Part shown: positions 1-64,000 of the stretch, piece after piece
Layout of the letters: each line of letters opens with the position of its first letter
Numbering within the stretch: the first letter of the stretch is position 1
NCBI RefSeq assembly: GCF_018070565.1
Contig: NZ_JAGPXL010000007.1
Coordinates: 1-64,000 of the forward strand
Direction: 5' to 3'
DNA from: Streptomyces sp. B93
Lineage (GTDB): Bacteria; Actinomycetota; Actinomycetes; Streptomycetales; Streptomycetaceae
Length of the DNA stretch: 64,000 bases
Notes under the pieces: model-generated
What the model was told of the DNA's origin: nothing
The model's input: the letters and a program-made list of their open reading frames with translations, nothing else
The model's database searches: none
Made by a program: the position numbers and the translations under genes

Positions 1-1225
1 GCTCGGCGCCCTCCTCGGCACACCCCTGGGCACGGTCGCCGTCGACGCGGACAACAGGGTTCTCCTGAGCACCGGTTCCGCCTCCCGGGCCGCCGACGAG
101 CTGGCCGCGCTCAGCCTGACCTCGCCGGCGGGCAGCGTCGTCACACTGGAGGGGGGCGACCTGAGCGCCGTACGCATTCCCAGCCCCGGCCTGAGCATCG
201 ACCGCGGACCCGGCCAGAACACGGTCGAACCGGCCGCCGTCATCCTCTCGATCGACACCTCGGTGGACGACGCGACCACGGCTACGCTGATCAAGCGTCA
301 ACTCGCCCTGGTTGGCGCCGCGTTACTGGCCCTGCTGGGCCTGTCCGTCGTCGTGCTGCGGCTCGGGATGCTCCCGCTGGTCCGCATGGCCCGCAGCGCC
401 GACGCCATCGCCGCGGGCTCCCTGACCGAACGCCTTCCCACGCACCGCAACGGCAGCGAAGCCGACCTGCTCGCCAAGGCCGTGAACCGGGCCTTCGACG
501 CCCAGGCCCGCGCGGAAGCGACCGTCCGCTCCCTGGCCGCCGACACCTCCCACGAACTGCGCACCCCCCTGTCCACGATCTCCGGCTGGCTCGACCTGCA
601 CCGCCAGGGCGGCCTCTCCGGCCCCGGCCTGGAGACCGCGCTCGAGCACATCGAGAACGAGGTGGGACGCATGCGCCTGCTCGTGGAGGACCTCGCGCTG
701 CTCGCCCGCCTGGACGCGGGCCGCCCCGTCGAACAGGACAACGTCGACCTCACCACCCTGGCCACCAGCGTCGTCGAGGACGCCCAGATCATCTACCCCC
801 AACGCGACATCACCCTGGCACCCGCACCCCCCGCCATCGTCACCGGGGACGCCAACCGCCTCCAACAGGTCCTGCGCAACCTCGTCGGCAACGCCGTCCA
901 GCACACCCCCACCCAGACCTCCGTACGCGTCGAGGTCACCCTCGACCGTGAGCATGTGCAGCTGAGCGTCATCGACAACGGCCCCGGCATCTCCCCCGAA
1001 GACCTGCCCCGCGTCTTCGAACGGTTCTGGCGCGCCGAGGCCAGCCGCAGCCGCACCTACGGCGGCTCCGGCCTCGGCCTGGCCATCGTCGAGGCCATCG
1101 TCCACGCCCACCACGGGCAGGTGACCGTCCGGTCGGACCTGGGCGTCGGCACCACGGTCGTCATCCGGCTCCCCGTGGCGATCGCCCGCACTAGCCCGTA
1201 CGGCGCTCAGTCACCGCCGGACTGA
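1..1225 (+). CDS. Two-component sensor histidine kinase, 5' end outside the window
   Basis: Membrane sensor kinase that would autophosphorylate and pass phosphate to a response regulator, presumably encoded just upstream and out of view. The open frame runs from base 2 without a stop, so an internal ATG at 263 is not the true start. An extracytoplasmic part is followed by a membrane helix (about bases 300-365), a HAMP linker, the H-box SHELRTP with the phospho-accepting His codon at 551-553, an N-box (LRNLVGNAVQHTP) and the ATP-binding glycine motifs DNGPGI and GGSGLGLAI. It is an OmpR-family type (HisKA plus HATPase_c). The signal sensed cannot be read from this part. The domain call is firm; the partner is inferred. 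Confidence 0.93.
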   Translation, partial: LGALLGTPLGTVAVDADNRVLLSTGSASRAADELAALSLTSPAGSVVTLEGGDLSAVRIPSPGLSIDRGPGQNTVEPAAVILSIDTSVDDATTATLIKRQLALVGAALLALLGLSVVVLRLGMLPLVRMARSADAIAAGSLTERLPTHRNGSEADLLAKAVNRAFDAQARAEATVRSLAADTSHELRTPLSTISGWLDLHRQGGLSGPGLETALEHIENEVGRMRLLVEDLALLARLDAGRPVEQDNVDLTTLATSVVEDAQIIYPQRDITLAPAPPAIVTGDANRLQQVLRNLVGNAVQHTPTQTSVRVEVTLDREHVQLSVIDNGPGISPEDLPRVFERFWRAEASRSRTYGGSGLGLAIVEAIVHAHHGQVTVRSDLGVGTTVVIRLPVAIARTSPYGAQSPPD

Positions 1226-1308
1226 TCCGCCGCCCCCTCACCACAACCCGTCGTGTGCCGCGGTCCCAGCGCGAGGGCCGCGGCCCTCACCCCTATCCGG
1301 AGGATGTC

Positions 1309-3201
1309 GTGTACGAGGATGTCATGTACGAGGTACGGAAACTGATCGAGAACCGTCCGCAGTCGGTCGCCCGTCTCTTCCTGGAACGCGTGGCGGGCAC
1401 ACCGGACGCCGAGGCCTACCGCTACCCGGTGCCCGCAGCGTCCGGCGAAGGCCCCGACGACTGGCGGTCGTTGACCTGGGCGGGGGCCGCCGAACGGGTC
1501 TTCGACATCGCGGCCGGTCTGATCGAGCTGGGGGTACGGCCCGAGGAACGGGTGGCGCTGGCGTCCTCGACGCGGATCGAGTGGATCCTCGCCGACCTCG
1601 GCATCATGTGCGCGGGCGCGGCGACCACCACGGTCTACCCGCAGACCAACGCGGACGAATCGGCGTACATCCTGTCGGACTCCGGGAGCCGGGTGCTCAT
1701 CGCGGAGAACGCCGCACAGGTGGCCAAGGCGGTCGAGAAGCGCGCCGGGCTGCCCGAACTCGCCCGTGTCGTCGTCATCGACCCTGCGGGCTCCGGCACG
1801 GGCGAGGACTGGGTCATCGGCCTGACCGAACTGGAGGCCCTGGGCAGGGAACGCCGGAGGCGTGACCCGCGGCTGATCGACGACCGGGTCGGCGCGATCA
1901 CCAAGGACCAGCTGGCGACCCTCATCTACACCTCCGGCACCACCGGCCGTCCCAAGGGTGTCCGGCTGCCGCACGACAACTGGTCGTACATCGCGAAGGC
2001 GACCGCCGCGACGGGGCTGATCCTCGCGACCGACGTGGAGTACCTGTGGCTGCCGCTCTCCCATGTCTTCGGCAAGGCGCTGACCTCCACCCACATCGAG
2101 GTCGGCCATGTCGTCGCCGTCGACGGCCGCGCCGAGAGGATCACCGAGAACCTTCCGGTCGTACGGCCGACGTACATGGCGGCCGTGCCGCGCGTCTTCG
2201 AGAAGGTCTACAACGGCGTCGCCGCCCGGGCGCGGGCCTCCGGCGCCGCGAAGTACGCGGTCTTCCGGTGGGCGGCCCGAGTGGGACGCGAGTACGCCCG
2301 GACCCGGCAGGACGGCCTCCGCCGCACCGGCACGGCATCCGTGCCGTTCTCCCTGTCCGCCGCACACCGGGTCGCGGACGCCCTGGTGTTCGCCAGGATC
2401 CGCGAGGCGTTCGGTGGCCGGTTGCGCATCTGTGTGTCCGGCTCCGCGGCGCTTGCCCCGGAGATCGGCTACTTCTTCTCCGGTGCGGGCATCCACATCC
2501 TGGAGGGCTACGGGCTCACCGAGTCCTCCGCCGCGTCCTTCGTCAACCCGGGCGAGGCGTACCGCACGGGGACGGTGGGCAAGCCGCTGCCCGGCACGGA
2601 GGTCCGGATCGCCGACGACGGCGAGATCCTGCTGCGCGGCCCCGGCATCATGGAGGGCTACCACAAGCTGCCCGAGAAGACCGCCGAGGTGCTGGAGCCG
2701 GACGGCTGGTTCCACACCGGCGACATCGGCGAGCTGTCGCCCGACGGCTACCTGCGCATCACCGACCGCAAGAAGGACCTCATCAAGACCTCCGGCGGCA
2801 AGTACATCGCGCCCGCCGAGGTCGAGGGACAGTTCAAGGCGGTGTGCCCCTACGTCTCCAACATCCTCGTGCACGGCGCCGACCGGAACTTCTGCACCGC
2901 CCTGATCGCGCTCGACGAACCGTCGATCCTCCAGTGGGCGGGCGAGAACGGCCTGGAGGGCAAGTCGTACGAGGAGGTCGTCGCCGCGCCCGCCACGGTC
3001 GAACTGATCGACGGGTACGTGCGGCAGCTCAACGCCGGGTTGCAGCGCTGGCAGACCATCAAGAAGTTCCGGCTGCTGCCCCGCGACCTGGACGTGGACC
3101 GTGGTGAGATCACGCCGAGCCTGAAGCTGAAGCGGTCGGTGATCGAGGGCGCGTACGGGCATCTGATCGAGGAGATGTACGCGGGGGCGCGGGAGGCGTA
3201 G
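1309..3201 (+). CDS. AMP-dependent synthetase, long-chain acyl-CoA ligase type
   Basis: Adenylates a carboxylic acid and transfers it to CoA; by similarity the substrate is a long-chain fatty acid. About 630 aa, usual for FadD15-like ligases. The AMP-binding signature YTSGTTGRPKG is complete, and the later motifs GYGLTE, the ATPase motif around WFHTGDIG and the hinge ITDRKKDLIKTSGGKYI are all present, so it should be active. GTG at 1309 is chosen because GGAGGA lies four bases upstream; ATG at 1324 and a GTG at 1255 are in-frame alternatives. It stands alone and is convergent with the LuxR-type gene downstream. The chain-length preference cannot be read from sequence. Confidence 0.93.
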   Translation: MYEDVMYEVRKLIENRPQSVARLFLERVAGTPDAEAYRYPVPAASGEGPDDWRSLTWAGAAERVFDIAAGLIELGVRPEERVALASSTRIEWILADLGIMCAGAATTTVYPQTNADESAYILSDSGSRVLIAENAAQVAKAVEKRAGLPELARVVVIDPAGSGTGEDWVIGLTELEALGRERRRRDPRLIDDRVGAITKDQLATLIYTSGTTGRPKGVRLPHDNWSYIAKATAATGLILATDVEYLWLPLSHVFGKALTSTHIEVGHVVAVDGRAERITENLPVVRPTYMAAVPRVFEKVYNGVAARARASGAAKYAVFRWAARVGREYARTRQDGLRRTGTASVPFSLSAAHRVADALVFARIREAFGGRLRICVSGSAALAPEIGYFFSGAGIHILEGYGLTESSAASFVNPGEAYRTGTVGKPLPGTEVRIADDGEILLRGPGIMEGYHKLPEKTAEVLEPDGWFHTGDIGELSPDGYLRITDRKKDLIKTSGGKYIAPAEVEGQFKAVCPYVSNILVHGADRNFCTALIALDEPSILQWAGENGLEGKSYEEVVAAPATVELIDGYVRQLNAGLQRWQTIKKFRLLPRDLDVDRGEITPSLKLKRSVIEGAYGHLIEEMYAGAREA

Positions 3202-3212
3202 GCACGGGGGTG

Positions 3213-3250
3213 GCGGGGGACTCGCGGCGGCCGGTCGCGCAGTTCCCCGC
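3213..3250. terminator. Hairpin between convergent genes
   Basis: Arms 3213-3226 and 3236-3250 pair almost completely (one mismatch, one bulge), giving a GC-rich hairpin between two convergent stop codons. The right arm contains CGCGCAGTTCCCCGCGCC, which I recognise as part of a repeat found between many Streptomyces genes. There is no U-tract, as is usual in this genus. A role as a bidirectional terminator is inferred. Confidence 0.5.
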
Positions 3251-3291
3251 GCCCCTTGTGCGTCGGCCCGCGCCCCGTCCTTGAAAGGGCC

Positions 3292-3972
3292 TCAGGACGC
3301 TGTGCGCAGGGCGTTCGCGATGAAGCTGGTGTGGGTGATGCCGGGGACGACGAGTCCGCTCTCGTAGGCGAAGGCGATCAGGTGTCCGCGCTGGCGGATT
3401 CCCAGCTTGCTGAGCATGTGCGTGATGTGGGTCTTCACGGTGAGCGGGCTCAGGCCCAGGTCGCGGGCGATGGAGGCGCTGTCCTGACCGCTCGACAGCA
3501 TGGTGAGTATCTCGCGTTCGCGGCGGGAGAGGTCCCGGGTGAGTTCGGGTGTGACCCGTGGCTGCGCCTTGCTGACGGCCGGGGCCGTTCCCAGGGCGAC
3601 GACGAGTCCGCCCCGGCTCACGGTCTCCAGGGCCGCGATGAGCTGCGCCGCGCTGATGTCGGCGGCGACGATGCCGGTCGCGCCGGCGCGTACCTGGGCG
3701 TCGACCTCCTGCGCGTTGGGCGCGCCGAAGACGACGGTACGGGCCGCCGCGCGGACCTCGCGGATCAGGGCGGTGAACTCGTGCGGTTCCGCCGGGTGGA
3801 GGGAGTGGTCGAGCAGGACGATGTCGGCAGCCGCGCCGACGTCGAGGAGGTCCCTGAGGTCCTCGCTGTGCGCGACGGTGCCGGTGACCCTCATGGCGTC
3901 GCTCGAGTCGATCACCTTGGCGAGGGCGGCCCGTACCAGGGTCGGCCCACCAGCGACGATTACCTTCTTCAC
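3292..3972 (-). CDS. LuxR/NarL-type regulator with a degenerate receiver domain
   Basis: DNA-binding regulator of about 226 aa with an N-terminal receiver-like domain (about 1-115) and a C-terminal LuxR helix-turn-helix (LSRREREILTMLSSGQDSASIARDLGLS, then LTVKTHITHMLSKLG). The receiver keeps an Asp after the third strand (VLLDHS), but the acidic pair that normally binds Mg2+ near the N-terminus is replaced by VAGG, and the usual C-terminal Lys is missing (GIVAADIS). Classical phosphorylation is therefore doubtful. GTG at 3972 is preferred because AGGA sits seven bases upstream; GTG at 3987 is the longer option. It diverges from the thioesterase gene. No partner kinase is adjacent. Confidence 0.85.
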   Translation of the reverse strand: MKKVIVAGGPTLVRAALAKVIDSSDAMRVTGTVAHSEDLRDLLDVGAAADIVLLDHSLHPAEPHEFTALIREVRAAARTVVFGAPNAQEVDAQVRAGATGIVAADISAAQLIAALETVSRGGLVVALGTAPAVSKAQPRVTPELTRDLSRREREILTMLSSGQDSASIARDLGLSPLTVKTHITHMLSKLGIRQRGHLIAFAYESGLVVPGITHTSFIANALRTAS

Positions 3973-4028
3973 GGTCTCATCCTTCACACCGCACTTGACG
4001 GTCGGCCCGCGGTCAGCCTGAGCGTTTC

Positions 4029-4062
4029 TTGACGGTTGTGTGTTAACGCCGATAAGTTATCG
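4029..4062 (+). promoter_or_regulatory. Promoter with palindromic operator for the thioesterase-TetR pair
   Basis: TTGACG at 4029-4034 and TAAGTT at 4053-4058 form a -35/-10 pair with an 18-base spacer. The palindrome CGATAAGTTATCG (4050-4062) covers the -10. The TetR encoded second in the pair is the natural candidate to bind it. Seen: the sequences; inferred: their use. Confidence 0.5.
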
Positions 4063-4088
4063 CCACTAACCTGAATGGGGGGCAACCA

Positions 4089-4493
4089 GTGCTCACACTT
4101 GCGGCGGAAGACGTCTACGCGCTGGCGCCGTACGCCAAGACGCTCGGGGTCCAGTTCGACGAGATCACCGCCGACGGCGTGCGAGCCACGTTGGCGCACG
4201 ACCACTCCCTCTCCACGGTGGGCGGTGGCCTGCACGGCGGAGCCCTGATGGGGCTCGCCGATGTGAGTGCCGCCGTGTGCGCCGCTCTGAACGGCCCGGA
4301 CGGCGCCGCACCGGCCACCGTGGAGTCGACGACGCATTTCCTTCGCCCGGCACACACCGATGTCGTGGCGACGGCCCGGCCCTTGCGGGTGGGGCGCAAC
4401 ACCGTCATCGAGGTCGATGTGCACGACTCCCACGGGGGACTGTGCGCCCGGGTGACCCAGATGGTCACTGCCGTGAAGGCGCGGACGTCTTGA
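4089..4493 (+). CDS. PaaI-family hotdog thioesterase
   Basis: Small hotdog-fold acyl-CoA thioesterase of 134 aa, the usual size. The core signature LHGGALMGLADVSAAVCA carries the HGG loop and the acidic residue on the following helix that activates water in 4HBT/PaaI enzymes. GTG at 4089 follows a run of G residues (4077-4082). It ends 13 bases before the TetR gene, so the two are probably one transcript, and the regulator may sense the thioesterase substrate or product. The acyl substrate is unknown; nothing nearby is a phenylacetate degradation gene. Confidence 0.88.
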   Translation: MLTLAAEDVYALAPYAKTLGVQFDEITADGVRATLAHDHSLSTVGGGLHGGALMGLADVSAAVCAALNGPDGAAPATVESTTHFLRPAHTDVVATARPLRVGRNTVIEVDVHDSHGGLCARVTQMVTAVKARTS

Positions 4494-4506
4494 CGGACGG
4501 CCTTCT

Positions 4507-5193
4507 GTGACCGGCCCCAGAGCCCGCGCCGCCAAGGGCCAGGGCGGGCTGCTTCGCGAGCAACTCCTCGACATCGCGGCCCAGTTGCTGGAGAACGACG
4601 GAGCCGAGGCGGTGACGATCCGCGCGGTGGCGACGCGTGCGGGAGTAAGCCCGCCAGCCGTCTACCTCCACTTCGCGTCGAAGAGGGAACTCGTCCACGC
4701 GACCTGCCTACGGGTATGGAGTTCCCTCTTCGTCGAGTTGGAGGCGGTGTCCCGGGAAGTCCCGGACCCGGTGACGGCGCTCCATGAGACCTGCGTCGCC
4801 TACATCTCGTTCGGGCTTCGGCATCCCTCCCAGTACCGCCTGGTGATGGACGGCGAGGCCAGCGAGGCCAGCCGCCAGAACGAAGACGCCTGCTTCCGCT
4901 ACTTCCGCGACAAGGTCGACGCCTGCCGCGACGCTGGAGTACGGATCGAGAGCAGAACGGAAACCACCAGACTCCTGTGCGCCGGCGTGCACGGAGCGGT
5001 CTCCCTGCTGATCCACCAGGACCGTGAAGCCTGGCCCCCGGACCCCACCCGCTACGTCGAACAAGCGGCCTCCGCAGCCGTCCACGGCACCCTCCTCACG
5101 GCGTCTCGGGCACCCAAGCCGTCGATGACCTCCCTGACCCGGCCGCGCCGAACCTCAGCTGCCGGCAAGCGCCGGAACCCCTCCCCCGGGTAA
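4507..5193 (+). CDS. TetR-family regulator (WHG-type C-terminus)
   Basis: One-component repressor of 228 aa. The N-terminal HTH is clear (EAVTIRAVATRAGVSPPAVYLHFASKRELV). The C-terminal ligand domain resembles the WHG subgroup (HPSQYRLVMDG, then GVHGAVSLLIH). A basic, Ser/Pro-rich tail of about 25 residues follows the last helix and is probably disordered. It starts with GTG 13 bases after the thioesterase stop. Autoregulation through the palindrome at 4050-4062 is the simplest reading. Confidence 0.9.
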   Translation: MTGPRARAAKGQGGLLREQLLDIAAQLLENDGAEAVTIRAVATRAGVSPPAVYLHFASKRELVHATCLRVWSSLFVELEAVSREVPDPVTALHETCVAYISFGLRHPSQYRLVMDGEASEASRQNEDACFRYFRDKVDACRDAGVRIESRTETTRLLCAGVHGAVSLLIHQDREAWPPDPTRYVEQAASAAVHGTLLTASRAPKPSMTSLTRPRRTSAAGKRRNPSPG

Positions 5194-5207
5194 GGCGTCC
5201 GCCCGCT

Positions 5208-6248
5208 TCACCGGGGCGGTGCGGCCGTGGAGCCCCGTTGCACCAGGGTGGTGCGCAGGAGTGTTCGTTTGCGGGTGCCACCGGCGATGCGGTCCAGGAG
5301 CATGGCGGCGGCCTGGCGGCCCTTCTCCACGATCGGCTGGTGGATCGTGGAGAGGTCGGCCAGGGCGGCCACGGGGGCGTCGTCGTAGCCGATCACCGAG
5401 AGGTCGTGCGGCACCGCCATGCCCCGTTCGCGCGCGACGCGCGTCGCCGCGGCGGCGTGCACGTCGGAGAGCGCGACGACCGCCGTCACGTCCGCGTGGT
5501 CGAAGAGGGTCATCGCCGCCTGGGCGCCCGCCGCGTCGTCGATGCCCGCCGCGTCCACGATCCGCAGGTCCGACAGTTGCAGACCGGCGTCGCGCCAGGC
5601 CTTGAAATGACCGGCCAGCCGTTCTCTCGCGTTGCGCTCGGTCGCCCTGCGCGCCTCGGCCAGGCTCACCAGGCCGCCCTCGCCGTGGACGAACAGCTTG
5701 TCCACGAGGATGCCCACCCTGCGGTGACCGAGCCCCAGCAGGTGCTCCATCTGGAGCCGGGCACCACGCCGGTCGTCGATGCCGACGTACGGCAGGCCAC
5801 TGCCGCGCGGCGAGTCCACCGACACCGCCGGCATCCCCGAGGCGGCCAGCGCGTCGGCCAGCGGGTGCTCCTCGGGCATGTTGTGGAGCACGATCCCGTC
5901 GACCAAGCCGCGCAACGCCCTGGAGTTGCGCACGTCCTCACCCGCCGACAGCAGCGTCAGGGCCACGTCCTCGAGGTCGCCCACCTCCGCGATCCCCTTC
6001 ATCAGCAGGATCGTCGACGGGTCCTCCAGCGCGTCGGCCACCGAGTCCATGACCACGACACCCACCGCGCCCACGCGCCCGGAGCGCAGACTGCTGCCCA
6101 CGGCGTTGGGCCCGGCGTACCCGAGCTGGGCGGCCACGGCGTAGACATGCTCGCGCTGGGCCTGCGAGACCCGGCCCAGGTTGTTGTAGACGTACGACAC
6201 GGTCGCCTGCGAGACCCCCGCCGCACGTGCCACGTCCTTCATGGTCAC
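5208..6248 (-). CDS. LacI-family transcriptional regulator
   Basis: About 346 aa. The N-terminal LacI HTH is typical (TMKDVARAAGVSQATVSYVYNN) and is followed by the hinge and a periplasmic-binding-protein-like sensor domain ending in HQPIVEKGRQAAAMLLDRI and LVQRGST. It should bind a sugar or related small molecule. GTG at 6248 is taken; ATG at 6242 or a TTG at 6251 are possible, since GGAGGG lies 15 bases upstream of the GTG. No sugar transporter or glycosidase is adjacent. A LacI-type palindrome occurs in front of the glycosidase near 34.2 kb, but a link over that distance is speculative. Confidence 0.9.
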   Translation of the reverse strand: MTMKDVARAAGVSQATVSYVYNNLGRVSQAQREHVYAVAAQLGYAGPNAVGSSLRSGRVGAVGVVVMDSVADALEDPSTILLMKGIAEVGDLEDVALTLLSAGEDVRNSRALRGLVDGIVLHNMPEEHPLADALAASGMPAVSVDSPRGSGLPYVGIDDRRGARLQMEHLLGLGHRRVGILVDKLFVHGEGGLVSLAEARRATERNARERLAGHFKAWRDAGLQLSDLRIVDAAGIDDAAGAQAAMTLFDHADVTAVVALSDVHAAAATRVARERGMAVPHDLSVIGYDDAPVAALADLSTIHQPIVEKGRQAAAMLLDRIAGGTRKRTLLRTTLVQRGSTAAPPR

Positions 6249-6344
6249 CAACGCGCTGCCCAGCCCTCCGACGATGCCGCGGGCCTCCGCTGCCCGGCCC
6301 GGCCCCATCCTAAATTCGCCCCCGTGGCGGGCGACCCCGTCACC

Positions 6345-7223
6345 TCAGGGCTTTGCCAGGTCGCGCCCGTGGTCGGCGGCGTACGCGGCGAAGACTTCCG
6401 TCGTCGTGCCGCCGGTGTGCAGGAAACGCTCGTCGAGCAGCTCGGCGAAGTCATTCAGCGCACCGGCGAGCAGGTCACCGGCCAATCGGACGTCCGGCCG
6501 CTGGGACGCCTGGCCCCGCCGGGCGAGGGTGACGGCGAAGCCGACGGTGGACGCCAGCGACGACCGGTCCTCACCGTCGTGGAAGTAGTAGGCCTCGGCG
6601 TACTGGGTGTAGTCGATCCGGACGCGTACGACCTCGGTGGCCAGACCGTCCAGCAGCAACGCCCCCGCCGTGCAGTCGATCTGCTCCGGTGCCGGGTCCG
6701 AGTCGCGCAGCAGGGCCAGCCGGATCGCCAGGACCCTTCTGCGGGTCAGCGCCGGGTACACCTCCAGCACCCAGGAGACGGTGGCCGTCAGGAGGACGAA
6801 GCCGACCAGGGCCTCCAGCGGCGAGACCACACGAAGCCAGCCGTCGCCGGGAGCGATGTCTCCCAGCCCCAGCGTGGCCACCGTGACGAGCGACAGGTAC
6901 AGGGAGTCCAGCAGCGCGGGCTCCTGCGCCGCCTCGGAGCCGGGTGAGAAGGCGAACGCATCCGGCATGTGCGGCCAGTACACGATGGCCCAGCCGATGA
7001 CGATCGTGAAGGCCCACATGCACACCACGGTGACCATGGCGAGCGGGCCGACGAGGCCGACCACCCGCCTGCGGCTGCGGGAACGCCGCGCCAGGCGCCA
7101 CATCGCCGTCATGACGAGACGGCTCAGGCCGCCGTGGTGGGTGGGGTGCCAGAGGGTGTGGAAGAGGTCCCGCAGGGTGAGCATGACGAGCCCGGCACCG
7201 ATCGACGAGACCAACCACTCCAC
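6345..7223 (-). CDS. Two-pore-helix potassium channel-like membrane protein
   Basis: About 292 aa. An N-terminal membrane helix (WLVSSIGAGLVMLTLRDL) is followed by a second helix (LAMVTVVCMWAFTIVIGW), a pore loop with the filter-like motif TVATLGLGDIAP, and a third helix (LEALVGFVLLTATVSWVLEVY). The C-terminal 150 residues form a soluble helical region. This matches the Ion_trans_2 family. The start is GTG at 7223, with GGGAGA five bases upstream; the longer frame adds a poor N-terminus. It lies downstream of the nitroreductase gene in the same orientation, 144 bases away. K+ selectivity is inferred from the TLGLGD filter. Confidence 0.82.
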   Translation of the reverse strand: MEWLVSSIGAGLVMLTLRDLFHTLWHPTHHGGLSRLVMTAMWRLARRSRSRRRVVGLVGPLAMVTVVCMWAFTIVIGWAIVYWPHMPDAFAFSPGSEAAQEPALLDSLYLSLVTVATLGLGDIAPGDGWLRVVSPLEALVGFVLLTATVSWVLEVYPALTRRRVLAIRLALLRDSDPAPEQIDCTAGALLLDGLATEVVRVRIDYTQYAEAYYFHDGEDRSSLASTVGFAVTLARRGQASQRPDVRLAGDLLAGALNDFAELLDERFLHTGGTTTEVFAAYAADHGRDLAKP

Positions 7224-7367
7224 CGATCTCTCCCACGCCTCGCCCTCCCGACCCGAACCCCCGCGACTGAGCCTATGGCCTGACCGGCGCATCCGGCCGC
7301 AGAGGCAGGGCGTGGACGACCGTGGCGTCCACGCCTCCTCACCGGCGGTGGGTGACGACCGAACCGG

Positions 7368-8360
7368 TCACGGCAGGACCTCGAGTACGTCGGAGGCGGG
7401 GCGGCGTGGTGTGCCGGGGCCCTCGGGGCCGTATCCCAGGCGCAGGATCAGCTGGACGTGGCCCGTGCCGGACACCGGGTCGCGCAGTGCCCAGCGCAGG
7501 TCCGTCCATTCGACGGGCTGGGTGGCGATGGAGCTGGACAGGCCCTCGAGGGTGGCCAGCAGCAGGACGCGTTCCACCGCCTGACCGGCGCGGAGCCAGT
7601 CCTCCGGGTGGTCGCGGGGGGTGCTGAGCAGAGCCAGCTGGGGGTTCTGCTCGAAGTCCGCGGCGTCGCGGCCCGCCACCTCGCGGAGGCCCGCGAGATC
7701 GCGCATGGGGGACTTTCCGCCGCGTTTGCGCGGCCCGAAGGCGTAGTACGGGACTCCGTCGTCGGCGGTGTCCGCCGACGCGGCGTCGAGACGGGTCCAC
7801 CGGGCCAGGTCGGTGTCTCCGCCGGGGTCGGTCATGTTGCGTGCCTCGGACTCCCGGGCCAGTTCCAGCACCTCGTCCAGATGCCATGAGGCCGGGAAGG
7901 TCAGCGCCGCTCCCTCGGCGCGCGCGGCCTCGCCGAGGGCCTCCCGCAGGGGCTGCGGGATCTCCCTGTCGTCGAACGGGAAGCGGCTGCTGTGACGCTG
8001 CCGGATCGCCGGATACAGCGCGCCCAGGCCGCTGTCGTCGGCGGCGGCGCCGGTCAGCCGTACGCTCGCGACCAGCGCCCGGTCGGTGGGGTCCGGCAAC
8101 AGCAGGGTCTCCGGGTGCAGGCCCTCGTGGACCGCGGCGACCCTCAGGTTCAGCAGGGCGGCCCCGCAGCCGATGTGCAGGCCACGGGCGTCGGGGTCGG
8201 CGTGGGGCATGGTGCGCCCGAGGTCGGCACGGATCTCGAAGGTGCGGCTGCCGCGGTGGTAGCGGAAGCGCCAGGGCTGCGCGTTGTGCATCGACGGAGC
8301 CGCCGCCGCGGCGTCGGCGAGAGCCGTCACCTGGGCGTCGGACGGTGCTGGTCGGCTCAC
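7368..8360 (-). CDS. Acg-family FMN-binding nitroreductase-like protein
   Basis: 330 aa, similar in layout to mycobacterial Acg (Rv2032), a hypoxia-induced member of the nitroreductase fold that binds FMN but is not known to reduce nitro compounds. N-terminal APSMHNAQPWRF and GCGAALLNLRVA are the usual FMN-contact regions, and RHSSRFPF is a family hallmark. GTG at 8360 has GGGGAGG five bases upstream. It follows the HTH-PNPOx gene by 60 bases and is probably co-transcribed with it. In mycobacteria and S. coelicolor such genes belong to DosR/OsdR dormancy regulons; I could not find a convincing box here. Confidence 0.88.
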   Translation of the reverse strand: MSRPAPSDAQVTALADAAAAAPSMHNAQPWRFRYHRGSRTFEIRADLGRTMPHADPDARGLHIGCGAALLNLRVAAVHEGLHPETLLLPDPTDRALVASVRLTGAAADDSGLGALYPAIRQRHSSRFPFDDREIPQPLREALGEAARAEGAALTFPASWHLDEVLELARESEARNMTDPGGDTDLARWTRLDAASADTADDGVPYYAFGPRKRGGKSPMRDLAGLREVAGRDAADFEQNPQLALLSTPRDHPEDWLRAGQAVERVLLLATLEGLSSSIATQPVEWTDLRWALRDPVSGTGHVQLILRLGYGPEGPGTPRRPASDVLEVLP

Positions 8361-8420
8361 CGGAGCCTCCCCTCGAAGTGGTGGCGGCGGGACGGGCCCT
8401 CCTCGGTGGCCCGCGGCCGT

Positions 8421-9332
8421 CTACTGGTCGGCCGGGACGATACGGCGGCCCGTGAGGCTCTCGGGCCGGATGGAGACCCACATCTCGCGGTCGCCGCCCG
8501 GCCAGGGCGTGGAGTGGGCACGCAGGGCGAGCGTGCGTACGGCGTCGGGGTCGGTGACGGCCTCGGCGAGGCCGACGGCGAGCACGCTCCAGCCCTGGCT
8601 CATCGCCTCGTCCACGTGGTCGACCTCGAAGGCGACCTCCGTTCCGACAGCCGCCGCGGGCACGTGGCCGGGCGCGGTCCTGAAGACGATCGCCTCGTCC
8701 ACCACCTCGTAGTTGACCGGGACGACCGCGGGGCGGCCGTCGGACGCCGACACCGCGATGCGCCCCACACCGTAGGAGGACAGCAGGTGGCGGCACTCCT
8801 CCGGTCCCATGTCCCGCAGTCGAGGGCGCAACAACGCCTGGCCCTGGCCCGGCGGCAGGTCCGTGCCTCCGCCGCGCAGAACCGCGGCGGTGGTGCCCAG
8901 TACGTCGGCCAGTCTGATGAGCGTCGCCACGCTGGGGTCGGCGGGCTGCTCCTCCAGGTAGGCCAGGTAACCGAGCGACATACGGGCCCGGTGGGCGGTC
9001 TCCTCCCGGCTGAGCCCCCGCCTGGCGCGGGCGACGGCCACGCGTCGGCCGATGTCGCCGGGGTTGGACGTCCCGGTCGGCGGGGCAGCCGCGGGCACGG
9101 CTCCCGCCTCGCCGAGATCCGAGGCAGGAGCAGCGCGCCGGTGGTGCTCCACGGGGCGGATGCGCGCGTCGGGCCCGGGGAACACGAGCGTCACCTCGTC
9201 CGTGTCCGACCAGCGCACGTCGTAGGGCGGAGTGCCGTCCTCGTGGTGGAGCCCGACGATCTCGCCGTCGCGCCTGGTGGCACCGGTCGTCGTGCTCTCG
9301 ATGACGAGTTGGTCCCCCAGGTGAGCTCGCAT
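8421..9332 (-). CDS. DUF1918 - Xre HTH - PNPOx-like three-domain protein
   Basis: 303 aa with three modules. Residues 1-60 (MRAHLGDQLVIES onward, ending near HHRR) are DUF1918. About 85-150 is an Xre-type HTH (IGRRVAVARARRGLSREETAHRARMS). About 165-295 resembles pyridoxamine-phosphate oxidase-like flavin-binding proteins (ECRHLLSSYGVGRIAVSASDGRPAVVPVNY). ATG at 9332 is chosen because DUF1918 begins exactly there and GGAGAGG lies upstream; a longer frame to 9413 adds nothing recognisable. It heads a probable operon with the Acg-like gene and diverges from the PAS-SpoIIE phosphatase. A flavin- or F420-linked redox sensor is a reasonable inference. Confidence 0.85.
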   Translation of the reverse strand: MRAHLGDQLVIESTTTGATRRDGEIVGLHHEDGTPPYDVRWSDTDEVTLVFPGPDARIRPVEHHRRAAPASDLGEAGAVPAAAPPTGTSNPGDIGRRVAVARARRGLSREETAHRARMSLGYLAYLEEQPADPSVATLIRLADVLGTTAAVLRGGGTDLPPGQGQALLRPRLRDMGPEECRHLLSSYGVGRIAVSASDGRPAVVPVNYEVVDEAIVFRTAPGHVPAAAVGTEVAFEVDHVDEAMSQGWSVLAVGLAEAVTDPDAVRTLALRAHSTPWPGGDREMWVSIRPESLTGRRIVPADQ

Positions 9333-9514
9333 GGTCGCCGCCCTCTCCGCGGAATGGTGCTGTATCCAACGTGCCACGCGCGCCCTTCCACCGCACGGAA
9401 TGCCTGACTGCAACCCCTACGGGTGAAGGAACTCGGACGAACGAGCCCGGGCACTGGATCGCCCGTAGATTGGGAAGTCCAGGCAGTCGCGCTCGCGGCG
9501 ACGGAGAGCGCGTG

Positions 9515-10750
9515 ATGACAGCAGACATCGATTTCACGGCGTTCTTCGACGCCGCACCAAGCCCGTACCTGGTGCTGGACGCGGACCTGGTGATCCGCTA
9601 CGTCAACCCGGCGTGCCTGCGGACCGCGGGCCGGACCGAGGACGAGCTGATCGGGAAGTTCTTCTTCGACGCCCTGCCGGAGAACCCCGGCTGCCTCGAC
9701 AACGCGGAACGAAACCTCGAAGCCTCCCTGCGTCGGATGCTGGACACCGGGAATCCGGGAACCGCGGTGCTCCAGCGATACGACGTTCCCGCCGCCGATC
9801 AGCAGGACAAGCTGGAGGAGCGATGGTGGTCCGTGAGCCACACCCCCCTCTGCGGACCTGACGGCGCGGTGAGCTGGATCATCCAACAGGTCACGGACGT
9901 CACCGCCTTCGTCCACTCACGCCGGGCACGTCAGCTCAGCGAGGAGTCGGCCGAGCGAGCCGAGAGCCTGACGGCCGAGCTGTACGCGCGCGCCCGCGAG
10001 CTGCACCGGCTGAACCAGGAACTGCGCCAGGCCCACGCCCGCGAGCAGCAGATCGCCGTGGCCCTGCAAGAAGCCATGCTCTCCGTCCCCGACCTGGACC
10101 GGCACAGCAACATCGCCGTGCGTTACCTGCCCGCGACCGCGTCACTGAACGTGTGCGGCGACTGGTACGACGTCGTCGACCTGCCACCCGACCGCTACGC
10201 CGTGGCGGTCGGAGACGTCGTCGGTCACGGCCTGCACGCCGCGGCCATCATGGGCATGCTCCGCAGCGCCCTGAGCGCCGTCATCCGCGCCATTCCCAGC
10301 CCCGCCCAGGCCCTGGAAGTCCTCGGCCTCTACGCCCGCTCCGTGGACGGCGCCATGGCCGCGACCGCGGTCAAGGTACTCATCGACACGCGCAGCAGAC
10401 TGATCATCTACAGCAACGCCGGACATCCACCGCCGGTCCTGCTGCACCCCGACGGAACCTGCGACCTGCTGGACCAGGCCACCGACCCACCACTCGGCGC
10501 GCGCGAGCACCATGTCCCCCGCCCTCAGGCCGGGCTCTCCTACAACCGGGGCGACATCCTCGTGCTGTACACCGACGGCCTCATCGAGCGCCGCGGCGAG
10601 GACATCGACGTCGGCCTGGATCGCCTGACCACTGCCCTGGCCCAGGACCGAATCCTCGCCCCTGACCCGCTGGCCGACGCGCTGCTGACCCGGCTCGACG
10701 TCGCCGGGGGCGTCTCCGACGACATCGCTCTCGTCGTCATCCGCCTGTAG
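9515..10750 (+). CDS. PAS domain SpoIIE-type Ser/Thr phosphatase
   Basis: 411 aa: an N-terminal PAS domain (about 8-130; FFDAAPSPYLVLDADLVIRYVNPA), a helical or coiled-coil linker (about 140-190), and a PP2C/SpoIIE domain to the end. Metal-binding acids are present (VCGDWYDVV, AVGDVVGHG, YTDGLIERRG, SDDIALVVI). Such proteins dephosphorylate STAS anti-sigma antagonists and so control alternative sigma factors. ATG at 9515 has GGAG eight bases upstream; GTG at 9512 is an alternative. No STAS partner is adjacent; the nearest lies at 40.1 kb. The PAS ligand is unknown. Confidence 0.92.
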   Translation: MTADIDFTAFFDAAPSPYLVLDADLVIRYVNPACLRTAGRTEDELIGKFFFDALPENPGCLDNAERNLEASLRRMLDTGNPGTAVLQRYDVPAADQQDKLEERWWSVSHTPLCGPDGAVSWIIQQVTDVTAFVHSRRARQLSEESAERAESLTAELYARARELHRLNQELRQAHAREQQIAVALQEAMLSVPDLDRHSNIAVRYLPATASLNVCGDWYDVVDLPPDRYAVAVGDVVGHGLHAAAIMGMLRSALSAVIRAIPSPAQALEVLGLYARSVDGAMAATAVKVLIDTRSRLIIYSNAGHPPPVLLHPDGTCDLLDQATDPPLGAREHHVPRPQAGLSYNRGDILVLYTDGLIERRGEDIDVGLDRLTTALAQDRILAPDPLADALLTRLDVAGGVSDDIALVVIRL

Positions 10751-10758
10751 CCCCGCAC

Positions 10759-11517
10759 TCAGCCGGCGGGAACCTCCTGCCAGGGTGACGGTGCCGTGCC
10801 CGTCACCCATGCGTGCAGCGCCTCCTCGTCGACGCACACGATGCCGCACTGCTCCGCGTACTCCAACGCGGGCAGGGTGAAGCCGCTGGTCGTGACGACA
10901 AGGGCGAGGTCGGCCCCATGGACCGCGAAGCAGGTACCGCCGAAACGCTGGAGGTCCTGGGAGCCGACCTTGTTCCCGTCGCCGTACCACTTGCACTGGA
11001 CCACCAGCCGTCGTCCGTCGGGTGTGGAGGCCACCACGTCGGCGCCCAGGTCCCCGGCCCCGCCCACGACTTCGACGTCGGTGCAGCCGTCACGCCGGCA
11101 CAGGGCGGCTATCTCCGCCTCGAACTCCGCGGGGTCCTCGGCCGGACACGGTTCCTCATCGACCGTCAGGCAGGGCTCCTCAGCGACACCGATCCCTCTT
11201 CCGTCCCGCACAGGCGGCGCGTCGAGGGCGTCCACGGTCGTCCGTGCCGCCCGCTCCAGCGTCTCGGTGGCCTCACGTGCGAGACGGGCGGCGGAGAGCC
11301 TGCGACGGCGGTGCGCCCAGCGCAGCAGGACGGCGACGCCCACGCCCGCGAGCGCGAGGATCCACTCGGGCCGGTGGTCGAAGGCCCTCGCCACCGCTCG
11401 CGCGACGGTTCCGGTCAGCACCACGAGGAGGGCGAGCAGCACGAAGAAGGCGGTCGTGACACGCAGACTGAATCGCCGTTCACGCTTGCGTCCCGTGGGA
11501 TGGACGGGCGGGGTCAT
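10759..11517 (-). CDS. Membrane-anchored Mrr-type restriction endonuclease domain protein
   Basis: 252 aa. Two N-terminal membrane helices (about 25-48, FFVLLALLVVLTGTVARAV, and about 53-70, WILALAGVGVAVLLRW) are followed by a charged linker and a C-terminal Mrr_cat domain (about 140-250). The nuclease motif D-x(n)-QxK is visible as GADVVASTPDGRRLVVQCKWY, with FGGTCFAVHGADLALVVTTSGFT and the closing VDEEAL typical of the family. ATG at 11517 has GGGAGG ten bases upstream. No methyltransferase or specificity subunit is nearby, so this is not a complete restriction system. A membrane-tethered type IV-like defence or DNA-processing role is inferred. Confidence 0.85.
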   Translation of the reverse strand: MTPPVHPTGRKRERRFSLRVTTAFFVLLALLVVLTGTVARAVARAFDHRPEWILALAGVGVAVLLRWAHRRRRLSAARLAREATETLERAARTTVDALDAPPVRDGRGIGVAEEPCLTVDEEPCPAEDPAEFEAEIAALCRRDGCTDVEVVGGAGDLGADVVASTPDGRRLVVQCKWYGDGNKVGSQDLQRFGGTCFAVHGADLALVVTTSGFTLPALEYAEQCGIVCVDEEALHAWVTGTAPSPWQEVPAG

Positions 11518-11748
11518 CGTGGTGGTACCTCCCGGGAGCCGCCGACACCTGCGACAACCCGTCTGCCCAAGATCGCAAACTTCAACGCGGCACGGCGAAA
11601 GGGCTGTTCGCGGCCCTCGGCGTACACCGGCGTCGCACGACCGGCTCCGCACGGTCAGCGCCCCCGGGCCCGAAGCTCGCGGCGTGACACATCCCTCACC
11701 CGCCGCACGCGGTCAGGGGCTGGACCCGGCCCCCGTCCGGAGCCGATC

Positions 11749-12687
11749 GTGGACGCCATGGAGGATCACGGCAGGTCACCCGTCGACCAGGCAGGCACCG
11801 CCCAGTCCGGTACTGAGGAGGCCGACGAGGTACGCCGCTTCTGGACCCGGCTCGGCCTGCCCGGACTGGTCGACGTGCACACGCACTTCATGCCGGAGCG
11901 CGTGCTGCGGAAGGTCTGGGACTACTTCGACGGGCTCGGCCCGCTCACCGGCGGCATCGAGTGGCCGATCACCTACCGGGCCGAGGAGGAACAACGGGCG
12001 GCCCTGCTGCGGGACTTCGGCGTCCGTGCCTTCACGGCGATGCTCTATCCGCACAAGCCGGGCATGGCCCGGTGGCTGAACGACTGGGCCGTCGACTTCG
12101 CCCGCCGCACCCCCGGCACGCTGCACACCGCCACCCTCTTCCCCGAGCCGGACGTACGGGCGTACGTCGGCGAGGCCGTCGAGGCGGGTGCCCATGTGTT
12201 CAAGGCGCACGTGCAGGTGGGGGCGTACGACCCGGCCGACGAGCGCCTCGACGGCGCGTGGGGCCTGCTGGCCGAGGCCGGGGTTCCCGTGGTCATCCAC
12301 TGCGGCTCCGGGCCCGCCCCCGGCAAGCACACCGGCCCCGAGCCGATCGCCCGGGTGCTGGCACGCCACCCGCGGCTCCGGCTGATCGTGGCCCACATGG
12401 GGATGCCCGAGTACGAGGACTTCCTGGACCTGGCCGAACGGTACGAGGAGGTGCGGCTGGACACGACCATGGCGTTCACCGACTTCACCGAGCGGCTGGC
12501 GCCCTTCCCCCGCCGGTCCCTGCCCCGGCTCACCCACCTCGCCGACCGTGTCCTGCTGGGCTCGGACTTTCCCAACATCCCCTACCCGTACCTCCACCAA
12601 CTCCGGGCCCTTGAGCGCCTGGGCCTGGGAGACGACTGGCTCCGCATGGTGTGTCACGACAACGGGGCGCGGCTGTTCGGAGTGTGA
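11749..12687 (+). CDS. Amidohydrolase (Amidohydro_2 family)
   Basis: 312 aa TIM-barrel metal hydrolase. Metal-ligand motifs are in place: LVDVHTHFMP near the N-terminus, VVIHCGSG, VAHMGMPEYEDF and LLGSDFPN with the conserved Asp. The ACMSD/gamma-resorcylate decarboxylase branch of the superfamily has this layout, so decarboxylation as well as hydrolysis is possible. GTG at 11749 has GGAG six bases upstream; ATG at 11758 is an alternative. It diverges from the Mrr gene and is convergent with DUF2278. The substrate is unknown. Confidence 0.87.
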   Translation: MDAMEDHGRSPVDQAGTAQSGTEEADEVRRFWTRLGLPGLVDVHTHFMPERVLRKVWDYFDGLGPLTGGIEWPITYRAEEEQRAALLRDFGVRAFTAMLYPHKPGMARWLNDWAVDFARRTPGTLHTATLFPEPDVRAYVGEAVEAGAHVFKAHVQVGAYDPADERLDGAWGLLAEAGVPVVIHCGSGPAPGKHTGPEPIARVLARHPRLRLIVAHMGMPEYEDFLDLAERYEEVRLDTTMAFTDFTERLAPFPRRSLPRLTHLADRVLLGSDFPNIPYPYLHQLRALERLGLGDDWLRMVCHDNGARLFGV

Positions 12688-12741
12688 GGGCGCGGGAGCG
12701 GCCGGAGCGATGACCGGCGCGATGGTGTTGCGGGCGGTGGC

Positions 12742-13413
12742 TCACGTGAAGGGGTGTCCATCACCGTCGGTGTGGCCTGCCTGGCTGGAGAACTTGTTGA
12801 GGAAGACGTCATAGCGGCCGTCGGGGCGGTGGGTGATCGTGGCCCCGTCCTGCCAGATGCCGTTCTCCGGCCACCACTGGGAGCCCGCCGGGTCGCCCTG
12901 GTTCTGGTGGATGTTGTGCATGCCGATGTCTCCGTGGGCCCCCGGGCCGAAGGGCTCGCCGAAGACGAGGATGCGCTGTCCGGGGGCGAGGATGCCCTCC
13001 AGCGCGGTGGCGGCGTCGGTGTTGCTGCCCGCGTGCCACGGCCGGGAGCCGAACAGGTCGAGCAGCTCCTGGAGCCAGGACGGCGGGCGCCGCTCGAACA
13101 GGACGCCGGACCGGTCCACCAGCGCGGGATGACGCAGGTAGTCCAGGGCACCGGACATCGGCTGACGATCCAGCTCGTGGTAGCCGGGGGGCAGCGTCAC
13201 GGCCGGTTCCAGGGCGGCGGCGTCCAGGGTGAACGTCTTCCACCGCACCCCCACGGTGGACTTGTGGCTGTCGACGTCGACAGCACAGTGGTAACGCCCG
13301 TCGGGCGCGTCCACCTCCAGGTTGACGTGGAACCAGCGGCCCTGGTCGTCCGGCTGGTCGCGATGGTGTCCGTGCAGGGTTCCCGAGAGCACGCCGTAGC
13401 GGTCGAAAGGCAT
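12742..13413 (-). CDS. DUF2278 (YukJ-like) family protein
   Basis: 223 aa cytoplasmic protein of the DUF2278 family, full length by comparison. Family features are FDRYGVLSGTLHGHHRD at the N-terminus, WFHVNLEVDAPDGRYHCAVDVDS, LDYLRHPALVD, and the C-terminal GDIGMHNIHQNQGDP with GATITHRPDGRYDVFLNKFSSQ. Function is unestablished. Members elsewhere often occur near nucleases or toxins, but nothing next to this copy tells what it does. There is no signal peptide or membrane segment. Confidence 0.82.
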   Translation of the reverse strand: MPFDRYGVLSGTLHGHHRDQPDDQGRWFHVNLEVDAPDGRYHCAVDVDSHKSTVGVRWKTFTLDAAALEPAVTLPPGYHELDRQPMSGALDYLRHPALVDRSGVLFERRPPSWLQELLDLFGSRPWHAGSNTDAATALEGILAPGQRILVFGEPFGPGAHGDIGMHNIHQNQGDPAGSQWWPENGIWQDGATITHRPDGRYDVFLNKFSSQAGHTDGDGHPFT

Positions 13414-13534
13414 GCCGTCAGTGAATCACCACGCACACGTCACGTCATTCTGTGGTGACGCTCCGTGCCGCACGAGCGCGGCGCCGGGCGGGGTGCCGTC
13501 GTGCCGTGGGACCGGCGGCGGCACCCCCGCCCCG

Positions 13535-13681
13535 TCACCGGTGGGTGCGCAGCTTGCTCATGAGCCGCTGGGCCTGGGCGCGGCGGCGCGGATCGGCCGC
13601 GCTGCGACGGGCCTGGCCCATCGCGCGCCGACCCTGCGGGCTCCTCGCGAACCGCTTGATCCGTTCGAGTATCGCGGACAC
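13535..13681 (-). CDS. Small basic protein, 48 aa
   Basis: A 48-residue, very basic protein (pattern RIKRFARSPQGRRAMGQARRSAADPRRRAQ). GTG at 13681 has an excellent Shine-Dalgarno, GGGGAGGAG, a few bases upstream, and third-position GC is high; these are the reasons for calling it a gene. It looks largely helical and could bind nucleic acid, but that is only inference from charge. I recall similar short actinobacterial hypotheticals and do not recognise a function. Confidence 0.7.
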   Translation of the reverse strand: MSAILERIKRFARSPQGRRAMGQARRSAADPRRRAQAQRLMSKLRTHR

Positions 13682-13846
13682 GTCACTCCTCCCCTCAGGG
13701 TGCCCGGCCCCGCACCGGGCTGCATGGGTTCCCGGATACCCCGGGACGGGCGTTCCAGGCCGGGGCGGGCCCGTGCTTGGCCGCTCCCCGCCCCGGATGA
13801 GACACTGGCGCGCCGCGGAATCAGCGCGATCACAACGGGGGGCGGG

Positions 13847-14539
13847 ATGAGCCGGGCGGGGACCGCGACCATGCTCGAGGTGGCGGACGTACACAAGTCG
13901 TACGGTCATGGCGCGAACGCCGTGCACGCGCTGCGGGGCGTCTCCTTCGAGGTCCCGCGGGGGGAACTCGTCGCCCTCAAGGGACGCTCGGGCTCCGGCA
14001 AGACCACCCTGCTCAACATCGTCGGCGGTCTGGACGAGCCGGACAGCGGACGCGTCACCGTCGACGGGCTGAACCTGCGGGACCAGGGCGAGGACGCCCT
14101 CCTCGCCCTGCGCCGGGAACGCATCGGCTTCGTGTTCCAGTCGTTCGGGCTGATCCCCATCCTCACGGCCGCCGAGAACGTGGGTGTGCCGCTGCGGTTG
14201 CGCAGGGCGGATCCGGACGAGCGGCGGGAGCGTGTCGAGCTGCTGCTGTCCCTGGTCGGGCTCACGGACCATGCCGCGCAGCGTCCGGGCGAGCTGTCAG
14301 GTGGACAGCGGCAACGCGTCGCCATCGCCCGCGCCCTGGCCAACAGCCCCTCGATCCTCATCGCCGACGAGCCGACCGGCCAGCTGGACGCGGAGACCGG
14401 CCACTCCGTGATGGAACTGCTGCGTGCGGTCGTCCGCAGCGAGAGCATCACCGCGCTCGTCGCCACCCACGACACGACCCTCCTCGACCTCGCAGACCGT
14501 GTGCTGGAGCTGAGGGACGGCGAGATCACCGAGTCCTAG
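13847..14539 (+). CDS. ABC transporter ATPase (LolD/MacB type)
   Basis: 230 aa ATP-binding subunit. Walker A is GRSGSGKT, the signature LSGGQRQR, Walker B LIADEPTGQLD, and the H-loop VATHDT. This type works with FtsX-like permeases, two of which lie on the other strand at 15.6-21.5 kb. ATG at 13847 follows a G-rich stretch; ATG at 13871 is possible. Its stop overlaps that of the second ATPase on the opposite strand by four bases. Whether this ATPase serves the same permeases is inferred from proximity only. Confidence 0.92.
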   Translation: MSRAGTATMLEVADVHKSYGHGANAVHALRGVSFEVPRGELVALKGRSGSGKTTLLNIVGGLDEPDSGRVTVDGLNLRDQGEDALLALRRERIGFVFQSFGLIPILTAAENVGVPLRLRRADPDERRERVELLLSLVGLTDHAAQRPGELSGGQRQRVAIARALANSPSILIADEPTGQLDAETGHSVMELLRAVVRSESITALVATHDTTLLDLADRVLELRDGEITES

Positions 14540-15501
14540 GGCCGGCGGTCGCTCTCCGCGTCGTCCGGACGGACGGCGATGTGGTCGGGTTCCAGTTCCA
14601 GGGCGACGCGGTCGCGCATGCCGAGGGCGCGGGTGTACTCGGCGGGCAGCTGGAGGCGTCCGGCCCGGTCGAGCATGGCGTACTCGCGGGCGACCACGTT
14701 CTCCTGGCCGGTGGCCGAGTCGACCTCGCTGCGTCGCAGCACCTCCGTCGATGTACGGCCGTCGCGGATGGCAACCGTGCGGCGGACCTCACCGGCGACG
14801 GACTGGTCGTGGGTGACGATCACGATGGTGGTGCCGAGTTCCTCGTTGGCGGTGCGGAACGCGGCGAAGACCTGTTCGGCGGTGTGGGAGTCGAGTTCAC
14901 CGGTGGGTTCGTCGGCGAGCAGGACCGCGGGGTCGTTGGCGAGTGCGACGGCAAGGGCGACACGCTGCTGCTGGCCGCCGGACATCTGGTGCGGGCGGCG
15001 GTCGCGGCAGTCGGCCACGTCCAGCAGGCCGAGGAGTTCCATGGCGCGCTCGGCGCGGGCCCGGCGTCCCCCGCGGGCGCGGGCGAGTTGCAGGGGCAGG
15101 GCGACGTTCTGCGCGGCGGTGAGGTACGGCAGGAGGTTGCGGGAGGTCTGCTGCCAGACGAAGCCGACGGTCCGGCGGCGGTAGGCGAGGCGTTCCCGGG
15201 CGGAGATGGTGAGCAGGTCGTGGCCCGCGACGCGGGCGGCTCCGGCGGTGGGCTTGTCCAGTCCGGCGAGGATGTTCATGAGGGTGGACTTGCCGCTGCC
15301 GGAGGCACCGACGAGGGCCATCAGTTCGCCCTCGCGCACCAGCAGGTCGAGGCCTTGCAGGGCCTGGACCTCCACGCCGTCGGCGGAGAAGATCCGTACC
15401 AGTCGGTCGCAGCTGATCAGGGCGTCGTGACCGTAGGCGGCGGCGTCGCGCGCGGCGAGGGCGCGGTCGGCCAGCTCGTGGAAGGTGGGGCTGCTGGTCA
15501 T
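14536..15501 (-). CDS. ABC transporter ATPase with C-terminal AbrB/SpoVT-like domain
   Basis: 321 aa, about 80 longer than a plain LolD-type ATPase. Walker A GASGSGKST, signature MSGGQQQR, Walker B LLADEPTGELD and H-loop IVTHD are intact. The tail (about 270-315) reads AMLDRAGRLQLPAEYTRALGMRDRVALELE, a good match to the swapped-hairpin AbrB/SpoVT DNA-binding fold: a short N-terminal strand, RxQLP, then a short helix and strand. It is the last gene of the permease-permease-ATPase run, 62 bases after the second permease. The tail could bind DNA or be a folded accessory; I cannot decide. Confidence 0.9.
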   Translation of the reverse strand: MTSSPTFHELADRALAARDAAAYGHDALISCDRLVRIFSADGVEVQALQGLDLLVREGELMALVGASGSGKSTLMNILAGLDKPTAGAARVAGHDLLTISARERLAYRRRTVGFVWQQTSRNLLPYLTAAQNVALPLQLARARGGRRARAERAMELLGLLDVADCRDRRPHQMSGGQQQRVALAVALANDPAVLLADEPTGELDSHTAEQVFAAFRTANEELGTTIVIVTHDQSVAGEVRRTVAIRDGRTSTEVLRRSEVDSATGQENVVAREYAMLDRAGRLQLPAEYTRALGMRDRVALELEPDHIAVRPDDAESDRRP

Positions 15502-15563
15502 CGGCTGCTCCTGGGCTGACGGAGGGACTCGGGCCGGTGCGGTGTAGGGGTTTTGTGCACGGT

Positions 15564-18284
15564 CTAGCGGTCACCCAGCCTCAGTTCGCGCACCGAGCCA
15601 CGTCGGCTGGTCCACCAGGCCTGCCCGGCGGGCACACCGAGGGACAGCAGCAGCACGGTGAGCGCCGGGACCGCCAGGGAGAGCGGGTCGGTGCGCAGCG
15701 CGGCCCCGTCGAGGGCGGACGGGGAGGCCAGGGCGAGGGTGGTGAGGTCGACGCCGGGCGCCAGCAGGTGGATGGCGGCCCAGCCGGTCAGCATGCCGCC
15801 CGCGGCGGCGAGGAGCGCCTGCGGGAGGGCCGTGAGGATCAGCAGTCGGCGGCCCTGGGAGCGGCTCATGCCCATCGTGCGCAGCCGGGCGAGCAGGGCC
15901 CTGCGTTCGGGTGCGGTGCGCAGCACCGTCAGTACCAGGGCGAGGACGGCGTAGCCGCCGCCCGCGACGACGGCGGCGCCGTACAGGCGTTCCGCGCCGG
16001 ACTGCAGGGGTGAGTCGACGTGCCCGGCGCGTTCCTCGGCGCGCAGCCGGACGGTTCCCGCGCCGCCGTCCGCAACCGCGCGCAGTTCCCGGCCGTTCAG
16101 GGCGTCCCCTGTCAGCAGCAGGGCCGTCGGGCGGGCCGCTTCGCGGGGAAGTCCGGCGCGGTCGACGATCAGGAAGTCGTCGCCGATGACGGCCGGAGTG
16201 TGCCGCCGGACCTCGGCGATGCGTACGGTGACGGAGGTGCCGTCCGGGAACAGGACGGCGTAGGGGCCGGTGCCGTACTCCTCGGCGACCCGCGGCGAGG
16301 CCAGGGCGGGCAGCGGCCCGTCGGTGTCCCCCTGCCGCAGGCGCGCCGCGTCGAACGGGCCGAGGCCCGTGTGCCGCGCCAGGCGGGCGTACGCGTCGGG
16401 GTCCACCCCGGCCAGCGGCACCGGCTGGCTGCCCTGCTCCGGCCTCGCCTCGTAGGCGACGCTCGCTTGCGCCGTGTCGTGTACGCCGGGCAGTCGGCGG
16501 ACGCGGTCGGGCAGGTCCGGGGGCAGCGCGCCGGTGGCGTTCTCGACGCGGGCGTCGGCGCCGACGGCGACGAGCGCGGCCTGGTCGCGGGCCTCCGTGA
16601 CGCCCGCGAGGACGGAGCCGCCGAACGCGGCCGTGGTCAGGGCGCTGAGCAGGGCGAGCAGTGGCAGCACGGCGAAGCCGGAGGCGCGGGCCGCCTGCGC
16701 CAGCGACAGCGGGATGACCACGCCGCGCATCCGTGCCGTCGCCTTGCCCAGCGCGCGCAGGGGCAGGGGGTGGAGGCGGGCCAGCAGCAGCGCGGCGACG
16801 ACGCCGGTCAGCAGCGGGGCGGCGGCCACCAGACCGGTGCCGCCGGAGCCCTGGCGGCGCAAGGCGACGACGGCGCCGCACGCGATCACCAGCACGGTGA
16901 GTTCCGCGACCGTTCGGCGCCGCGACGGGCGAGCGGTGGTGAGGTCGTCCCGGCCGTCGTGCATCCGGACCGTGCGGTGCGCCACGACCGCGCGCACGGG
17001 GAGCGCGACGCAGGCGAGCAGGGTGACGGCGAGGGCGGCGGCGACGGCGGGCGCGGTGCGGGCGCCGGGCAGCAGGAGCAGTGCGGCGGTCAGTCCGAGG
17101 GCACCGGCCGGTACGGCGACCACCGCCGTCTCCGCCAGCAGCCGGAGGGCGAGGCCGGGCAGCGCGGCGCCGCGGGCGCGCAGCAGGGCCAGCTCGGCGC
17201 GGCGGCGGTCGGCCGCCACGCCACCGGCCATGGCCAGGACGATCACGGCGAGGCTGCCGGTGCCGACGGCGGCGAGGAGCAGCAGGGGTTCGATCCCGGA
17301 CCGTAGTCCGGAATGGTTGGTGAGGACCTCGTCGAGGGACGTCTGGGACTCCAGGCGCTCGTCGACGGCCTCCCGCAGGCGCTGCACTCCCGGGCCCGAT
17401 TCCAGCGTGGCGACGGCGGCGGCCAGCCGATCGATGTCGTGGCCGCGCAGGGCGGTGACGTCGGGGGCCACCTGCCAGTAGCGGTGGGGGCGGCCGGGGG
17501 TGCCCAACAGGGCCGGGCCCGCGTCGGGGGCGAGGAGCAGACCGCCGAGCCAGTAGACCTCCGACGGCGCGCTGCCGGGGCGGCGGGCCAGCGCGGGGGC
17601 GCGCAGCACCGGCACGGTCGACCAGTAGGCGCCCGCCGGGGAGCGCGGGACGACGATGCCGGTGATCCGGACGGCGAGCGGGCCGCGGCCCGAGCCGGGT
17701 ACGTGGATCACCGAGCCGACCCGGATGTTCAGCGTCCGGGCGGTGTCCTTGGTGACGGCGGCCTCGACCCGCGGGGTCGCTGCGGTGACGGGTCCGCCCG
17801 TGGTGCGCGGCAAGCGGCCCTCGCTGAGCCGGGCGTGGGCGGCCAGGTCCTGCTGGGCGGCGAGCACCAGTTGGGCGGGCATCCCGGCGGGCTGGGGCAG
17901 CCAGGGGTCCGGCACCTCCAGGTTGACGGTGGTGCGGACGCCGTACGACGACTGCGCGGGGTCGGCGACCAGCGGCGCCCGCACGGTGGCGAGGACCTCG
18001 GCGCGGGCCTCGGCGAGCGGACCGGGGCGCAGGACGGCCTCGGCCTCCTCGATCGTGTCCACCCAGGGCGGCGGGGCCTGCACCTGCACGCTCGTCCGGT
18101 CGGGCAGGGCCTGCTCGACCGCCCGGCGCAGTCCCGCGTCGCCGTACCGGTCGACGGCGAGCGGGTACGCGGCGGCGAGCGCGGCGGTCACGGCCACCAG
18201 CAGCGCGAGCGCCAGGGACGTACCGGCGAAGGCTCTGAGCCGGGACGGCAACCCGGCGTGTGCGTGCGGGGGCCGCGCGGTCAC
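15564..18284 (-). CDS. FtsX-like ABC permease, second of two
   Basis: 906 aa. An N-terminal membrane helix (SLALALLVAVTAALAAAYPLA), a large outside domain, a first FtsX core with helices around LLLLAAVGTGSLAVIVLAMAGG, more helices, a second outside domain, and a C-terminal FtsX domain (YAVLALVLTVLRTAPERRALLARLRTMG). GTG at 18284 overlaps the stop of the upstream permease (GTGA), which implies translational coupling and a heterodimer. MacB-type systems move lipids, lipoproteins or peptides out of the membrane; the substrate is not visible. The open frame continues far upstream but that part is antisense shadow. Confidence 0.88.
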   Translation of the reverse strand: MTARPPHAHAGLPSRLRAFAGTSLALALLVAVTAALAAAYPLAVDRYGDAGLRRAVEQALPDRTSVQVQAPPPWVDTIEEAEAVLRPGPLAEARAEVLATVRAPLVADPAQSSYGVRTTVNLEVPDPWLPQPAGMPAQLVLAAQQDLAAHARLSEGRLPRTTGGPVTAATPRVEAAVTKDTARTLNIRVGSVIHVPGSGRGPLAVRITGIVVPRSPAGAYWSTVPVLRAPALARRPGSAPSEVYWLGGLLLAPDAGPALLGTPGRPHRYWQVAPDVTALRGHDIDRLAAAVATLESGPGVQRLREAVDERLESQTSLDEVLTNHSGLRSGIEPLLLLAAVGTGSLAVIVLAMAGGVAADRRRAELALLRARGAALPGLALRLLAETAVVAVPAGALGLTAALLLLPGARTAPAVAAALAVTLLACVALPVRAVVAHRTVRMHDGRDDLTTARPSRRRTVAELTVLVIACGAVVALRRQGSGGTGLVAAAPLLTGVVAALLLARLHPLPLRALGKATARMRGVVIPLSLAQAARASGFAVLPLLALLSALTTAAFGGSVLAGVTEARDQAALVAVGADARVENATGALPPDLPDRVRRLPGVHDTAQASVAYEARPEQGSQPVPLAGVDPDAYARLARHTGLGPFDAARLRQGDTDGPLPALASPRVAEEYGTGPYAVLFPDGTSVTVRIAEVRRHTPAVIGDDFLIVDRAGLPREAARPTALLLTGDALNGRELRAVADGGAGTVRLRAEERAGHVDSPLQSGAERLYGAAVVAGGGYAVLALVLTVLRTAPERRALLARLRTMGMSRSQGRRLLILTALPQALLAAAGGMLTGWAAIHLLAPGVDLTTLALASPSALDGAALRTDPLSLAVPALTVLLLSLGVPAGQAWWTSRRGSVRELRLGDR

Positions 18285-21200
18285 TGCGTCACCTCTTCCC
18301 TGAGCGTCACCACGGGTCTGGCCCGCCGCGGTGCGAGGGCGGCGGTCACCAGGGCCGGGCCCGCGGCGAGGGCCGCCAGCAGCGCGGCGAGGGGCGGCAG
18401 CGGGAGTTCCACCAGGACCGGCGGGAGCGGCCGGGTGGCCTGACCGGTCAGGACGACGAGGGGGACCAGCGCGTACGTCAGCACCGCGCCCAGGGCGGTG
18501 CCGACCAGCAGCGCCAGGGCCACCAGCACGCCGTGCTCCATGGCGACCAGCCGGGCCAGCCGGCGGCGGGGTGTCCCCAGGGCGCGCAGCACGGCGAACT
18601 CGCCGTCGCGGGCCCGCATCGCCCCCGCCGCGCTCACCGCGAAGCCGAGCGAGGCGAACAGCACGGTCACCGCCGCCGCCGCGAGCAGCGCGGTCTCGGG
18701 GGCCGCCCCGAACGGGTCGTCGCGCAGCTCCGCCGCTATCTCGTCGCGCACCACCACCTGCTCCGGTGCGATGTCGGGCAGTCCCCGCACGGCCGCCGCC
18801 GCGGCAGCGGGCGCCGTCGTGCGCAGCCACCACTCGGTGGGCTTCAGACCGGTTCCGTAGCGGGCTTGCAGCACCCGGTCGACGGACCGGAGATCGACGA
18901 GGAGGGCGCCGCCGTCCTGGGCGGTGGCCTGCGTCGTGGGCAGGGCACCGGCGGTGCGGGCGATGCGCACGGGTACGGCATGGCCGTCGAACCGCACCTC
19001 CACGCGCTGCCCTTCACGCGCCCCCGACGCGGTGAGGAACTGGTCGGTGGCGACCGCGGCGATCTCGGGAGCGGCGGGCTGGGCGACCTCCAGGCGGACC
19101 GTCAGCACCGAGGCGGGCCACGAGACGTCCGCGGGCAGATAGCCGGTGCCGTACGTCATGGTGACGGGCGCCGTCGAGGTGATGCGGGGGCGGGTCGGCC
19201 GGGCGTCGCCGTCGGGGGCGAAGGCGGCCGAGTCGGCCTCGATCGCGGTCGACCACCTCGTCGGCAGGGTCAGCCGCCGGACGTCGCCGTCGGCCGAGGT
19301 CGCCGTGAGCGCGTCGAGGACGAGGCGGTGCCGGTCGGCCCGGCCGGTCGGCTGCGACGTGCTCAGGCTGAGCCCGGTCAGGGCCAACGGGCCCCGGGCG
19401 CCGCCCAGTTCCGGGGCCAGGCGATGGGAGCGGCCGTCGGCGGCGAGGGTCCCGGACGGCAGTTCGTAGGTGGTGCCGTGCCGGTCCCGCACGGTCAGCG
19501 TGACGTCCGCGTCGGGTCCCGGCGCGGTGCCGTGCAGGGCGGCGGTCAGCGTGAGCCGGGTGGTGCCCGCCGGTATCTGGATGCCCGCGGGTGTGCCGCG
19601 CGGCGCGAGTCCGGCGAGCAGCGGACCGTCCGTCAGGTCGGGCCGCGCCAGCACTCCCCCGGCCGCCTCCTCCGTGTTCAGGGCCACGACGGTCGCGGTA
19701 CGGCCGCCGGAGAGGGAGACCGTGCCCCGGGCCGCGGGGGCGGCCCCGTCGACGTGGGGGAGGCCGGCGTAGACGTCGGTGCGGCCCACACCGCCGCTCC
19801 CGGCGGCCAGGACGCGCACCTCGGCACCGGCGCGGAAGTCCGCCTGGTCGTCCTGGGAGCGCTGCCAGGACGCGCCCTGCCCGATCGCGACCACGCCCAG
19901 CGCCACGGAGATGACCAGCAGCAGCACCGGGCCCGCGCCCCGCATCGGCCGACGGCTGAACTGCCAGCCGACCATGGCCCCGGTCAGCCCGCGTCCCCGG
20001 ACGAGGAGGCGCTCACCGATCCGCGCCAGCAACGGCAGCAGCCGTAGCACCAGGACCGTTCCGGCGAGCAGCACCAGAGCGGGCGCCACCACCAGCAGCG
20101 GGTCGACGCCGAGGGCCCCCTCGCGGTCGGCGGTGACGGCGCCGGAGTCCTGGCTGCCGAGCAGCCAGAAGGCGACACCGGCCACCGCGAGCAGCCCGAT
20201 GTCCGCCCCGGCGCGCAGCGGTGCGGGCAGCGCCCCCGCCCGGACGCCGAGGGCGAGGGACGCCCGCAACGCCGGTACCGCCACCGCCAGCGCGCACAGC
20301 GCGGCCACGCCCGCGGCGACCGCCCACACCTCGGGCCGGCCCCAGCCCGGCACGTCGAGGCGCACCCCGGTCCGGCGCAGCGCCCCCTGTCCGGCCAGCA
20401 GCCGCGTCAACGGCCCGGCCAGCAGTGGCGCCACCAGCACCGCGGGGGCGGAGATCAGCAGGGCCTCCAGCGCGGCCAGGCCCGCCAGCCGGGTGCGGGT
20501 GGCGCCGCGTGCCCGCAGCAGGCGGGTCTCGGCCGCGCGTTCGGTGCTGAGCGTCCGCGCGACGAGCAACAGGGCGCAGGCCGCGAGCAGTCCGAGCTGA
20601 CCGGCGACGATCAGCATGCTGGAACGGGTGACGAGCAGGGAACGTTCGACGCGGTCCAGCACCTCGGGCAGCCCGGTGGCCGCGACGGTCGTACCGCTGA
20701 GCGCGGGCTGCTCGCGCAGCGCCGCGCTCCCCGAGCGGGCGGCCTCGCGCAGTGCGTCGATCCGGTCCGTCGTCAGCGAGGAGTAGTCGGCCGACACCAG
20801 CCAGCCCGAGGCGCCGACGCTCACCCGTCCCGACGTCGGCTCGGCCGGGGCGGTGAGCAGGGGCCCGTACGTGGTGAAGCTGGACGCCTTCACTCCGCGT
20901 CCGCCCAGGTCGTCCAACTGCCAGTAGGGCGCCCGCACGTTCACCGGCCGGTACACGCCGGTGATCAGCACGCGTACCGGCGGGCCGTCCAGCCGGTCGG
21001 TGACGGTGAGCCGGTCACCGGGCGTCACCCCGAGGCGTCGGGCGGCACTCTGCGGCAGCGCCGCCTCGACGTCCCCGGTGGTCGCGGCCTCGCGCGGGAG
21101 TCGACCGGCGACGGCCCTCACCTGTGTGCGGTCCAGGGCCGCGAAGTAGGCGAGGTCGGGGTTCTCGTCGTCCCGCGCGGAGTCCGGCCGCAGGTCCGGG

Positions 21201-21541
21201 GGCAGGGCGTAGGGGCCGGACCGCAGCAGGGTGCGCACCCGTACAGGCAGGCCGTCGAAGACGGTGCGGGCCCCCGCCCGCACGGCGTCGTCGGCCGCCT
21301 GCCGGTCCTCCTCCGGCACGTTGGCCTTGACCACCAGGGCTGCCTCGGCGGCGGCGCGCTGTTCGGCGAGCGACCGGCGCAGTGCCGCGTCGCCGATCGC
21401 GCCCGAGTAGGCGGTGAGCGCGGCCAGCACGGACGTCGTCAGCAGGACGGTCAGCAGCGCGGCGCCGAGGAGCGTGCGGTACACCCACGCCCGCCGCACG
21501 GTGAACCGCCACACGCCCGCCGACACCGCTCGTTCCCCCAC
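18281..21541 (-). CDS. FtsX-like ABC permease, first of two
   Basis: 1,086 aa, very large for the family because of two big outside domains. N-terminal helix TLLGAALLTVLLTTSVLAALT, an FtsX core (LGLLAACALLLVARTLSTERAAETRLLRARGAT), further helices, a second extracellular region of about 350 residues, and a C-terminal FtsX core (AGAMRARDGEFAVLRALGTPRRRLARLVAMEHG). GTG at 21541 has GGGGGG five bases upstream; GTG at 21526 is an alternative. First gene of permease-permease-ATPase, and divergent from rph. TACAAT at 21611-21616 on this strand could be a -10, although I see no good -35. Confidence 0.87.
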   Translation of the reverse strand: MGERAVSAGVWRFTVRRAWVYRTLLGAALLTVLLTTSVLAALTAYSGAIGDAALRRSLAEQRAAAEAALVVKANVPEEDRQAADDAVRAGARTVFDGLPVRVRTLLRSGPYALPPDLRPDSARDDENPDLAYFAALDRTQVRAVAGRLPREAATTGDVEAALPQSAARRLGVTPGDRLTVTDRLDGPPVRVLITGVYRPVNVRAPYWQLDDLGGRGVKASSFTTYGPLLTAPAEPTSGRVSVGASGWLVSADYSSLTTDRIDALREAARSGSAALREQPALSGTTVAATGLPEVLDRVERSLLVTRSSMLIVAGQLGLLAACALLLVARTLSTERAAETRLLRARGATRTRLAGLAALEALLISAPAVLVAPLLAGPLTRLLAGQGALRRTGVRLDVPGWGRPEVWAVAAGVAALCALAVAVPALRASLALGVRAGALPAPLRAGADIGLLAVAGVAFWLLGSQDSGAVTADREGALGVDPLLVVAPALVLLAGTVLVLRLLPLLARIGERLLVRGRGLTGAMVGWQFSRRPMRGAGPVLLLVISVALGVVAIGQGASWQRSQDDQADFRAGAEVRVLAAGSGGVGRTDVYAGLPHVDGAAPAARGTVSLSGGRTATVVALNTEEAAGGVLARPDLTDGPLLAGLAPRGTPAGIQIPAGTTRLTLTAALHGTAPGPDADVTLTVRDRHGTTYELPSGTLAADGRSHRLAPELGGARGPLALTGLSLSTSQPTGRADRHRLVLDALTATSADGDVRRLTLPTRWSTAIEADSAAFAPDGDARPTRPRITSTAPVTMTYGTGYLPADVSWPASVLTVRLEVAQPAAPEIAAVATDQFLTASGAREGQRVEVRFDGHAVPVRIARTAGALPTTQATAQDGGALLVDLRSVDRVLQARYGTGLKPTEWWLRTTAPAAAAAAVRGLPDIAPEQVVVRDEIAAELRDDPFGAAPETALLAAAAVTVLFASLGFAVSAAGAMRARDGEFAVLRALGTPRRRLARLVAMEHGVLVALALLVGTALGAVLTYALVPLVVLTGQATRPLPPVLVELPLPPLAALLAALAAGPALVTAALAPRRARPVVTLREEVTQ

Positions 21542-21662
21542 CAAGCCCCCCGTTTCCCGCCGCACGGAACCGGAACGCGTCGCGGCGTCACTGCCGTGCG
21601 GGTGCGAGAGGGCATTGTAGAACTGACGAGCGAGTTCCTGTGGGCTGCCCGAAAACAGCAAA

Positions 21663-21686
21663 GGCAAGGAGAACGATCTCCTTGCC
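21663..21686. promoter_or_regulatory. Perfect palindrome in the permease/rph intergenic region
   Basis: Ten-base arms GGCAAGGAGA and TCTCCTTGCC separated by ACGA. It lies about 24 bases before the rifamycin-associated element and about 120 bases before the permease start on the other strand. It could be an operator for either gene or a hairpin. I do not recognise the binding protein. Confidence 0.5.
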
Positions 21687-21709
21687 ACTCTCAACTTATA
21701 GCGCACCGG

Positions 21710-21728
21710 GGGGCTTGCGGCAAGGCCC
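21710..21728 (+). promoter_or_regulatory. Rifamycin-associated element (RAE)
   Basis: GGGGCTTGCGGCAAGGCCC, an imperfect 19-base inverted repeat 98 bases before rph. It matches, from memory, the rifampin-associated element found upstream of rifampin-inactivating genes in actinomycetes and shown to mediate rifampin-responsive expression. A possible -10 (CAGAAT, 21740-21745) follows. Confidence 0.82.
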
Positions 21729-21825
21729 GGGTCAGGGCGCAGAATCGGCGGCCGAAGCCACCACCTGCACGAACGCGGGGCAGGGGGTGGCGCACGGAAA
21801 CTACGGGTGCCTCGGAAGGGTCGCG

Positions 21826-24423
21826 ATGAGTGAGCGTTACGTGCTCGGTCTCCAGGAGATCGACGAGACCCAGGTCGCGGTCGTCGGCGGCAAGGGCGCG
21901 CAGTTGGGCGCGCTGACCAGGATCGAGGGCGTCCGCGTGCCGGACGGCTTCTGTGTGACGACGGACGCCTTCCGGCGGATCATGGCGCAGGCGCCGTCGA
22001 TCGGCGACCGGCTCGACCGGTTGTCGTGTGTGGACCCGGACGACCGGGAGGCGATCCGCACGCTCAGCGCGGAGGTCCGCCGCGCCGTCGAGGAGGTTCC
22101 CGTCCCGGACGACCTCGCGACGGCGATCGGCCGCGCGCTCGCCCGGTTCGGTGAGCGGGCGGCCTACGCCGTCCGTTCCAGCGCGACGGCGGAGGACCTG
22201 CCGACGGCCTCCTTCGCGGGCCAGCAGGACACCTACCTGAACGTCATGGGGCTTACGGCGGTGCTGCGGCACATCAGCCGGTGCTGGGCCTCGCTGTTCA
22301 CCGAACGGGCGGTGACGTACCGTCAGCGCCAGGGCATCGACCACCGTACGGTCCACATGGCCGTGGTCGTGCAGCGGATGGTCTTCCCGCGGGCGTCGGG
22401 GATCCTGTTCACCGCCGATCCCGTCACGGGCGATCGGAAGGCCGCCACCGTGGACGCCGGTTTCGGCCTCGGTGAGGCACTGGTCTCCGGTCTGGTGAAC
22501 CCGGACGTCTTCAAGGTGCGGGACGGCGCAGTGGTCGCCAGGACGATCGCGGCCAAACAGCGGGCCGTCCACGCCCTGCCGGCCGGCGGCACCCGGGAGG
22601 TCGCGGTCGACGAACGGCGGCAGGATCAGCCGTCGCTGACGGATGCTCAGGTCGTGGGGCTCGTGGAGCTGGGTCGGCGGATCGAGGCGCGTTTCGGGCG
22701 ACCGCAGGACATCGAGTGGTGCCTGGCCGACGACGGCTTCCAGATCGTCCAGAGTCGGCCGATCACGACGCTGTTCCCCGTCCCCGAGGCGGGCGACCAG
22801 GAGAACCACGTCTACGTCTCCGTCGGTCACGGGCAGATGATGACCGACGCCATGAAGCCCCTGGGGCTGTCCATGTGGCGGCTGACGGCGCTGGTGCCGA
22901 TGCTGGAGGCCGGTGGGCGGCTGTTCGTCGACGTCACTCCCCGTCTGGCCTCGCCCACGACCCGCGCGGGCCTCCTGGAGGCCATGGGGAAGGGCGATCC
23001 GCTGATCAGGGACGCGCTGGAGACGGTCCTCGACCGCGGCGACTTCGTCCCGTCGCTGCCGGACACGGGCCCCGGCGGGCTGCCCGCCCATGCCGCGCCC
23101 GCCCCCGTCGAAACCGATCCGGCCGTCGTCACCGAGTTGATCGAACGCGGCCGGGCGTCCGTCGCCGCCCTGGAGCGCGACATCCGGACGAAGACCGGAG
23201 CGGAGCTGTTCGACTTCCTGCTGGAGGCCTTCGAGGACCACAAGCGAGAAGTCAGTGACCCGCTGCTCCATCAGGCGATCATGGCGGGCATGGAGGCCAC
23301 CTGGTGGCTCAACGACAGGCTGGAGGAGTGGCTCGGCGAGAAGAACGCGGCCGACACGCTCACCCTGTCCGCCCCCGGCAACGTCACCTCGGAGATGGGG
23401 CTGGCGCTGCTCGACGTCGCCGACGTGATCCGCCCGTACCCCGAGGTGGTGGCGTTCCTCCAGGGCGTCGAGGACGACGACTTCCTGGAGGACCTGCCCA
23501 AGCTCCCCGGCGGGACGGAGGCGCGCGCCGCCATCGAGGCCTACCTCGACCGGTACGGCATGCGCTGCGTCGGCGAGATCGACATCACGAGACCGCGGTG
23601 GCGCGAGCGGCCCGGCACGGTCCTGCCCGCGATCCTCGACAACGTCCGGAACTTCGAACCGGGCGCCGCCGCACGGCGGTTCGAGCAGGGGCGGCAGACA
23701 GCGCTGAGGAAGGCCGAGGACGTGCTGGCGCGCCTGCGGGCCCTGCCGGACGGGGAGCGGCGAGCCGACGAGACCAAGCGGATGATCGACCGGGTCCGGA
23801 CCTTCATCGGCTACCGGGAGTACCCCAAGTACCACATCGTCAGCCGGTACTTCCTCTACAAGCAGGCCCTCCTGGAGGAGGCCGAGCGCCTCGTACGGGC
23901 CGGGGTGCTCGCGGAGCGGGAGGACGTCTTCCACCTCACGTTCGAGGAGTTCCACGAGGCGGTGCGCTCGCACCGGGTGGACCACCGGCTCATCCAGCGG
24001 CGCAAGGAGGACTTCCGGTCGTACCAGGCGCTCACCCCGCCCAGGGTCCTCACCTCGGACGGAGAGGCCGTCACCGGCGCGTACCGGCGTGACGACGTGC
24101 CGGCCGGTGCCCTGGCCGGTCTCCCCGTCTCCGCCGGGACCGTCGAGGGCAGGGCCCGTGTCGTCCTCGACATGGCGGAGGCCGACCTCGAGGCGGGCGA
24201 CATCCTCGTCACGGCCTACACCGACCCCAGCTGGTCCCCGCTGTTCCTCGGGATCACCGGCCTGGTGACCGAGGTGGGCGGCCTGATGACCCATGGCGCG
24301 GTGATCGCCCGCGAGTACGGCCTCCCTGCCGTCGTGGGCGTCGAGGGTGCGACCCGGCTGATCCATGACGGCCAGCGAATCCGTGTGCACGGGACCGACG
24401 GCTACGTCGAGATCCTGTCCTGA
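21826..24423 (+). CDS. rph: Rifamycin-inactivating phosphotransferase
   Basis: 865 aa, the usual length. Rph transfers the beta-phosphate of ATP to the C21 hydroxyl of rifamycins, giving AMP and phosphate. The N-terminal ATP-grasp domain begins YVLGLQEIDETQVAVVGGKGAQLGAL and includes AYAVRSSATAEDLPTASFAGQQDTYLN; the central part is the rifamycin-binding domain; the C-terminal swivelling domain has GGLMTHGAVIAREYGLP, where H823 is the phospho-carrying His. It resembles PEP synthase in its two end domains, but the middle and the upstream RAE make rph the better call. ATG at 21826 is supported by GGAAGGG upstream. It stands alone. Confidence 0.92.
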   Translation: MSERYVLGLQEIDETQVAVVGGKGAQLGALTRIEGVRVPDGFCVTTDAFRRIMAQAPSIGDRLDRLSCVDPDDREAIRTLSAEVRRAVEEVPVPDDLATAIGRALARFGERAAYAVRSSATAEDLPTASFAGQQDTYLNVMGLTAVLRHISRCWASLFTERAVTYRQRQGIDHRTVHMAVVVQRMVFPRASGILFTADPVTGDRKAATVDAGFGLGEALVSGLVNPDVFKVRDGAVVARTIAAKQRAVHALPAGGTREVAVDERRQDQPSLTDAQVVGLVELGRRIEARFGRPQDIEWCLADDGFQIVQSRPITTLFPVPEAGDQENHVYVSVGHGQMMTDAMKPLGLSMWRLTALVPMLEAGGRLFVDVTPRLASPTTRAGLLEAMGKGDPLIRDALETVLDRGDFVPSLPDTGPGGLPAHAAPAPVETDPAVVTELIERGRASVAALERDIRTKTGAELFDFLLEAFEDHKREVSDPLLHQAIMAGMEATWWLNDRLEEWLGEKNAADTLTLSAPGNVTSEMGLALLDVADVIRPYPEVVAFLQGVEDDDFLEDLPKLPGGTEARAAIEAYLDRYGMRCVGEIDITRPRWRERPGTVLPAILDNVRNFEPGAAARRFEQGRQTALRKAEDVLARLRALPDGERRADETKRMIDRVRTFIGYREYPKYHIVSRYFLYKQALLEEAERLVRAGVLAEREDVFHLTFEEFHEAVRSHRVDHRLIQRRKEDFRSYQALTPPRVLTSDGEAVTGAYRRDDVPAGALAGLPVSAGTVEGRARVVLDMAEADLEAGDILVTAYTDPSWSPLFLGITGLVTEVGGLMTHGAVIAREYGLPAVVGVEGATRLIHDGQRIRVHGTDGYVEILS

Positions 24424-24441
24424 GCGACCGCACCGGACCGG

Positions 24442-24475
24442 CCGGTCACGCGAAGCCGCCGCTTGGCGTGACCGG
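24442..24475. terminator. Hairpin terminator between rph and a convergent gene
   Basis: Arms 24442-24451 (CCGGTCACGC) and 24466-24475 (GCGTGACCGG) pair perfectly, with a short inner AAG/CTT stem. It lies between convergent genes and probably stops transcription from both sides. Confidence 0.6.
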
Positions 24476-24496
24476 CTGGTTCCCGGCGCCGCGACG

Positions 24497-24874
24497 TCAG
24501 TTGGGCAGTACGCGGTAACTCAGCGCGGGGAAGGGGAAGTCGCCCCCGTTGAACGTGCCGGTGAGGAAGTACCAGTCACCGGGGAACTCCGGAGTCCCCT
24601 TCTCGCAGCCCGGGTTGAAGAAGACCTCGGTGTTGTGGCTGGTGATCGCGGTGTACGACAGCGCAGGAGTGGTCAGCTCGTGGCAGACGCCGACGTCGTT
24701 CTCGTCGGCCAGGAGTTCCGTGCCGGTGCGGTCGGCCCCGGTGTAGAAGCGCAGCCCGGGGCCCGGGAAGTCCGCCGCACCCGCCGGGGTGGCGACGCCG
24801 ATCGTCAGGAGCGCCGCACCCGCCGCCGAGGCCGCGAGCAGGGCGAGTCTGGATCGGGACGAGGACTGGGACAC
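24497..24874 (-). CDS. Small secreted protein
   Basis: 125 aa with a clear signal peptide: basic SRSRLAL, hydrophobic core LLAASAAGAALLTIGVA, and a likely cleavage after PAGAA. The mature part of about 90 residues has two cysteines (VCHELT and NPGCEKG) that could form a disulfide, and aromatic repeats (LRFYTGADRTG, ALSYTAI, DWYFLTGTF, ALSYRVLPN). It resembles short beta-rich exported streptomycete proteins without known function. GTG at 24874 has GAGG eight bases upstream; GTG at 24883 has none. A weak CACAGG-N17-TACCCA-type promoter cannot be asserted. Confidence 0.72.
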   Translation of the reverse strand: MSQSSSRSRLALLAASAAGAALLTIGVATPAGAADFPGPGLRFYTGADRTGTELLADENDVGVCHELTTPALSYTAITSHNTEVFFNPGCEKGTPEFPGDWYFLTGTFNGGDFPFPALSYRVLPN

Positions 24875-24979
24875 GCGAACCACCTCACAGGGTTGCCGAG
24901 TACGGACCTACCCAAGATTCTTGATGCTTCAACTAGAGGGAAGACGAAAACCGGCCGACGATAACGATGTCAACGCCTG

Positions 24980-25321
24980 ATGCCTTCCGGGTATCACAGG
25001 CGCCACAAGATGTCGGCGGCGCGGGGCACACCGACGCTGACCGTCGGCTTCATGCCCGGCATCACCGTCACGCCCGCCACCGTCGCCTTCACCGCGCGGC
25101 ACCCCGGTGTGACGGTGCGGCTGCCGCGCACCACGTGGTTCGACCAGGTGGAGGTGTTGCGGGACGGCAGGGCCGATCTGATCGGGCCGGGCGAGGTGGC
25201 CCTGGCCTGGGTGGCGACCCGCCGCTCCCGCCTCGTCCGGGACTTCGCGCGGGCGGCGCAGGACACGCTCGCCGACGCCCACGCGGTGAACCGCCCCAGG
25301 GAATTCCGCGAGCCGCGATGA
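24980..25321 (+). pseudogene. Remnant of a LysR-family regulator
   Basis: The frame encodes two pieces of a LysR effector domain joined by a deletion. LTVGFMPGITVTPATVAFTARHPGVTVRLPRTTWFDQVEVLRDGRADL is the first strand-helix unit of the sensor domain, and ALAWVATRRSRLVRDFARAAQD is its last helix. The N-terminal HTH and about 100 central residues are missing. The ATG at 24980 lacks a convincing ribosome site. The gene has probably decayed, although a short expressed product cannot be excluded. It lies just upstream of the RibD-like reductase, which may have been its target. Confidence 0.65.
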
Positions 25322-25376
25322 GTTCCGCGGACTTTGGCAGTCTCATCTTCCAACCCGGTACGGAGGAGGTCTTCTG

Positions 25377-25961
25377 ATGCGCAGCGTGACCTATTCGATG
25401 AGCGTCTCGCTCGACGGCTACATCGTCGGGCCGGACGGCGACTTCGGCTGGGGGGTGCCCGACGACGAGATCTTCCGCTTCTGGATCGACGACATCCGCC
25501 AGGTCGACGTCCACCTGATGGGGCGACGGCTGTACGAGACGATGCTGTACTGGGAGACCGCCGACGAGGATCCCTCACTCGACGAGGCCCAGCTCGAGTG
25601 GACCGCGCTCTGGAACCCGCTGCCGAAGGTGGTGTTCTCCCGCACGCTGTCGGCGGTGCGGGGCAACGCACGGCTGGCGTCCGGCAGCGTGGCGGAGGAG
25701 ATCGAGCGGCTGCGGGCCGAGCCGGGTGAGGGTGAGATCGCGATCGGCGGCGCGACGCTCGCCGCGGAAGCCGCCGCGGCGGGGCTGATCGACGAGTACC
25801 GGACCATGGTCTATCCGGTGCTGGTCGGCGGTGGCATCCCGTTCTTCCCCCGGGACGAGCGCCGGGAGGATCTCGAACTCGTCGAGAGCCGCACCTTCGG
25901 CTCGAGAGTCGTCTACCTCGGCTACCGCGTGGCGCGCTCGCGGGGCGCGTCCGCCGAGTGA
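25377..25961 (+). CDS. Dihydrofolate reductase-family protein (RibD C-terminal domain)
   Basis: 194 aa, single RibD_C domain. The N-terminus MRSVTYSMSVSLDGYIVGPDGDFGW and the late AIGGATLAAEAAAAGLIDEYRTMVYPVLVGGGIPFF are typical of the stand-alone YwjB/YyaP-like group, NADPH-dependent reductases of mostly unknown substrate. ATG at 25377 follows GGAGGAGG. It lies behind a broken LysR gene and before an unrelated SLOG-like gene. A role in riboflavin or folate synthesis is unlikely for this subgroup. Confidence 0.88.
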   Translation: MRSVTYSMSVSLDGYIVGPDGDFGWGVPDDEIFRFWIDDIRQVDVHLMGRRLYETMLYWETADEDPSLDEAQLEWTALWNPLPKVVFSRTLSAVRGNARLASGSVAEEIERLRAEPGEGEIAIGGATLAAEAAAAGLIDEYRTMVYPVLVGGGIPFFPRDERREDLELVESRTFGSRVVYLGYRVARSRGASAE

Positions 25962-25977
25962 TCCCGGTCTGACGGAA

Positions 25978-25995
25978 GGCCCCTTGGGAAGGGCC
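25978..25995 (+). terminator. Short hairpin after the RibD-like gene
   Basis: GGCCCCTTGGGAAGGGCC forms a seven-pair stem with one bulged C and a three-base loop, 17 bases after the stop codon. No U-tract. Weak terminator candidate. Confidence 0.4.
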
Positions 25996-26106
25996 GACCG
26001 GCCCAAGCCTCGACACCGATCGGCTCTCGCGGCCCCGCCCGAGCCTGGAAATGATCAGTGACCGTCGTGTCCGGTCATGACCCGGTGATGAGGAGGGGAC
26101 GGCAGA

Positions 26107-26604
26107 GTGATCGCTGTTGTGGGGCATCCCGATCTCAGCGCGTCGACGCTCGCGCTGCTGGAGGAGGAACTGTGTTCCCGGCTGGCCGACTTCGCCAAGG
26201 CGGGCCGGGCCGGACTGGTCCGCGCGGGCAAGGGGCTGCCGGTGGCGTTCGGGCGGGCGGCCCGCAGGGCGGGGCTGGCCCTGGTGACGGTACTGCCGTC
26301 GTACCACGGCGTGCCCGCGCCGCTGGCCGAGGCCGACCGGAAGGCGGCGGGCGAGCTGCTGCTGCTCTCCGAGCAGGTACGGCTGGTGGAGTACGAGCCC
26401 GGCGACCGCGACGCCTGCGTCAACGCGGACGAGAGCCTGCTGCGCGCGTGCGGCCGTCTGCTGGCCGTGTGGGACGGCTCCCCCTCCAACGGCCGGGACG
26501 CGACGGCCCACCTGGTGGCGTACGCCCGCAGCCACGGGATCGACGTCGAGGTGCTGTGGCCCTCGGGCGCCGGGCACGAGCCCTTCCGCAGGGAACCGTC
26601 CTGA
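26107..26604 (+). CDS. SLOG/Rossmann-like conserved protein
   Basis: 165 aa. It begins with a Rossmann-like strand and loop (MIAVVGHPDLS), has AFGRAARRAGLALVTVLPSYHGVP, then RDACVNADESLLRACGRLLAVWDGSPSNGRDATAHLVAYARSHGIDVEVLWPSG. This arrangement resembles SLOG-superfamily proteins (DprA/YspA/LOG-like) that bind nucleotide-derived ligands. GTG at 26107 has purines upstream. It is convergent with the ArsR gene. No effector protein is fused or adjacent, so a role in nucleotide signalling is only possible. I recall similar unnamed proteins in other streptomycetes. Confidence 0.65.
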   Translation: MIAVVGHPDLSASTLALLEEELCSRLADFAKAGRAGLVRAGKGLPVAFGRAARRAGLALVTVLPSYHGVPAPLAEADRKAAGELLLLSEQVRLVEYEPGDRDACVNADESLLRACGRLLAVWDGSPSNGRDATAHLVAYARSHGIDVEVLWPSGAGHEPFRREPS

Positions 26605-26633
26605 CCCCTCGGCCGCGCGCCCGGCCGCCGTCG

Positions 26634-26984
26634 CTACGACGGCGGCCTCACCTCGCCCTGCGCGGACTGGAGGTCGGCCAGCAGGTCGGCCTGCCCGGCG
26701 AGCACCCCGGACAGGATGCTCCGCGCGACCCGCAGCAGGTCCGCGACCTGCGGGCTGGTCAGTGAGTAGTACACGTTCGAGCCCTCCTTGCGGGTCCTGA
26801 CCAGGTTCGCGCGGCGCAGCACGGCCAGTTGCTGGGACAGGTGCGCGGGCTCGATGCCCACCTCGGGCAGCATCTCCGCCACCGCGTGCTCGCGCTCGCT
26901 CAGCAGTTCCAGGACCCGGATGCGGGCCGGATGACCCAGCGTCTTGAAGAACTCGGCCTTCAGCTGGTACAGCGGCGTACTCAT
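26634..26984 (-). CDS. ArsR/SmtB-family repressor
   Basis: 116 aa winged-helix regulator (LKAEFFKTLGHPARIRVLELLSEREHAVAEMLPEVGIEPAHLSQQLAVLRRANLVRTRKEGSNVYYSL). There is no CxC or obvious metal-binding His/Cys cluster, so it may not be a metal sensor. ATG at 26984; GTG at 26993 is possible. It is the last gene of the probable operon SulP-HATPase-YjdM-ArsR, 75 bases after yjdM. The palindrome at 29788-29803 before the SulP gene is its likely operator. ArsR next to a SulP carrier is a pairing I have seen in other actinobacteria. Confidence 0.85.
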   Translation of the reverse strand: MSTPLYQLKAEFFKTLGHPARIRVLELLSEREHAVAEMLPEVGIEPAHLSQQLAVLRRANLVRTRKEGSNVYYSLTSPQVADLLRVARSILSGVLAGQADLLADLQSAQGEVRPPS

Positions 26985-27059
26985 CGCACCCACCCACCCA
27001 TCAAGAACATGTGGCCCATAAAAACACGTGACCCGTCTTCGCCTTCGACGAGGCCTGGC

Positions 27060-27413
27060 TCAGGCCTTCTTGACGACGCTGGACTTCAGCTGCATGGCAC
27101 CGAACCCGTCCACCTTGCAGTCGATGTCGTGGCCGTCCGTGCCGTCGACCAGGCGGATGTTGCGCACCTTGGTGCCCGCCTTGATCCCGGTCGGGCTGCC
27201 CTTGACCTTCAGCGTCTTCACCACGGTCACGGTGTCGCCGTCGGCGAGCACGTTGCCCACGGCGTCCCGGACGACCTTGCCCCCGGAGGCACCGTCCGTG
27301 GACTCCTCGGACGGCGACCACTCGTGCCCGCACTCGGGGCACACCAGCAGCGCGCCCATCTCGTAGGCGTAGGAACCGGAGCAGGCGGGGCAGACGGGGA
27401 GGTTGTCACTCAT
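27060..27413 (-). CDS. yjdM: YjdM/PhnA-type zinc ribbon protein
   Basis: 117 aa. N-terminal zinc ribbon CPACSGSYAYEMGALLVCPECGHEW with four cysteines, then a small SH3-like barrel (VVRDAVGNVLADGDTVTVVKTLKVKGSP, KAGTKVRNIRLVDG, HDIDCKVDGFGAMQLKSSVVKK). This is the full YjdM/PhnA family layout. Despite the old name it is not a phosphonate enzyme of known role. It lies 51 bases after the HATPase gene in the same operon as the SulP carrier. Confidence 0.9.
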   Translation of the reverse strand: MSDNLPVCPACSGSYAYEMGALLVCPECGHEWSPSEESTDGASGGKVVRDAVGNVLADGDTVTVVKTLKVKGSPTGIKAGTKVRNIRLVDGTDGHDIDCKVDGFGAMQLKSSVVKKA

Positions 27414-27464
27414 GGCACAGGGGTCTTTCGGTAGGTGAGCGGATGCGCGGGTGGTGGGAGGGGT

Positions 27465-27923
27465 TCAGAGGGGCAGTGTGATCCAGATGCTCTTGCCCTG
27501 GCCGTCGGCGTCCGGCCGGACGACCGCGCTGCCGCCGAGGCCCAGGGTCAGCTCCATCACGGTGGCCAGACCGCCGGTCCCGCCGCCGTACGCGCCGTAC
27601 AGCGGGGGCCGGTAGGGGTGCCGGTCGTGCACGGCGAAGACCAGGGAGTCCGGCCCCGCGGCGTAGATCACGGTCAGCTGCGGGGAGCGGACGGCGGCGT
27701 GCCGGACGCTGTTGGTCACCAGCTCGCCGAGGATCAGCAGGGCGGGGTCCACGGTGGGGTGCCGCAGGCCGATCCCCCATTCCGTCAGCGCCTGCTCGGC
27801 GGTCTCGCGGGCCAGGCGCACGGCGCCCGGCATCGTCGGCAGGGTGAGGACGTGCCGGTAGGGCAGGGTCTCCCGGTGCCGCAGCGCCTCCGCCGTGCCG
27901 GGGGCGGGCGAGGGCTGGTTCAT
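27465..27923 (-). CDS. HATPase_c domain protein (anti-sigma kinase-like)
   Basis: 152 aa RsbW-like ATP-binding protein. The N-box is LILGELVTNSVRHA, and later GGTGGLATVMELT and GKSIWITLPL close the domain. Its ATG overlaps the stop of the SulP carrier (ATGA), so the two are translationally coupled. RsbW-like kinases act on STAS domains, and the coupled SulP protein has a C-terminal STAS domain; a functional contact is an attractive inference. The D-x-G motif is altered (FAVHDRHPYRP), so kinase activity is uncertain. Confidence 0.85.
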   Translation of the reverse strand: MNQPSPAPGTAEALRHRETLPYRHVLTLPTMPGAVRLARETAEQALTEWGIGLRHPTVDPALLILGELVTNSVRHAAVRSPQLTVIYAAGPDSLVFAVHDRHPYRPPLYGAYGGGTGGLATVMELTLGLGGSAVVRPDADGQGKSIWITLPL

Positions 27924-29677
27924 CGCACGGACTCCTCACTCGTTTCGGGAGACCCGGCGGGGTTCGGCAGCGCCCGCTGCTTGTGCCGGTCGGCAGCCGC
28001 GGGCAGTACGCCCGCCGACTCCAGGTGGTCGTGGGCGGCCCTGATCGCCTCCGGTGTGGTGGCGTGGTCCCGGTCCTCGGGCCGCAGCGCCTCCAGGGCT
28101 CCGACGGAGTCCAGGACCTGGCGCTGTCCGGGGCGGATCCCGGACACCAGGACGAGGATGCCGCGCCGCGTCAGCTTCTCCACGGCGTCCTTCAGGACCA
28201 GCGCGCCGGTGGCGTCCAGGGTCGACACCCGGGACATGCGCAGGATGACCACCCGTACATCGGCGACCTCGGTCAGCTCCAGCAGGAAGCGGTGCGCGGC
28301 GGCGAAGAACAGCGGGCCGTCGATGCGGTAGGCGACGATGTGCTCCGCGAGCAGGGCGTGCTCCTCGGCGCTGTGGTCACCGCGGTCGAGGGGGACCTCC
28401 TCGAGGCGGGCCTGCTTGGCCACGGCACGCAGGGCGAGGGCGCCCGCGACGGCCAGGCCGATGATCACCGCGTAGACGAGGTCCAGGGCCAGCGTCGCCG
28501 CCGCGGTGAGGGCGAGGATCACGGCGTCCGAGCGGGTGGCCCTCGCCATCGCGCGGAGCGAGCCGACCTCGACCATGCGGACGGCGGTGGCCAGCAGCAC
28601 ACCGGCGAGGGCGGCGAGCGGGATCTTCGACACCAGGGGGGCCGCGGCGAAGACGATCCCGGCGAGGATCGCGGCGTGGGTGAGGGCGGCCAGCCGGGAA
28701 CCGGCACCGGTACGCACGTTGACCGCCGTCCGGGCGATCGCGCCGGTCGCGGGCACGCCGCCGAACAGCGGGGCCGCGATGTTGGCCAGCCCCTGGCCGA
28801 ACAGTTCCCGGTCGGGGTCGTGGCGCTGCCCCACCGTCATCCCGTCCGCCACCGACGCGGACAGCAGGGACTCCAGGGCCGCGAGCGCCGCCACCGCCAC
28901 GGCCGGGGCCAGCAGGGTGCCGAGCGCACCGGGGTCCAGGAAGCCGAGCGAGGGAGGGGCCAGCCCGGACGGCAGGTCACCGATCGGCGTCGCCGCGTCC
29001 AGGCCCGCGACCTGGGCCACGACCGTGGCCGCGATCACCGCGAGGATGGAGAACGGCACGGCCGGCCGTCGGCGGGCCCCGATCAGCATGACCGCGGCCA
29101 CCGCCCCCGCGCACCCGAGAGCCGTCCAGTTCGGCTGCCGCGCGAACTCCTCGACGGCCCGCCAGGTGACGACGAGCACGCGGTCGCCCTCCGGCTTGTC
29201 CACCCCGAGGGCGTTCGGGATCTGCTGGAGGCCGATCACACAGGCGATGCCGAGGGTGAACCCCTCGACCACCGGGGCGGGCACGTACCGCATGTACTTT
29301 CCCGCCCTGAGCAGGGCCAGCGCGACGAGCATCACGCCCGCCATCAGCCCGACGGTCAGTACCGCGCCCGGCCCGTACTCGCCGACGATGGGTACCAGTA
29401 CGACGGCCATGGCGCCGGTGGGACCGGACACCTGGAGGTTGGACCCGCCGAACACGGCGGCCACCGCACCGGCGATCACGGCGGTGGCCAGGCCCGCCTC
29501 GGCGCCGAGCCCGGAGGACACGCCGAAACCGAGCGCCAGGGGCAGGGCCACGATCGCCACGGTCAGTCCGGCGAGCAGGTCCCGCCGGGGCGCGCGCCGC
29601 ATCTCCGCGAGGTCGGCGCGGCCGGGCAGAAGCGCCGTGAGCAGCGCCGCCGCCCGGCTGATCCCCGATGTCCTCAC
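27920..29677 (-). CDS. SulP-family anion transporter with STAS domain
   Basis: About 585 aa. An N-terminal membrane domain with around 12-14 helices includes the family segments AIVALPLALGFGVSSGLG and VFGGSNLQVSGPTGAMAVVL; a C-terminal STAS domain (about 425-540) contains RVSTLDATGALVLKDAVEKL. SulP proteins carry sulfate, bicarbonate or other anions. GTG at 29677 has GAGG eight bases upstream; the frame is open to 29704 with weaker signals. It heads the operon with HATPase, YjdM and ArsR. No carbonic anhydrase or sulfate assimilation gene is adjacent, so the ion is undecided. Confidence 0.9.
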   Translation of the reverse strand: MRTSGISRAAALLTALLPGRADLAEMRRAPRRDLLAGLTVAIVALPLALGFGVSSGLGAEAGLATAVIAGAVAAVFGGSNLQVSGPTGAMAVVLVPIVGEYGPGAVLTVGLMAGVMLVALALLRAGKYMRYVPAPVVEGFTLGIACVIGLQQIPNALGVDKPEGDRVLVVTWRAVEEFARQPNWTALGCAGAVAAVMLIGARRRPAVPFSILAVIAATVVAQVAGLDAATPIGDLPSGLAPPSLGFLDPGALGTLLAPAVAVAALAALESLLSASVADGMTVGQRHDPDRELFGQGLANIAAPLFGGVPATGAIARTAVNVRTGAGSRLAALTHAAILAGIVFAAAPLVSKIPLAALAGVLLATAVRMVEVGSLRAMARATRSDAVILALTAAATLALDLVYAVIIGLAVAGALALRAVAKQARLEEVPLDRGDHSAEEHALLAEHIVAYRIDGPLFFAAAHRFLLELTEVADVRVVILRMSRVSTLDATGALVLKDAVEKLTRRGILVLVSGIRPGQRQVLDSVGALEALRPEDRDHATTPEAIRAAHDHLESAGVLPAAADRHKQRALPNPAGSPETSEESVR

Positions 29678-29787
29678 GCGCCCGACCTCGACTTCCCTCA
29701 CCACACCCCGCCCGTCCGGGCGGACACGACCGCGCTGCGCCCGCGGCTACCGGTGGAGCGGGCGCAGCTCCCCCAGCATGTATGGAC

Positions 29788-29803
29788 TTGCGAAATTTTG
29801 CAA
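29788..29803. promoter_or_regulatory. ArsR-type palindrome upstream of the SulP operon
   Basis: TTGCGAAATTTTGCAA is palindromic at 14 of 16 bases and very AT-rich for this genome. On the minus strand its TTGCAA could serve as a -35 for the SulP operon. The ArsR repressor at the end of that operon is the likely binder. Confidence 0.6.
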
Positions 29804-29855
29804 TTCACACATTCATCAGAACCGCACAGGACCGCTGACGTCAGCCGCCGGGGCG

Positions 29856-30062
29856 CTAAGAGAGGGCGGCTGCCGCCTTCGGTGTGGCGGCCAGCCGCAG
29901 ACCGACTTCCACGAGGGTCCAGCCGACACGAGTACGGAGGCCCTGGGGGCGTCGGGCCGCGGCGGCGAGGCGGTACTCGTCGGCTTCGGCACGGAGGTCG
30001 GCGGTACGGGTGCGGTGCGGGGCGAGGTGGGTCTCGGGGCGCATCGGGCTGTGGCCTCTCAT
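29856..30062 (-). CDS. Small conserved protein coupled to the HTH regulator
   Basis: 68 aa. Its ATG at 30062 overlaps the stop of the upstream regulator (ATGA), strong evidence for a real, translationally coupled gene. Sequence features: RTRTADLRAEADEYRLAAAARRP followed by a short amphipathic stretch VGWTLVEVGLRLAATP. I recall many small streptomycete proteins with this R-x5-EAD-x-YRLAR pattern, none with a known function. It might associate with the membrane through its last third. Confidence 0.72.
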   Translation of the reverse strand: MRGHSPMRPETHLAPHRTRTADLRAEADEYRLAAAARRPQGLRTRVGWTLVEVGLRLAATPKAAAALS

Positions 30063-30652
30063 TCCGTTCGTTCCGTGGTGAGGGGGAAGGCGTGGGTGTG
30101 GATGCGCACCTGGGCGGTGTCGGTGTCGTCCTCGTCGGCGGCGCGGTCGCGGTAGGTGTCGATGAGCGCGTGCATCTTCTCGACCAGTTCCCGGGTCAGG
30201 TCGGGCGTCAGCCGCAGCGTCGCGCTGCTCATGTCCCAGGTGCGGTTCCACTCCTCCGGCCATGCCTGGCGGTTGCCGAGCCAGTTCGACAGGTCGCGGG
30301 TCTGGGTGGTGGCGACCTCGTGGAGATACATGTCGGCGGCCCCGCGCACGTCCGGGTTGGCGTCGGTGAGCAGGGCGTCGTCGAAGCGCAGCCCCTTGTG
30401 GACCGCCTTCCACCACCGCTCGCGACCCTTGCCGCGCTCCGGGGCGTCCTCGATGAAGCCGTGCGCGGCGAGCTGCCGCAGGTGGTAGCTGGTCGCACCG
30501 CTCGACTCGCCCAGTCTTTCGGCGAGTTGGGACGCGGTGGCGGGGCCGCCGAAGCGCAGGGCGTCGAGCAGCCGCATGCGCAAGGGGTGCGCGAGCCCGC
30601 GCAGCGAGCGGGCATCGAGATCACGGACGGGCGAGTCCTGGGGCTCGTTCAT
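30059..30652 (-). CDS. ArsR-like winged-helix regulator
   Basis: 197 aa. The N-terminal winged helix is clear: ARSLRGLAHPLRMRLLDALRFGGPATASQLAERLGESSGATSYHLRQLAAHGFIE, followed by RERWWKAVHKG. The C-terminal half is helical with many acids (DRAADEDDTDTAQ). ATG at 30652 lies exactly where transcription from the -35/-10 pair at 30660-30688 should begin, so the mRNA is probably leaderless; no Shine-Dalgarno is visible. Followed by the coupled 68-aa gene. The target is unknown, probably itself, since its promoter holds repeated TTGCAA motifs. Confidence 0.88.
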   Translation of the reverse strand: MNEPQDSPVRDLDARSLRGLAHPLRMRLLDALRFGGPATASQLAERLGESSGATSYHLRQLAAHGFIEDAPERGKGRERWWKAVHKGLRFDDALLTDANPDVRGAADMYLHEVATTQTRDLSNWLGNRQAWPEEWNRTWDMSSATLRLTPDLTRELVEKMHALIDTYRDRAADEDDTDTAQVRIHTHAFPLTTERTE

Positions 30653-30659
30653 GGTTACA

Positions 30660-30688
30660 AAGATAGCTATGCAAAGGAAAGCTTGCAA
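30660..30688 (-). promoter_or_regulatory. Promoter for a leaderless mRNA
   Basis: On the minus strand, TTGCAA (30683-30688), a 17-base spacer and TATCTT (30660-30665) are followed by seven bases and then the A of the ATG at 30652. Extra copies of TTTGCA/TTGCAA around 30670-30712 may be operator half-sites. Confidence 0.65.
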
Positions 30689-30783
30689 CGAGTTCTTTGC
30701 AACTTGGACTTGAGGGCGGCCACCCCACCATCGGGGTGGCCGCCCTCTTCGCTCCGGTCAGCCTTCGGCTTCCCGATTTCGGC

Positions 30784-31047
30784 TCAGGAGAGGTACCCCT
30801 CCACCTGCGATGTCGGCCGCGCGTGCGCCTCCTCCGGGTCCTGACCCGCGGCGACGCGGGCCCGGCGCTGCCGCAGCAGGTCCCAGCACTGGTCCAGTTC
30901 GGCCTCCAGCCGCGCCAGGCGCCCGTGTTCGGCCGACTCGTCGATGCCCTGCTTGGCCAGGCGGTCACGCAGGTCCTTCTCCTGGTTGATCATTTCGGTG
31001 ATGCGTCCCAGGATCTCCTTCTCGGCCTCGGCCTCGGATCCCGTCAT
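30784..31047 (-). CDS. DUF2630 family protein
   Basis: 87 aa, helical and highly charged. It fits DUF2630: EILGRITEMINQEKDLRDRL at the start, RLARLEAELDQCWDLLRQRRARVAAGQDPEEA in the middle and the closing VEGYLS. A two-helix coiled coil is likely. The family is common in actinobacteria and has no known function. It stands alone between the HTH regulator and the GH106 gene. Confidence 0.88.
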   Translation of the reverse strand: MTGSEAEAEKEILGRITEMINQEKDLRDRLAKQGIDESAEHGRLARLEAELDQCWDLLRQRRARVAAGQDPEEAHARPTSQVEGYLS

Positions 31048-31168
31048 GGTTGCCTCCCTGGACTACGTGGGCCTTCCCGGCGGCCGTGGCGCATCGGCCG
31101 GTGCCACCAGGAAGACTCTCGCGCACCAGGCCGCGCGCCGCATCAGTAGGAGTGTGACGACCGGTGGC

Positions 31169-34100
31169 TCAGGAGACGACGGCCTCCCGGTACGGCACCA
31201 GGCGCACCGGGCCGACCAGGCCGTGGTCCTGCCGGGCGACGGCGCCGAAGACCGCGGGCTGGGCGACCCGGAGGCGGTTGATGAGCGGGGTCGCCACCTC
31301 CACCTCGATGACGTTCGTGCCGCGCCGCAGGGCGGGGCCGAGGTCGACGACGGGGTGGATGCGGTCGACGGGAGGCATCGGGGTGCCGTTGACGGTCACC
31401 CGGCAGGTGTCGCTGACCTGGCCAAGCTCCAGCAGGGCGCCGTGGGAGGCGTCCCAGCCGCCGGGCAGGTGGACCGTGGTGCGGTACCGGCCGACGCCCG
31501 CGCTGTCGGCCAGCTCGGGTATGCGGGACCAGGGCAGCAGGGTGTCCAGGGTCAGGGTGCGCCGGGTCCGCTCGGTGCGGGTGGCCGTCGCGCCGGGCTG
31601 CCAGTCCTCGGCCTCCAGCTCCCAGCGGGTCGGGGTGATCGGCTCGGGCACCGCCGGGACGGTGGTGGTGACGGTACGCCCCTGGGAGAGCCGGGTGGTG
31701 TAGGTGCCCGCGGTGGTGGCCCGCAGGGTCAGGCCCCGGCTGGTGAACAGCAGCCGCTCGGCGTCGGTGGCGACGGCGTACGGCCGGTTGCCGTGCCGGT
31801 CCCCGAAGAGTCCTGGCCGGCCGAGGGCGACGATGGTCGCCTGGCCCGGCTGGAGCGCGACACGCACGGTGAAGTCGTCGCCGTCCCGGGTGTAGCGGGC
31901 GATCCGGACGGCCTCCCCCGTCCAGGGGTCGAGGAGGTACGGGACGGTCGCGCCGCCGTTGGTGCGGCGCAGGGTGACGTCGTGGTCGATGGCCGCGACC
32001 GGCGGCTTGACGGTCTCGGCGTGCTTGCCGTTGCAGAAGTAGTAGAAGTCCGCCTCGGGCGTGGCGCGGTGGGCGTTGAGGAGGGTGGACGCGGTGGCGT
32101 GCCGCACGTCCGGGACGATGCCGAGGCGGGCCAGCGCGTCGCCGACGGCGGTCTTGTCGGTGATGTGCTCGACGTGCGGAAGGGCGAGCAGGCGGGCGAC
32201 GATCGCGCGCAGCCGGTCGGTGTCCCCCGCCGCGGGCACGCCCGGGGTGAGCGCCTCGTCGAACGCGCCCAGCACGACGACGGGCAGTCCGGCCCCGGCG
32301 AGGGCGAGGATCTTGCGGGCGTCGTCGATGGTGAGGGTGGGCGTGGAGCCGTAGAAGAAGTCGGTCTCGACGAACAGGGCCTTGTAGGCGGGGCCGTCGG
32401 GGGCCAGGCGGCCACCGGCGACGGTCGCGCTGGGCAGGTCGAGCAGCGGGCCGCTGAGGAACTGGTGGGTCCAGCCGAGCGGGATGCCGGTCGAGGTGAA
32501 CCAGGACGCGCCGATGCCGGTCGCGCAGTAGCCGGTCTGCCGGAAGACGGCGACGTCGGCGCGGACGGTGCCGGTCTGGAGCACGCGGTGCACCCGGCCC
32601 AGGTAACCGGCGATGTCCGGCATGTGGTCCCAGGTCGGCTGGCGGGGCCCCCATGACTCGCCGTAGCCGGAGGCGCCGTTGTAAGGGCTGAAGGCGGCGA
32701 AGCCGGGCCAGGCGACGCCCGGGACGGTGGCGTACGAGAAGCCGTGTACGACGGTCTGGTTGACCCCGGCCGCGTACGCGCCGCCCATGGTGCGCAGGAA
32801 GCGGTCCCAAGTGGTGCTGTAGGCCGAGCCGTTGTAGGCGCCCGCCTCGCAGGACAGGACCGTGTTGCCCGCCATGTCCCGGCCGCCCGCCAGGCAGCGG
32901 TAGTCGTCGAGGTTCTTGAAGCCGAGGGACTCGCCCTCGGGGATGTCCAGGACGGCGGCCGAGGCGATGGCGTCGGTCTGGAGGCCGTAGGGCTGGGAGC
33001 GCAGGGACATGCCGAGGGAGTGCGACCAGTCCCGCAGGGCGCGCAGGTGGTGACGGTTGAACAGGTCGGAGACGGTGTCCCAGAAGTCCTTGCGGATCTG
33101 CCGGGTCAGCTGCGCCTCGAAGGCGAACACCTGGTTGCTGTTGTCCAGCACGAGGACCGGCAGGTACGGCAGCAGGGGGCGGCCGGTGCGCTTCTCGAAC
33201 GCCTCGGGCAGCCCGGGCGTCCAGTTGAGGCCGTCGGTCTCCAGCTCGACGGAGTCCTCGAAGAAGGCGCCGCCCGCGGCCCGCAGCAGCTGCCGCAGGG
33301 CGGGGGTGAGCAGCTCGCGCTCCCAGTAGCGGGTCACGGCTTCGGTGCCGGTGGGGCTGAGGTGGTCGACGACGTAGGCGGCGGGCGCCGAGTGCGGACC
33401 GGACTCCGGCTGCTGGCCGGAACCGCGCTGCCAGTACGCGAGCAGGACCCAGTCGCCGTCCGGGGGCGCCGTCCAGGTCAGGCTGCCGTCCGTGACGGTG
33501 GCGGTGAGGTCGCGGACGCTGGCGGGGTCGAGTCCGGTCTCCTTGCGGGTGGAGTTGGCGGTGTCGACGCGGACGGCCTGGACGGCGAGGAGGCGCTGCC
33601 GGGTGACACCGGGGGCGGGCGCGTGGGCGGGCGGCGGGACCGGTCCCTCGTAGGCGGCACCGGGGGTCAGCGCCACCCGGCCGTACATCAGCTCCTGGGC
33701 CGCCTGCTCGTCGTCGGGGGTGACTCCGGGTACGGCGACGGGCCAGCTGGGGCCGAGGGTGAGGTCGACGGTGACGCCGCGTCTCGCGGCCCGGCGCAGG
33801 GCGGCCTCCACACCGTCCCGCCAGGGGCGGCTGCCCCAGCCGTGGCGCGCGGTGTCCAGCACGAACTTGTCCTTGACACTGTGGTGGACCGCGGCGATCT
33901 CCACGCCGCCGAACCCGGCGTCCGCGATCTGGTCGATCTCGCGGGTGATCTCGTCCGCGTCGACCAGACCGTCGGGCCACCACCAACGGAACCTGGGACG
34001 CACGGAGCGGGGCGGATGGGCGAACCAGTCGGCGCCCGGAAGCTGCCCGGCGGCGGTGGCCGCGGGGGACGCGAGGGCGCCGGGGGACGCGGAGAGGAGG

Positions 34101-34183
34101 ACCGTGGCGGCGCCGACGGACAGTCCGGCGGCGAGGACGGTACGGCGGGTCGTCCCGCGACGCTGCGAGAGGTTTTCATGCAT
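31169..34183 (-). CDS. Tat-exported GH106-type glycoside hydrolase (alpha-L-rhamnosidase-like)
   Basis: 1,004 aa. A twin-arginine signal (TTRRTVLAAGLSVGAATVLL, cleavage near ALA-SP) predicts export of a folded enzyme. The N-terminal half matches the GH106 pattern: PRFRWWWPDGLVDADEITREIDQIADAGFGGVEI, then FFEDSVELETDGLNWTPGLPEAFEKRTG and the HGFSYATVPGVAWPGF region. The C-terminal part has a beta-sandwich substrate domain ending in NRLRVAQPAVFGAV. GH106 enzymes remove L-rhamnose from plant polysaccharides such as pectin. The catalytic acids cannot be placed by eye. A LacI-type palindrome lies 34 bases before the start. Confidence 0.8.
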   Translation of the reverse strand: MHENLSQRRGTTRRTVLAAGLSVGAATVLLSASPGALASPAATAAGQLPGADWFAHPPRSVRPRFRWWWPDGLVDADEITREIDQIADAGFGGVEIAAVHHSVKDKFVLDTARHGWGSRPWRDGVEAALRRAARRGVTVDLTLGPSWPVAVPGVTPDDEQAAQELMYGRVALTPGAAYEGPVPPPAHAPAPGVTRQRLLAVQAVRVDTANSTRKETGLDPASVRDLTATVTDGSLTWTAPPDGDWVLLAYWQRGSGQQPESGPHSAPAAYVVDHLSPTGTEAVTRYWERELLTPALRQLLRAAGGAFFEDSVELETDGLNWTPGLPEAFEKRTGRPLLPYLPVLVLDNSNQVFAFEAQLTRQIRKDFWDTVSDLFNRHHLRALRDWSHSLGMSLRSQPYGLQTDAIASAAVLDIPEGESLGFKNLDDYRCLAGGRDMAGNTVLSCEAGAYNGSAYSTTWDRFLRTMGGAYAAGVNQTVVHGFSYATVPGVAWPGFAAFSPYNGASGYGESWGPRQPTWDHMPDIAGYLGRVHRVLQTGTVRADVAVFRQTGYCATGIGASWFTSTGIPLGWTHQFLSGPLLDLPSATVAGGRLAPDGPAYKALFVETDFFYGSTPTLTIDDARKILALAGAGLPVVVLGAFDEALTPGVPAAGDTDRLRAIVARLLALPHVEHITDKTAVGDALARLGIVPDVRHATASTLLNAHRATPEADFYYFCNGKHAETVKPPVAAIDHDVTLRRTNGGATVPYLLDPWTGEAVRIARYTRDGDDFTVRVALQPGQATIVALGRPGLFGDRHGNRPYAVATDAERLLFTSRGLTLRATTAGTYTTRLSQGRTVTTTVPAVPEPITPTRWELEAEDWQPGATATRTERTRRTLTLDTLLPWSRIPELADSAGVGRYRTTVHLPGGWDASHGALLELGQVSDTCRVTVNGTPMPPVDRIHPVVDLGPALRRGTNVIEVEVATPLINRLRVAQPAVFGAVARQDHGLVGPVRLVPYREAVVS

Positions 34184-34216
34184 GGGTGTGCCCCAGGTGA
34201 GGTGTCGTGACGAGGC

Positions 34217-34234
34217 GATTGAATCGTTTCAATC
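34217..34234. promoter_or_regulatory. LacI-type operator before the GH106 gene
   Basis: GATTGAATCGTTTCAATC: seven-base arms GATTGAA/TTCAATC around a centre with CG. This is the form of LacI-family operators controlling sugar-utilisation genes in streptomycetes. It lies between the likely promoter and the ATG at 34183. Confidence 0.65.
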
Positions 34235-34436
34235 AATGTCAAGCGACGGAACGCTAACCCCGGCGTCAGGGAGGGTCAAGATCCCTGCACGGTCTGCCGG
34301 GTGGCGACGGGGTGGGGCGGAGGGCTGCCGCGCGGCCAGGTGCGCCGACCGGAGGGCGGCTGTCCTGACGCGAAGCCGGGCGGGACGGGCCGGAGCCATG
34401 CCGGGATCCATTCGCTGTCTGGTTTATGGTGACTTG

Positions 34437-35054
34437 ATGCCAGTTGTACCAAGATGGGCCCTGCTCACCTCAGGCTGCGCACCGGTTCTGCTCATCGCGG
34501 GCTGGTTGATCGCGGGGCGGCTCGAAGGGCCCGCCTACGATCCCGTCAGCCAGACCATCAGCGTGCTGGCCGCCTACGGGGCCGCCGGGTTCTGGGTGAT
34601 GACCGGCGCGTTGTTCGCCCTGGGTGTCTGCCACCTCCTGACCGCCTGGGGGTTGCGCGCGGCCGCGACCGCCGGACGGGTGGCGCTCGGTGGGGGCGGA
34701 GTGGCGGCCCTCATGGTGGCCCTGCTTCCGACGCCGAGCAGCGGGGGATCGCTGCGCCATGGGTCGATCGCCGCGATCGGCTTCGCACTGCTCGCCATGT
34801 GGCCGGTCCTCGCCGCCCACCGCGGCCGGTCCGCGCCCTGGGCCCTGCGTCCGCTGCCGTCCCTGTGGGCGACGGCTCTCATGACGGCCGGTGCGATCTG
34901 GTTCCTGGTCGAGGCACACCAGCAGGGCGCCATGGGTATCGCCGAGCGTTTTGTGACGTTCGCCCAGTCGGTATGGCCCTTCGTGGTCGTGGCTTCCTGC
35001 CTGCGTCATCCGCGGCGCACGGAATGCCCGAGTCCCGCGGGGACGGAGACGTGA
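34437..35054 (+). CDS. DUF998-family membrane protein
   Basis: 205 aa with about six membrane helices: ALLTSGCAPVLLIAGWLIAG, FWVMTGALFALGVCHLLTAWG, VALGGGGVAALMVALLPTP, IAAIGFALLAMWPVLAAH, ATALMTAGAIWFLVEA and the final FVTFAQSVWPFVVVASCL. The DUF998 family is found in many actinobacteria without known function. The pattern DPVSQTISVLAAYGAAGFWVM after the first helix is typical. ATG at 34437; no clear Shine-Dalgarno. Confidence 0.8.
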   Translation: MPVVPRWALLTSGCAPVLLIAGWLIAGRLEGPAYDPVSQTISVLAAYGAAGFWVMTGALFALGVCHLLTAWGLRAAATAGRVALGGGGVAALMVALLPTPSSGGSLRHGSIAAIGFALLAMWPVLAAHRGRSAPWALRPLPSLWATALMTAGAIWFLVEAHQQGAMGIAERFVTFAQSVWPFVVVASCLRHPRRTECPSPAGTET

Positions 35055-35097
35055 CGTCGGACTGGCTTGCCTTGCCCTGACGGTCGGTCGCGTCGCC

Positions 35098-35601
35098 TTA
35101 CCGGTCGGTTGCGGGGTCCGCTGCGGAGCACGGCGTTCCGGCCCTTGCCGGGCACGTCGGCAGCGGAGCTGGGTGGGCACGCTCGTACTCCCCGTGCCAG
35201 GCAGCCATCGCGAAGATCAGCGCCATGGCCGTGATGAGCAGTTGGACGACTCCGGCCCAGGGGTGGGCCGAACACAGGAAGAACACGGCGACCACGAGCG
35301 TGCCCAGCGCGAACCCGCCGAGCCAGAGGACCGGGACCCAGTCCATCGTGGGCGTCCCCGTCCGCTCCTCCGCGCGGCCCCATCCGCGGAGGGCCAACCC
35401 CAGCCCGAGCAGGACGGCGACCGGTATCTCGATGAGCAGCACGATCAGGCTGATGCAACCACCCGCGAACCCGTCGCCTCGCGAAACGGCGGACGCACCG
35501 GGCGGGGAATCGGTCGTCGGCAGGCGCGGCGGCTGCGGACCCGGCCCGAAGCTCACGGTCACACGCTCGTAGGTCACGCCGTGTGCCGCATTGAGGTTCA
35601 C
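35098..35601 (-). CDS. Membrane protein of unknown function
   Basis: 167 aa with three hydrophobic segments (CISLIVLLIEIPVAVLLGLGLAL, VLWLGGFALGTLVVAVFFLC, VVQLLITAMALIFAMAAW) and a Pro-rich N-terminal tail. I do not recognise a family. Third-position GC and the hydrophobic pattern support it as a gene. The start is uncertain: the GTG at 35601 has no good ribosome site, and GTGs at 35577 and 35562 are possible. It is convergent with the DUF998 gene. Confidence 0.6.
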   Translation of the reverse strand: MNLNAAHGVTYERVTVSFGPGPQPPRLPTTDSPPGASAVSRGDGFAGGCISLIVLLIEIPVAVLLGLGLALRGWGRAEERTGTPTMDWVPVLWLGGFALGTLVVAVFFLCSAHPWAGVVQLLITAMALIFAMAAWHGEYERAHPAPLPTCPARAGTPCSAADPATDR

Positions 35602-35671
35602 CAGCTCGCAATCGAGTCGTGTCCGAGGTGATCTGGCGCGACGGCGGAGCCAATCCGAGCACCCTCCCGGC

Positions 35672-36232
35672 TCAGGCCGTGCCCGTCAGGGCGGAGCGTG
35701 CCGCGGTCAGGATCTCCTCGGAGAGGGGGGAACCGTTGGTGGCCCGGGCCAGCACCAGGGCGCCGACCATGGTGGCCAGCCGGGTGAGGCCGTCGGTGTC
35801 GTCGGTGTCGAGCCAGCGGGCGAAGTCGCGCACGCCCTCGGTGTAGACGCGGCGCGCCTCGCCCTCGCCGGGCTCGCGGGCCATGTCGGAGGCGAGGGCT
35901 GCGGCCGGGCAGCCGTCCGCGGGGCTGTCGCGGTGCGCGGTGGAGAGGTAGACGTCGATCAGCGCCTTCTGGGCTGCCGCCCGCTCCCCGCCCGACTCGT
36001 CGAGCCGGGCGCCACGGCCCTCGGTGAGTTCGTCGAAGGCATGCGCGGTGGCCTCGCCGATGAGCGCCTCCTTGGAGGAGAACCGCTTGTAGAAGCCGCC
36101 ATGGGTGAGACCGGCCGCCTTCATCAGGTCGGCGACGCTGACCTGGGTCCCCTGCTCCCGGAACAGCCGGGAGGCGCTCTCCACGACCCGCTTGCGGTTC
36201 TCCTCGGCCTGCGCCTGTGACACGCGCCCCAT
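35672..36232 (-). CDS. TetR-family regulator
   Basis: 186 aa. The HTH is VSVADLMKAAGLTHGGFYKRFSSKEALI, typical of the TetR branch that pairs with reductases and includes electrophile sensors; a possible ligand-contact stretch is DSPADGCPAAALASDMAR, with one Cys. ATG at 36232 has GGGAGG five bases upstream. It diverges from the SDR gene across a 113-base region holding a 22-base inverted repeat, so it most likely represses both itself and the SDR. Confidence 0.92.
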   Translation of the reverse strand: MGRVSQAQAEENRKRVVESASRLFREQGTQVSVADLMKAAGLTHGGFYKRFSSKEALIGEATAHAFDELTEGRGARLDESGGERAAAQKALIDVYLSTAHRDSPADGCPAAALASDMAREPGEGEARRVYTEGVRDFARWLDTDDTDGLTRLATMVGALVLARATNGSPLSEEILTAARSALTGTA

Positions 36233-36280
36233 GGGCACCTCCCGATTGGATGTCGACTGGCATCTATCTTAGTCCGGTGC

Positions 36281-36302
36281 TTAGATTGTCACCGTAATCT
36301 AA
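36281..36302. promoter_or_regulatory. Inverted repeat between TetR and SDR genes
   Basis: Arms TTAGATT (36281-36287) and AATCTAA (36296-36302) with an eight-base spacer, AT-rich for this genome and in the divergent promoter region. Likely operator of the adjacent TetR protein. Confidence 0.6.
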
Positions 36303-36345
36303 TCAGCACGGGGCGCCCTGGGCGCCCTCAATGCCGGGAGCGGAC

Positions 36346-37029
36346 ATGGAACTGAAGAACGCGGTCGCCGTGGTGACCGGAGCCAACCGGGGACTCGGCC
36401 GTCAGCTGGCCGCACAGCTCGTGGAGCGCGGCGCGAAGGTGTACGCCGCCGCCCGGCGCCCCGAGGCGGTGGACCTGGACGGTGTCGTCCCCCTGCGGCT
36501 GGACGTGACGGACGCGGAGTCGATCCGTGCCGCCGCCCGCATCGCCTCCGATGCGACGCTGCTGGTCAACAACGCGGGCGTCGCCACCGGCGCACCGCTG
36601 ATCGCGGGCAGCACGGACGCGGTGCGGCTGGAGATGGAGACCAACTACTTCGGCACCCTCGCCATGACCCGAGCCTTCGCCCCGGTGATCGAGGGCAACG
36701 GCGGCGGCGCCGTGCTCAACGTGCTGTCCGTGCTGTCCTGGCTGCACCCGGCCCCCCTCGGCTCCTACGCGGCGACCAAGGCCGCCGCCTGGGCCCTGAC
36801 CAGTGCGACCCGTGAGGAACTGGCGCCGCTGGGCATCACCGTCTCCGCGCTGCACGTCGCGTACATGGACACCGACATGGCCAGCGGCATCCCCGCCGAC
36901 CAGAAGACCGACCCCGCCGTGGTCGCGGCCCAGGCCCTGGACGGCGTCGAGTCGGGTCTGCCGGAGATCCTCGCGGACGACATCACCCGTCAGGTCAAGC
37001 AGGCTCTGGCGGCTCCGCCGGCTTCCTGA
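36346..37029 (+). CDS. Short-chain dehydrogenase/reductase
   Basis: 227 aa classical SDR. Cofactor motif TGANRGLG, NNAG in NNAGVATGAP, and the catalytic pair YAATK. An Arg after the second strand (AARRPE) suggests NADP(H). ATG at 36346 has GGGAG five bases upstream. It is divergent from the TetR gene and probably its target. Substrate unknown. Confidence 0.92.
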   Translation: MELKNAVAVVTGANRGLGRQLAAQLVERGAKVYAAARRPEAVDLDGVVPLRLDVTDAESIRAAARIASDATLLVNNAGVATGAPLIAGSTDAVRLEMETNYFGTLAMTRAFAPVIEGNGGGAVLNVLSVLSWLHPAPLGSYAATKAAAWALTSATREELAPLGITVSALHVAYMDTDMASGIPADQKTDPAVVAAQALDGVESGLPEILADDITRQVKQALAAPPAS

Positions 37030-37335
37030 GGGGTGGAGCGGCGGCTGGGACCGCCATGACCCCGGACCCCCGTACGGGGCCCTCTCCCCCGCCGTGTCGT
37101 CGGGCTCTCGGATCGCCCTTCGCCCAGGCGGGTTTGGGAGAGCGTCACGGCGGTACCCGGCATGACGCGGTTCAGCGCGAGCGCACCACCCGTCGTTCGG
37201 ATGAACCGGTTTCCGCCGGCACCGCCGGGTCCCTTCGGCCCCGTACCGAGCACGGTTGATGGGGAGGGGCCTCGTGGGGGATGGTGGGAGCAACTGCTTT
37301 CTCATGAAGGGCGATCGAGTCCGCGCCATGCGGAT

Positions 37336-39003
37336 ATGAGCGGCATGACGACTTTCGACGGCTCTTCGCCCGGCACCCGACGTCTGCCCCCGCACGTGGG
37401 CGCCGCGTGGCTGCGCGCGCCCTGTCCGGCCCTGGTCGCCGGTGCCGACGGGTCCGTGATGGAGGTCAACACGGCGGCCGACGCCCTGTTTCCCGACGCT
37501 CGGTGCGGGGCCCCGCTGGCCGGGACGGTGCCCGACTGGCTGGTGGACGCGCACCTGCGGGTGACCGGCGGCACCGGCGTCGGGGCCCCCGGCGCGCGCG
37601 GCCCGCACCGTGAGCTGACGCTGGAAGCCCACCCGACCGTGACGGAGAACGGGGACGTGGTGTGGTGGCTGGTCGACGACACCGACCGGCTGCTGGCAAA
37701 GGCGGCGCTGCGCCGTGAGCGGGAGCGCACCGCGTTCCTCGCCGATGCGTCCTCCCGGCTGCTGGCCTCGCTCAACACCAGGCGGTGCATGGAGGTCACC
37801 GTCGAACTGGCCGCCCAGCACCTGGCGGACGCGGCCGTCCTGGTGGCGCCGCGTACGGGCCGTCGCCACGCCCTCGCCCTCTGCGCCGCTCAGATGCCCG
37901 TGACGCACGCGACGGCACAGGTCGACGCCGACGCCGTACCGGGGCTGGCCGAGGCGTTGCAGGGCTTTCCGCCCGTGCCGTCCCGCTGGATCGATCCGGC
38001 CGCGCTGCCGCAGTGGGCCGTGCCCGATGCCTTCGAGCGCCCGGTGGGTTCGGTGGTGGTGACTCCGCTGCCGGGACACGGTGTTCCGGCCGGAGCGCTG
38101 ATCCTGTTGCGCCGCAGCGACCACGCCGCGTTCGACCCGTCCGAGGAGGTCTTCGCCCGCATCTTCTCCGCGCGCGCCGGGGCCGCCCTGTCGGCGGCTC
38201 GCCTCTACACGGAACAGGCCGGCATCACCGCGACCCTGATGGAGGAGTTGCTGCCGCCGACGCTACGTCAGGTGGACGGCGTGGAGTTCGCGGGCACCTA
38301 CCGGGCGTCGCGGGACACCGAGCGCGTCGGGGGCGACTTCTACGACGTCCACCCGATGTCCGGCCCGGACGGCGAGACCCTCGCCGTGCTGGGCGACGTC
38401 TGCGGGAAGGGCCTGGACGCGGCCGTACTGACGGGCAAGATCCGCAACACGCTCCAGGCGCTGCTGCCCATGGCCGACGACCACGCGAACATGCTGCGGC
38501 TGCTCAACGGCGCGCTGCTCAACGGGCGGCACACCCGCTTCGCCTCGCTGGTGCTGGTCTCGGTACGGCGTGAGGGGCACCTCACCCGGCTGCGGGTGAC
38601 CAGTGCGGGACATCCCAGACCGCTGATCGTGCGCAACACGGGCGTGGTGGAGGAGACGGCGACCTCGGGCACGATCGTCGGGGCGTTGCCCGACATCAAG
38701 GCGACCACCGTCGGCGTCGAACTCGCGCCGGGTGAGACCTGTCTGCTGTTCACCGACGGCATCACCGAGGCCAGGGGCGGCCCGCTGCGGAACGCCTTCT
38801 TCGGCGGGCGGCGGCTCGGCAGCGCCCTGGCCGAATGCGCCGGGATGCCCGCCGAGGCCGTCGTGGAGCACATCCGGATGCTCGCGAGCGAGTGGGTCGG
38901 CGACAACTCCCACGACGACATGGCCCTGATGGCCATCACCACACCCCGCAACACCCATCTGACAGCCGTGGACGGACACACTCCGGGCAGGTACACCGCG
39001 TGA
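37336..39003 (+). CDS. PAS-GAF-SpoIIE phosphatase, first gene of a partner-switching operon
   Basis: About 555 aa. An N-terminal PAS-like segment (about 25-100, PCPALVAGADGSVMEVNTAADALFP), a GAF domain (about 125-290), and a C-terminal PP2C/SpoIIE phosphatase (about 305-540) with GGDFYDV, LGDVCGKGLDAA, FTDGITEARGG and NSHDDMALM, so the metal site is complete. Such enzymes dephosphorylate STAS antagonists. ATG at 37336 is used; ATG at 37345 is possible and the ribosome site is weak. Its stop overlaps the GTG of the B12-binding gene (GTGA), and a STAS gene follows, so the substrate is probably that STAS protein. Confidence 0.92.
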   Translation: MSGMTTFDGSSPGTRRLPPHVGAAWLRAPCPALVAGADGSVMEVNTAADALFPDARCGAPLAGTVPDWLVDAHLRVTGGTGVGAPGARGPHRELTLEAHPTVTENGDVVWWLVDDTDRLLAKAALRRERERTAFLADASSRLLASLNTRRCMEVTVELAAQHLADAAVLVAPRTGRRHALALCAAQMPVTHATAQVDADAVPGLAEALQGFPPVPSRWIDPAALPQWAVPDAFERPVGSVVVTPLPGHGVPAGALILLRRSDHAAFDPSEEVFARIFSARAGAALSAARLYTEQAGITATLMEELLPPTLRQVDGVEFAGTYRASRDTERVGGDFYDVHPMSGPDGETLAVLGDVCGKGLDAAVLTGKIRNTLQALLPMADDHANMLRLLNGALLNGRHTRFASLVLVSVRREGHLTRLRVTSAGHPRPLIVRNTGVVEETATSGTIVGALPDIKATTVGVELAPGETCLLFTDGITEARGGPLRNAFFGGRRLGSALAECAGMPAEAVVEHIRMLASEWVGDNSHDDMALMAITTPRNTHLTAVDGHTPGRYTA

Positions 39004-40133
39004 CACGCACCCCTTCCCCCGCCGCCCCCTCTCCCGCCTCCGACTATGACGTGGGCGCGGTGCTGGCCCGTGCCCGGGAGGAGCTGTGGCGGGCGGTCCT
39101 CGAACGCGACGACTACGCGGCGGGCCGGGTCGTCGACGCCGCGCTGGCGGCCGGTGCGAGCGGTGAGCAAGTCCTGCTGGAGGTCATCGCCCGGGTGCAG
39201 GGCAAGGTCGGTGCCGCGTGGGCGGCGGGCCGTATGACGGTGGCTCAGGAGCACGCGGCCACCGCCATCCACGAACGCGTCATCGCGGCCACGGTCCACC
39301 ACCCTTCGGCCAGGCAGGCAGTGACGCCGGGAGCGGCGGGCACGGTGACCGTCGCCTGCGTGGACGGTGAGTGGCACGCGCTGCCCGCCCGGATCCTCGC
39401 CGAGGTGCTGCGGCTGCGCGGTCACCGGGTCGACTTCCTCGGGGCCCAGGTCCCCACTCCGCACCTGATCGCCCATCTGCACCAGACGGCGCCGGACACG
39501 GTCGCCCTGTCCTCCACGCTGCCCACCCGGCTGCCCACGGCACACACCGCGATCACGGCGATCCAGGCGATCGGCATCCCCGTGCTCGTCGGCGGTGCCG
39601 CGTTCGGCGCGGACGGGCACCGGGCCCGGTTGCTGGGCGCCGACGCCTGGGCTCCCGACGCCCGCGCGGCGGCGGACCTGCTGGCCGGTGGCATGCCCCG
39701 GCCCGGTCCCGGCAACGCCCGGCAGGCCATCGACGACCTGCCCCATCTGGGCGACCAGGAGTACACGATGGTCTCCCGGAGCAGGGGGCAGCTGGTGAAG
39801 AACACCCTCGCCGGACTGGAGCGACGGCTGCCCGCCATGCGTTCCTACACCGACGCGCAGCACGAGCGCACGGCCGAGGACGTGGCACACGTCGTCGACT
39901 TCCTCCGCGCGGCCCTCTACACCGACGACGTCGGCCTGTTCACCGGTTTCCTGGACTGGACCGGCGACATCCTGGAGGCACGCGGGGTGTCCGCCCGCGT
40001 CCTCGACCCGGCCCTCACCCTGCTGCGGGAGGAACTCAAGGACTTCCCCCGCGCCGTCACCCTGCTCACCGAGGGGAGCGGCGTCCTGCGCGGACGCGCC
40101 ACTCCTCCCACGACGCCCGGTACGAAGTCATGA
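39000..40133 (+). CDS. Cobalamin-binding sensor protein with CarH-type light-sensing motif
   Basis: 377 aa. The N-terminal helical cap (about 15-105) carries W74, E84 and H85 in W-x9-EH spacing, the same spacing as W131-E141-H142 in the adenosylcobalamin photoreceptor CarH. The Rossmann B12-binding domain (about 110-230) has GEWHALP, where H126 is the probable lower ligand. A further helical domain (about 250-375, ERTAEDVAHVVDFLRAALYTDDVGLFTGFLDWTGDILEARG) has no MerR HTH; by eye it recalls helical sensor domains of RsbR-type proteins. Both ends overlap neighbours (GTGA and ATGA). It probably senses light or cobalamin and passes the signal to the phosphatase or STAS protein by contact. Confidence 0.88.
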   Translation: MTRTPSPAAPSPASDYDVGAVLARAREELWRAVLERDDYAAGRVVDAALAAGASGEQVLLEVIARVQGKVGAAWAAGRMTVAQEHAATAIHERVIAATVHHPSARQAVTPGAAGTVTVACVDGEWHALPARILAEVLRLRGHRVDFLGAQVPTPHLIAHLHQTAPDTVALSSTLPTRLPTAHTAITAIQAIGIPVLVGGAAFGADGHRARLLGADAWAPDARAAADLLAGGMPRPGPGNARQAIDDLPHLGDQEYTMVSRSRGQLVKNTLAGLERRLPAMRSYTDAQHERTAEDVAHVVDFLRAALYTDDVGLFTGFLDWTGDILEARGVSARVLDPALTLLREELKDFPRAVTLLTEGSGVLRGRATPPTTPGTKS

Positions 40134-40498
40134 CACTCCAGCTGCCCGACGGCTTCCGCCTCAAGACGGTCCCGACCGAGGCCGGTGACCTGTGCGTCCG
40201 CGTCATCGGCGACCTGGACTGGGACACCGCGGACGAACTGACCAAGGTGGCACGGGGACACCTGGAGTCCGGCACCCCCTCGCGCGCGCTGCGGCTGGAC
40301 TTCACGGACCTGGCGACCTGCGACTCCACCGGCCTGGCCGCCCTCCTCATGATCCACCGGTGCGCGGTCGCCACCGGCCGACGGCTGTACCTGGACCACA
40401 TGCCGGACCGTCTCGTACGCCTGCTGGAGCTGACCGGAACGCTGGCCCACCTCACCGGCGCGGAGGAGGGCGCGGGGCGCGGGACCGAGGAACGTTAG
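40130..40498 (+). CDS. STAS-domain anti-sigma factor antagonist
   Basis: 122 aa single STAS domain, RsbV/SpoIIAA-like. The phospho-acceptor region LATCDSTGLAALLMIH has the conserved Ser after Asp. In partner switching, the unphosphorylated form binds an anti-sigma kinase and frees a sigma factor. ATG at 40130 overlaps the B12 gene's stop (ATGA). No kinase or sigma gene is in this operon; the target kinase must be elsewhere. Confidence 0.93.
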   Translation: MTLQLPDGFRLKTVPTEAGDLCVRVIGDLDWDTADELTKVARGHLESGTPSRALRLDFTDLATCDSTGLAALLMIHRCAVATGRRLYLDHMPDRLVRLLELTGTLAHLTGAEEGAGRGTEER

Positions 40499-40597
40499 GC
40501 GACAGGCCGGGCCGAACTCCCGCTCAGCGCCCCTGCCCGACGGCGGCCCGCTGTTTTCGCCCGGTCCGCCGGGGCATTCGATGCGCGGAGGTGGACC

Positions 40598-41440
40598 GTG
40601 AACTCATCGACCATGTTGCTCCCCCGCGGACGGTCCGGGGCACGTAAGGCGGCCGACAGTCAGGTCGTCGAGGCGGCGGCGCGCTGGGGACTCGCCGCTC
40701 GTGGCGTCATCTACGTCCTGGTCGGCGTCATCGCCCTGCGGATCGCCCTCGACGGCTCCCGGGAACAGGCGGACCGAGGGGGTGCGCTGGCAGAGCTGTC
40801 CGAGCGCCCCTTCGGGTCGCTGCTGTTGTGGGCCGTCGGGGTCGGCCTGGCGGGCATGGCGCTCTGGCGGCTGAGCGAGGCCCTGTTCGGGGCGTCCGGG
40901 CCGGACGGGCACAAGACCGGCAAGCGGCTGCTGTCGGGGGCCCGCGCCCTGTTCTACGGCTTCATCGCGATCTCCGTGCTGGCCATGGCCAGCGGCTCCT
41001 CGTCGTCGGACGGCGGCTCCAGCGACCGGCAGTCCCGGGACGTGACCGCCCGGGCCCTGGAGATGCCCGCGGGCCGCTGGCTCGTCGGCGCGGCGGGCGT
41101 GGTGGCCGTCGGCGCGGGGCTGTGGATGGCGGGCCGGGCGGTCACCCGCCGCTACCGCAAGCACCTGCGCAGCGGGCAGACGCCCCGCTGGGCGCGGCGG
41201 TTCACGGACGTGTGCGGGGTCGGCGGGGGCGTGGCGAGGGGCATGGTGTTCGCCGCCGCCGGTGTCTTCCTCGTCCGGGCCGCGACCGAGGCGCGGCCGG
41301 GCGAGGCGAAGGGCTTCGACGACACGCTGCGCTCGTTCGCCACCACGCCCGCCGGGCCGTGGCTGCTGGTGGCGGTGGCCGTTGGTCTCGTGCTGTTCGG
41401 TCTGTTCTCCTTCGCCATGGCGCGCTGGCGCCGGGTGTGA
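40598..41440 (+). CDS. DUF1206-family membrane protein
   Basis: 280 aa with three repeats of a two-helix unit (about 70 residues each), the DUF1206 layout: WGLAARGVIYVLVGVIALRIAL, then LSGARALFYGFIAISVLAMA, then GGGVARGMVFAAAGVFLVRA. Each repeat starts with a G-x-ARG or similar and ends in W-x-LxAVAxGLxxFG. GTG at 40598 has GGAGG six bases upstream. The family has no established function. Spacing of about 100 bases suggests it is not part of the STAS operon. Confidence 0.9.
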   Translation: MNSSTMLLPRGRSGARKAADSQVVEAAARWGLAARGVIYVLVGVIALRIALDGSREQADRGGALAELSERPFGSLLLWAVGVGLAGMALWRLSEALFGASGPDGHKTGKRLLSGARALFYGFIAISVLAMASGSSSSDGGSSDRQSRDVTARALEMPAGRWLVGAAGVVAVGAGLWMAGRAVTRRYRKHLRSGQTPRWARRFTDVCGVGGGVARGMVFAAAGVFLVRAATEARPGEAKGFDDTLRSFATTPAGPWLLVAVAVGLVLFGLFSFAMARWRRV

Positions 41441-41457
41441 CCGGCGCCGTGGGCGGG

Positions 41458-41509
41458 CGGCCGGGGCCGTTCGCAGGGCTGGCATCGGCCCTGCGAACGG
41501 CCCCGGCCG
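41458..41509. terminator. Perfect 22-bp hairpin between convergent genes
   Basis: Arms 41458-41479 and 41488-41509 are exact reverse complements, with an eight-base loop. It lies between the stops of the DUF1206 gene and the FAD oxidoreductase and should terminate transcription from both sides. Confidence 0.8.
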
Positions 41510-41522
41510 GTCCGTCGCGGTG

Positions 41523-42974
41523 TCAGCCCCGGTACGTCTCCAGGAGCCGCAGCCACACCTCACCGATCGTCGGGAAGGCGGGCACCGCGTGCCAGAGCCG
41601 TTCCAGCGGGATCTCCCCCGCCACGGCGAAGGTCGCCGAGTGGACCAGCTCACCGACACCCGGGCCGGCGAAGGTGACACCGACCACGGTGCCGCGCTCC
41701 GGATCGACCAGCATCCGTGCCTTGCCGCGGTAGCCCTCGCCGTACTGGTGGGCTCCGGCGACGCGCGCGAGGTCGTAGTCGACGACGTCGACCCGTCGCC
41801 CGGTGCGCTCGGCCTCCTGTGTGGTGAGGCCGACCGACGCCACCTCCGGCACGGTGAAGACGACCTGCGGTACGGCCGCACTGTCGGCGGTCGCGGCATG
41901 CGCGCCCCACCGCGAGTCGTCGACGGGCTCGCCCTTGGCCCGGGCCCCGATGACCGCACCGGCGATGCGGGCCTGGTACTTGCCCTGGTGGGTGAGGAGA
42001 GCCCGCCCGTTGACGTCACCGACGGCGTAGAGCCAGCCGTCCGGGACTGCGGTCACCCGGAAGGTGTCGTCGACGCTGAGCCAGTCACCCGGCGTCAGAC
42101 CGACCGTCTCCAGGCCGACGTCCCAGGTCGCCGGGGTGCGACCGGTGGCCAACAGGATCTCGTCCGCCGCCAGTTCCGCGCCGTCGGCGAGCGTGATCCG
42201 CACCTCACCGTCCTCGCGGCTCAGGGACGCCACCGAGGTGTCGTAGCGGATGTCCACCCCTGCCTCGCGCAGGCCGTCGGCGACCAGTTCGCCGGCGAAC
42301 GGCTCCATGCCCCGAAGGAGGCGGTCCTCGCGGACCAGCAGGGTCACCTGGGACCCGAGCGCCTGCCAGGCCGTGGCCATCTCGACGGCGACCACACCGC
42401 CGCCGACCACGGCCAGCCGGCCGGGCGCGCGGTCGGCGCTGGTGGCCTCACGGCTGGTCCAGGGCCGTACGGCGTCGAGGCCGGGGATCGCGGGCAGGGC
42501 CGCGCCGGTGCCCGTGCTGACGACGACGGCGTGGCGGGCGGTCAGCCGGACGAGGTCGCCGTCCTGCGTGTGCACCGTCACCCGGCGCGGGCCGTCGAGT
42601 CGGCCGTGGCCGCGGATCAGGTCCACGTCGACCGAGTCCAGCCAGTCGACCTGGCTCTCGTCCTTCCAGTACGACGCCATCCTGTCGCGGTGCGCCAGGA
42701 CCGCGTCGACGTCCAGCGGACCGGCCGCCGCCTCGCGCAGCCCGGGGACGCGGAGCGCGTCGGCCCGTGCCACCACGGGTCGTAGCAGCGCCTTGCTCGG
42801 CTCGCACGCCCAGAACGAGCACTCGCCGCCCAGCAGTTCGCGCTCGACGATCACCGCGGTGAGACCGGCGGCGCGTACGCGGTCGGCGACGTTCTCACCG
42901 ACGGGGCCCGCGCCGATGACGACCACGTCGTAGTCACGGTCGCGGACGGCGGCTCCGGCCGCTGATGCGTTCAT
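41523..42974 (-). CDS. FAD/NAD(P)-dependent disulfide oxidoreductase, altered active site
   Basis: 483 aa, pyridine nucleotide-disulfide oxidoreductase class I fold. N-terminal FAD site VVVIGAGPVGENVADRVR; redox pair C-S-F-W-A-C in GGECSFWACEPSKALLRP in place of the usual C-L-N-x-G-C; NAD(P) site VVGGGVVAVEMA; FAD-closing LYAVGDVNG. The C-terminal dimer motif, normally HPT-x-x-E, reads FPTIGE, so the catalytic His is gone. It may pass electrons through the disulfide by a variant mechanism, or act on another substrate. ATG at 42974 has AGGAG five bases upstream. It follows the VOC gene by 27 bases and is probably in its operon. Confidence 0.88.
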   Translation of the reverse strand: MNASAAGAAVRDRDYDVVVIGAGPVGENVADRVRAAGLTAVIVERELLGGECSFWACEPSKALLRPVVARADALRVPGLREAAAGPLDVDAVLAHRDRMASYWKDESQVDWLDSVDVDLIRGHGRLDGPRRVTVHTQDGDLVRLTARHAVVVSTGTGAALPAIPGLDAVRPWTSREATSADRAPGRLAVVGGGVVAVEMATAWQALGSQVTLLVREDRLLRGMEPFAGELVADGLREAGVDIRYDTSVASLSREDGEVRITLADGAELAADEILLATGRTPATWDVGLETVGLTPGDWLSVDDTFRVTAVPDGWLYAVGDVNGRALLTHQGKYQARIAGAVIGARAKGEPVDDSRWGAHAATADSAAVPQVVFTVPEVASVGLTTQEAERTGRRVDVVDYDLARVAGAHQYGEGYRGKARMLVDPERGTVVGVTFAGPGVGELVHSATFAVAGEIPLERLWHAVPAFPTIGEVWLRLLETYRG

Positions 42975-43001
42975 CACTGCTCCTGGGGTTCCGGGGTGGT
43001 C

Positions 43002-43484
43002 TCAGCGGCCGGGGAGCCGCTCGGTGATCTCCTGGAGGACCCAGCCGTTGCCGTCGGGGTCGCTGAAGGTGGCGTAGGAGGCGTAGGAGGTGCCCTCGGG
43101 GTGGCGGCCGGTGAGCCGTCCCTGACCCGGCAGGTCGTGGGTCACCTCGCCACCCTCGTGGCCGTGGAACAGCACCCCTCCGGCGTCGTGGAACACCTCG
43201 CTCACCTCGATGCCACGGCCGAGCAGCTCCTCGCGGGCGGCCTCGATGTCGGAGACGATCAGGTACAGGCCCTGTACGGAGCCGGGTGCGGCCGGGGTGA
43301 GGCCCTTGCCGAAGATGATCGACGCCTGGGAGCCGGGCGGCGTGAGGTGCACCGCGCGCCAGTCCCCGGTGGGGGCCTTGTCGACGTCGAGGCGGAAGCC
43401 CGCCTTCTCGTAGAAGGCCCTGGCCCGGTCGACGTCGGAGACGGGCAGAACGATGAGTTCGAGCTTCAGGTCCATCTTCTTCAT
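43002..43484 (-). CDS. VOC/glyoxalase-family protein
   Basis: 160 aa vicinal-oxygen-chelate fold in two beta-alpha-beta-beta-beta modules: LIVLPVSDVDRARAFYEKAGFRLD and GLYLIVSDIEAAREELLGRGIEV, ending SYATFSDPDGNGWVLQEI. The final Glu of each module is the usual metal ligand. It could be a detoxifying isomerase, a thiol transferase or a dioxygenase; the sequence does not choose. ATG at 43484 has GGAAAG five bases upstream. First gene of the VOC-FAD reductase operon, controlled from a promoter bounded by two TCACC-N9-GGTGA sites. Confidence 0.87.
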   Translation of the reverse strand: MKKMDLKLELIVLPVSDVDRARAFYEKAGFRLDVDKAPTGDWRAVHLTPPGSQASIIFGKGLTPAAPGSVQGLYLIVSDIEAAREELLGRGIEVSEVFHDAGGVLFHGHEGGEVTHDLPGQGRLTGRHPEGTSYASYATFSDPDGNGWVLQEITERLPGR

Positions 43485-43522
43485 TCGCTTTCCGTGCACG
43501 GGAGATCCGGGACGGCGAAACC

Positions 43523-43543
43523 GTCACCGGTTGAACTGGTGAC
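43523..43543. promoter_or_regulatory. TCACC-N9-GGTGA operator, site 1
   Basis: TCACCGGTTGAACTGGTGA plus an outer G/C pair. It falls on the expected transcription start of the VOC promoter (minus strand) and lies about 85 bases before the divergent D-cysteine desulfhydrase gene. One of six such sites in 43.5-48.4 kb. Confidence 0.72.
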
Positions 43544-43544
43544 G

Positions 43545-43573
43545 AGAATGCCACGCGACACATCACCTGCCAA
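43545..43573 (-). promoter_or_regulatory. Promoter of the VOC-FAD reductase operon
   Basis: On the minus strand, TTGGCA (43568-43573), a 17-base spacer and CATTCT (43545-43550). The -35 lies inside operator site 2 and the start point inside site 1. Confidence 0.6.
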
Positions 43574-43582
43574 GCAGGTGAT
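43562..43582. promoter_or_regulatory. TCACC-N9-GGTGA operator, site 2
   Basis: TCACCTGCCAAGCAGGTGA; the outer bases extend the palindrome to ten-base arms (43561-43583). It covers the -35 of the VOC promoter and lies 45 bases before the desulfhydrase start. Centre-to-centre distance to site 1 is 39 bases. Confidence 0.75.
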
Positions 43583-43626
43583 GAAGTGATGGGAGAACGG
43601 ACGCCGACGGGTGCGATCATGCGGTC

Positions 43627-44622
43627 ATGACCTCCGCAAGTGACGGCCCACAGCCCGTCCCGCTGGGCACCTGGCCCACTCCCCTGGAGCCCCTGCCCCG
43701 GCTCGCCCGGCACCTCGGACTCGGCGCGGACGACCTCTGGATCAAGCGCGACGACCTCACCGGCACGGGCGGTGGCGGCAACAAGATCCGCAAGCTCGAG
43801 TGGCTGTGCGCGGCGGCGCTCGCCGAAGGGGCCACCCATCTCGTGACCACCGGCGCCCCGCAGAGCAACCACGCCCGGCTGACCGCCGCCGCGGGCGCCC
43901 GGCTGGGGCTGAGGACCGTGCTGGTCCTGGCGGGCACGCCCGGCGGCGCGGCACCTGGCAACCTCGCCCTGGACGCCCTGTTCGACGCCACCGTCGTATG
44001 GGCCGGCGACGTGCGCGCCGAGGCCCTCGCCGCGGCCGCCGCCGACGTCGCCGCGGGACTGCGGGCCGAGGGCGCCGTACCGGCCCTGATCCCCTTCGGC
44101 GGCTCCAGCGCGCTGGGCGCCCGCGGCTACACCGCCTGCGCCCAGGAACTGCTCACCCAGGCCCCCGACCTGGACACCGTCGTGGTGGCCGTCGGGTCAG
44201 GCGGCACGATGGCCGGTCTGGTCCACACGCTCGGCGCGGACCGGGTCCTGGGCGTCCACTGCGGCGCCGTGACCGATCCGGCGGGAGTGGTGACCGCGCT
44301 GCTGTCCGGCCTTTCCGGTACGGCTCCCGCACCGGAAAGGCTGAGGCTGCGGCTGGACCAGGTCGGCGAGGGCTACGGCGCCCTGACCGAACCGGTCGTG
44401 GCCGCCCTGAACCGGACGGCCCGCACCGAGGGCATCGTGCTCGACCCCGTCTACACGGGTCGGGCCATGGCCGGTCTGATCGCGGCGGTGGAGGACGGGC
44501 ACATCACGCGCGGTCGCCGCACCGTCTTCCTCCACACCGGCGGTCTGCCCGGCCTCTTCGGCCACCGGGCCGCACTGGAGGAGGCCGCGTCGGACCTCGC
44601 CACGAGGAGCCGGAGCCTCTGA
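43627..44622 (+). CDS. D-cysteine desulfhydrase / ACC deaminase-family PLP enzyme
   Basis: 331 aa fold-type II PLP enzyme. The PLP lysine lies in GTGGGGNKIRKLEWL; GAPQSNHARLTAA is the substrate loop; VGSGGTMAGLVHTL binds the phosphate; the closing HTGGLPGLFGH is typical. The family includes D-cysteine desulfhydrase, which releases sulfide, pyruvate and ammonia, ACC deaminase and L-cysteate sulfo-lyase. Overall pattern favours the desulfhydrase side. Start ATG 43627. It diverges from the VOC operon and shares its two operator sites. Confidence 0.88.
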   Translation: MTSASDGPQPVPLGTWPTPLEPLPRLARHLGLGADDLWIKRDDLTGTGGGGNKIRKLEWLCAAALAEGATHLVTTGAPQSNHARLTAAAGARLGLRTVLVLAGTPGGAAPGNLALDALFDATVVWAGDVRAEALAAAAADVAAGLRAEGAVPALIPFGGSSALGARGYTACAQELLTQAPDLDTVVVAVGSGGTMAGLVHTLGADRVLGVHCGAVTDPAGVVTALLSGLSGTAPAPERLRLRLDQVGEGYGALTEPVVAALNRTARTEGIVLDPVYTGRAMAGLIAAVEDGHITRGRRTVFLHTGGLPGLFGHRAALEEAASDLATRSRSL

Positions 44623-44636
44623 GACCGGAGAAGCAC

Positions 44637-44689
44637 AGAGCGGGTCGACCCCGCCGCACCTCGAAGGCACGGCGGGGTCGACCCGCTCT
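44637..44689. terminator. Perfect 20-bp hairpin between desulfhydrase and msrA
   Basis: Left arm 44637-44656 and right arm 44670-44689 are exact reverse complements with a 13-base loop. It separates two convergent genes and should act in both directions. Confidence 0.78.
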
Positions 44690-44766
44690 CGCACGGCGCT
44701 TCCCCAGGGCCGTGGCGCTTCCTGGATCAGGGGCGGGCGCCCGGCCCGGCCCCTGTCATCCAGCGG

Positions 44767-45279
44767 TCAGGACGCCTGCCGCTGCGGCAGCCGCCAGCCG
44801 GGACGGGGGAAGTGGCAGGTGTATCCGTCCGGGTAGCGCTGGAGGTAGTCCTGGTGCTCGGGCTCGGCGTCCCAGAACGGCCCGGCGGGCACGACCTCGG
44901 TGACGACCGGTCCCGGCCACAGTCCCGACGCGTCCACGTCCGCAATCGTGTCCTCCGCGACGCGCCGCTGCTCGTCGTCGAGGTAGAAGATGGCGGACCG
45001 GTAGCTCGAGCCGATGTCGTTGCCCTGGCGGTTCCTGGTGGTCGGGTCGTGGATCTGGAAGAAGTACTCCAGGATCGTCCGGTAGTCGGTCACGCCCGGG
45101 TCGAAGACGATCTCGATGGACTCGGCGTGGCCCTCGTGGTTGCGGTACGTCGGGCGCTCGACGGCGCCGCCGCTGTACCCCACCCGCGTGGACAGGACGC
45201 CGGGGAGCGTCCGGATCAGCTCTTGCATCCCCCAGAAGCAGCCGCCCGCGAGCAGAGCCCTCTGCTGGGTGTCAGCCAT
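44767..45279 (-). CDS. msrA: Peptide-methionine (S)-S-oxide reductase
   Basis: 170 aa. Reduces the S-epimer of methionine sulfoxide in proteins. The catalytic Cys is in [24 protein letters not shown] and [23 protein letters not shown] are family signatures. A recycling Cys ([10 protein letters not shown]) is near the C-terminus. Full length. The promoter at 45407-45435 is overlapped by operator site 3, with site 4 just upstream, so it belongs to the proposed TCACC-N9-GGTGA regulon. The leader is about 120 bases. Confidence 0.95.
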
Positions 45280-45400
45280 GTTGTGTCACCTGTCCTCCGT
45301 GTCGACGCCGAAGCCGCCTGCTCACCATGGTGCCGCTACGGCACCGCAAGCACCGCCGGTTCGACCAGCGGGCACACGGCACCGGCCGTACGGCCCGGCA

Positions 45401-45421
45401 GTCACCAGTCTGACTGGTGAC
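45401..45421. promoter_or_regulatory. TCACC-N9-GGTGA operator, site 3
   Basis: TCACCAGTCTGACTGGTGA with an outer G/C pair; nine-base arms around CTG. It covers the -10 of the msrA promoter. Confidence 0.75.
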
Positions 45422-45435
45422 GACCCATCTGGCAA
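45407..45435 (-). promoter_or_regulatory. msrA promoter
   Basis: On the minus strand, TTGCCA (45430-45435), a 17-base spacer and CAGACT (45407-45412). The -10 lies within operator site 3. The CGNR promoter has the same form (TTGCCC, TAGACT). Confidence 0.62.
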
Positions 45436-45441
45436 GATCAC

Positions 45442-45462
45442 ATCACCGCCTCGGACGGTGAC
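45442..45462. promoter_or_regulatory. TCACC-N9-GGTGA operator, site 4
   Basis: TCACCGCCTCGGACGGTGA, less symmetric inside than the others. It lies seven bases upstream of the msrA -35; its centre is 41 bases from site 3, close to four helical turns. Confidence 0.62.
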
Positions 45463-45563
45463 GCTCGTCACCCTCTCCGCCCCCACGGCGCGGGGCCGCC
45501 GCCCTGCTCGGGGTGGCGGCCCGGTTGGCCTCCTCCTCCGGCCGGGCCGTCAGCACCCGGCCG

Positions 45564-45650
45564 TCAGAAGACCTGGAGGAAGCAGCCGCAGGCGATCACC
45601 ACGGCGGCCGACACCGACACGACGGCGGTCAGGGTTCTCTGGATTCTCAC
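45564..45650 (-). CDS. Small hydrophobic peptide, 28 aa
   Basis: A 28-residue frame: basic MRIQR, then a hydrophobic run LTAVVSVSAAVVIACGCFLQVF that could span the membrane or act as a signal-like segment, with a C-x-C pair near the end. GTG at 45650 has GGGGAG about seven bases upstream. It follows the 59-aa gene by 37 bases, probably on the same transcript. No family recognised; too short for coding statistics, so it remains tentative. Confidence 0.45.
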   Translation of the reverse strand: MRIQRTLTAVVSVSAAVVIACGCFLQVF

Positions 45651-45687
45651 TGTGACTCCCCGGGGAGGGTGGTTCACTCCTGGCCGC

Positions 45688-45867
45688 TCAGAGGCAGACA
45701 CGCACGAGCCACTCGTCCGGGTTGAAGGCGTCCCTCGCCGGGTCGCGCGCCACCGCGGGCCGCTCCTCGACCATGTCCTCCGGGAGGATGCGCTCCGGCA
45801 GCTTGCCGAACCGCAGATGCCGGGCCTCCCTGGCGGCGGGGGTCTGTGTCCTGGCTTCGTGTCCCAC
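45688..45867 (-). CDS. Small protein, 59 aa, under a TCACC-N9-GGTGA site
   Basis: 59 residues, charged, with EARHLRFGKLPERILPEDMVEE followed by RDAFNPDEWLVRVCL. GTG at 45867 has GGAGGAG eight bases upstream, a strong signal. Its promoter (TTGACA-N17-GACGAT, 45925-45953) overlaps operator site 5. The C-terminal Cys and the pattern LPERxxPEDMVxExP look conserved-type, but I do not recognise the family. The 28-aa hydrophobic peptide follows. A cysteine-carrying precursor or a small regulatory protein are possible readings. Confidence 0.68.
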   Translation of the reverse strand: MGHEARTQTPAAREARHLRFGKLPERILPEDMVEERPAVARDPARDAFNPDEWLVRVCL

Positions 45868-45924
45868 TTCGACATCTCCTCCGTGCGATGAGGCACCACG
45901 GCGGGTGGCGGCCGTTGCCGCTCG

Positions 45925-45962
45925 ATCGTCACACGGCACGCATCACCTGTCAAGGCGGTGAC
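45925..45962 (-). promoter_or_regulatory. Promoter of the small-protein operon with operator site 5
   Basis: Operator TCACCTGTCAAGGCGGTGA (core 45943-45961, full site 45942-45962) overlaps a consensus -35 TTGACA (45948-45953, minus strand), 17 bases before GACGAT (45925-45930). The start codon is about 50 bases downstream. Confidence 0.7.
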
Positions 45963-46036
45963 GCACGACAACTTCGGCCGCCTGGGGCCTGTTGGAGCGC
46001 ACGCTCCATGGACGGCCTCGGCCGCCGCGCCGCGGC

Positions 46037-46609
46037 TCAGCGCAGCAGCACCCCGAAGACAACCGTGAAGAACGCCTCGAACGACCGGGCCGAACGGTCG
46101 GCGCGGGCACTGATCAGCGCCCCTTCCCACGCGCTCAGCACGAACCGCGCCAAGGTCGACGCGTCCAGCGTCTTCGCCACCTCGCCCGCCTCCTGAGCGT
46201 CCTTGACGGCGAAGGCGAGGGCGTCCGTCCAGGCCTGGAAACTGTCGTGCACCGTCGCGCGCACCGCGTCACTGTGGTCAGCGACCTCGACGGCGAGGTC
46301 CCCCACCAGGCAGCCGCGGTTGAACTCCGCCTTGATGTTCTCGTCACGCAGGAACTCGAAGTGCCGGCGCAAGCGGGTCAACGGCGCGACCGACCCGTCG
46401 CGCAGGGACTCCAGCCGCATGGTGGCGCCGTACCTGTCGAGCGCGACGACCGCCAGGGCCTCCTTGCTCGGGAAGTGGTTGTAGAAGGACCCCTTTGGCG
46501 CACCGGCGGCGTCGGTGATGTCCTTCACGCCCGTGGCCGCGTAGCCGTGGGCGTGGAACTTCTCGACCGCGGCGGCGATGAGGTTCTCACGCAGGCTGGC
46601 TCTGGGCAT
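46037..46609 (-). CDS. TetR-family regulator
   Basis: 190 aa. The HTH is TGVKDITDAAGAPKGSFYNHFPSKEALA, of the AcrR branch close to YcnC/NemR-type repressors; the ligand domain has FNRGCLVGDLAVEVADHSDAVR, where the Cys-containing RGCLxGxLAxE motif is characteristic of this branch and in some relatives senses electrophiles. It diverges from the gene at 46828; two copies of AAGACGAYCGGTCA lie between them and are the likely operators. Confidence 0.92.
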   Translation of the reverse strand: MPRASLRENLIAAAVEKFHAHGYAATGVKDITDAAGAPKGSFYNHFPSKEALAVVALDRYGATMRLESLRDGSVAPLTRLRRHFEFLRDENIKAEFNRGCLVGDLAVEVADHSDAVRATVHDSFQAWTDALAFAVKDAQEAGEVAKTLDASTLARFVLSAWEGALISARADRSARSFEAFFTVVFGVLLR

Positions 46610-46641
46610 CGCTGGACCTCCGGGCTTCCGATGCAGCGCTC

Positions 46642-46655
46642 AAGACGATCGGTCA
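46642..46655. promoter_or_regulatory. TetR operator copy 1
   Basis: AAGACGATCGGTCA, 33 bases upstream of the TetR gene start. It differs from copy 2 by one base. Confidence 0.6.
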
Positions 46656-46767
46656 CATTCAAAGTACCAGATTCGCTCGTCGGGGCACGCCCCTCTGCAA
46701 GCGGTTGCGGCTGTTCGTACGTTCAGAGCATGAGCCGCGACACAGCCGATCTCCGTTTGGAATTCTT

Positions 46768-46781
46768 AAGACGACCGGTCA
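46768..46781. promoter_or_regulatory. TetR operator copy 2
   Basis: AAGACGACCGGTCA with the perfect inner palindrome GACCGGTC, 47 bases before the gene at 46828. Together with copy 1 it brackets the divergent promoters. Confidence 0.62.
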
Positions 46782-46827
46782 TTATCAGTAGGACAGTCAC
46801 CATCACACAGACCAGAAGGACAGGGAC

Positions 46828-47547
46828 ATGACTGATCTAACGGCCAAGGTCATCGAGGCGCACGGCAGCCTGGACCGCTACGCCCGGTACGAGTCGGCCA
46901 CCGTCGACTTCCGCTCGGGAGGTGCCCTGTGGGCGCTCAAGGGGCAGGAAGGCGTGTTCGAGCGGGCGGCCGTACGCGTGGACCTGCGCCGGCAGCACGC
47001 GAGCCACTTCCCCTTCACCGCGCCCGGCCTGCGCACCTCGTTCACCCCCGAGCGGGTGGCCGTGGAGAACGACCGCGGCGAGACGCAGTCGGAGCGCCGC
47101 GCGCCCCGGGACGCCTTCGCGGGCCACACCCTGGAGACCCCCTGGGACGACCTGCACGTCGCCTACTTCGCCGGTTACGCGATGTGGACGTATCTGACGT
47201 CCCCCTTCACCTTCGTCTCCCCCGGCTTCCGCACCGAGGAACTGCCGGCCGTCAGGGAGGGGGACGAGACGTGGAGCCGCCTGAAGGTCACCTTCCCCGA
47301 GAGGGTGGCCACGCACAGCCGGGAGCAGATCTTCTACTTCGACGAGAACGGGCTGCTCCGCAGGCACGACTACACGGCGGAGGTCATCAACGCCGGACCC
47401 GCGGCGCACTACTCCTACGACCACATCGAGTTCGGCGGGATCATGGTGCCCACCAGGCGCGTGGTCCACCCGCTCGGGGACGACGGCGCGGCGGTGCGCG
47501 ACATCGAGCTGGTCACGATCGACATCATGGACGTCGAGTTCGTGTGA
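46828..47547 (+). CDS. Conserved protein of unknown function, TetR-controlled
   Basis: 239 aa, cytoplasmic, beta-rich, with no signal peptide. Segments such as HASHFPFTAPGLRTSFTPERVAVEN, FAGYAMWTYLTSPFTF and DENGLLRRHDYTAEVINAGPAAHYSYDHIEFGGIMVPTRRVV suggest a lipocalin-like or steroid-binding barrel; similar proteins occur beside TetR genes in other bacteria, but I cannot name the family. ATG has GGACAGGGAC upstream. The adjacent TetR, with a Cys-containing sensor motif, probably represses it. Confidence 0.78.
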   Translation: MTDLTAKVIEAHGSLDRYARYESATVDFRSGGALWALKGQEGVFERAAVRVDLRRQHASHFPFTAPGLRTSFTPERVAVENDRGETQSERRAPRDAFAGHTLETPWDDLHVAYFAGYAMWTYLTSPFTFVSPGFRTEELPAVREGDETWSRLKVTFPERVATHSREQIFYFDENGLLRRHDYTAEVINAGPAAHYSYDHIEFGGIMVPTRRVVHPLGDDGAAVRDIELVTIDIMDVEFV

Positions 47548-47818
47548 GCCACCCTGCGGCCAAGGGGCGTCGAGTTGGGCGGTGTTGTCGCAGAGCTTCG
47601 AGAACAGCACCTGCCCCGCTGCACTTCGGCGCGCCCGCCGTCCTGCCCGGCGCTGAGGCTCCTGGTCCTGGGCGACGGCGAGCGGCCTCCACGTCATGTG
47701 CGACAGCGCGGCGATGCGGCGGCGCGAGCGCCTGACAGCGGTGCCGTCTCGTTGAGATGGCCACGTTGTACGGGGCCGTGGCGAGCCTCGTGAGGCCAAG
47801 GCCTCCGTGGTCGCTCAC
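47548..47818. other. Intergenic region, nothing recognised
   Basis: A 271-base gap between convergent genes. The open frames here lack ribosome sites and codon bias, and I see no long inverted repeat. Confidence 0.5.
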
Positions 47819-48391
47819 TCAGCGCGTGCGGCCCGCGAGCGCCTTGCGTTCGGCGGCCCGCTTGCGGGCCCGGTAGGCGGCGGCCTTGACCTTGTTGCCG
47901 CACGGGTCCATGGCACACCATTCCCGTCGCCCGCCCTGGGAGCGGTCGAGGAAGATCTGCGAACACTCGGGGTTGCTGCACTCCTTGAACAGGGAAGCGT
48001 CCGAGCCGCTCAGCACCGTGACCGCGTCCTGTGCGACAGCCGCGAGCGCCTGCTCGGCGGTGGCCTCCACCTGGCGGCCCTCGGCGGTGAGCTGTGGCAC
48101 CGGGGTCGGCTTGCGGGCGTACTCGTTCACCAGTGCCAGTGCGTCGCTGTCGTACGGCTCGTCCGCCATTCTGGCAAGGACGAGCCGGTAGACGGCCTCC
48201 CGCAGCCGCAGGGCCGCGTCGAGGTCCGCCGGCCCGAGCGGGATCTCGTCCTGGGTGACCCCGGCCTGCTGGAACCACTCGCTGAGCCGCTGCGGAGTAC
48301 TGAGGTCCTCCCGGGGCTCTGAGCGGTGTCTGAAGCGCAGGGTGCCGGGGAAGTCGAGCGCCAGAGCGCCACCAGGGAATGGATGGAGCAT
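47819..48391 (-). CDS. CGNR zinc-finger regulator (ABATE domain)
   Basis: 190 aa. An N-terminal ABATE-type stress-responsive domain (about 5-130; LALDFPGTLRFR, REAVYRLVLARM) and a C-terminal CGNR zinc finger (CSNPECSQIFLDRSQGGRREWCAMDPCGNKVKAAAYRAR) with four cysteines. CGNR proteins are predicted DNA-binding regulators. ATG at 48391 abuts operator site 6 and sits where transcription from TTGCCC-N18-TAGACT should begin, so the mRNA is probably leaderless and the gene autoregulated. It is the only regulator in the group without another obvious operator, which makes it the best candidate to bind all six sites. Confidence 0.9.
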   Translation of the reverse strand: MLHPFPGGALALDFPGTLRFRHRSEPREDLSTPQRLSEWFQQAGVTQDEIPLGPADLDAALRLREAVYRLVLARMADEPYDSDALALVNEYARKPTPVPQLTAEGRQVEATAEQALAAVAQDAVTVLSGSDASLFKECSNPECSQIFLDRSQGGRREWCAMDPCGNKVKAAAYRARKRAAERKALAGRTR

Positions 48392-48427
48392 GTCACCAGT
48401 CTAACCGGTGACGGCTGGCGGGGGCAA
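48392..48427 (-). promoter_or_regulatory. CGNR gene promoter with TCACC-N9-GGTGA operator, site 6
   Basis: Operator TCACCAGTCTAACCGGTGA (core 48393-48411) directly before the ATG. It covers TAGACT (48398-48403, minus strand); TTGCCC (48422-48427) is 18 bases further upstream. The -10 to ATG distance is six bases, which fits a leaderless transcript. Confidence 0.72.
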
Positions 48428-48476
48428 GTGCTCCCGCGGCACACCGCCCCGGCCCCCGGGGCGATCGTCGATGGGA

Positions 48477-49502
48477 TCAGCCCGTGGTGAGCACCATACG
48501 GAAGCGCGCGCTGCCGTCCAGCATCTTCCGGTAGGCGGCGTCGGCCTCGTCCAGGGGCACGGTCTCCACCATGGGCCGGATGCCGTGCAGGGCACTGAAC
48601 GCCATGGTTTCCTGCACGTCCTGTGCGGTGCCGGACGGGTGGCCGCGCACGGTCCTGCCCCGCATGATCAGCTGGAACGGGCTGATACCCATCGGCTCGG
48701 CGCTCGCGCCGACGACGATGAGTTCGCCCCGGTGCGTCATGCCGTCGACCGTCGCCGCGATGGCCTCGGAGTCACCGGCGGTGGCCAGGACGGCCCGCGC
48801 GCCGCCGAGGGAGAGCAGGGCCTCCGAGACCGGCGTCCCCGCCGTGCTGTCGACGTAGTGATGGGCGCCCAACTGCTTGGCGAACTCGGCCTTCTCCGCT
48901 CCCCGGGCGATGGCGACGGTCTCGAAGCCCATCGCCACGGCGTACTGCACGCCCAGGTGACCGAGGCCGCCGATGCCCAGCACGGCGACCAGATCGCCGG
49001 GCCGGGCGGAGCCGCGCCGCAGACCGTTGTACGTCGTGACGCCCGCGCAGGCCATGGGTCCGGCGTGGGCCGACGTCAGGGCGTCGGGAATCCGGGCCAG
49101 CGCGTCGATCGGCGCGATCATCGCGTCGGCGAAGCCTCCGTCGTAGGCGTAGCCGGGGATCTTGAGGCTGTCACAGACGATGAAGTCGCCCTGGCGGCAG
49201 GGGGTGCAGTGACCGCAGCTGCCCCCGAACCAGCCCACCGTCACGCGGTCCCCCACCTGCCAGCCGCTGTCCTGCGCCCCCTCGCCGAGTTCGTCGATGC
49301 GTCCGGCGACCTCATGACCGGGCACCAGGGGGAAGCGCACCCCGGGCATTCCGGCGCCGACGAAGAAGGCGTCGCTGTGGCAGATGCCGCAGGCCTCGAC
49401 GGCGATCCGGACGTGACGCGGTCCCGGGCGGGGCAGCTCGCGCTCGACGACTTCGAAGGTCCCGTTCGCGGTGGCTACCTGGGCGACTCGACAGGTGTTC
49501 AT
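48477..49502 (-). CDS. Zinc-dependent alcohol dehydrogenase
   Basis: 341 aa medium-chain dehydrogenase of the AdhP type. Catalytic zinc ligands CGICHSD and GHEVAGRIDELGEG; structural zinc cysteines in GSCGHCTPCRQGDFIVC; NAD site VLGIGGLGHLGVQYA. ATG at 49502 has GGAGAG seven bases upstream; the frame runs 18 codons further without signals. It is downstream of the HxlR gene in the same orientation, 140 bases away, and may be in its regulon. Probable primary alcohol or aldehyde substrate. Confidence 0.93.
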   Translation of the reverse strand: MNTCRVAQVATANGTFEVVERELPRPGPRHVRIAVEACGICHSDAFFVGAGMPGVRFPLVPGHEVAGRIDELGEGAQDSGWQVGDRVTVGWFGGSCGHCTPCRQGDFIVCDSLKIPGYAYDGGFADAMIAPIDALARIPDALTSAHAGPMACAGVTTYNGLRRGSARPGDLVAVLGIGGLGHLGVQYAVAMGFETVAIARGAEKAEFAKQLGAHHYVDSTAGTPVSEALLSLGGARAVLATAGDSEAIAATVDGMTHRGELIVVGASAEPMGISPFQLIMRGRTVRGHPSGTAQDVQETMAFSALHGIRPMVETVPLDEADAAYRKMLDGSARFRMVLTTG

Positions 49503-49642
49503 ACGCGGCTCTCCGGAGACGGGCGGCGACCCGGACGGGGTGCGCCCGGCGGTCATTTCCTCTCACGGTCGGGACGTGAGAGCACCTCCATCGCACCACT
49601 CACCGGTGGGGTCGGCAACACGTGCCCGCGGGCCGGGTCTCC

Positions 49643-50161
49643 TCAGACCGAGAGGGGTTCCAGCAGCCTCTTCGGCGTGAGCAGGGCGCGGCTCACCGGG
49701 TCCGTGGGGTTCGTGTCCAGCGCGGGTCCCGGCTCCATCAGCACGTCCTCGACCGGTACGACCACGCCGCAGGCCGGGCACTCCCCGTACGCCCCCAGTT
49801 CGGTACGGCAGTCGGCGTGCCGGAAGCTGCGCAGTTGGGCGCCGGTCACATGCGCGCGGCCCCAGAGCCCGAGCGAGCGCAGGGTGGGCCAGAGCGCGAT
49901 GCCGCGTGCGGTGATGACGTACTCGTCGCGCGGGGGTGACTGCTGGTACCGGCGCTTCTCCAGGAGGCCCTGCTCCGTCAGCTTCTGTAGCCGGGCGGAG
50001 AGCACGGCGCGCGGGATGCCGAGGTGGACCAGGAAGTCGTTGTAGCGGCGCACGCCGAACAGCGCGTCCCGGACGACGAGCAGCGTCCACCGCTCGCCGA
50101 CGATCTCCAGTGCGTCCGCGATGGAGCACTCCTGCGTCGCATAGTCCTTGCCAAGCGCCAT
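49643..50161 (-). CDS. HxlR-family regulator
   Basis: 172 aa. HxlR winged helix: CSIADALEIVGERWTLLVVRDALFGVRRYNDFLVHLGIPRAVLSARLQKLTEQGLLEKRRY. The C-terminal extension (about 115-172) has CRTELGAYGECPACGVVV, with three cysteines that may form a zinc site or a redox switch. It diverges from the MFS gene; two near-identical 19-base sites lie between. It probably represses the MFS transporter and itself. Confidence 0.9.
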   Translation of the reverse strand: MALGKDYATQECSIADALEIVGERWTLLVVRDALFGVRRYNDFLVHLGIPRAVLSARLQKLTEQGLLEKRRYQQSPPRDEYVITARGIALWPTLRSLGLWGRAHVTGAQLRSFRHADCRTELGAYGECPACGVVVPVEDVLMEPGPALDTNPTDPVSRALLTPKRLLEPLSV

Positions 50162-50178
50162 GCCGTCCAGGCTACCAA

Positions 50179-50272
50179 GTCGGTTCAGTGATTGAACTCA
50201 CAAGGGAAGCCGGGATCGATGACCTGACCCCTGGCGCTACTGTGACCAACCACGTCGGTTCAATGACCGAAC
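50179..50272. promoter_or_regulatory. Two 19-base operator repeats between hxlR-like and MFS genes
   Basis: Site A (50179-50197) GTCGGTTCAGTGATTGAAC and site B (50254-50272) GTCGGTTCAATGACCGAAC match at 16 of 19 bases and each contains an inverted GTTC/GAAC. Spacing is 75 bases. Likely HxlR binding sites covering both divergent promoters. Confidence 0.68.
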
Positions 50273-50304
50273 CTTCTCGTACCGCTTCCGGAGGCCCCGA
50301 CCCC

Positions 50305-51699
50305 ATGTCCCTGGACACCCCAGCCACGACATCAGCGAGAAACGGCGTTCGGACACGCGCCGACCGGGCCCCGAGGCCCCGTGCCACCCTGGCGCTGACC
50401 AGCGCGGCGACGGCCGTGACGCTGATGACGTACACCACGCCGCTCGTCACGCTCCCCGACACGGCCGCCGCCCTCCACACCCCGCTCTCCGCGCAGGCAT
50501 GGCTGATCAACGGCACACCCCTGGGCCTGGCCGCGCTCCTGCTGGTCGCGGGCAGCCTCGCCGACGACTACGGCCGCCGCCGGATCTTCCTCCTGGGCAC
50601 CCTCACCCTGGGCATCACCACGGCACTCGGCGGTCTGGCCTCCTCGACCCTGCTGTTCACGCTGGCCCGCATCGCGCAGGGCGCGGCCAGCGCCGCGATC
50701 CTCGCCAGCAGCCTCGGCCTCCTCGTCCACGCCTTCCCGAGCCCACGCGGCCGACTGCACGCGACCGGAGTCTGGGGCGCCTTCGTCAGCGGCGGCATCG
50801 CCGTCGGCCCCCTGGTGGCGGGCGCGATACCGAACTGGCGGGTGGCGTACGGCGTCCTGGGCGCGGCGCTGCTGGTCGTGGCGGCCCTGTCGGCGCGTAC
50901 GTTGTCGGAGTCCCGTTCCCCGAGGGACGGACGTCCTGACATCCTCGGCGCGCTGGCCTTCGGACTGGCGCTGGTCGCGCTGGTCGCCGCGCTCACCCTG
51001 GGCAGGGACGGCTGGCTGCGCGCACCGGTGGGCCTGCTGTTCCTCGCGGCCGTCGTGCTGCTCGGCCTGTTCGTGCTCGTGGAGCGCCGCGCCAAGAGCC
51101 CGATGATCGAGCTGGGCCTGCTGCGCCGCAGAGGCTTCCTCGCGTCCTCCGTCGGCGGCCTGTTCACGGGCCTGGCGGTGATCGGCCTGTTCAGCTTCCT
51201 GCCCTTCATCCTCCAGCAGACGCTCGGCCTGTCCCCCCTCGAGACGGCGTGGCTCTTCCTGCTCTGGTCGGGTCTCTCCTTCGGTGTGGCGCTCCAGGCG
51301 AAGCGGCTGGCGGGCCGGGTGCCACCGCGTCATCAGCTGGCCCTCGGTTTCGTCCTGCACGCCGCGGGCGCGCTGACGATGCTCGGTGCGATCAACGCCG
51401 ACTCCTGGCAGCGGCTCCTTCCCGGTCTGGTCGTCAGCGGTGTCGGCAGCGGCCTGCTGAACGCCGCGCTGCCACTGCTCTCGGTGGAGTCGGTTCCGGC
51501 CGCGAGGGCGGCCATGGGCTCGGGTGCCCAGCAGACCCTGCGCTACATCGGCTCCTCGGCCGGGGTGGCGCTCGCGATCGCCGTGGTCACGTCGGCGGGC
51601 GGCGGCCTGGGCGACGGCACGAACATCGCGCTGCTCGGCGGGGCGGGGCTGTCGGTCCTGGCGGCCGGGGCGGTACTGGCGCTGCGGGACCGCTCCTGA
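50305..51699 (+). CDS. MFS drug/metabolite exporter
   Basis: 464 aa, about 14 membrane helices (DHA2-like). The loop 2-3 motif GSLADDYGRRRIFLLG and the motif C-like FVSGGIAVGPLVAG indicate an antiporter. ATG at 50305 has GGAGG ten bases upstream. Divergent from the HxlR regulator, which probably controls it. The substrate is unknown; the HxlR-alcohol dehydrogenase neighbourhood suggests an electrophile or quinone. Confidence 0.92.
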   Translation: MSLDTPATTSARNGVRTRADRAPRPRATLALTSAATAVTLMTYTTPLVTLPDTAAALHTPLSAQAWLINGTPLGLAALLLVAGSLADDYGRRRIFLLGTLTLGITTALGGLASSTLLFTLARIAQGAASAAILASSLGLLVHAFPSPRGRLHATGVWGAFVSGGIAVGPLVAGAIPNWRVAYGVLGAALLVVAALSARTLSESRSPRDGRPDILGALAFGLALVALVAALTLGRDGWLRAPVGLLFLAAVVLLGLFVLVERRAKSPMIELGLLRRRGFLASSVGGLFTGLAVIGLFSFLPFILQQTLGLSPLETAWLFLLWSGLSFGVALQAKRLAGRVPPRHQLALGFVLHAAGALTMLGAINADSWQRLLPGLVVSGVGSGLLNAALPLLSVESVPAARAAMGSGAQQTLRYIGSSAGVALAIAVVTSAGGGLGDGTNIALLGGAGLSVLAAGAVLALRDRS

Positions 51700-51942
51700 G
51701 CGGAGGTGATTGGGACGGGGAGCGCCGTGGCCATGGCCCGGCTCACCCCGTGTTCACCGTCCCCTCGGCAAGCGTCATCGGCGTTCCTCAGGCACCGCTG
51801 GGCTGCGCACCGCGTACCGGAAGCCGTGGAAGACGGTCCGTTCCAAGTCGCCCTAGTCATCCTCCAGTACCGACGCGTACAGAGGACGGCGCCCACCGGT
51901 CGCGTCGACGGGGCCACGGCTCACCGGTGCGGGCCGTCGCGG

Positions 51943-52602
51943 CTATGCCCCGCCGTCGGCGTGCAGTACGGCGAACACCGCCCTGGCGCGGGTGCCGTTC
52001 GGCGTCTGCCAGCAGCCCGTGACATGGCCGACGGTGTCCTGCGGCGCGAGCAGCGGGGTGGTGTCCGCGGGTCGCAGGACGCGGTGCAGGCGGAGGGCGG
52101 GGCCGTGCGGCGTGGCCAGGACGGTGCCGTCCGGATCGTCGGTGACGGTGACTGGCTCCCGGAGGGGGCCCGCACCCGTGCAGGAGGCGGTGACCTCCCG
52201 GTCCGGTACGTCGCTCAGGTTCTGGTCCTGGGCCTGTGCCCGCCCCTCGATCAGGGCCAGCAACTGCGCCATGGCCACCCGGTCGTGGCAGGCGTCGTAG
52301 GCCCACCGCCGACCCAGCACGCCGTGGTCCATGGTGCCGACGAGCGCGTGTGCCGCCCCGGCGAGCGGGGCGCCGCGGTAGGTGAGCGGGACGAGGTAGG
52401 TGGTCGGGTCGGCACTCGAGGTGTCCGTGACGACCATGAACTCGATGCCCACCTCGCCCTCCGGGTCGTCCAGCCGGAACCCGCCCGCCTTGGCCAACTG
52501 GGGCCCGGCCGCGCCGCGTTGGTACCAGGGGCGGGTCGGGAGCCAGGAGGTGAGCAGTTCCAGCTTGGTCGGTCGGAGCGTGGTGTCGTGGATGACGGCC
52601 AT
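51943..52602 (-). CDS. Maltokinase N-terminal cap-like protein
   Basis: 219 aa. It resembles the N-terminal cap domain of actinobacterial maltokinase without the kinase (HDTTLRPTKLELLTSWLPTRPWYQ, GVEIEFMVV-type strand, LVPLTYRGAPL, LVGTMDHGVLGRRWAYDACHD). Such stand-alone proteins are often labelled '1,4-alpha-glucan branching protein', which is misleading since no GH13 motifs exist. No signal peptide. Role unknown. Confidence 0.75.
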   Translation of the reverse strand: MAVIHDTTLRPTKLELLTSWLPTRPWYQRGAAGPQLAKAGGFRLDDPEGEVGIEFMVVTDTSSADPTTYLVPLTYRGAPLAGAAHALVGTMDHGVLGRRWAYDACHDRVAMAQLLALIEGRAQAQDQNLSDVPDREVTASCTGAGPLREPVTVTDDPDGTVLATPHGPALRLHRVLRPADTTPLLAPQDTVGHVTGCWQTPNGTRARAVFAVLHADGGA

Positions 52603-52652
52603 GTCTCGGGTTTCCCTCCGGTGGTGATCCTGGTCGGGCCCCGCACCCTGCG

Positions 52653-53210
52653 TCAGTGGGTGAGGGCGGGCGGTGTGGGCAGTCCGGGAGGCGCTGTCTC
52701 GGAGGCCGCGGGCGGGGTGGGGAGGGGGACGCCGCAGGCGGTACCGGAGAGGCTCACGACCATCGCGGGGCCCTCAGGCGAATCACCGGCGCCCAGGAAC
52801 CCGGCCCAGCGGTTCTTCTCCAGGTGCCAGCCGACGGCGTCATCCTCGCTCGGCGGCTGCCAGTCCGACCGCCAGCCCCGCTCCTCAAGGACGGTCAGCA
52901 CCGGGCGGACGGCCTCGCGATCCAGTGGTTCCGCGGTCCGCAGGAAAGCCACGACCCTGCACGGGTTGCCTGTCACCTTCCCGGCCTCCGCCATGTCGGC
53001 GAACCGGACCCGCCCCTGGCCCACCGCCTCGAACGCCGCCCGGACATCGCGGCGCACCTGAGCGACGGTCAGTTCGTCCTCGGCCCGTGCCGCCGTCGCA
53101 CTCGCGGTGGCCGCCTCCCCGTCCGTCGCACGGCCCCCGCCGCCCTCGCCACACCCCGTCAGCGCCGCCGCCAGTGCCAGCACCGTGACAGCCCGTCCCA
53201 CCCCGCGCAT
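52653..53210 (-). CDS. Lipoprotein of unknown function
   Basis: 185 aa. Signal II: basic MRGVGR, hydrophobic core VTVLALAAAL and lipobox LTGC, so it should be anchored outside the membrane. The mature domain has two more cysteines (GNPCRVVAF, SGTACGVPL), and a Pro-rich tail. No family recognised. It lies 50 bases upstream of the maltokinase-cap gene in the same direction and may share its transcript. Confidence 0.82.
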   Translation of the reverse strand: MRGVGRAVTVLALAAALTGCGEGGGGRATDGEAATASATAARAEDELTVAQVRRDVRAAFEAVGQGRVRFADMAEAGKVTGNPCRVVAFLRTAEPLDREAVRPVLTVLEERGWRSDWQPPSEDDAVGWHLEKNRWAGFLGAGDSPEGPAMVVSLSGTACGVPLPTPPAASETAPPGLPTPPALTH

Positions 53211-53375
53211 GCGTCATGCCTCCGTCATCACAGTCGTGCGGGGAAGTCTCGCACGCACGCGTGCGGCCTCCTCCGTGGCGTCGGGGTGACACGTTCGCAG
53301 CAACCCCGGTGAGACCGGACTCCTCGCGGGAACGGTGAGCCGAAAGGACCGAGAAGCAGGGGAAGGGTACGACGC

Positions 53376-54170
53376 ATGCACATCGACCTGAAGGGGCGCA
53401 CCGCTCTGGTCACCGGCTCCACCCAGGGCATCGGGGCGGCGATCGCGGCGGGGCTGGCGCGGTCCGGGGCCCGGGTGGCCGTCAACGGGCGCAGTGAGGA
53501 ACGGGTGGAGGAGAGCATCACCCGGCTGCGCGCGGAGGTACCGGGAGCGGAGTTCGTCGCCGCGGTCGCCGATGTGGGTACGGCGGAGGGGGCCGACCGG
53601 GTCGCCGAGGCGGTGCCCGAGCCCGATGTCCTGGTCAACAACCTCGGGATCTTCGGCTCCGCCGAACCGCTGGAGATCGACGACGACGAGTGGCGGCGCT
53701 ACTTCGAGGTCAACGTGCTGGCGGCGGTGCGGCTGACCCGGATGTTCCTGCCGTCGATGATGGCGCGCGGCTGGGGCCGCGTGCAGTACATCGCCAGTGA
53801 CTCGGCCGTCGCCATCCCCGCCGAGATGATCCACTACGGGATGTCGAAGACCTCGCTCCTCGCGGTGAGCCGCGGCTTCGCCAAGGCGGCCGCGGGCACC
53901 GGCGTCACGGTGAACTCGGTGCTCGCCGGGCCCACGCACACCGGCGGAGTGGAGGACTTCGTCTACGAACTGGTCGACCGTTCCCTGCCCTGGGACGAGG
54001 CACAGCGCGCGTTCATGCGCGCCCACCGGCCGCACTCCCTGCTGCAACGGCTGATCGAGCCGGAGGAGATCGCCCACATGGTCGTCTACCTGAGTTCGGA
54101 CCAGGCGTCGGCCACGACGGGCGGTGCGTTGCGGGTCGATGGTGGTTACGTCGACTCGATCCTTCCGTGA
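53376..54170 (+). CDS. Short-chain dehydrogenase/reductase
   Basis: 264 aa. TGSTQGIG cofactor site, NNLG instead of the usual NNAG, catalytic YGMSK, and a C-terminal SDQASATTGGALRVDGGYVDSI. Arg after the second strand (VNGRSEER) suggests NADP(H). No regulator adjoins it and no operator stands out in the 165 bases before it. Confidence 0.92.
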   Translation: MHIDLKGRTALVTGSTQGIGAAIAAGLARSGARVAVNGRSEERVEESITRLRAEVPGAEFVAAVADVGTAEGADRVAEAVPEPDVLVNNLGIFGSAEPLEIDDDEWRRYFEVNVLAAVRLTRMFLPSMMARGWGRVQYIASDSAVAIPAEMIHYGMSKTSLLAVSRGFAKAAAGTGVTVNSVLAGPTHTGGVEDFVYELVDRSLPWDEAQRAFMRAHRPHSLLQRLIEPEEIAHMVVYLSSDQASATTGGALRVDGGYVDSILP

Positions 54171-54350
54171 GGCGGGGGCTGCCCCAGCTGGTCCGGACGC
54201 CAGGGCACCTGAAGTGGACAAGGGTTGTGGGGTGAGCGAAGAGGGTGAACCCGCACGGAGAACCCACGGGCGTCGCGGCACGCGCCGCGGTGCTCGTCGG
54301 TGAGGAAGGCCCGCCCCCTGACGGGGTGTGCGGCGCCCGCCGCCCAGGCC

Positions 54351-55274
54351 CTAGCGAGCGACCGGGAGCTGCTCCGCCGGCCAGTGGGCGTCCGTCAGTT
54401 CCTCCGACGCCGTCCACAGGCGTCGGGCCGCTGCCGCGTCGCTCGCCGCCGCCGACCGTCCGACCAGCGTGGGCCCGCCCCGCAACTCGCCGAGGCCGTC
54501 GGGGCCGACGAAGCTCGCGCCGGGCAGGTCCTGGGTCGCGGCGAACAGGGTGGGCAGGGCGCCTGCCGCGTCGTCCTGGGCGAGGAACCTGTTGCCGATC
54601 CTCAGGACTGCCCGCATGACGGGGTTCGCGGTGTGGCTCTGGAGGTTGGTGGCCGCGTAGCCGGGGTGGGCGGCGAGGGCGCGTACCGGGGAGCCGGACT
54701 CGGTCAGGCGGCGCTGGAGTTCCAGGGTGAACAGGAGGTTTGCCAGCTTCGACTGGGCGTACGCGCGCCGCGGGTCGTAGTCGGACGTCCAGTTGAGGTC
54801 CTCGAAGCGGATGCGGCCGTCCGCCCAGCGGTGGGCGCCGGAGGAGACGGTCACGACGCGGTCGGTGAGGTGCGGCAGCAGCAGGTTCGTCAGGGCGAAG
54901 TGGCCCAGGTGGTTGGTGCCGAACTGCATCTCGAAGCCGTCCGCCGTCCGTTGCCGCGGCAGCATCATCACACCGGCGTTGTTGATCAGCAGGTCCAGCG
55001 GACGGCCCTGCCAGGCGGCCGCGAACTCCCGTACGGAGGACAGGTCCGCCAGGTCCAGGCGGCGTACCTCGGTGCTGCCGTGCACCGTCGTCGCCGCCGC
55101 CCGGCCCCGTTCCGGGTCCCGCACGGCGAGGACGACGTGTGCGCCCGCGCCTGCCAGGGCCTGTGCCGCGGTGCGGCCGATCCCGCTGTTGGCGCCGGTG
55201 ATCACCGCCGTGCGACCGGTGAGGTCGGGCAGCCGGCTCGCGGCCCATGCGTTGGTCTTCTTCTCCTCAGCCAT
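54351..55274 (-). CDS. Short-chain dehydrogenase (retinol dehydrogenase-like)
   Basis: 307 aa, the long SDR type with TGANSGIG, NNAGVMMLP, VSSGAHRW and catalytic YAQSK. ATG at 55274 fits the predicted transcription start of a strong promoter (TTGACA-N17-TACATT), so the mRNA is probably leaderless. Diverges from a TetR gene across a region with three 18-base tandem repeats that touch the -35. Probably repressed by that TetR. Substrate unknown. Confidence 0.92.
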   Translation of the reverse strand: MAEEKKTNAWAASRLPDLTGRTAVITGANSGIGRTAAQALAGAGAHVVLAVRDPERGRAAATTVHGSTEVRRLDLADLSSVREFAAAWQGRPLDLLINNAGVMMLPRQRTADGFEMQFGTNHLGHFALTNLLLPHLTDRVVTVSSGAHRWADGRIRFEDLNWTSDYDPRRAYAQSKLANLLFTLELQRRLTESGSPVRALAAHPGYAATNLQSHTANPVMRAVLRIGNRFLAQDDAAGALPTLFAATQDLPGASFVGPDGLGELRGGPTLVGRSAAASDAAAARRLWTASEELTDAHWPAEQLPVAR

Positions 55275-55281
55275 ACCCTCG

Positions 55282-55310
55282 AATGTAGGCACCGCCAACA
55301 ATGATGTCAA
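55282..55310 (-). promoter_or_regulatory. Consensus promoter of the SDR gene
   Basis: Minus strand: TTGACA (55305-55310), 17-base spacer, TACATT (55282-55287), then seven bases and the A of the ATG. Near-consensus and placed for a leaderless mRNA. Confidence 0.72.
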
Positions 55311-55349
55311 TGACAACAATGCTGACGGTGACAACTATGCTGGCGACGC
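55296..55349. repeat. Three tandem 18-base repeats in the SDR/TetR promoter region
   Basis: Units start at 55296, 55314 and 55332, each beginning CAAC-W-ATG: CAACAATGATGTCAATGA, CAACAATGCTGACGGTGA, CAACTATGCTGGCGACGC. They lie between divergent genes, cover the SDR -35 and reach to 15 bases before the TetR start. Likely a stacked operator for the TetR. Confidence 0.65.
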
Positions 55350-55364
55350 CTACATGGAGTTACG

Positions 55365-55955
55365 ATGTCCCCCATGCCCGGGAGCCGCCCCTACCACCAC
55401 GGAGATCTGCGCGCCGCCCTGCTCGCCGCCGCGGAAAGCACCCTGCGGGAGAAGGGGGCCGGTTCCCTGTCGCTGCGCGAACTCGCCCGCGAGGTCGGCG
55501 TCAGCCACGCCGCGCCCGGCCGCCACTTCAAGGACAAGCAGGCCCTGCTCAACGCGCTGGCGCTGGCGGGGTGGGAGCGGCTCGGCCAGACCCTGGAGAC
55601 CGTCGACGACCCCGCCCTCCCCCTCGAACCCCGCCTCACCGCCCTCGCCCGGGCCTACCTCGGCTTCGCCGTGGACAACGCCGAGCTGCTGGAGCTGATG
55701 TACGCCCGCAAGCACGACCCCGAGGCCTCGGAGCGGATGGCCGCCGCCGTGGGCGGCCTCACCCAGGTCATCGCGGACGCCCAGGAGCGCGGCGAGATCA
55801 TCCCGGGCGACCCCGAGGAACTCGACCTCCTGCCAGGGGTCGCCCTGTACGGCATGGCCGCCTTCATCTCCGGCGGCATGCTGTCCCCCGAGGCGGCCAC
55901 GGCGAGCGTGGACACCCTGGTCCACCACCTGCTCCACGGCCTCAGGCCCCGCTGA
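55365..55955 (+). CDS. TetR-family regulator
   Basis: 196 aa. HTH LSLRELAREVGVSHAAPGRHFKDKQALL; the C-terminal TetR_C domain has FAVDNAELLELMYARKHD. ATG at 55365 has GGAG five bases upstream. It diverges from the SDR and probably regulates it through the 18-base repeats. Ligand unknown. Confidence 0.92.
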   Translation: MSPMPGSRPYHHGDLRAALLAAAESTLREKGAGSLSLRELAREVGVSHAAPGRHFKDKQALLNALALAGWERLGQTLETVDDPALPLEPRLTALARAYLGFAVDNAELLELMYARKHDPEASERMAAAVGGLTQVIADAQERGEIIPGDPEELDLLPGVALYGMAAFISGGMLSPEAATASVDTLVHHLLHGLRPR

Positions 55956-55981
55956 CGGTCACGCCTGTGGATTGCCGCCGG

Positions 55982-56755
55982 TCAGGGCCGTACCGCCGTC
56001 GCCGTGAAGAGTGGGATCGCGACGAACGCCCGGCCGTCCGCGGCGCGTTCGCGCTGGTCGGACAGCCACACCTCCGCCTCGGCGGCGCTCACCGCGCCCG
56101 CGGCGCCGGCGGCCCGCGCCAGCGCGCCGAGCACGGGCAGCATCAGTCCGTCGGTGAACACCGCCGTGTCCACCGCCACCCGCGCCTGCCCGAAGCCGCC
56201 GTCGAGGAGCAGGTTCCGGTAGCCGCGCGCCACCCGGGCACTGGGCATCAGGTCGGCGCGGGCGGCCACGATCGCCCGGGTCAGGGCGGGCAGCGCGGAG
56301 TCGATGACCAGGGTGTCCCAGTCCTGCCCGATCAGCGCGACACGCCCGCCCGGCACCAGCACCCGGTACGCCTCCGCCACCGCCGCCGCCGGATCGGTCA
56401 GCTCGTGCAGCACCTTCTCCGCCCGGCAGGCGTCGAAGGAGCCGTCCGGATACGGGAGCGCCTCCGCGGCGGCGACCTCGAAGCGCTGGTCGGGCCAGCG
56501 CTCCCGGGCCGCCGCCACCATGCCGACGTTGGCGTCGACGCCGGTCGCCGCGGCACCGAGAGTGGCGGCCTCGCCAACCGCGCGCCCACCGCCGCAGCCG
56601 ATGTCCAACAGGCGGGTCCCCGGGCCCACGCCGAGGAGTTCGTAGGAGCGGGCGCGCAGGGCGACGGCCGCGGGGGCTTCGTCCAGGAGGTCGAGGAGGG
56701 TGAGCAGTTCGCTGAGGTCGCGCTGCCCGGTCGTCGCTGTCGTTGTGTTGGCCAT
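55982..56755 (-). CDS. Class I SAM-dependent methyltransferase
   Basis: 257 aa. SAM-binding motif I LLDIGCGGGRAVGEAATLG, acid loop VDANVGMV, motif with LPYPDGSFDACRAEKVLHEL, and VLVPGGRVALIGQDWD. It resembles small-molecule or tailoring methyltransferases. ATG at 56755 sits close to a MerR gene start on the other strand, and a 22-base palindrome lies between. The N-terminal Thr stretch (ANTTTATTGQRD) is unusual but probably harmless. Confidence 0.9.
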   Translation of the reverse strand: MANTTTATTGQRDLSELLTLLDLLDEAPAAVALRARSYELLGVGPGTRLLDIGCGGGRAVGEAATLGAAATGVDANVGMVAAARERWPDQRFEVAAAEALPYPDGSFDACRAEKVLHELTDPAAAVAEAYRVLVPGGRVALIGQDWDTLVIDSALPALTRAIVAARADLMPSARVARGYRNLLLDGGFGQARVAVDTAVFTDGLMLPVLGALARAAGAAGAVSAAEAEVWLSDQRERAADGRAFVAIPLFTATAVRP

Positions 56756-56769
56756 GCGCGCCAGACTGC

Positions 56770-56791
56770 GACTTAATGCCGACATGAAGTC
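56770..56791. promoter_or_regulatory. MerR-type palindrome over the MerR start codon
   Basis: A 22-base near-palindrome (GACTT...AAGTC, 18 of 22 positions symmetric) covers the ATG at 56784 and ends 14 bases from the divergent methyltransferase start. Likely binding site of the MerR protein for control of both genes. Confidence 0.62.
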
Positions 56792-57206
56792 AAGCGCCAC
56801 CGTCGCCCCCATGGCCATCGGCGAACTCGCCGCACACTACGGGCTCGCGCCGCACGTCCTACGGCACTGGGAGGCGATGGGCCTGCTCTCCCCCGGCCGC
56901 GACAGCGCCGGGCGACGCCGCTACGACGGGACGCACCTGGCACGCGTCGCGGTGATCCTGCGCGGCAAGGAGGCGGGGCTCGGTCTGGCGGAGATCCGTG
57001 ACCTCCTCGCCGACGACGGCGCCGACCGCCGCCGGGTACGGCTGGAGGCCCACCGGCAGCGGCTTCAGGCGACCGTCGACCGGGCCCGCGCCTGCCTGGA
57101 ACTCGTTGAGTGCGCCCTCGGCTGCACCCACACCTCCCTGGCCACCTGCCCGGACTTCGCCGTGCTGGTCCAGGAGCGTGTGGACGCCGGGCCGTTGCCG
57201 GAATGA
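56784..57206 (+). CDS. MerR-family regulator
   Basis: 140 aa. N-terminal MerR HTH: AIGELAAHYGLAPHVLRHWEAMGLLSPGRDSAGRRRYDGTHLARVAVILRGKEAGLGLAEIRDLLADD, followed by a coiled coil and a short C-terminal region with C-x7-C (ECALGCTHTSLATC). The cysteines resemble a metal or redox site but are not the mercury triad. The start codon lies within the palindrome. It diverges from the methyltransferase. Confidence 0.9.
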   Translation: MKSSATVAPMAIGELAAHYGLAPHVLRHWEAMGLLSPGRDSAGRRRYDGTHLARVAVILRGKEAGLGLAEIRDLLADDGADRRRVRLEAHRQRLQATVDRARACLELVECALGCTHTSLATCPDFAVLVQERVDAGPLPE

Positions 57207-57242
57207 GCGAGCCTGTTGGTGCGAGCCTGTTGGCGCCGACCG

Positions 57243-57740
57243 TCACCCGGTGCCGGGCGAAGGCGCCGTCACGTCGCCGGTGCGCGGCGGTGACGGTTCG
57301 ACGGACGGCGCGTTCGTCGCCGTCGCCGAGGGCCTGGTGGGGTCCTGTGACGCGGTGCGGTCGCGGACCGGCGGTCTGGTGGGGCTGGTGGGACTCGCGC
57401 TCGGGCTGGCGGGCTCCGGTGAGGGCGTGGGAGTGGTCGTCTCCGGGCCGGTGCTCGGGGTCGGCGCCGGGACGCTGGTGAGCGGCGGGGCCAAGGGGCC
57501 GGTCGGGCGGGCGGGATCGCCGGTGGCCGGCGGGCGCAGGGGCAGCACGATCAGGGCGGCGGCGCCGCAGGCCACGACTGCGCCGACCGTGGCGCGGAGC
57601 AGTTTGCGGCGCGCCGCACGACGGCGGACCGCCGTGTAGCGGCCCGGCGGCGGGCCAAGGAACTCCGCGGGCGGCCGGAGGATGACGGCGAGCGGGTCGT
57701 CGGGGGTGAAGCCCGGGTCCTCGTCAGAGTGAGTGATCAA
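57243..57740 (-). CDS. Membrane protein with Pro/Thr-rich tail, probable partner of the sigma factor
   Basis: 165 aa. About 50 cytoplasmic residues with basic RRRAARRKLL, one membrane helix (VGAVVACGAAALIVLPL), then about 90 residues rich in Pro, Thr and Ser outside the cell. It starts with TTG at 57740, 17 bases inside the sigma gene; GGAG lies five to six bases upstream. The overlap and topology suggest an anti-sigma-like partner, but it lacks a zinc-binding anti-sigma domain (no HxxxCxxC). Confidence 0.72.
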   Translation of the reverse strand: MITHSDEDPGFTPDDPLAVILRPPAEFLGPPPGRYTAVRRRAARRKLLRATVGAVVACGAAALIVLPLRPPATGDPARPTGPLAPPLTSVPAPTPSTGPETTTPTPSPEPASPSASPTSPTRPPVRDRTASQDPTRPSATATNAPSVEPSPPRTGDVTAPSPGTG

Positions 57741-58239
57741 GGCTTCTCCTCAGGTGGGCACGGAGCAGTTCGCGGGCCGCGTGCAGATCGGCCTTGACGG
57801 TTCCTTCCTTGCGTCCGGTCAGGGCGGACACCTCCCGGATCGGCATGTCAGCGTAGTAGTGCAGCAGGATCGGGACGCGCAGTCGCTCCGGCAGCGACTG
57901 CACCAGCAACCGCACCGACGGGTCGGCCTGTTCGGGCTGCGGGGTCAGCGCGGCTTCCGTGGTGACCCGGTGCACGGCCCGGCGTTCGCGCTCCAGCTTG
58001 CGCCAGTGGTCCCGGACGATGTTGGCCGCGGTGACGTAGAGGAAGCCGCGCGGCTCCGACACGCTGCTCCAGCGGGCCCACAGCCGGGTGAACGCCTCGG
58101 AGGCGATCTCGTGGGCCGTCTCGTCGTCGTCGACCAGGCGGCGGCACCAGCCCGCCAGACGTGGGTAGAGGGCGGCGAACAGCTCGGAGGCTGCCTTTTC
58201 GCGGGACCGTTTCAACGTTCTCCATGGTCGTGATGCCAC
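57724..58239 (-). CDS. ECF sigma factor
   Basis: 171 aa. Region 2: LFAALYPRLAGWCRRLVDDDETAHEIASEAFTRLWARW; region 4: LVQSLPERLRVPILLHYYADMPIREVSALTGRKEGTVKADLHAARELLR, typical of SigE-like ECF factors. GTG at 58239 has a weak ribosome site. The membrane protein gene begins inside its 3' end, consistent with coupled expression of a sigma/anti-sigma pair. It is followed further on by MerR, not by obvious targets; the sortase genes upstream may be targets. Confidence 0.9.
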   Translation of the reverse strand: MASRPWRTLKRSREKAASELFAALYPRLAGWCRRLVDDDETAHEIASEAFTRLWARWSSVSEPRGFLYVTAANIVRDHWRKLERERRAVHRVTTEAALTPQPEQADPSVRLLVQSLPERLRVPILLHYYADMPIREVSALTGRKEGTVKADLHAARELLRAHLRRSLDHSL

Positions 58240-58291
58240 TGGTCCTGTGGGTTGCTCGGGTACTCGCCAGGCGGGCTCGGCGGCTCGACCG

Positions 58292-58346
58292 CTCAGTGAC
58301 GACTCAGCGACGACTCAGCGACGGCTCAGCGACGGCTCAGCGCCGC
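58292..58346. repeat. Five 11-base tandem repeats at the 3' end of the sortase gene
   Basis: Units of CTCAGYGACGR repeat at 58292, 58303, 58314, 58325 and 58336. The last two fall in the sortase C-terminus, where they encode ser-arg-arg, and the others run into the gap before the sigma gene. Repeat number may vary between strains. Confidence 0.6.
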
Positions 58347-58934
58347 GAAGACGATCACATTGTCGGCGTACCCGTCGCCGGTCCGTGCGCCGCCGCAGGT
58401 GATGAGCCGCAGTTCCGGTCCGCCGACGTCGCCGTACACCTCGTCGGAGGGGAAGTCCGCCTTGGCGACGGTGCGCACCGAGGTGACGGCGAACACCGCC
58501 GCCTCGCCGTTCTCCAGGCGGGCCACGACGCGTTGGGCCCGGCGCAGTGCGGACAGGTTCCGGAACACGCCGTCCCCGTACGGGCCTACCGTGACATGGC
58601 CGAGGATCACCGAGGGTCCGGTGGTGCCCGGCGTCGGGGAGTGCTCGTACCAGCCCGCCTGGTCGTGCGCCGTGATCGGGGGCACCTCCACACTGCCGTC
58701 CGGGGCGAGCCCGAGCCGCAGGACGGGGGTGTCGACGCCGATGGCCGGGATCTGGAGCCGTACCGGAACCGAACCCCCGGGCGCGGACGCCGACTTCGGG
58801 GGTCGCCGCCGCCCGGCGGGCGGTGTGCTCGGGGCGTCGGTCCGCGTGTCCTGCCCGGCCGGGCGGCCACCGCAGCCCACGAGCAGCGTGCCCAGGGCGG
58901 CGGTGGCGAAGGCCCGTCTGGAGAGCGGGATCAT
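58326..58934 (-). CDS. Class F sortase
   Basis: 202 aa transpeptidase that anchors surface proteins. An N-terminal signal-like segment (SRRAFATAALGTLLVGCGG) holds it at the membrane; the catalytic domain has the His in VILGHVTVG and the Cys in RLITCGGAR, followed by GYADNVIVFA, typical of class F enzymes in actinobacteria. ATG overlaps the stop of the substrate gene (ATGA), so the two are co-translated. Confidence 0.92.
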   Translation of the reverse strand: MIPLSRRAFATAALGTLLVGCGGRPAGQDTRTDAPSTPPAGRRRPPKSASAPGGSVPVRLQIPAIGVDTPVLRLGLAPDGSVEVPPITAHDQAGWYEHSPTPGTTGPSVILGHVTVGPYGDGVFRNLSALRRAQRVVARLENGEAAVFAVTSVRTVAKADFPSDEVYGDVGGPELRLITCGGARTGDGYADNVIVFAALSRR

Positions 58935-59311
58935 GCCCCGGTCGCCCGCCGGTGACGCATGACCAGGGCCGTGCCGCCGCCGAGGACGACCGCGGCGGCG
59001 GCGCCCGAGCCGATCAGCCCGCCGTGGCCGGCCGGGCCGGACGCGGTGGGCGCCACGCCGGTGTCCGGAGCCCCGCTGGGGACGACGGAGACCTGCGGCG
59101 GCCGGGTCGGCTCGGCGGAGGGGACTGGGCTCGCGGTGGTCGGGGCGGTGGTCTCGGCCGGGCTGGGCTCCGCGGTGGCGCTCTGGTCCGGCATCACGGT
59201 GGGGCTGGCGGGGGCCGGGGTGGGGCTCCCGCCGTCGGCGAACGCGGGTACCGCGCTCGCCAGGACGGCGGTGCAGCCAAGTGCCAGGGCACTGAAGGCG
59301 GTTCGGCGCAT
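58931..59311 (-). CDS. Sortase-anchored surface protein
   Basis: 126 aa. Signal peptide MRRTAFSALALGCTAVLASAVPAFA; then a Pro/Thr/Ser-rich stalk; then the sorting signal GAPDTGVAP, a hydrophobic stretch (GSGAAAAVVLGGGTALVM) and the basic end RHRRATGA. The APDTG motif is a variant of LPxTG used by class F sortases. Coupled to the sortase gene by ATGA. No binding or catalytic domain, so a stalk or spacer is likely. Confidence 0.85.
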   Translation of the reverse strand: MRRTAFSALALGCTAVLASAVPAFADGGSPTPAPASPTVMPDQSATAEPSPAETTAPTTASPVPSAEPTRPPQVSVVPSGAPDTGVAPTASGPAGHGGLIGSGAAAAVVLGGGTALVMRHRRATGA

Positions 59312-59439
59312 CTGTCGCTCTCTTTCGTCGGTCCGGCCGCCCGGTGCGGGCGGCGGGCTGTGTGACGGATCGAGCGGAGAGACGAGCCACCGGAGGTGTA
59401 CGTTGCAAAGAGCGGGTAAAGAAGCGGGGCGGCGTCCGC

Positions 59440-60429
59440 TCATGGCACCGTGATCACCGCCTTGCCCCGCGCGTGCCCCCGCTCCACGTGCCGCACACCC
59501 TCCGCCGTGTCGGCCAGCGGGTAGGTCCGGTCGACCACCGGGGTGAGCTTGCCGGAGTCGATGAGTGCCGTGACGGCGAGGAGGTCGTCGTGGGTCGGCC
59601 CGGCGGGCGGGGAGGGGAGGATCGGGCGGAGTCGCTGGCGGACGAGTGGATTGATGGCCATGAGCCGCAGCAAGGAGCCGACCGCACCGAACAGATGGCC
59701 CGGAGAGCCGCCGCCGTTGGCTACCAGGGTCCCGGTGGCGGTGAGGGCACGGCGCAGTCGGGCCGGCGGGTGGTTGCCCACGTTGTCGAGGATGACGTCG
59801 TAGCGCACGCGCCCCTCGGTGAAGTCCTCGCGCGTGTAGTCGATGACGTGTGCGGCGCCCAGGGTCCGTACCAGGTCGGTGTTCCCGGTACTGCACACGC
59901 CGGTGACCTCCGCGCCCAGGGCGGTGGCGATCTGTACGGCGAAGATGCCGACGCCGCCCGCCGCCCCGTTGACCAGCACCCGCTGTCCGGCCCGCACCCG
60001 GCCCACGGTCCGGATGCCACGCAGGGCCGTCACCGCCCCCACCGGCACCGCGGCGGCCTGTTCGAAGGTCAGGCCGGCCGGCTTGGGCACCAGCAGGTCG
60101 GCGGTGGTGCGCGCGTACTCGGCGAAGGCGCCCGGACAGAAGCCCAGTACCTCGTCGCCGGGCCGGAGTCCGGACACGGCGGCTCCGACGGCCTCGACCC
60201 GTCCGGCCGCGTCGATCCCGGCGATCCGGGACTTCGGACGGGTCAGCCCCACCCCGCCCATGAGCCGGGCCACGTACGGGTCGCCCCGCAGCATGTGCCA
60301 GTCGTACGGGTTGAGTGCGGCGGCGTGCACCCGCACCAGCACCTCGTCGGTCCCGATCCCGGGCCGGTCGGTGTCCACCAGCCGCAGGACGTCCGGCGGG
60401 CCGAACCGTTCCTGGACGATCGCCTTCAT
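59440..60429 (-). CDS. NADP-dependent quinone-oxidoreductase-like zinc-independent dehydrogenase
   Basis: 329 aa medium-chain dehydrogenase without zinc ligands (QOR type). MKAIVQERFGPPDVLRLVDTDRP start, NAAAxNPxD-type AALNPYDWHML, VLVNGAAGGVGIFAVQIATALGAEVTGV cofactor site. Such enzymes reduce quinones or activated alkenes with NADPH. ATG at 60429 has GGGGGAGAG five bases upstream. Its promoter contains two palindromic operators for the TetR encoded just upstream. Confidence 0.92.
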   Translation of the reverse strand: MKAIVQERFGPPDVLRLVDTDRPGIGTDEVLVRVHAAALNPYDWHMLRGDPYVARLMGGVGLTRPKSRIAGIDAAGRVEAVGAAVSGLRPGDEVLGFCPGAFAEYARTTADLLVPKPAGLTFEQAAAVPVGAVTALRGIRTVGRVRAGQRVLVNGAAGGVGIFAVQIATALGAEVTGVCSTGNTDLVRTLGAAHVIDYTREDFTEGRVRYDVILDNVGNHPPARLRRALTATGTLVANGGGSPGHLFGAVGSLLRLMAINPLVRQRLRPILPSPPAGPTHDDLLAVTALIDSGKLTPVVDRTYPLADTAEGVRHVERGHARGKAVITVP

Positions 60430-60460
60430 CGCTCTCCCCCATCCTGTTGCCTCCGACAGC

Positions 60461-60481
60461 GGGGTGTACGGGGTACACCCC
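60461..60481. promoter_or_regulatory. TetR operator, proximal to the oxidoreductase
   Basis: Nine-base arms GGGGTGTAC and GTACACCCC around GGG. It lies just after the expected transcription start and 32 bases before the ATG. Confidence 0.72.
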
Positions 60482-60491
60482 CCTCCTCGGC

Positions 60492-60520
60492 AAGGTAGGT
60501 GTACGCCGTACACCCGTCAA
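60492..60520 (-). promoter_or_regulatory. Oxidoreductase promoter with operator in the spacer
   Basis: Minus strand: TTGACG (60515-60520), the 17-base spacer GGTGTACGGCGTACACC, which is itself a perfect palindrome (60498-60514), and TACCTT (60492-60497). Any protein bound in the spacer would exclude RNA polymerase. Centre distance to the proximal operator is 35 bases. Confidence 0.75.
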
Positions 60521-60569
60521 GGGGCGCGGCGCGGTACGGCGAAGGTGTCCGATGTGCTTCAGACGCCTG

Positions 60570-61271
60570 TCAGTCGGCCTTCCGGAGGCACTCCAGGCCG
60601 TCCAGCGTCAGGTCAAGGGCGAACTCGAACTCGAACTGGTCGTCGCAGCCCGAGCCGACCACGGACGCCTCGTCGTGGGCGACCGCCATGGCCAGCGCGG
60701 TGATGTGGGGATAGCGCGCGGCCATCTCCGCGGGCGGCGGCGCGTCCGGGTCCGGCTCGCGGTCCGGGGTGTCCTGGAACAACTCCTGGGAGAAACCGAG
60801 CAGTCGGCTGCCCAGCACATGCATCGTGTGGTGCACCAGGTCGATCGAGAAGCCTCCGGCCCGGAAGATCCCGATCATCGAGTCCAGGTACGCCATCACC
60901 GCCGGGGTCGGGGTGGCCCGCGCCTTCATCCGCGCCTCGATGACCTCGGCGGCCCACGGGTGGCGCAGCAGCATCCGGCGGGCCGAGAGGATCCGTCGGC
61001 GGACGGCTGCCTTCCAGTCGGTGTCGGTCACCGGTGGGTCGATCTCGCCAACCACGGCGTCGATCATGCCGTCGAGCAACTCGTTCTTGTTGGCGACGTG
61101 CTTGTAGAGCGCCATGGGTACGACGCCGAGTGCCTGCGCGATCCTGCGCATGCTGAGCGCCTCGACACCGCCCTCGTCGGCCAGGACGACGGCGGTGTCC
61201 AGGACCCGTTGCCTGCTCAGGGGTGCGCGGGACCGTGCGGTGGCGTCGGCCTGCGTGCTGATCTCCACCAT
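60570..61271 (-). CDS. TetR-family regulator with TetR_C_1 domain
   Basis: About 233 aa. The HTH is EALSMRRIAQALGVVPMALYKHVANKNELLDGMIDAVVGEI, close to the classical tetracycline repressor branch; the C-terminal part is TetR_C_1-like. ATG at 61271 is preferred, although GGAG is very close; GTG at 61268 is possible. It is directly upstream of the oxidoreductase and is probably bound to GTGTAC-N3-GTACAC. It also diverges from the Rrf2 gene. Confidence 0.9.
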   Translation of the reverse strand: MVEISTQADATARSRAPLSRQRVLDTAVVLADEGGVEALSMRRIAQALGVVPMALYKHVANKNELLDGMIDAVVGEIDPPVTDTDWKAAVRRRILSARRMLLRHPWAAEVIEARMKARATPTPAVMAYLDSMIGIFRAGGFSIDLVHHTMHVLGSRLLGFSQELFQDTPDREPDPDAPPPAEMAARYPHITALAMAVAHDEASVVGSGCDDQFEFEFALDLTLDGLECLRKAD

Positions 61272-61381
61272 CTCCTTCGGTACGGCAGTGCCTGGAGCCG
61301 ATCTTCGCTCCCCCCGTGTGAATGTAGCCGCAGGTGCCTTCACAGGCGCAAGAGGTCCTGCCGGGACAGGGTCGGCGGGAT

Positions 61382-61410
61382 TTGCCACCGACGGTCGTAA
61401 CAATTATCGT
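61382..61410 (+). promoter_or_regulatory. Promoter of the Rrf2-type gene
   Basis: TTGCCA (61382-61387), 17-base spacer, TATCGT (61405-61410). The palindrome at 61394-61416 covers the -10 and most of the spacer. Confidence 0.6.
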
Positions 61411-61416
61411 TACGAC
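61394..61416. promoter_or_regulatory. GTAAC-N7-GTTAC operator upstream of the Rrf2-type gene
   Basis: Eight-base arms GTCGTAAC and GTTACGAC around AATTATC. The same core occurs before the SDR gene at 61965-61983. Confidence 0.72.
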
Positions 61417-61449
61417 TGGAACCGGGGAGCGAGGGAGGAGGAGTCCGGC

Positions 61450-61881
61450 GTGAGCGCCAACAGCAGACTGACCGTCGCGGCGCACGCCCTGACATGGATC
61501 GGGCTGTACCAGCGACGCGGCCACGAGGTCGCCACCTCCGAGCAGATCGCGACGAGCGTCAACACCAACCCGGTGGTGATCCGCCGCCTGCTGGCCAAGC
61601 TGAGCAAGGCGGGCCTGGCCGGTTCACGACGGGGGGCGGGGGCGGGCTGGATGCTCGCGCGGGACCTGGGCTCGATCACCCTGCTCGACGTCTACGAGGC
61701 GATCGAACCGGGACCGGTCTTCGCCCTGCATCCGGCGACACCGGACCCCGAGTGCGTCGTCGGCCACGGCATCGGACCGGTGATGACCACCGTGTACGAC
61801 GACGTGGAGGCCACCCTGCGCAGGGAGCTGGCCAAGACCACGCTTGAGGACGTACTGCGGGACATCCTCAGAACCGCCTGA
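61450..61881 (+). CDS. Rrf2-family regulator
   Basis: 143 aa winged helix. RLTVAAHALTWIGLYQRRGHEVATSEQIATSVNTNPVVIRRLLAKLSKAGLAGSRRGAGAGWMLARDLGSITLLDVYEAIEPG is the Rrf2 pattern, close to the YwnA branch; only one Cys is near the sensor loop (ECVVGHG), so an Fe-S cluster like that of IscR is not expected. GTG at 61450 has GGAGGAG upstream. It very likely controls itself and the following SDR gene. Confidence 0.9.
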   Translation: MSANSRLTVAAHALTWIGLYQRRGHEVATSEQIATSVNTNPVVIRRLLAKLSKAGLAGSRRGAGAGWMLARDLGSITLLDVYEAIEPGPVFALHPATPDPECVVGHGIGPVMTTVYDDVEATLRRELAKTTLEDVLRDILRTA

Positions 61882-61900
61882 CCTCGGACCGTCGACTTCT

Positions 61901-61940
61901 CCCGCTCCATGTTCCCCGCTCCATGTTCCCCGCTCCATGG
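61901..61940. repeat. Three 14-base tandem repeats
   Basis: CCCGCTCCATGTTC occurs at 61901 and 61915, followed by a partial copy CCCGCTCCATGG at 61929. It lies between the Rrf2 stop and the SDR operator. Function unknown; may form part of a leader. Confidence 0.6.
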
Positions 61941-61964
61941 GGGATCGCATTTCGCACCCATTGA

Positions 61965-61983
61965 TGTAACAGCAATGGTTACA
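61965..61983. promoter_or_regulatory. GTAAC-N7-GTTAC operator upstream of the SDR gene
   Basis: TGTAAC-AGCAATG-GTTACA, the same spacing and core as the site before the Rrf2 gene. It lies 20 bases before the SDR start. Confidence 0.7.
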
Positions 61984-62002
61984 ACCAACATCGGAGAGTC
62001 TC

Positions 62003-62755
62003 ATGGGACAGCTGGACAACAAGACCGCCCTCGTCACCGGTGCCTCCAGCGGCATCGGCCTGGCGATCGCCCGCCGCTTCGCCGCCGAGGGCGCGACCGT
62101 CTACCTGACCGGGCGCCGCAAGAGCGCGCTGGACGACGCCCTCGCGCGGATCGGCGCCCGCGGCATCGCCGTCCGCAGTGACGCCTCGGACCTCGGCGAC
62201 CTCGACCGGCTCTTCGCCGAGATCGCGGATCGCGGCAACCGCCTGGACATCGTGGTGGCCAACGCCGGGGTCGGGGACTACAGCCCGCTCGGCACGATCA
62301 GCGAGGAGGAGTACGACCGCACCACCTCGATCAATCTCAAGGGCACGATCTTCACCGTCCAGAAGGCGCTGCCGCTGCTGACGCCCGGTGCCTCGGTGAT
62401 GCTGCTGTCCTCCAGCGCGGCCCTGCGGGCCGTTCCGGGACTGGGTGTCTACGCCGCCACCAAGGCCGCGATCCGCAGCCTCTCCCGCACCTGGGCCGCG
62501 GAACTCGCCGACCGGGGCATCCGCGTCAACACCCTCACCCCCGGCCCGATCGAGACCCCGGGCGGGGACGAACTGCGCGCGGCGTTCCCGGACGGTGACC
62601 GGCCCACCGGGGCCGAGCCCGCCCCGCTGGCCCCGCTCGGCCGCACCGGGCATCCCGACGAGGTCGCCGCCACCGCCCTCTACCTGGCGAGCGACCAGAG
62701 CACCTTCACCACCGGCGCCGAACTGTTCGTCGACGGCGGCGTCACACAGCTCTAG
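62003..62755 (+). CDS. Short-chain dehydrogenase/reductase
   Basis: 250 aa classical SDR. TGASSGIG, NAGV, catalytic YAATK; Arg-Arg-Lys after the second strand (TGRRKSAL) suggests NADP(H). ATG has GGAGAG four to five bases upstream. Controlled by the GTAAC-N7-GTTAC site and therefore probably by the Rrf2 protein. Such SDR genes next to YwnA-like Rrf2 or HxlR regulators are common and often respond to electrophiles. The hydrophobic C-terminus FVDGGVTQL is normal. Confidence 0.93.
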   Translation: MGQLDNKTALVTGASSGIGLAIARRFAAEGATVYLTGRRKSALDDALARIGARGIAVRSDASDLGDLDRLFAEIADRGNRLDIVVANAGVGDYSPLGTISEEEYDRTTSINLKGTIFTVQKALPLLTPGASVMLLSSSAALRAVPGLGVYAATKAAIRSLSRTWAAELADRGIRVNTLTPGPIETPGGDELRAAFPDGDRPTGAEPAPLAPLGRTGHPDEVAATALYLASDQSTFTTGAELFVDGGVTQL

Positions 62756-62780
62756 GCAGGGGCGCGCCCACGGGCCCGTC

Positions 62781-63767
62781 TCAGCGGCCCAGCAGATGGC
62801 GGCCGCGCGGGGTCAGGGTGTGCAGCACGTGCGGGCCCGCGCGTTCGCTGGTGACGAGCCCGGCGTCCCTGAGGACGGTCAGGTGGCCGCTGACCGAGGA
62901 GGGCGGCAGAGCGAGGCGGGCCGCGACGGCGCCGGTGGTGCGGGTGGCCAGGAGGGCATCCAGCACGCGCGCCCGGTTCGTCCCGAGCAGCCGGGCCAGG
63001 GCGGCGTCGTGCCGGGTGCCGGGCTCCGGCGCGGGCGGGTCGCACGGGTGGAGGGGGTAGACGACGACCGGGGGCAGCTCGGGGTCGGCGATCGCCACGG
63101 GTGCGGTGTGGCAGAAGAAGGAGGGGATCAGCCTCAGGCCGCGGCCCCGTGGGCGGATGGTGCGGTCGACCGGGTAGGGGGCGCTGAGGACGGGGTCCTG
63201 CCAGGTGAAGGGGGTGAAGGCGCCCAGTACCGCGCCGAGCCCGCCGTCGAGCGCCGCCGTCCGCCGGGCGTGGTCGGCGGCGACGGTGGCCTCGGTCTCG
63301 CCCCAGTCGGGCAGGAGCAGGTGGCTGTGGAAGTGCCGTAGGGCGTTCGCGATGTCGTCGAGGAGTGCGCGGTCCCCGTCGGCGAGTCGCCGTGTCCACG
63401 CGGGGAGGGCACGGTGGCGGGCCGTCTCACGCAGTTCCCTCGCCAGCCGGGCCCGTGGGGTCTCCCGCAGGGCGCGCAGTCCGGCGGTCATACCCTCCTC
63501 CGACTCGACGGGAGTGAGGAAGTCCGGCCAGTAGGCGGCGGCAGGGGCGAGGTCGTTGAGCAGTCGGCAGGTGCCGCGCAGGTCGTGCCGGCGCGTGCGG
63601 TCCCGGGCCCGCTTCCGCCAGCGGCGCAGCCGGTCGGGCAGCGGGCCGGGCGGCGCGGTCAGCACGTGCAGGCCGAGGACGGTCTCCCAGATGGGGTCCG
63701 GCGTGCGCGCGAACCGCACATGGCGGAAGTCGGCGTCGCTCAGATGGATGCGCAGGGTCCCGGCCAT
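62781..63767 (-). CDS. ArsR-type winged-helix regulator with long N-terminal domain (DUF5937-like)
   Basis: 328 aa. The DNA-binding domain is C-terminal (about 255-325: RVLDALLATRTTGAVAARLALPPSSVSGHLTVLRDAGLVTSERAGPHVLHTLTPRG). The N-terminal 250 residues are of the type usually annotated DUF5937 (FRHVRFARTPDPIWETVLGLHVL, HHDLRGTCRLLNDLAPAAAYWPDFLTP). ATG at 63767; upstream lies TGATGTAACAGC, which also forms half of the Rrf2-type operator. No target gene adjoins it in the window. Confidence 0.85.
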   Translation of the reverse strand: MAGTLRIHLSDADFRHVRFARTPDPIWETVLGLHVLTAPPGPLPDRLRRWRKRARDRTRRHDLRGTCRLLNDLAPAAAYWPDFLTPVESEEGMTAGLRALRETPRARLARELRETARHRALPAWTRRLADGDRALLDDIANALRHFHSHLLLPDWGETEATVAADHARRTAALDGGLGAVLGAFTPFTWQDPVLSAPYPVDRTIRPRGRGLRLIPSFFCHTAPVAIADPELPPVVVYPLHPCDPPAPEPGTRHDAALARLLGTNRARVLDALLATRTTGAVAARLALPPSSVSGHLTVLRDAGLVTSERAGPHVLHTLTPRGRHLLGR

Positions 63768-63988
63768 GCCTGTGATGTAACAGCGGTGTGGCGCGCCGTG
63801 GAAGGGCCCGTCGCCGACTTCACCGCCCCTCGGCCGACCTGGGGTTTTCGGCTGGGGCGGAAAACCCTCCCAGCCTGGTCATGGACACGTCCATACGATG
63901 CCTTGTCCGCGGTGCGGGACACGCGCCGCGCGTGCGCCCCGTGTCCCCCGCAACTCCACCCCCCTCCCCCACCGAAGGAGTCCGCGCC
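63768..63988. other. Intergenic region
   Basis: About 220 bases between divergent starts. Apart from the half-site near 63773 I see only unresolved promoter DNA; a -10-like CATACGAT lies at 63891-63898 on the plus strand. Confidence 0.4.
63773..63784. promoter_or_regulatory. Half-site matching the Rrf2-type operator
   Basis: TGATGTAACAGC, identical at 12 bases to 61962-61973, located just before the winged-helix gene. The other arm (GTTAC) is absent, so binding by the Rrf2 protein is doubtful. Confidence 0.35.
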
Positions 63989-64000
63989 ATGCCCTCCAGA
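63989..64000 (+). CDS. Start of a gene cut by the window edge
   Basis: ATG at 63989 with GAAGGAG nine bases upstream begins a frame reading M-P-S-R before the window ends. The spacing and site look real, but four codons say nothing about function. Confidence 0.45.

Follow-up and report, generated by a model that had tools for sequence, protein, structure and literature searches.

The closest described relative of the sensor reported here is SasPcob, a photocobilin from Saccharothrix syringae. The photocobilin paper describes adenosylcobalamin (AdoCbl) and biliverdin photochemistry in SasPcob, and also an enzyme regulated in trans in a light-dependent way (PMC10979010). It also names SpoIIE and STAS proteins as possible SasPcob partners, and terms the function of standalone photocobilins 'less clear' (PMC10979010). 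Within the partial texts covered by our literature search, we found no report linking photocobilins to carotenoid genes or showing their action on a SpoIIE phosphatase, and in the accessible part of a light-transcriptome paper on Mycobacterium kansasii we found no mention of cobalamin or a photoreceptor. Schneider et al. (2022), on photoglobins, reportedly describe gene-neighbourhood work in their abstract, and that study may contain part of the present finding. The literature on SCO7325 and SigB, relevant should the operon correspond to SCO7325-SCO7327 of S. coelicolor, was not used as evidence, because two papers describe SCO7327 as OsaD or as a hybrid kinase.

Gene composition of the operon

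The 64,000-nt stretch of DNA that we analyzed (the window), from the soil bacterium Streptomyces sp. B93, carries three genes on the plus strand, as do all features located below: A (37336..39003), B (39000..40133) and C (40130..40498). Their coordinates confirm the overlaps reported in a preliminary description of this DNA, with A joined to B through GTGA and B to C through ATGA. Gene A encodes a 555-aa PAS-GAF-SpoIIE serine phosphatase of the PPM/PP2C type, B a 377-aa protein with a GTG start that combines a cobalamin-binding domain with a photoglobin, and C a 122-aa protein resembling STAS anti-sigma-factor antagonists.

From its sequence and predicted structure, B is a member of the photocobilin family. 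It matches SasPcob (PDB 8J2X/8J2W) with E = 1e-76 across residues 21-360 of 377, at 48% identity over 329 columns, and 8J2W is the first-ranked Foldseek match to its AF2 model (TM 0.93 by target length and 0.82 by query length, rmsd 2.8; model pLDDT 90.2, pTM 0.86). The cobalamin-binding module (39075..39671; Pfam PF02607 and PF02310) consists of a helical cap at residues 26-96 (B12-binding_2, E = 6.3e-12) and a Rossmann domain at residues 115-224 (B12-binding, E = 3.2e-19). Within it, W74 (39219-39221) and E84-H85 (39249-39254) form the CarH-type W-x9-EH signature of the adenosyl pocket (39219..39254), and H126 (39375..39377) is the predicted lower cobalt ligand. All four residues had been picked out in the preliminary description, and they align with W61/E71/H72/H108 of SasPcob.

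The C-terminal helical domain noted earlier is also present, as helices between approximately residues 239 and 364 of the AF2 model, but its identity had been missed: sequence, model and Foldseek matches all assign this region (39714..40091) to the known biliverdin-binding photoglobins, and in the predicted structure the globin-like domain packs against the cobalamin domain. B matches all three bilin contacts of SasPcob, as these are given in PMC10979010: D294 (39879-39881) and W320 (39957-39959) correspond to D270 and W296, and H155 (39462-39464), within the Rossmann domain, corresponds to H137. An alignment of 109 further rows, none of them more than ~50% identical to SasPcob, conserves each of the seven cobalamin- and bilin-associated residues in 109/109, including the W-x9-EH signature whose presence in orthologs had been proposed as a check. 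By analogy with SasPcob, we infer that B binds AdoCbl and responds to light; it probably also binds biliverdin, a second chromophore that the earlier, single-chromophore view of the sensor lacked. A heme oxygenase gene, a source of biliverdin, is present in the same genome.

As previously described, B has no match to a helix-turn-helix family, including the MerR-type DNA-binding domain of CarH and LitR, and the CarH model aligns to B only from model position 85 onward. We considered whether B might be a CarH/LitR regulator that has lost its helix-turn-helix, and ruled this out because its best sequence and fold matches are photocobilins.

The SpoIIE domain of A spans residues 344-536 (38365..38943; Pfam E = 1.4e-40). 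In A itself, Pfam gives a GAF match below its cut-off (E = 0.056) and no PAS match; among 41 aligned family members, GAF is matched in 28, PAS_4 in five, PAS in three and PAS_8 in one. The secondary structure of the AF2 model (pLDDT 85.6, pTM 0.53) fits PAS-like (22-115), GAF-like (148-260) and SpoIIE (316-535) regions, domain names that we infer, with a coiled helix at 116-144 and a long helix at 268-304. Because of these family matches and this secondary structure, the PAS-GAF-SpoIIE architecture proposed earlier holds, with PAS as a putative assignment. The best Foldseek matches are RssB, the RsbU domain of Rv1364c, a Sphaerobacter phosphatase and SiaA. A has the PPM fold of SpoIIE/RsbU-type phosphatases and their conserved metal-binding aspartates, with D334, D354, D474, D527 and D528 kept in 41/41 aligned members and D337 in 39/41. 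The assignment of C as a STAS antagonist likewise stands: it matches Pfam STAS_2 (E = 1.1e-14) and, like STAS anti-anti-sigma factors, has a phosphorylatable serine, the predicted acceptor Ser66 (40325-40327). In an alignment of 93 STAS sequences that contains C, 89 have Ser at this position and the other four have Ala or Pro.

Pairing with a SpoIIE phosphatase across relatives

Among the 80 named loci with the greatest similarity to B, gene A is adjacent in 78 and C in 67, and all three genes stand together in 66, answering the earlier question of their joint conservation. An A adjacent in 78/80 loci and a complete A-B-C in 66/80 place this arrangement beyond chance. In the remaining 13 loci, no C was found next to B. 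An apparent A-B fusion in one locus (L054) was set aside, as the matches to A fall in two reading frames and look like a frameshift.

A second sample of 150 same-genus genomes, whose co-occurrence counts are not corrected for phylogeny, contains 65 photocobilin places. A close homolog of A lies alongside at 54 of these and, conversely, 54 of the 58 places with a close A homolog adjoin B. Of the other 11 photocobilin places, all except one remnant have intact, fragmented or broken SpoIIE sequence upstream, such that it is present at 64/65 places in total. No C was found beside nine divergent B genes. Because SpoIIE sequence is near-constant upstream of B and the STAS gene is less constant, the likely direct partner of B is the phosphatase A rather than the STAS protein C. 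Heme oxygenase and photocobilin genes show no association (53/57 versus 85/93), heme oxygenase being nearly universal.

Kinase, sigma factor and carotenoid neighbors

Searching the window by single-sequence phmmer with three kinase and three sigma references, we found no RsbW-type kinase or SigB-type sigma gene, and hence no complete partner-switching module encoded alongside. The window's genome has eight SigBFG genes above cut-off, all on contigs other than that of the window (C102), a carotenoid cluster on contig C83 and two LitR-like proteins encoded on contigs C95 and C2. A SigB-type promoter pattern occurs upstream of A in 6/78 sequences on the forward and 8/78 on the reverse strand (shuffles ~1), and supports nothing because it is not strand-specific; an ECF-type pattern (24/78 and 36/78, against a shuffle mean of 28.7) led nowhere.

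Some relatives carry more of the pathway. Within ~6 kb of the operon, where the contig allows, an RsbW-like kinase gene is found in 33 of the 80 loci, a SigB-like gene in four and carotenoid genes in 16 (none in the other 64). In some (L060/L129 and L095), genes for all five components, the sigma factor, kinase, phosphatase, photocobilin and STAS protein, occur together. The CbiZ gene, for cobinamide salvage, adjoins the operon in nine of the 80 loci, all in one clade. In the S. griseus NCTC13033 record, a SigB-type gene lies between the operon and the carotenoid genes crtY-T-U. A SigB-like factor of the S. griseus carotenoid cluster was reportedly described by Lee et al. in 2001, and we take the gene beside the operon to be that factor.

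Among the 150 same-genus genomes, again without correction for phylogeny, the photocobilin lies within 12 kb of a lycopene cyclase gene in 7 of the 41 genomes with both; in the other 34, the two genes are farther apart or on different contigs. LitR, the positive control, lies within 12 kb of the cyclase in 14/47 genomes, and heme oxygenase, the negative control, in 0/64. LitR and the photocobilin are within 12 kb of each other in 4/40. On the tree, the carotenoid label changes five times, with at least two changes forced by starred branches.

The sensor family itself is already known. What these comparisons add is its near-constant SpoIIE pairing, with the phosphatase as the likely direct target, the presence in some relatives of a neighboring RsbW-like kinase gene and, in rare cases, of a SigB-type sigma gene, and the location of the operon beside carotenoid genes in several lineages and near LitR in four sampled genomes.

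A candidate light-operated partner switch

We think it probable that the operon works as a partner switch under light control, running from the photocobilin B through A and C to a sigma factor, with carotenoid synthesis as an output in several lineages. In the dark, B would be a dimer that carries AdoCbl and probably also biliverdin. Illumination with green light, or with red light via biliverdin, would break the Co-C bond and alter the shape and dimer state of B, which would then contact A and alter its phosphatase activity; activation by light is the simplest guess. Under the control of B, A would remove the phosphate from Ser66 of C, and dephosphorylated C would bind an RsbW-type kinase, freeing a SigB/F-type sigma factor whose targets would include carotenoid synthesis in several lineages. 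The pairing of A with B is near-invariant across the genus sampled, and the catalytic, acceptor and chromophore-contact residues are conserved. A contact between A and B is putative, as is the sigma factor that would be freed in the window's strain. The preliminary description had also placed B12 light sensing upstream of a partner switch through protein contact; that outline survives as a plausible reading, although conservation now favors the phosphatase over the STAS protein as the direct partner.

The same residues could instead serve cobalamin sensing, making B a cofactor or redox sensor that sets the phosphatase in response to the supply of AdoCbl or biliverdin, or to oxidants attacking the Co-C bond, and CbiZ beside the operon (9/80 loci, one clade) would fit such a role. 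Against this reading, which we consider unlikely, the light-signature residues and bilin contacts are all invariant, the homolog SasPcob is light-responsive (PMC10979010), and the operon lies near LitR or carotenoid genes in some relatives.

It also seems improbable that B binds C, or the kinase, directly, a reading that the wording of the preliminary description permits, with A forming an independent branch under its own PAS/GAF signal. RsbR joins a globin domain to a STAS domain. The photoglobin is related to that globin domain, according to PMC10151467; moreover, all three genes overlap in the window and 4/58 close A homologs lack an adjacent B. A direct B-C contact fits poorly, however, with a C that was not found next to B in 13/80 loci or in any of nine divergent pairs, and with the nearly constant occurrence of SpoIIE sequence upstream. 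Finally, the output might not be a sigma factor but, for example, another STAS-regulated protein, with the carotenoid neighborhood reflecting accidental clustering of accessory genes. A SigB-type gene within ~6 kb in only 4/80 loci, and nothing relevant linked to the operon in the window's genome, would agree with this. We nevertheless regard it as very unlikely given the full sets in L060/L129 and L095, the 7/41 photocobilins near lycopene cyclase against 0/64 for the control gene, and the repeated, in part forced, label changes on the tree.

Returning to the light-operated switch, its near-constant phosphatase partner and the SigB-type, kinase, carotenoid and LitR neighbors in some relatives give standalone photocobilins a specific, testable job: light-dependent sigma factor control via partner switching. 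We are evenly divided on a broader statement, that Actinobacteria possess, in addition to LitR/CarH, a second B12 light pathway that is DNA-independent, in which a green/red two-chromophore photocobilin acts through a dedicated SpoIIE phosphatase on a SigB-type sigma factor, controls carotenoids in several Streptomyces lineages including S. griseus, and constitutes the physiological role of this branch of the standalone photocobilins. Light-dependent sigma factor control of this kind would connect general stress signaling in bacteria with B12 photobiology, so far known from regulators that bind DNA and from fused enzymes, and could suggest a cue for cryptic Streptomyces carotenoid clusters.

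The earlier statement that no system of this form had been described does not hold for the sensor, as the photocobilin family is published (PDB 8J2W) with SpoIIE and STAS already listed as possible partners. SasPcob (8J2W/8J2X) and AbDPcob (8J2Y) share the domain order of B, namely helical cap, Rossmann domain and photoglobin, and SasPcob has the same cobalamin and bilin contact residues. AbDPcob, in contrast, is a fusion with a cyclase in which His replaces the bilin-contact Asp, and AbPcob differs from B at two of the three bilin contacts. What the present comparisons show in addition is a natural setting, namely near-constant pairing with a SpoIIE phosphatase.

Like B, CarH and LitR have a cobalamin domain that carries the W-EH residues and the lower-ligand His, and LitR also has carotenoid genes among its neighbors in some cases. 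B differs from both in lacking a DNA-binding domain, which leaves protein contact as the route for its output. Light or globin-type sensors also feed partner switching in the LOV-STAS protein YtvA and the RsbR stressosome, where the chromophore is flavin or none and sensor and STAS domain share one chain. RsbU/RsbP-RsbV-RsbW-SigB modules likewise combine a SpoIIE phosphatase, with its conserved catalytic residues, and a STAS antagonist, with its conserved acceptor serine, and in some relatives of the operon the resemblance extends to neighboring kinase and sigma genes. These modules differ from the operon in the window, where no kinase or sigma gene was found and the input is a photocobilin.

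A photocobilin encoded between a phosphatase and a STAS protein

The operon lies on contig C102 of the 8.0-Mb genome and consists of three plus-strand genes, with a 4-base overlap at each of the two junctions: gene A (37336-39003), which encodes a SpoIIE phosphatase domain (Pfam, 1.4e-40); gene B (39000-40133), with two cobalamin-binding Pfam domains; and gene C (40130-40498), with a Pfam STAS domain. Directly 3′ of it, on the same strand, is a gene for a DUF1206 protein (40613-41440). The window also encodes a second PAS-SpoIIE phosphatase, only remotely similar to A (9572-10750), and a SulP-type sulfate permease with a STAS domain at its C-terminus (27920-29704).

The sensor B is a new member of the known photocobilin family. 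In a PDB sequence search, it matched SasPcob, the photocobilin of Saccharothrix syringae (8J2X/8J2W), at E = 1e-76 over residues 21-360 and AbPcob (8J2Y) at E = 7e-35, with CarH chains giving much weaker matches than photocobilins (2e-7 at best). The top Foldseek match of its AF2 model (pLDDT 90.2, pTM 0.86) is likewise 8J2W (TM 0.93 by target length, rmsd 2.8), and B and SasPcob are 48% identical over 329 columns. The SasPcob contact residues W61, E71, H72, H108, H137, D270, and W296 given in the available text of PMC10979010 correspond to W74, E84, H85, H126, H155, D294, and W320 of B. Each of these seven is identical in all 109 further rows of our alignment, which comprise 80 named loci (best 80 of 259) and 29 from the same-genus sample, a few genes being present twice. 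AbPcob, by contrast, has Ala at the H137 position and His at the D270 position. All four elements of the SignatureFinder signature (GxxW, EH, GxxH, GxxxP; PMC11796333, as available to us) are found in B. Because residues 291-294 (T-A-E-D) contain no Cys, covalent bilin attachment is unlikely in B, as in SasPcob. A gene for heme oxygenase, the usual source of biliverdin, is present in the window's genome, but this says little because 138 of 150 same-genus genomes carry one.

For the phosphatase, Pfam gave no PAS match and only a sub-threshold GAF match in the window's A; GAF was matched in 28 of 41 aligned members, and a PAS family in a few. The order of elements in its AF2 model (pLDDT 85.6, pTM 0.53) fits PAS, coiled helix, GAF, long helix, and SpoIIE, and the phosphatases nearest to this model by Foldseek are RssB, the RsbU domain of Rv1364c, a Sphaerobacter phosphatase, SiaA, and SpoIIE. 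Residues D334, D354, D474, D527, and D528 are kept in all 41 members and D337 in 39. Of 93 aligned STAS sequences, 89 have Ser at the position of the acceptor-type Ser66 of C, two have Ala, and two have Pro.

Pairing of phosphatase and photocobilin across genomes

Among the named loci (best 80 of 259, a set that favours close relatives and includes Streptomyces, Mycobacterium, Mycolicibacterium, Nonomuraea, Pseudonocardia, Saccharothrix, Amycolatopsis, Actinomadura, and others), A is adjacent to B in 78, C in 67, and both in 66. The corresponding counts in the same-genus sample, which also favours close relatives, are 30, 27, and 27 of 30 loci. L086 and L111, where our rule counted no adjacent A, still hold A-like sequence in the upstream frames.

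A scan of 150 same-genus genomes for B (E ≤ 1e-20) listed 65 places in 57 genomes, counting the two halves of a split G010 gene separately; the corresponding scan for close homologues of A (E ≤ 1e-80) gave 58 places in 50 genomes. B adjoins 54 of these 58, being absent beside four, and close A adjoins 54 of the 65 B places. At nine of the other 11, where B is 38-56% identical to the window's, SpoIIE sequence lies upstream; in G057, G101, and G064 it is fragmented or disrupted. Of the remaining two, one is the second half of the split G010 gene, whose A lies upstream, and the other, a degraded extra copy (G016:C37), is the sole one of the 11 without upstream SpoIIE. A search with reference sequences did not detect C directly downstream of B at the nine divergent places, and 13 of the named loci (best 80 of 259) showed no C next to B; these 13 include seven of the nine loci of a CbiZ-bearing, crt-adjacent clade.

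In a phylum-wide sample, 21 of 396 genomes have a relative of B at E ≤ 1e-25. A 47% identical relative, L157, keeps A-B-C; below 45% identity to B, a SpoIIE neighbour appeared in the short flanks examined of 2 of 16 loci (L161 and L173, both 36%). Pairing of A with B thus appears to characterise one photocobilin branch, and we consider A a better candidate than C for the direct target of B.

Broken or remnant copies of the pair occur in L178 (G064), L184 (G010), L183 (G016:C37), and L054, as an A in pieces, a frameshift-split B, or a B fragment that still has its STAS gene, which suggests decay of the module in some strains. The pair is also found on Streptomyces records filed as plasmids (NZ_CP054927.1, NZ_CP071045.1, NZ_CP116356.1, and NZ_CP023408.1), whose annotation names only a PP2C or SpoIIE family phosphatase and a cobalamin-dependent protein.

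Neighbouring kinase, sigma, carotenoid, and LitR genes

We annotated ~6 kb around the best 80 of 259 loci, as far as each contig reaches, with Pfam checks on examples. An RsbW-like kinase gene lies within this distance in 33 of the 80 and a SigB-type sigma gene in four. Gene rows read sigma, kinase, A, B, C in L060/L129; A, B, C, kinase, one gene, sigma in L095; and A, B, C, sigma in G059, with a carotenoid cluster ~32 kb off. In S. griseus NCTC13033 (L102/L127), another SpoIIE gene and one for a kinase-like protein precede A, and A-B-C is followed by a MarR gene, an opposite-strand SigB-type gene, crtY, crtT, crtU, and more crt genes. A SigB-like factor was reportedly found with the S. griseus carotenoid cluster by Lee et al. 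in 2001, and the place of this SigB-type gene suggests that it encodes that factor. Searches of the window with three kinase and three sigma reference sequences detected neither type of gene, none of the eight SigB/F/G factors above the cut-off in its genome is linked to the operon, and a SigB-type promoter pattern upstream of A occurred just as often on the opposite strand.

A MarR-family gene (L127:15146-15571, and MarR-like genes at 11 of the best 80 of 259 loci) is repeatedly seen close to the operon or next to a second SpoIIE gene. Its product may be a relative of the Corynebacterium carotenoid regulator CrtR, which is of MarR type.

Carotenoid genes lie within ~6 kb in 16 of the best 80 of 259 loci (none in 64), and CbiZ in nine (L049, L054, L055, L063, L079, L087, L093, L096, and L103), where it stands upstream of the operon together with an RsbW-like kinase gene. 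These nine belong to one carotenoid-adjacent lineage (CbiZ Pfam-checked in L049). CbiZ, an adenosylcobinamide amidohydrolase of cobamide salvage, might provide cobamide specifically to the sensor.

Of the 150 same-genus genomes, 73 carry lycopene cyclase, 57 photocobilin, and 41 both (Fisher p = 1.0e-5, uncorrected for phylogeny). The two genes are ≤12 kb apart on one contig in 7 of these 41 and further apart or on different contigs in 34; the chance expectation within 10 kb is ~0.1, assuming independent genomes. At the same 12-kb limit, LitR and cyclase, the positive control, lay together in 14 of 47 genomes with both genes, and heme oxygenase and cyclase, the negative control, in 0 of 64. 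Among the 40 genomes that carry both LitR and photocobilin, four (G061, G071, G095, and G134) have the two ≤12 kb apart. LitR occurs in 40 of 57 photocobilin-positive versus 34 of 93 photocobilin-negative genomes (p = 9.4e-5, uncorrected for phylogeny), an association with p = 0.0015 within cyclase-positive and p = 0.56 within cyclase-negative genomes. On the B tree (113 rows, 108 different, 112 labelled), where support for many inner branches is weak, the label for carotenoid neighbours (23 rows) requires five changes, at least two of them forced by starred branches; on the smaller named-loci tree it requires three. The crt gene order varies between lineages. In the window's genome, the crt cluster (C83) and LitR-like genes (C95 and C2) are not linked to the operon on C102.

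Besides the photocobilin, this genome encodes two LitR-like MerR-B12 proteins (G000:C95:7285-8205 and G000:C2:50177-51076). In L189 (G071) and L191 (G134), LitR stands beside DUF1295 and CMAS genes, joined in L191 by FAD-oxidase genes. These groups lie ~11 kb away from the photocobilin operon and may be light-response islands concerned with membrane lipids.

Relation to known photoreceptors and partner switches

In the part of the literature available to us, we found no published report of the near-constant phosphatase-photocobilin pairing or of a recurrent association of photocobilins with genes for SigB-type factors, carotenoid synthesis, and LitR. The available text of PMC10979010 names STAS, SpoIIE, and PP2C-like proteins as potential interactors of SasPcob, on the basis of a STRING network. 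It also describes SasPcob with both chromophores activating a cyclase in trans in its light state, and SasPcob without biliverdin doing so in its dark state instead. Light may thus either raise or lower the activity of A. Photoglobins are described as akin to the RsbR globin (PMC10151467, in the part available). We class the operon as a variant partner switch with a photocobilin as its input, the mechanism being inferred.
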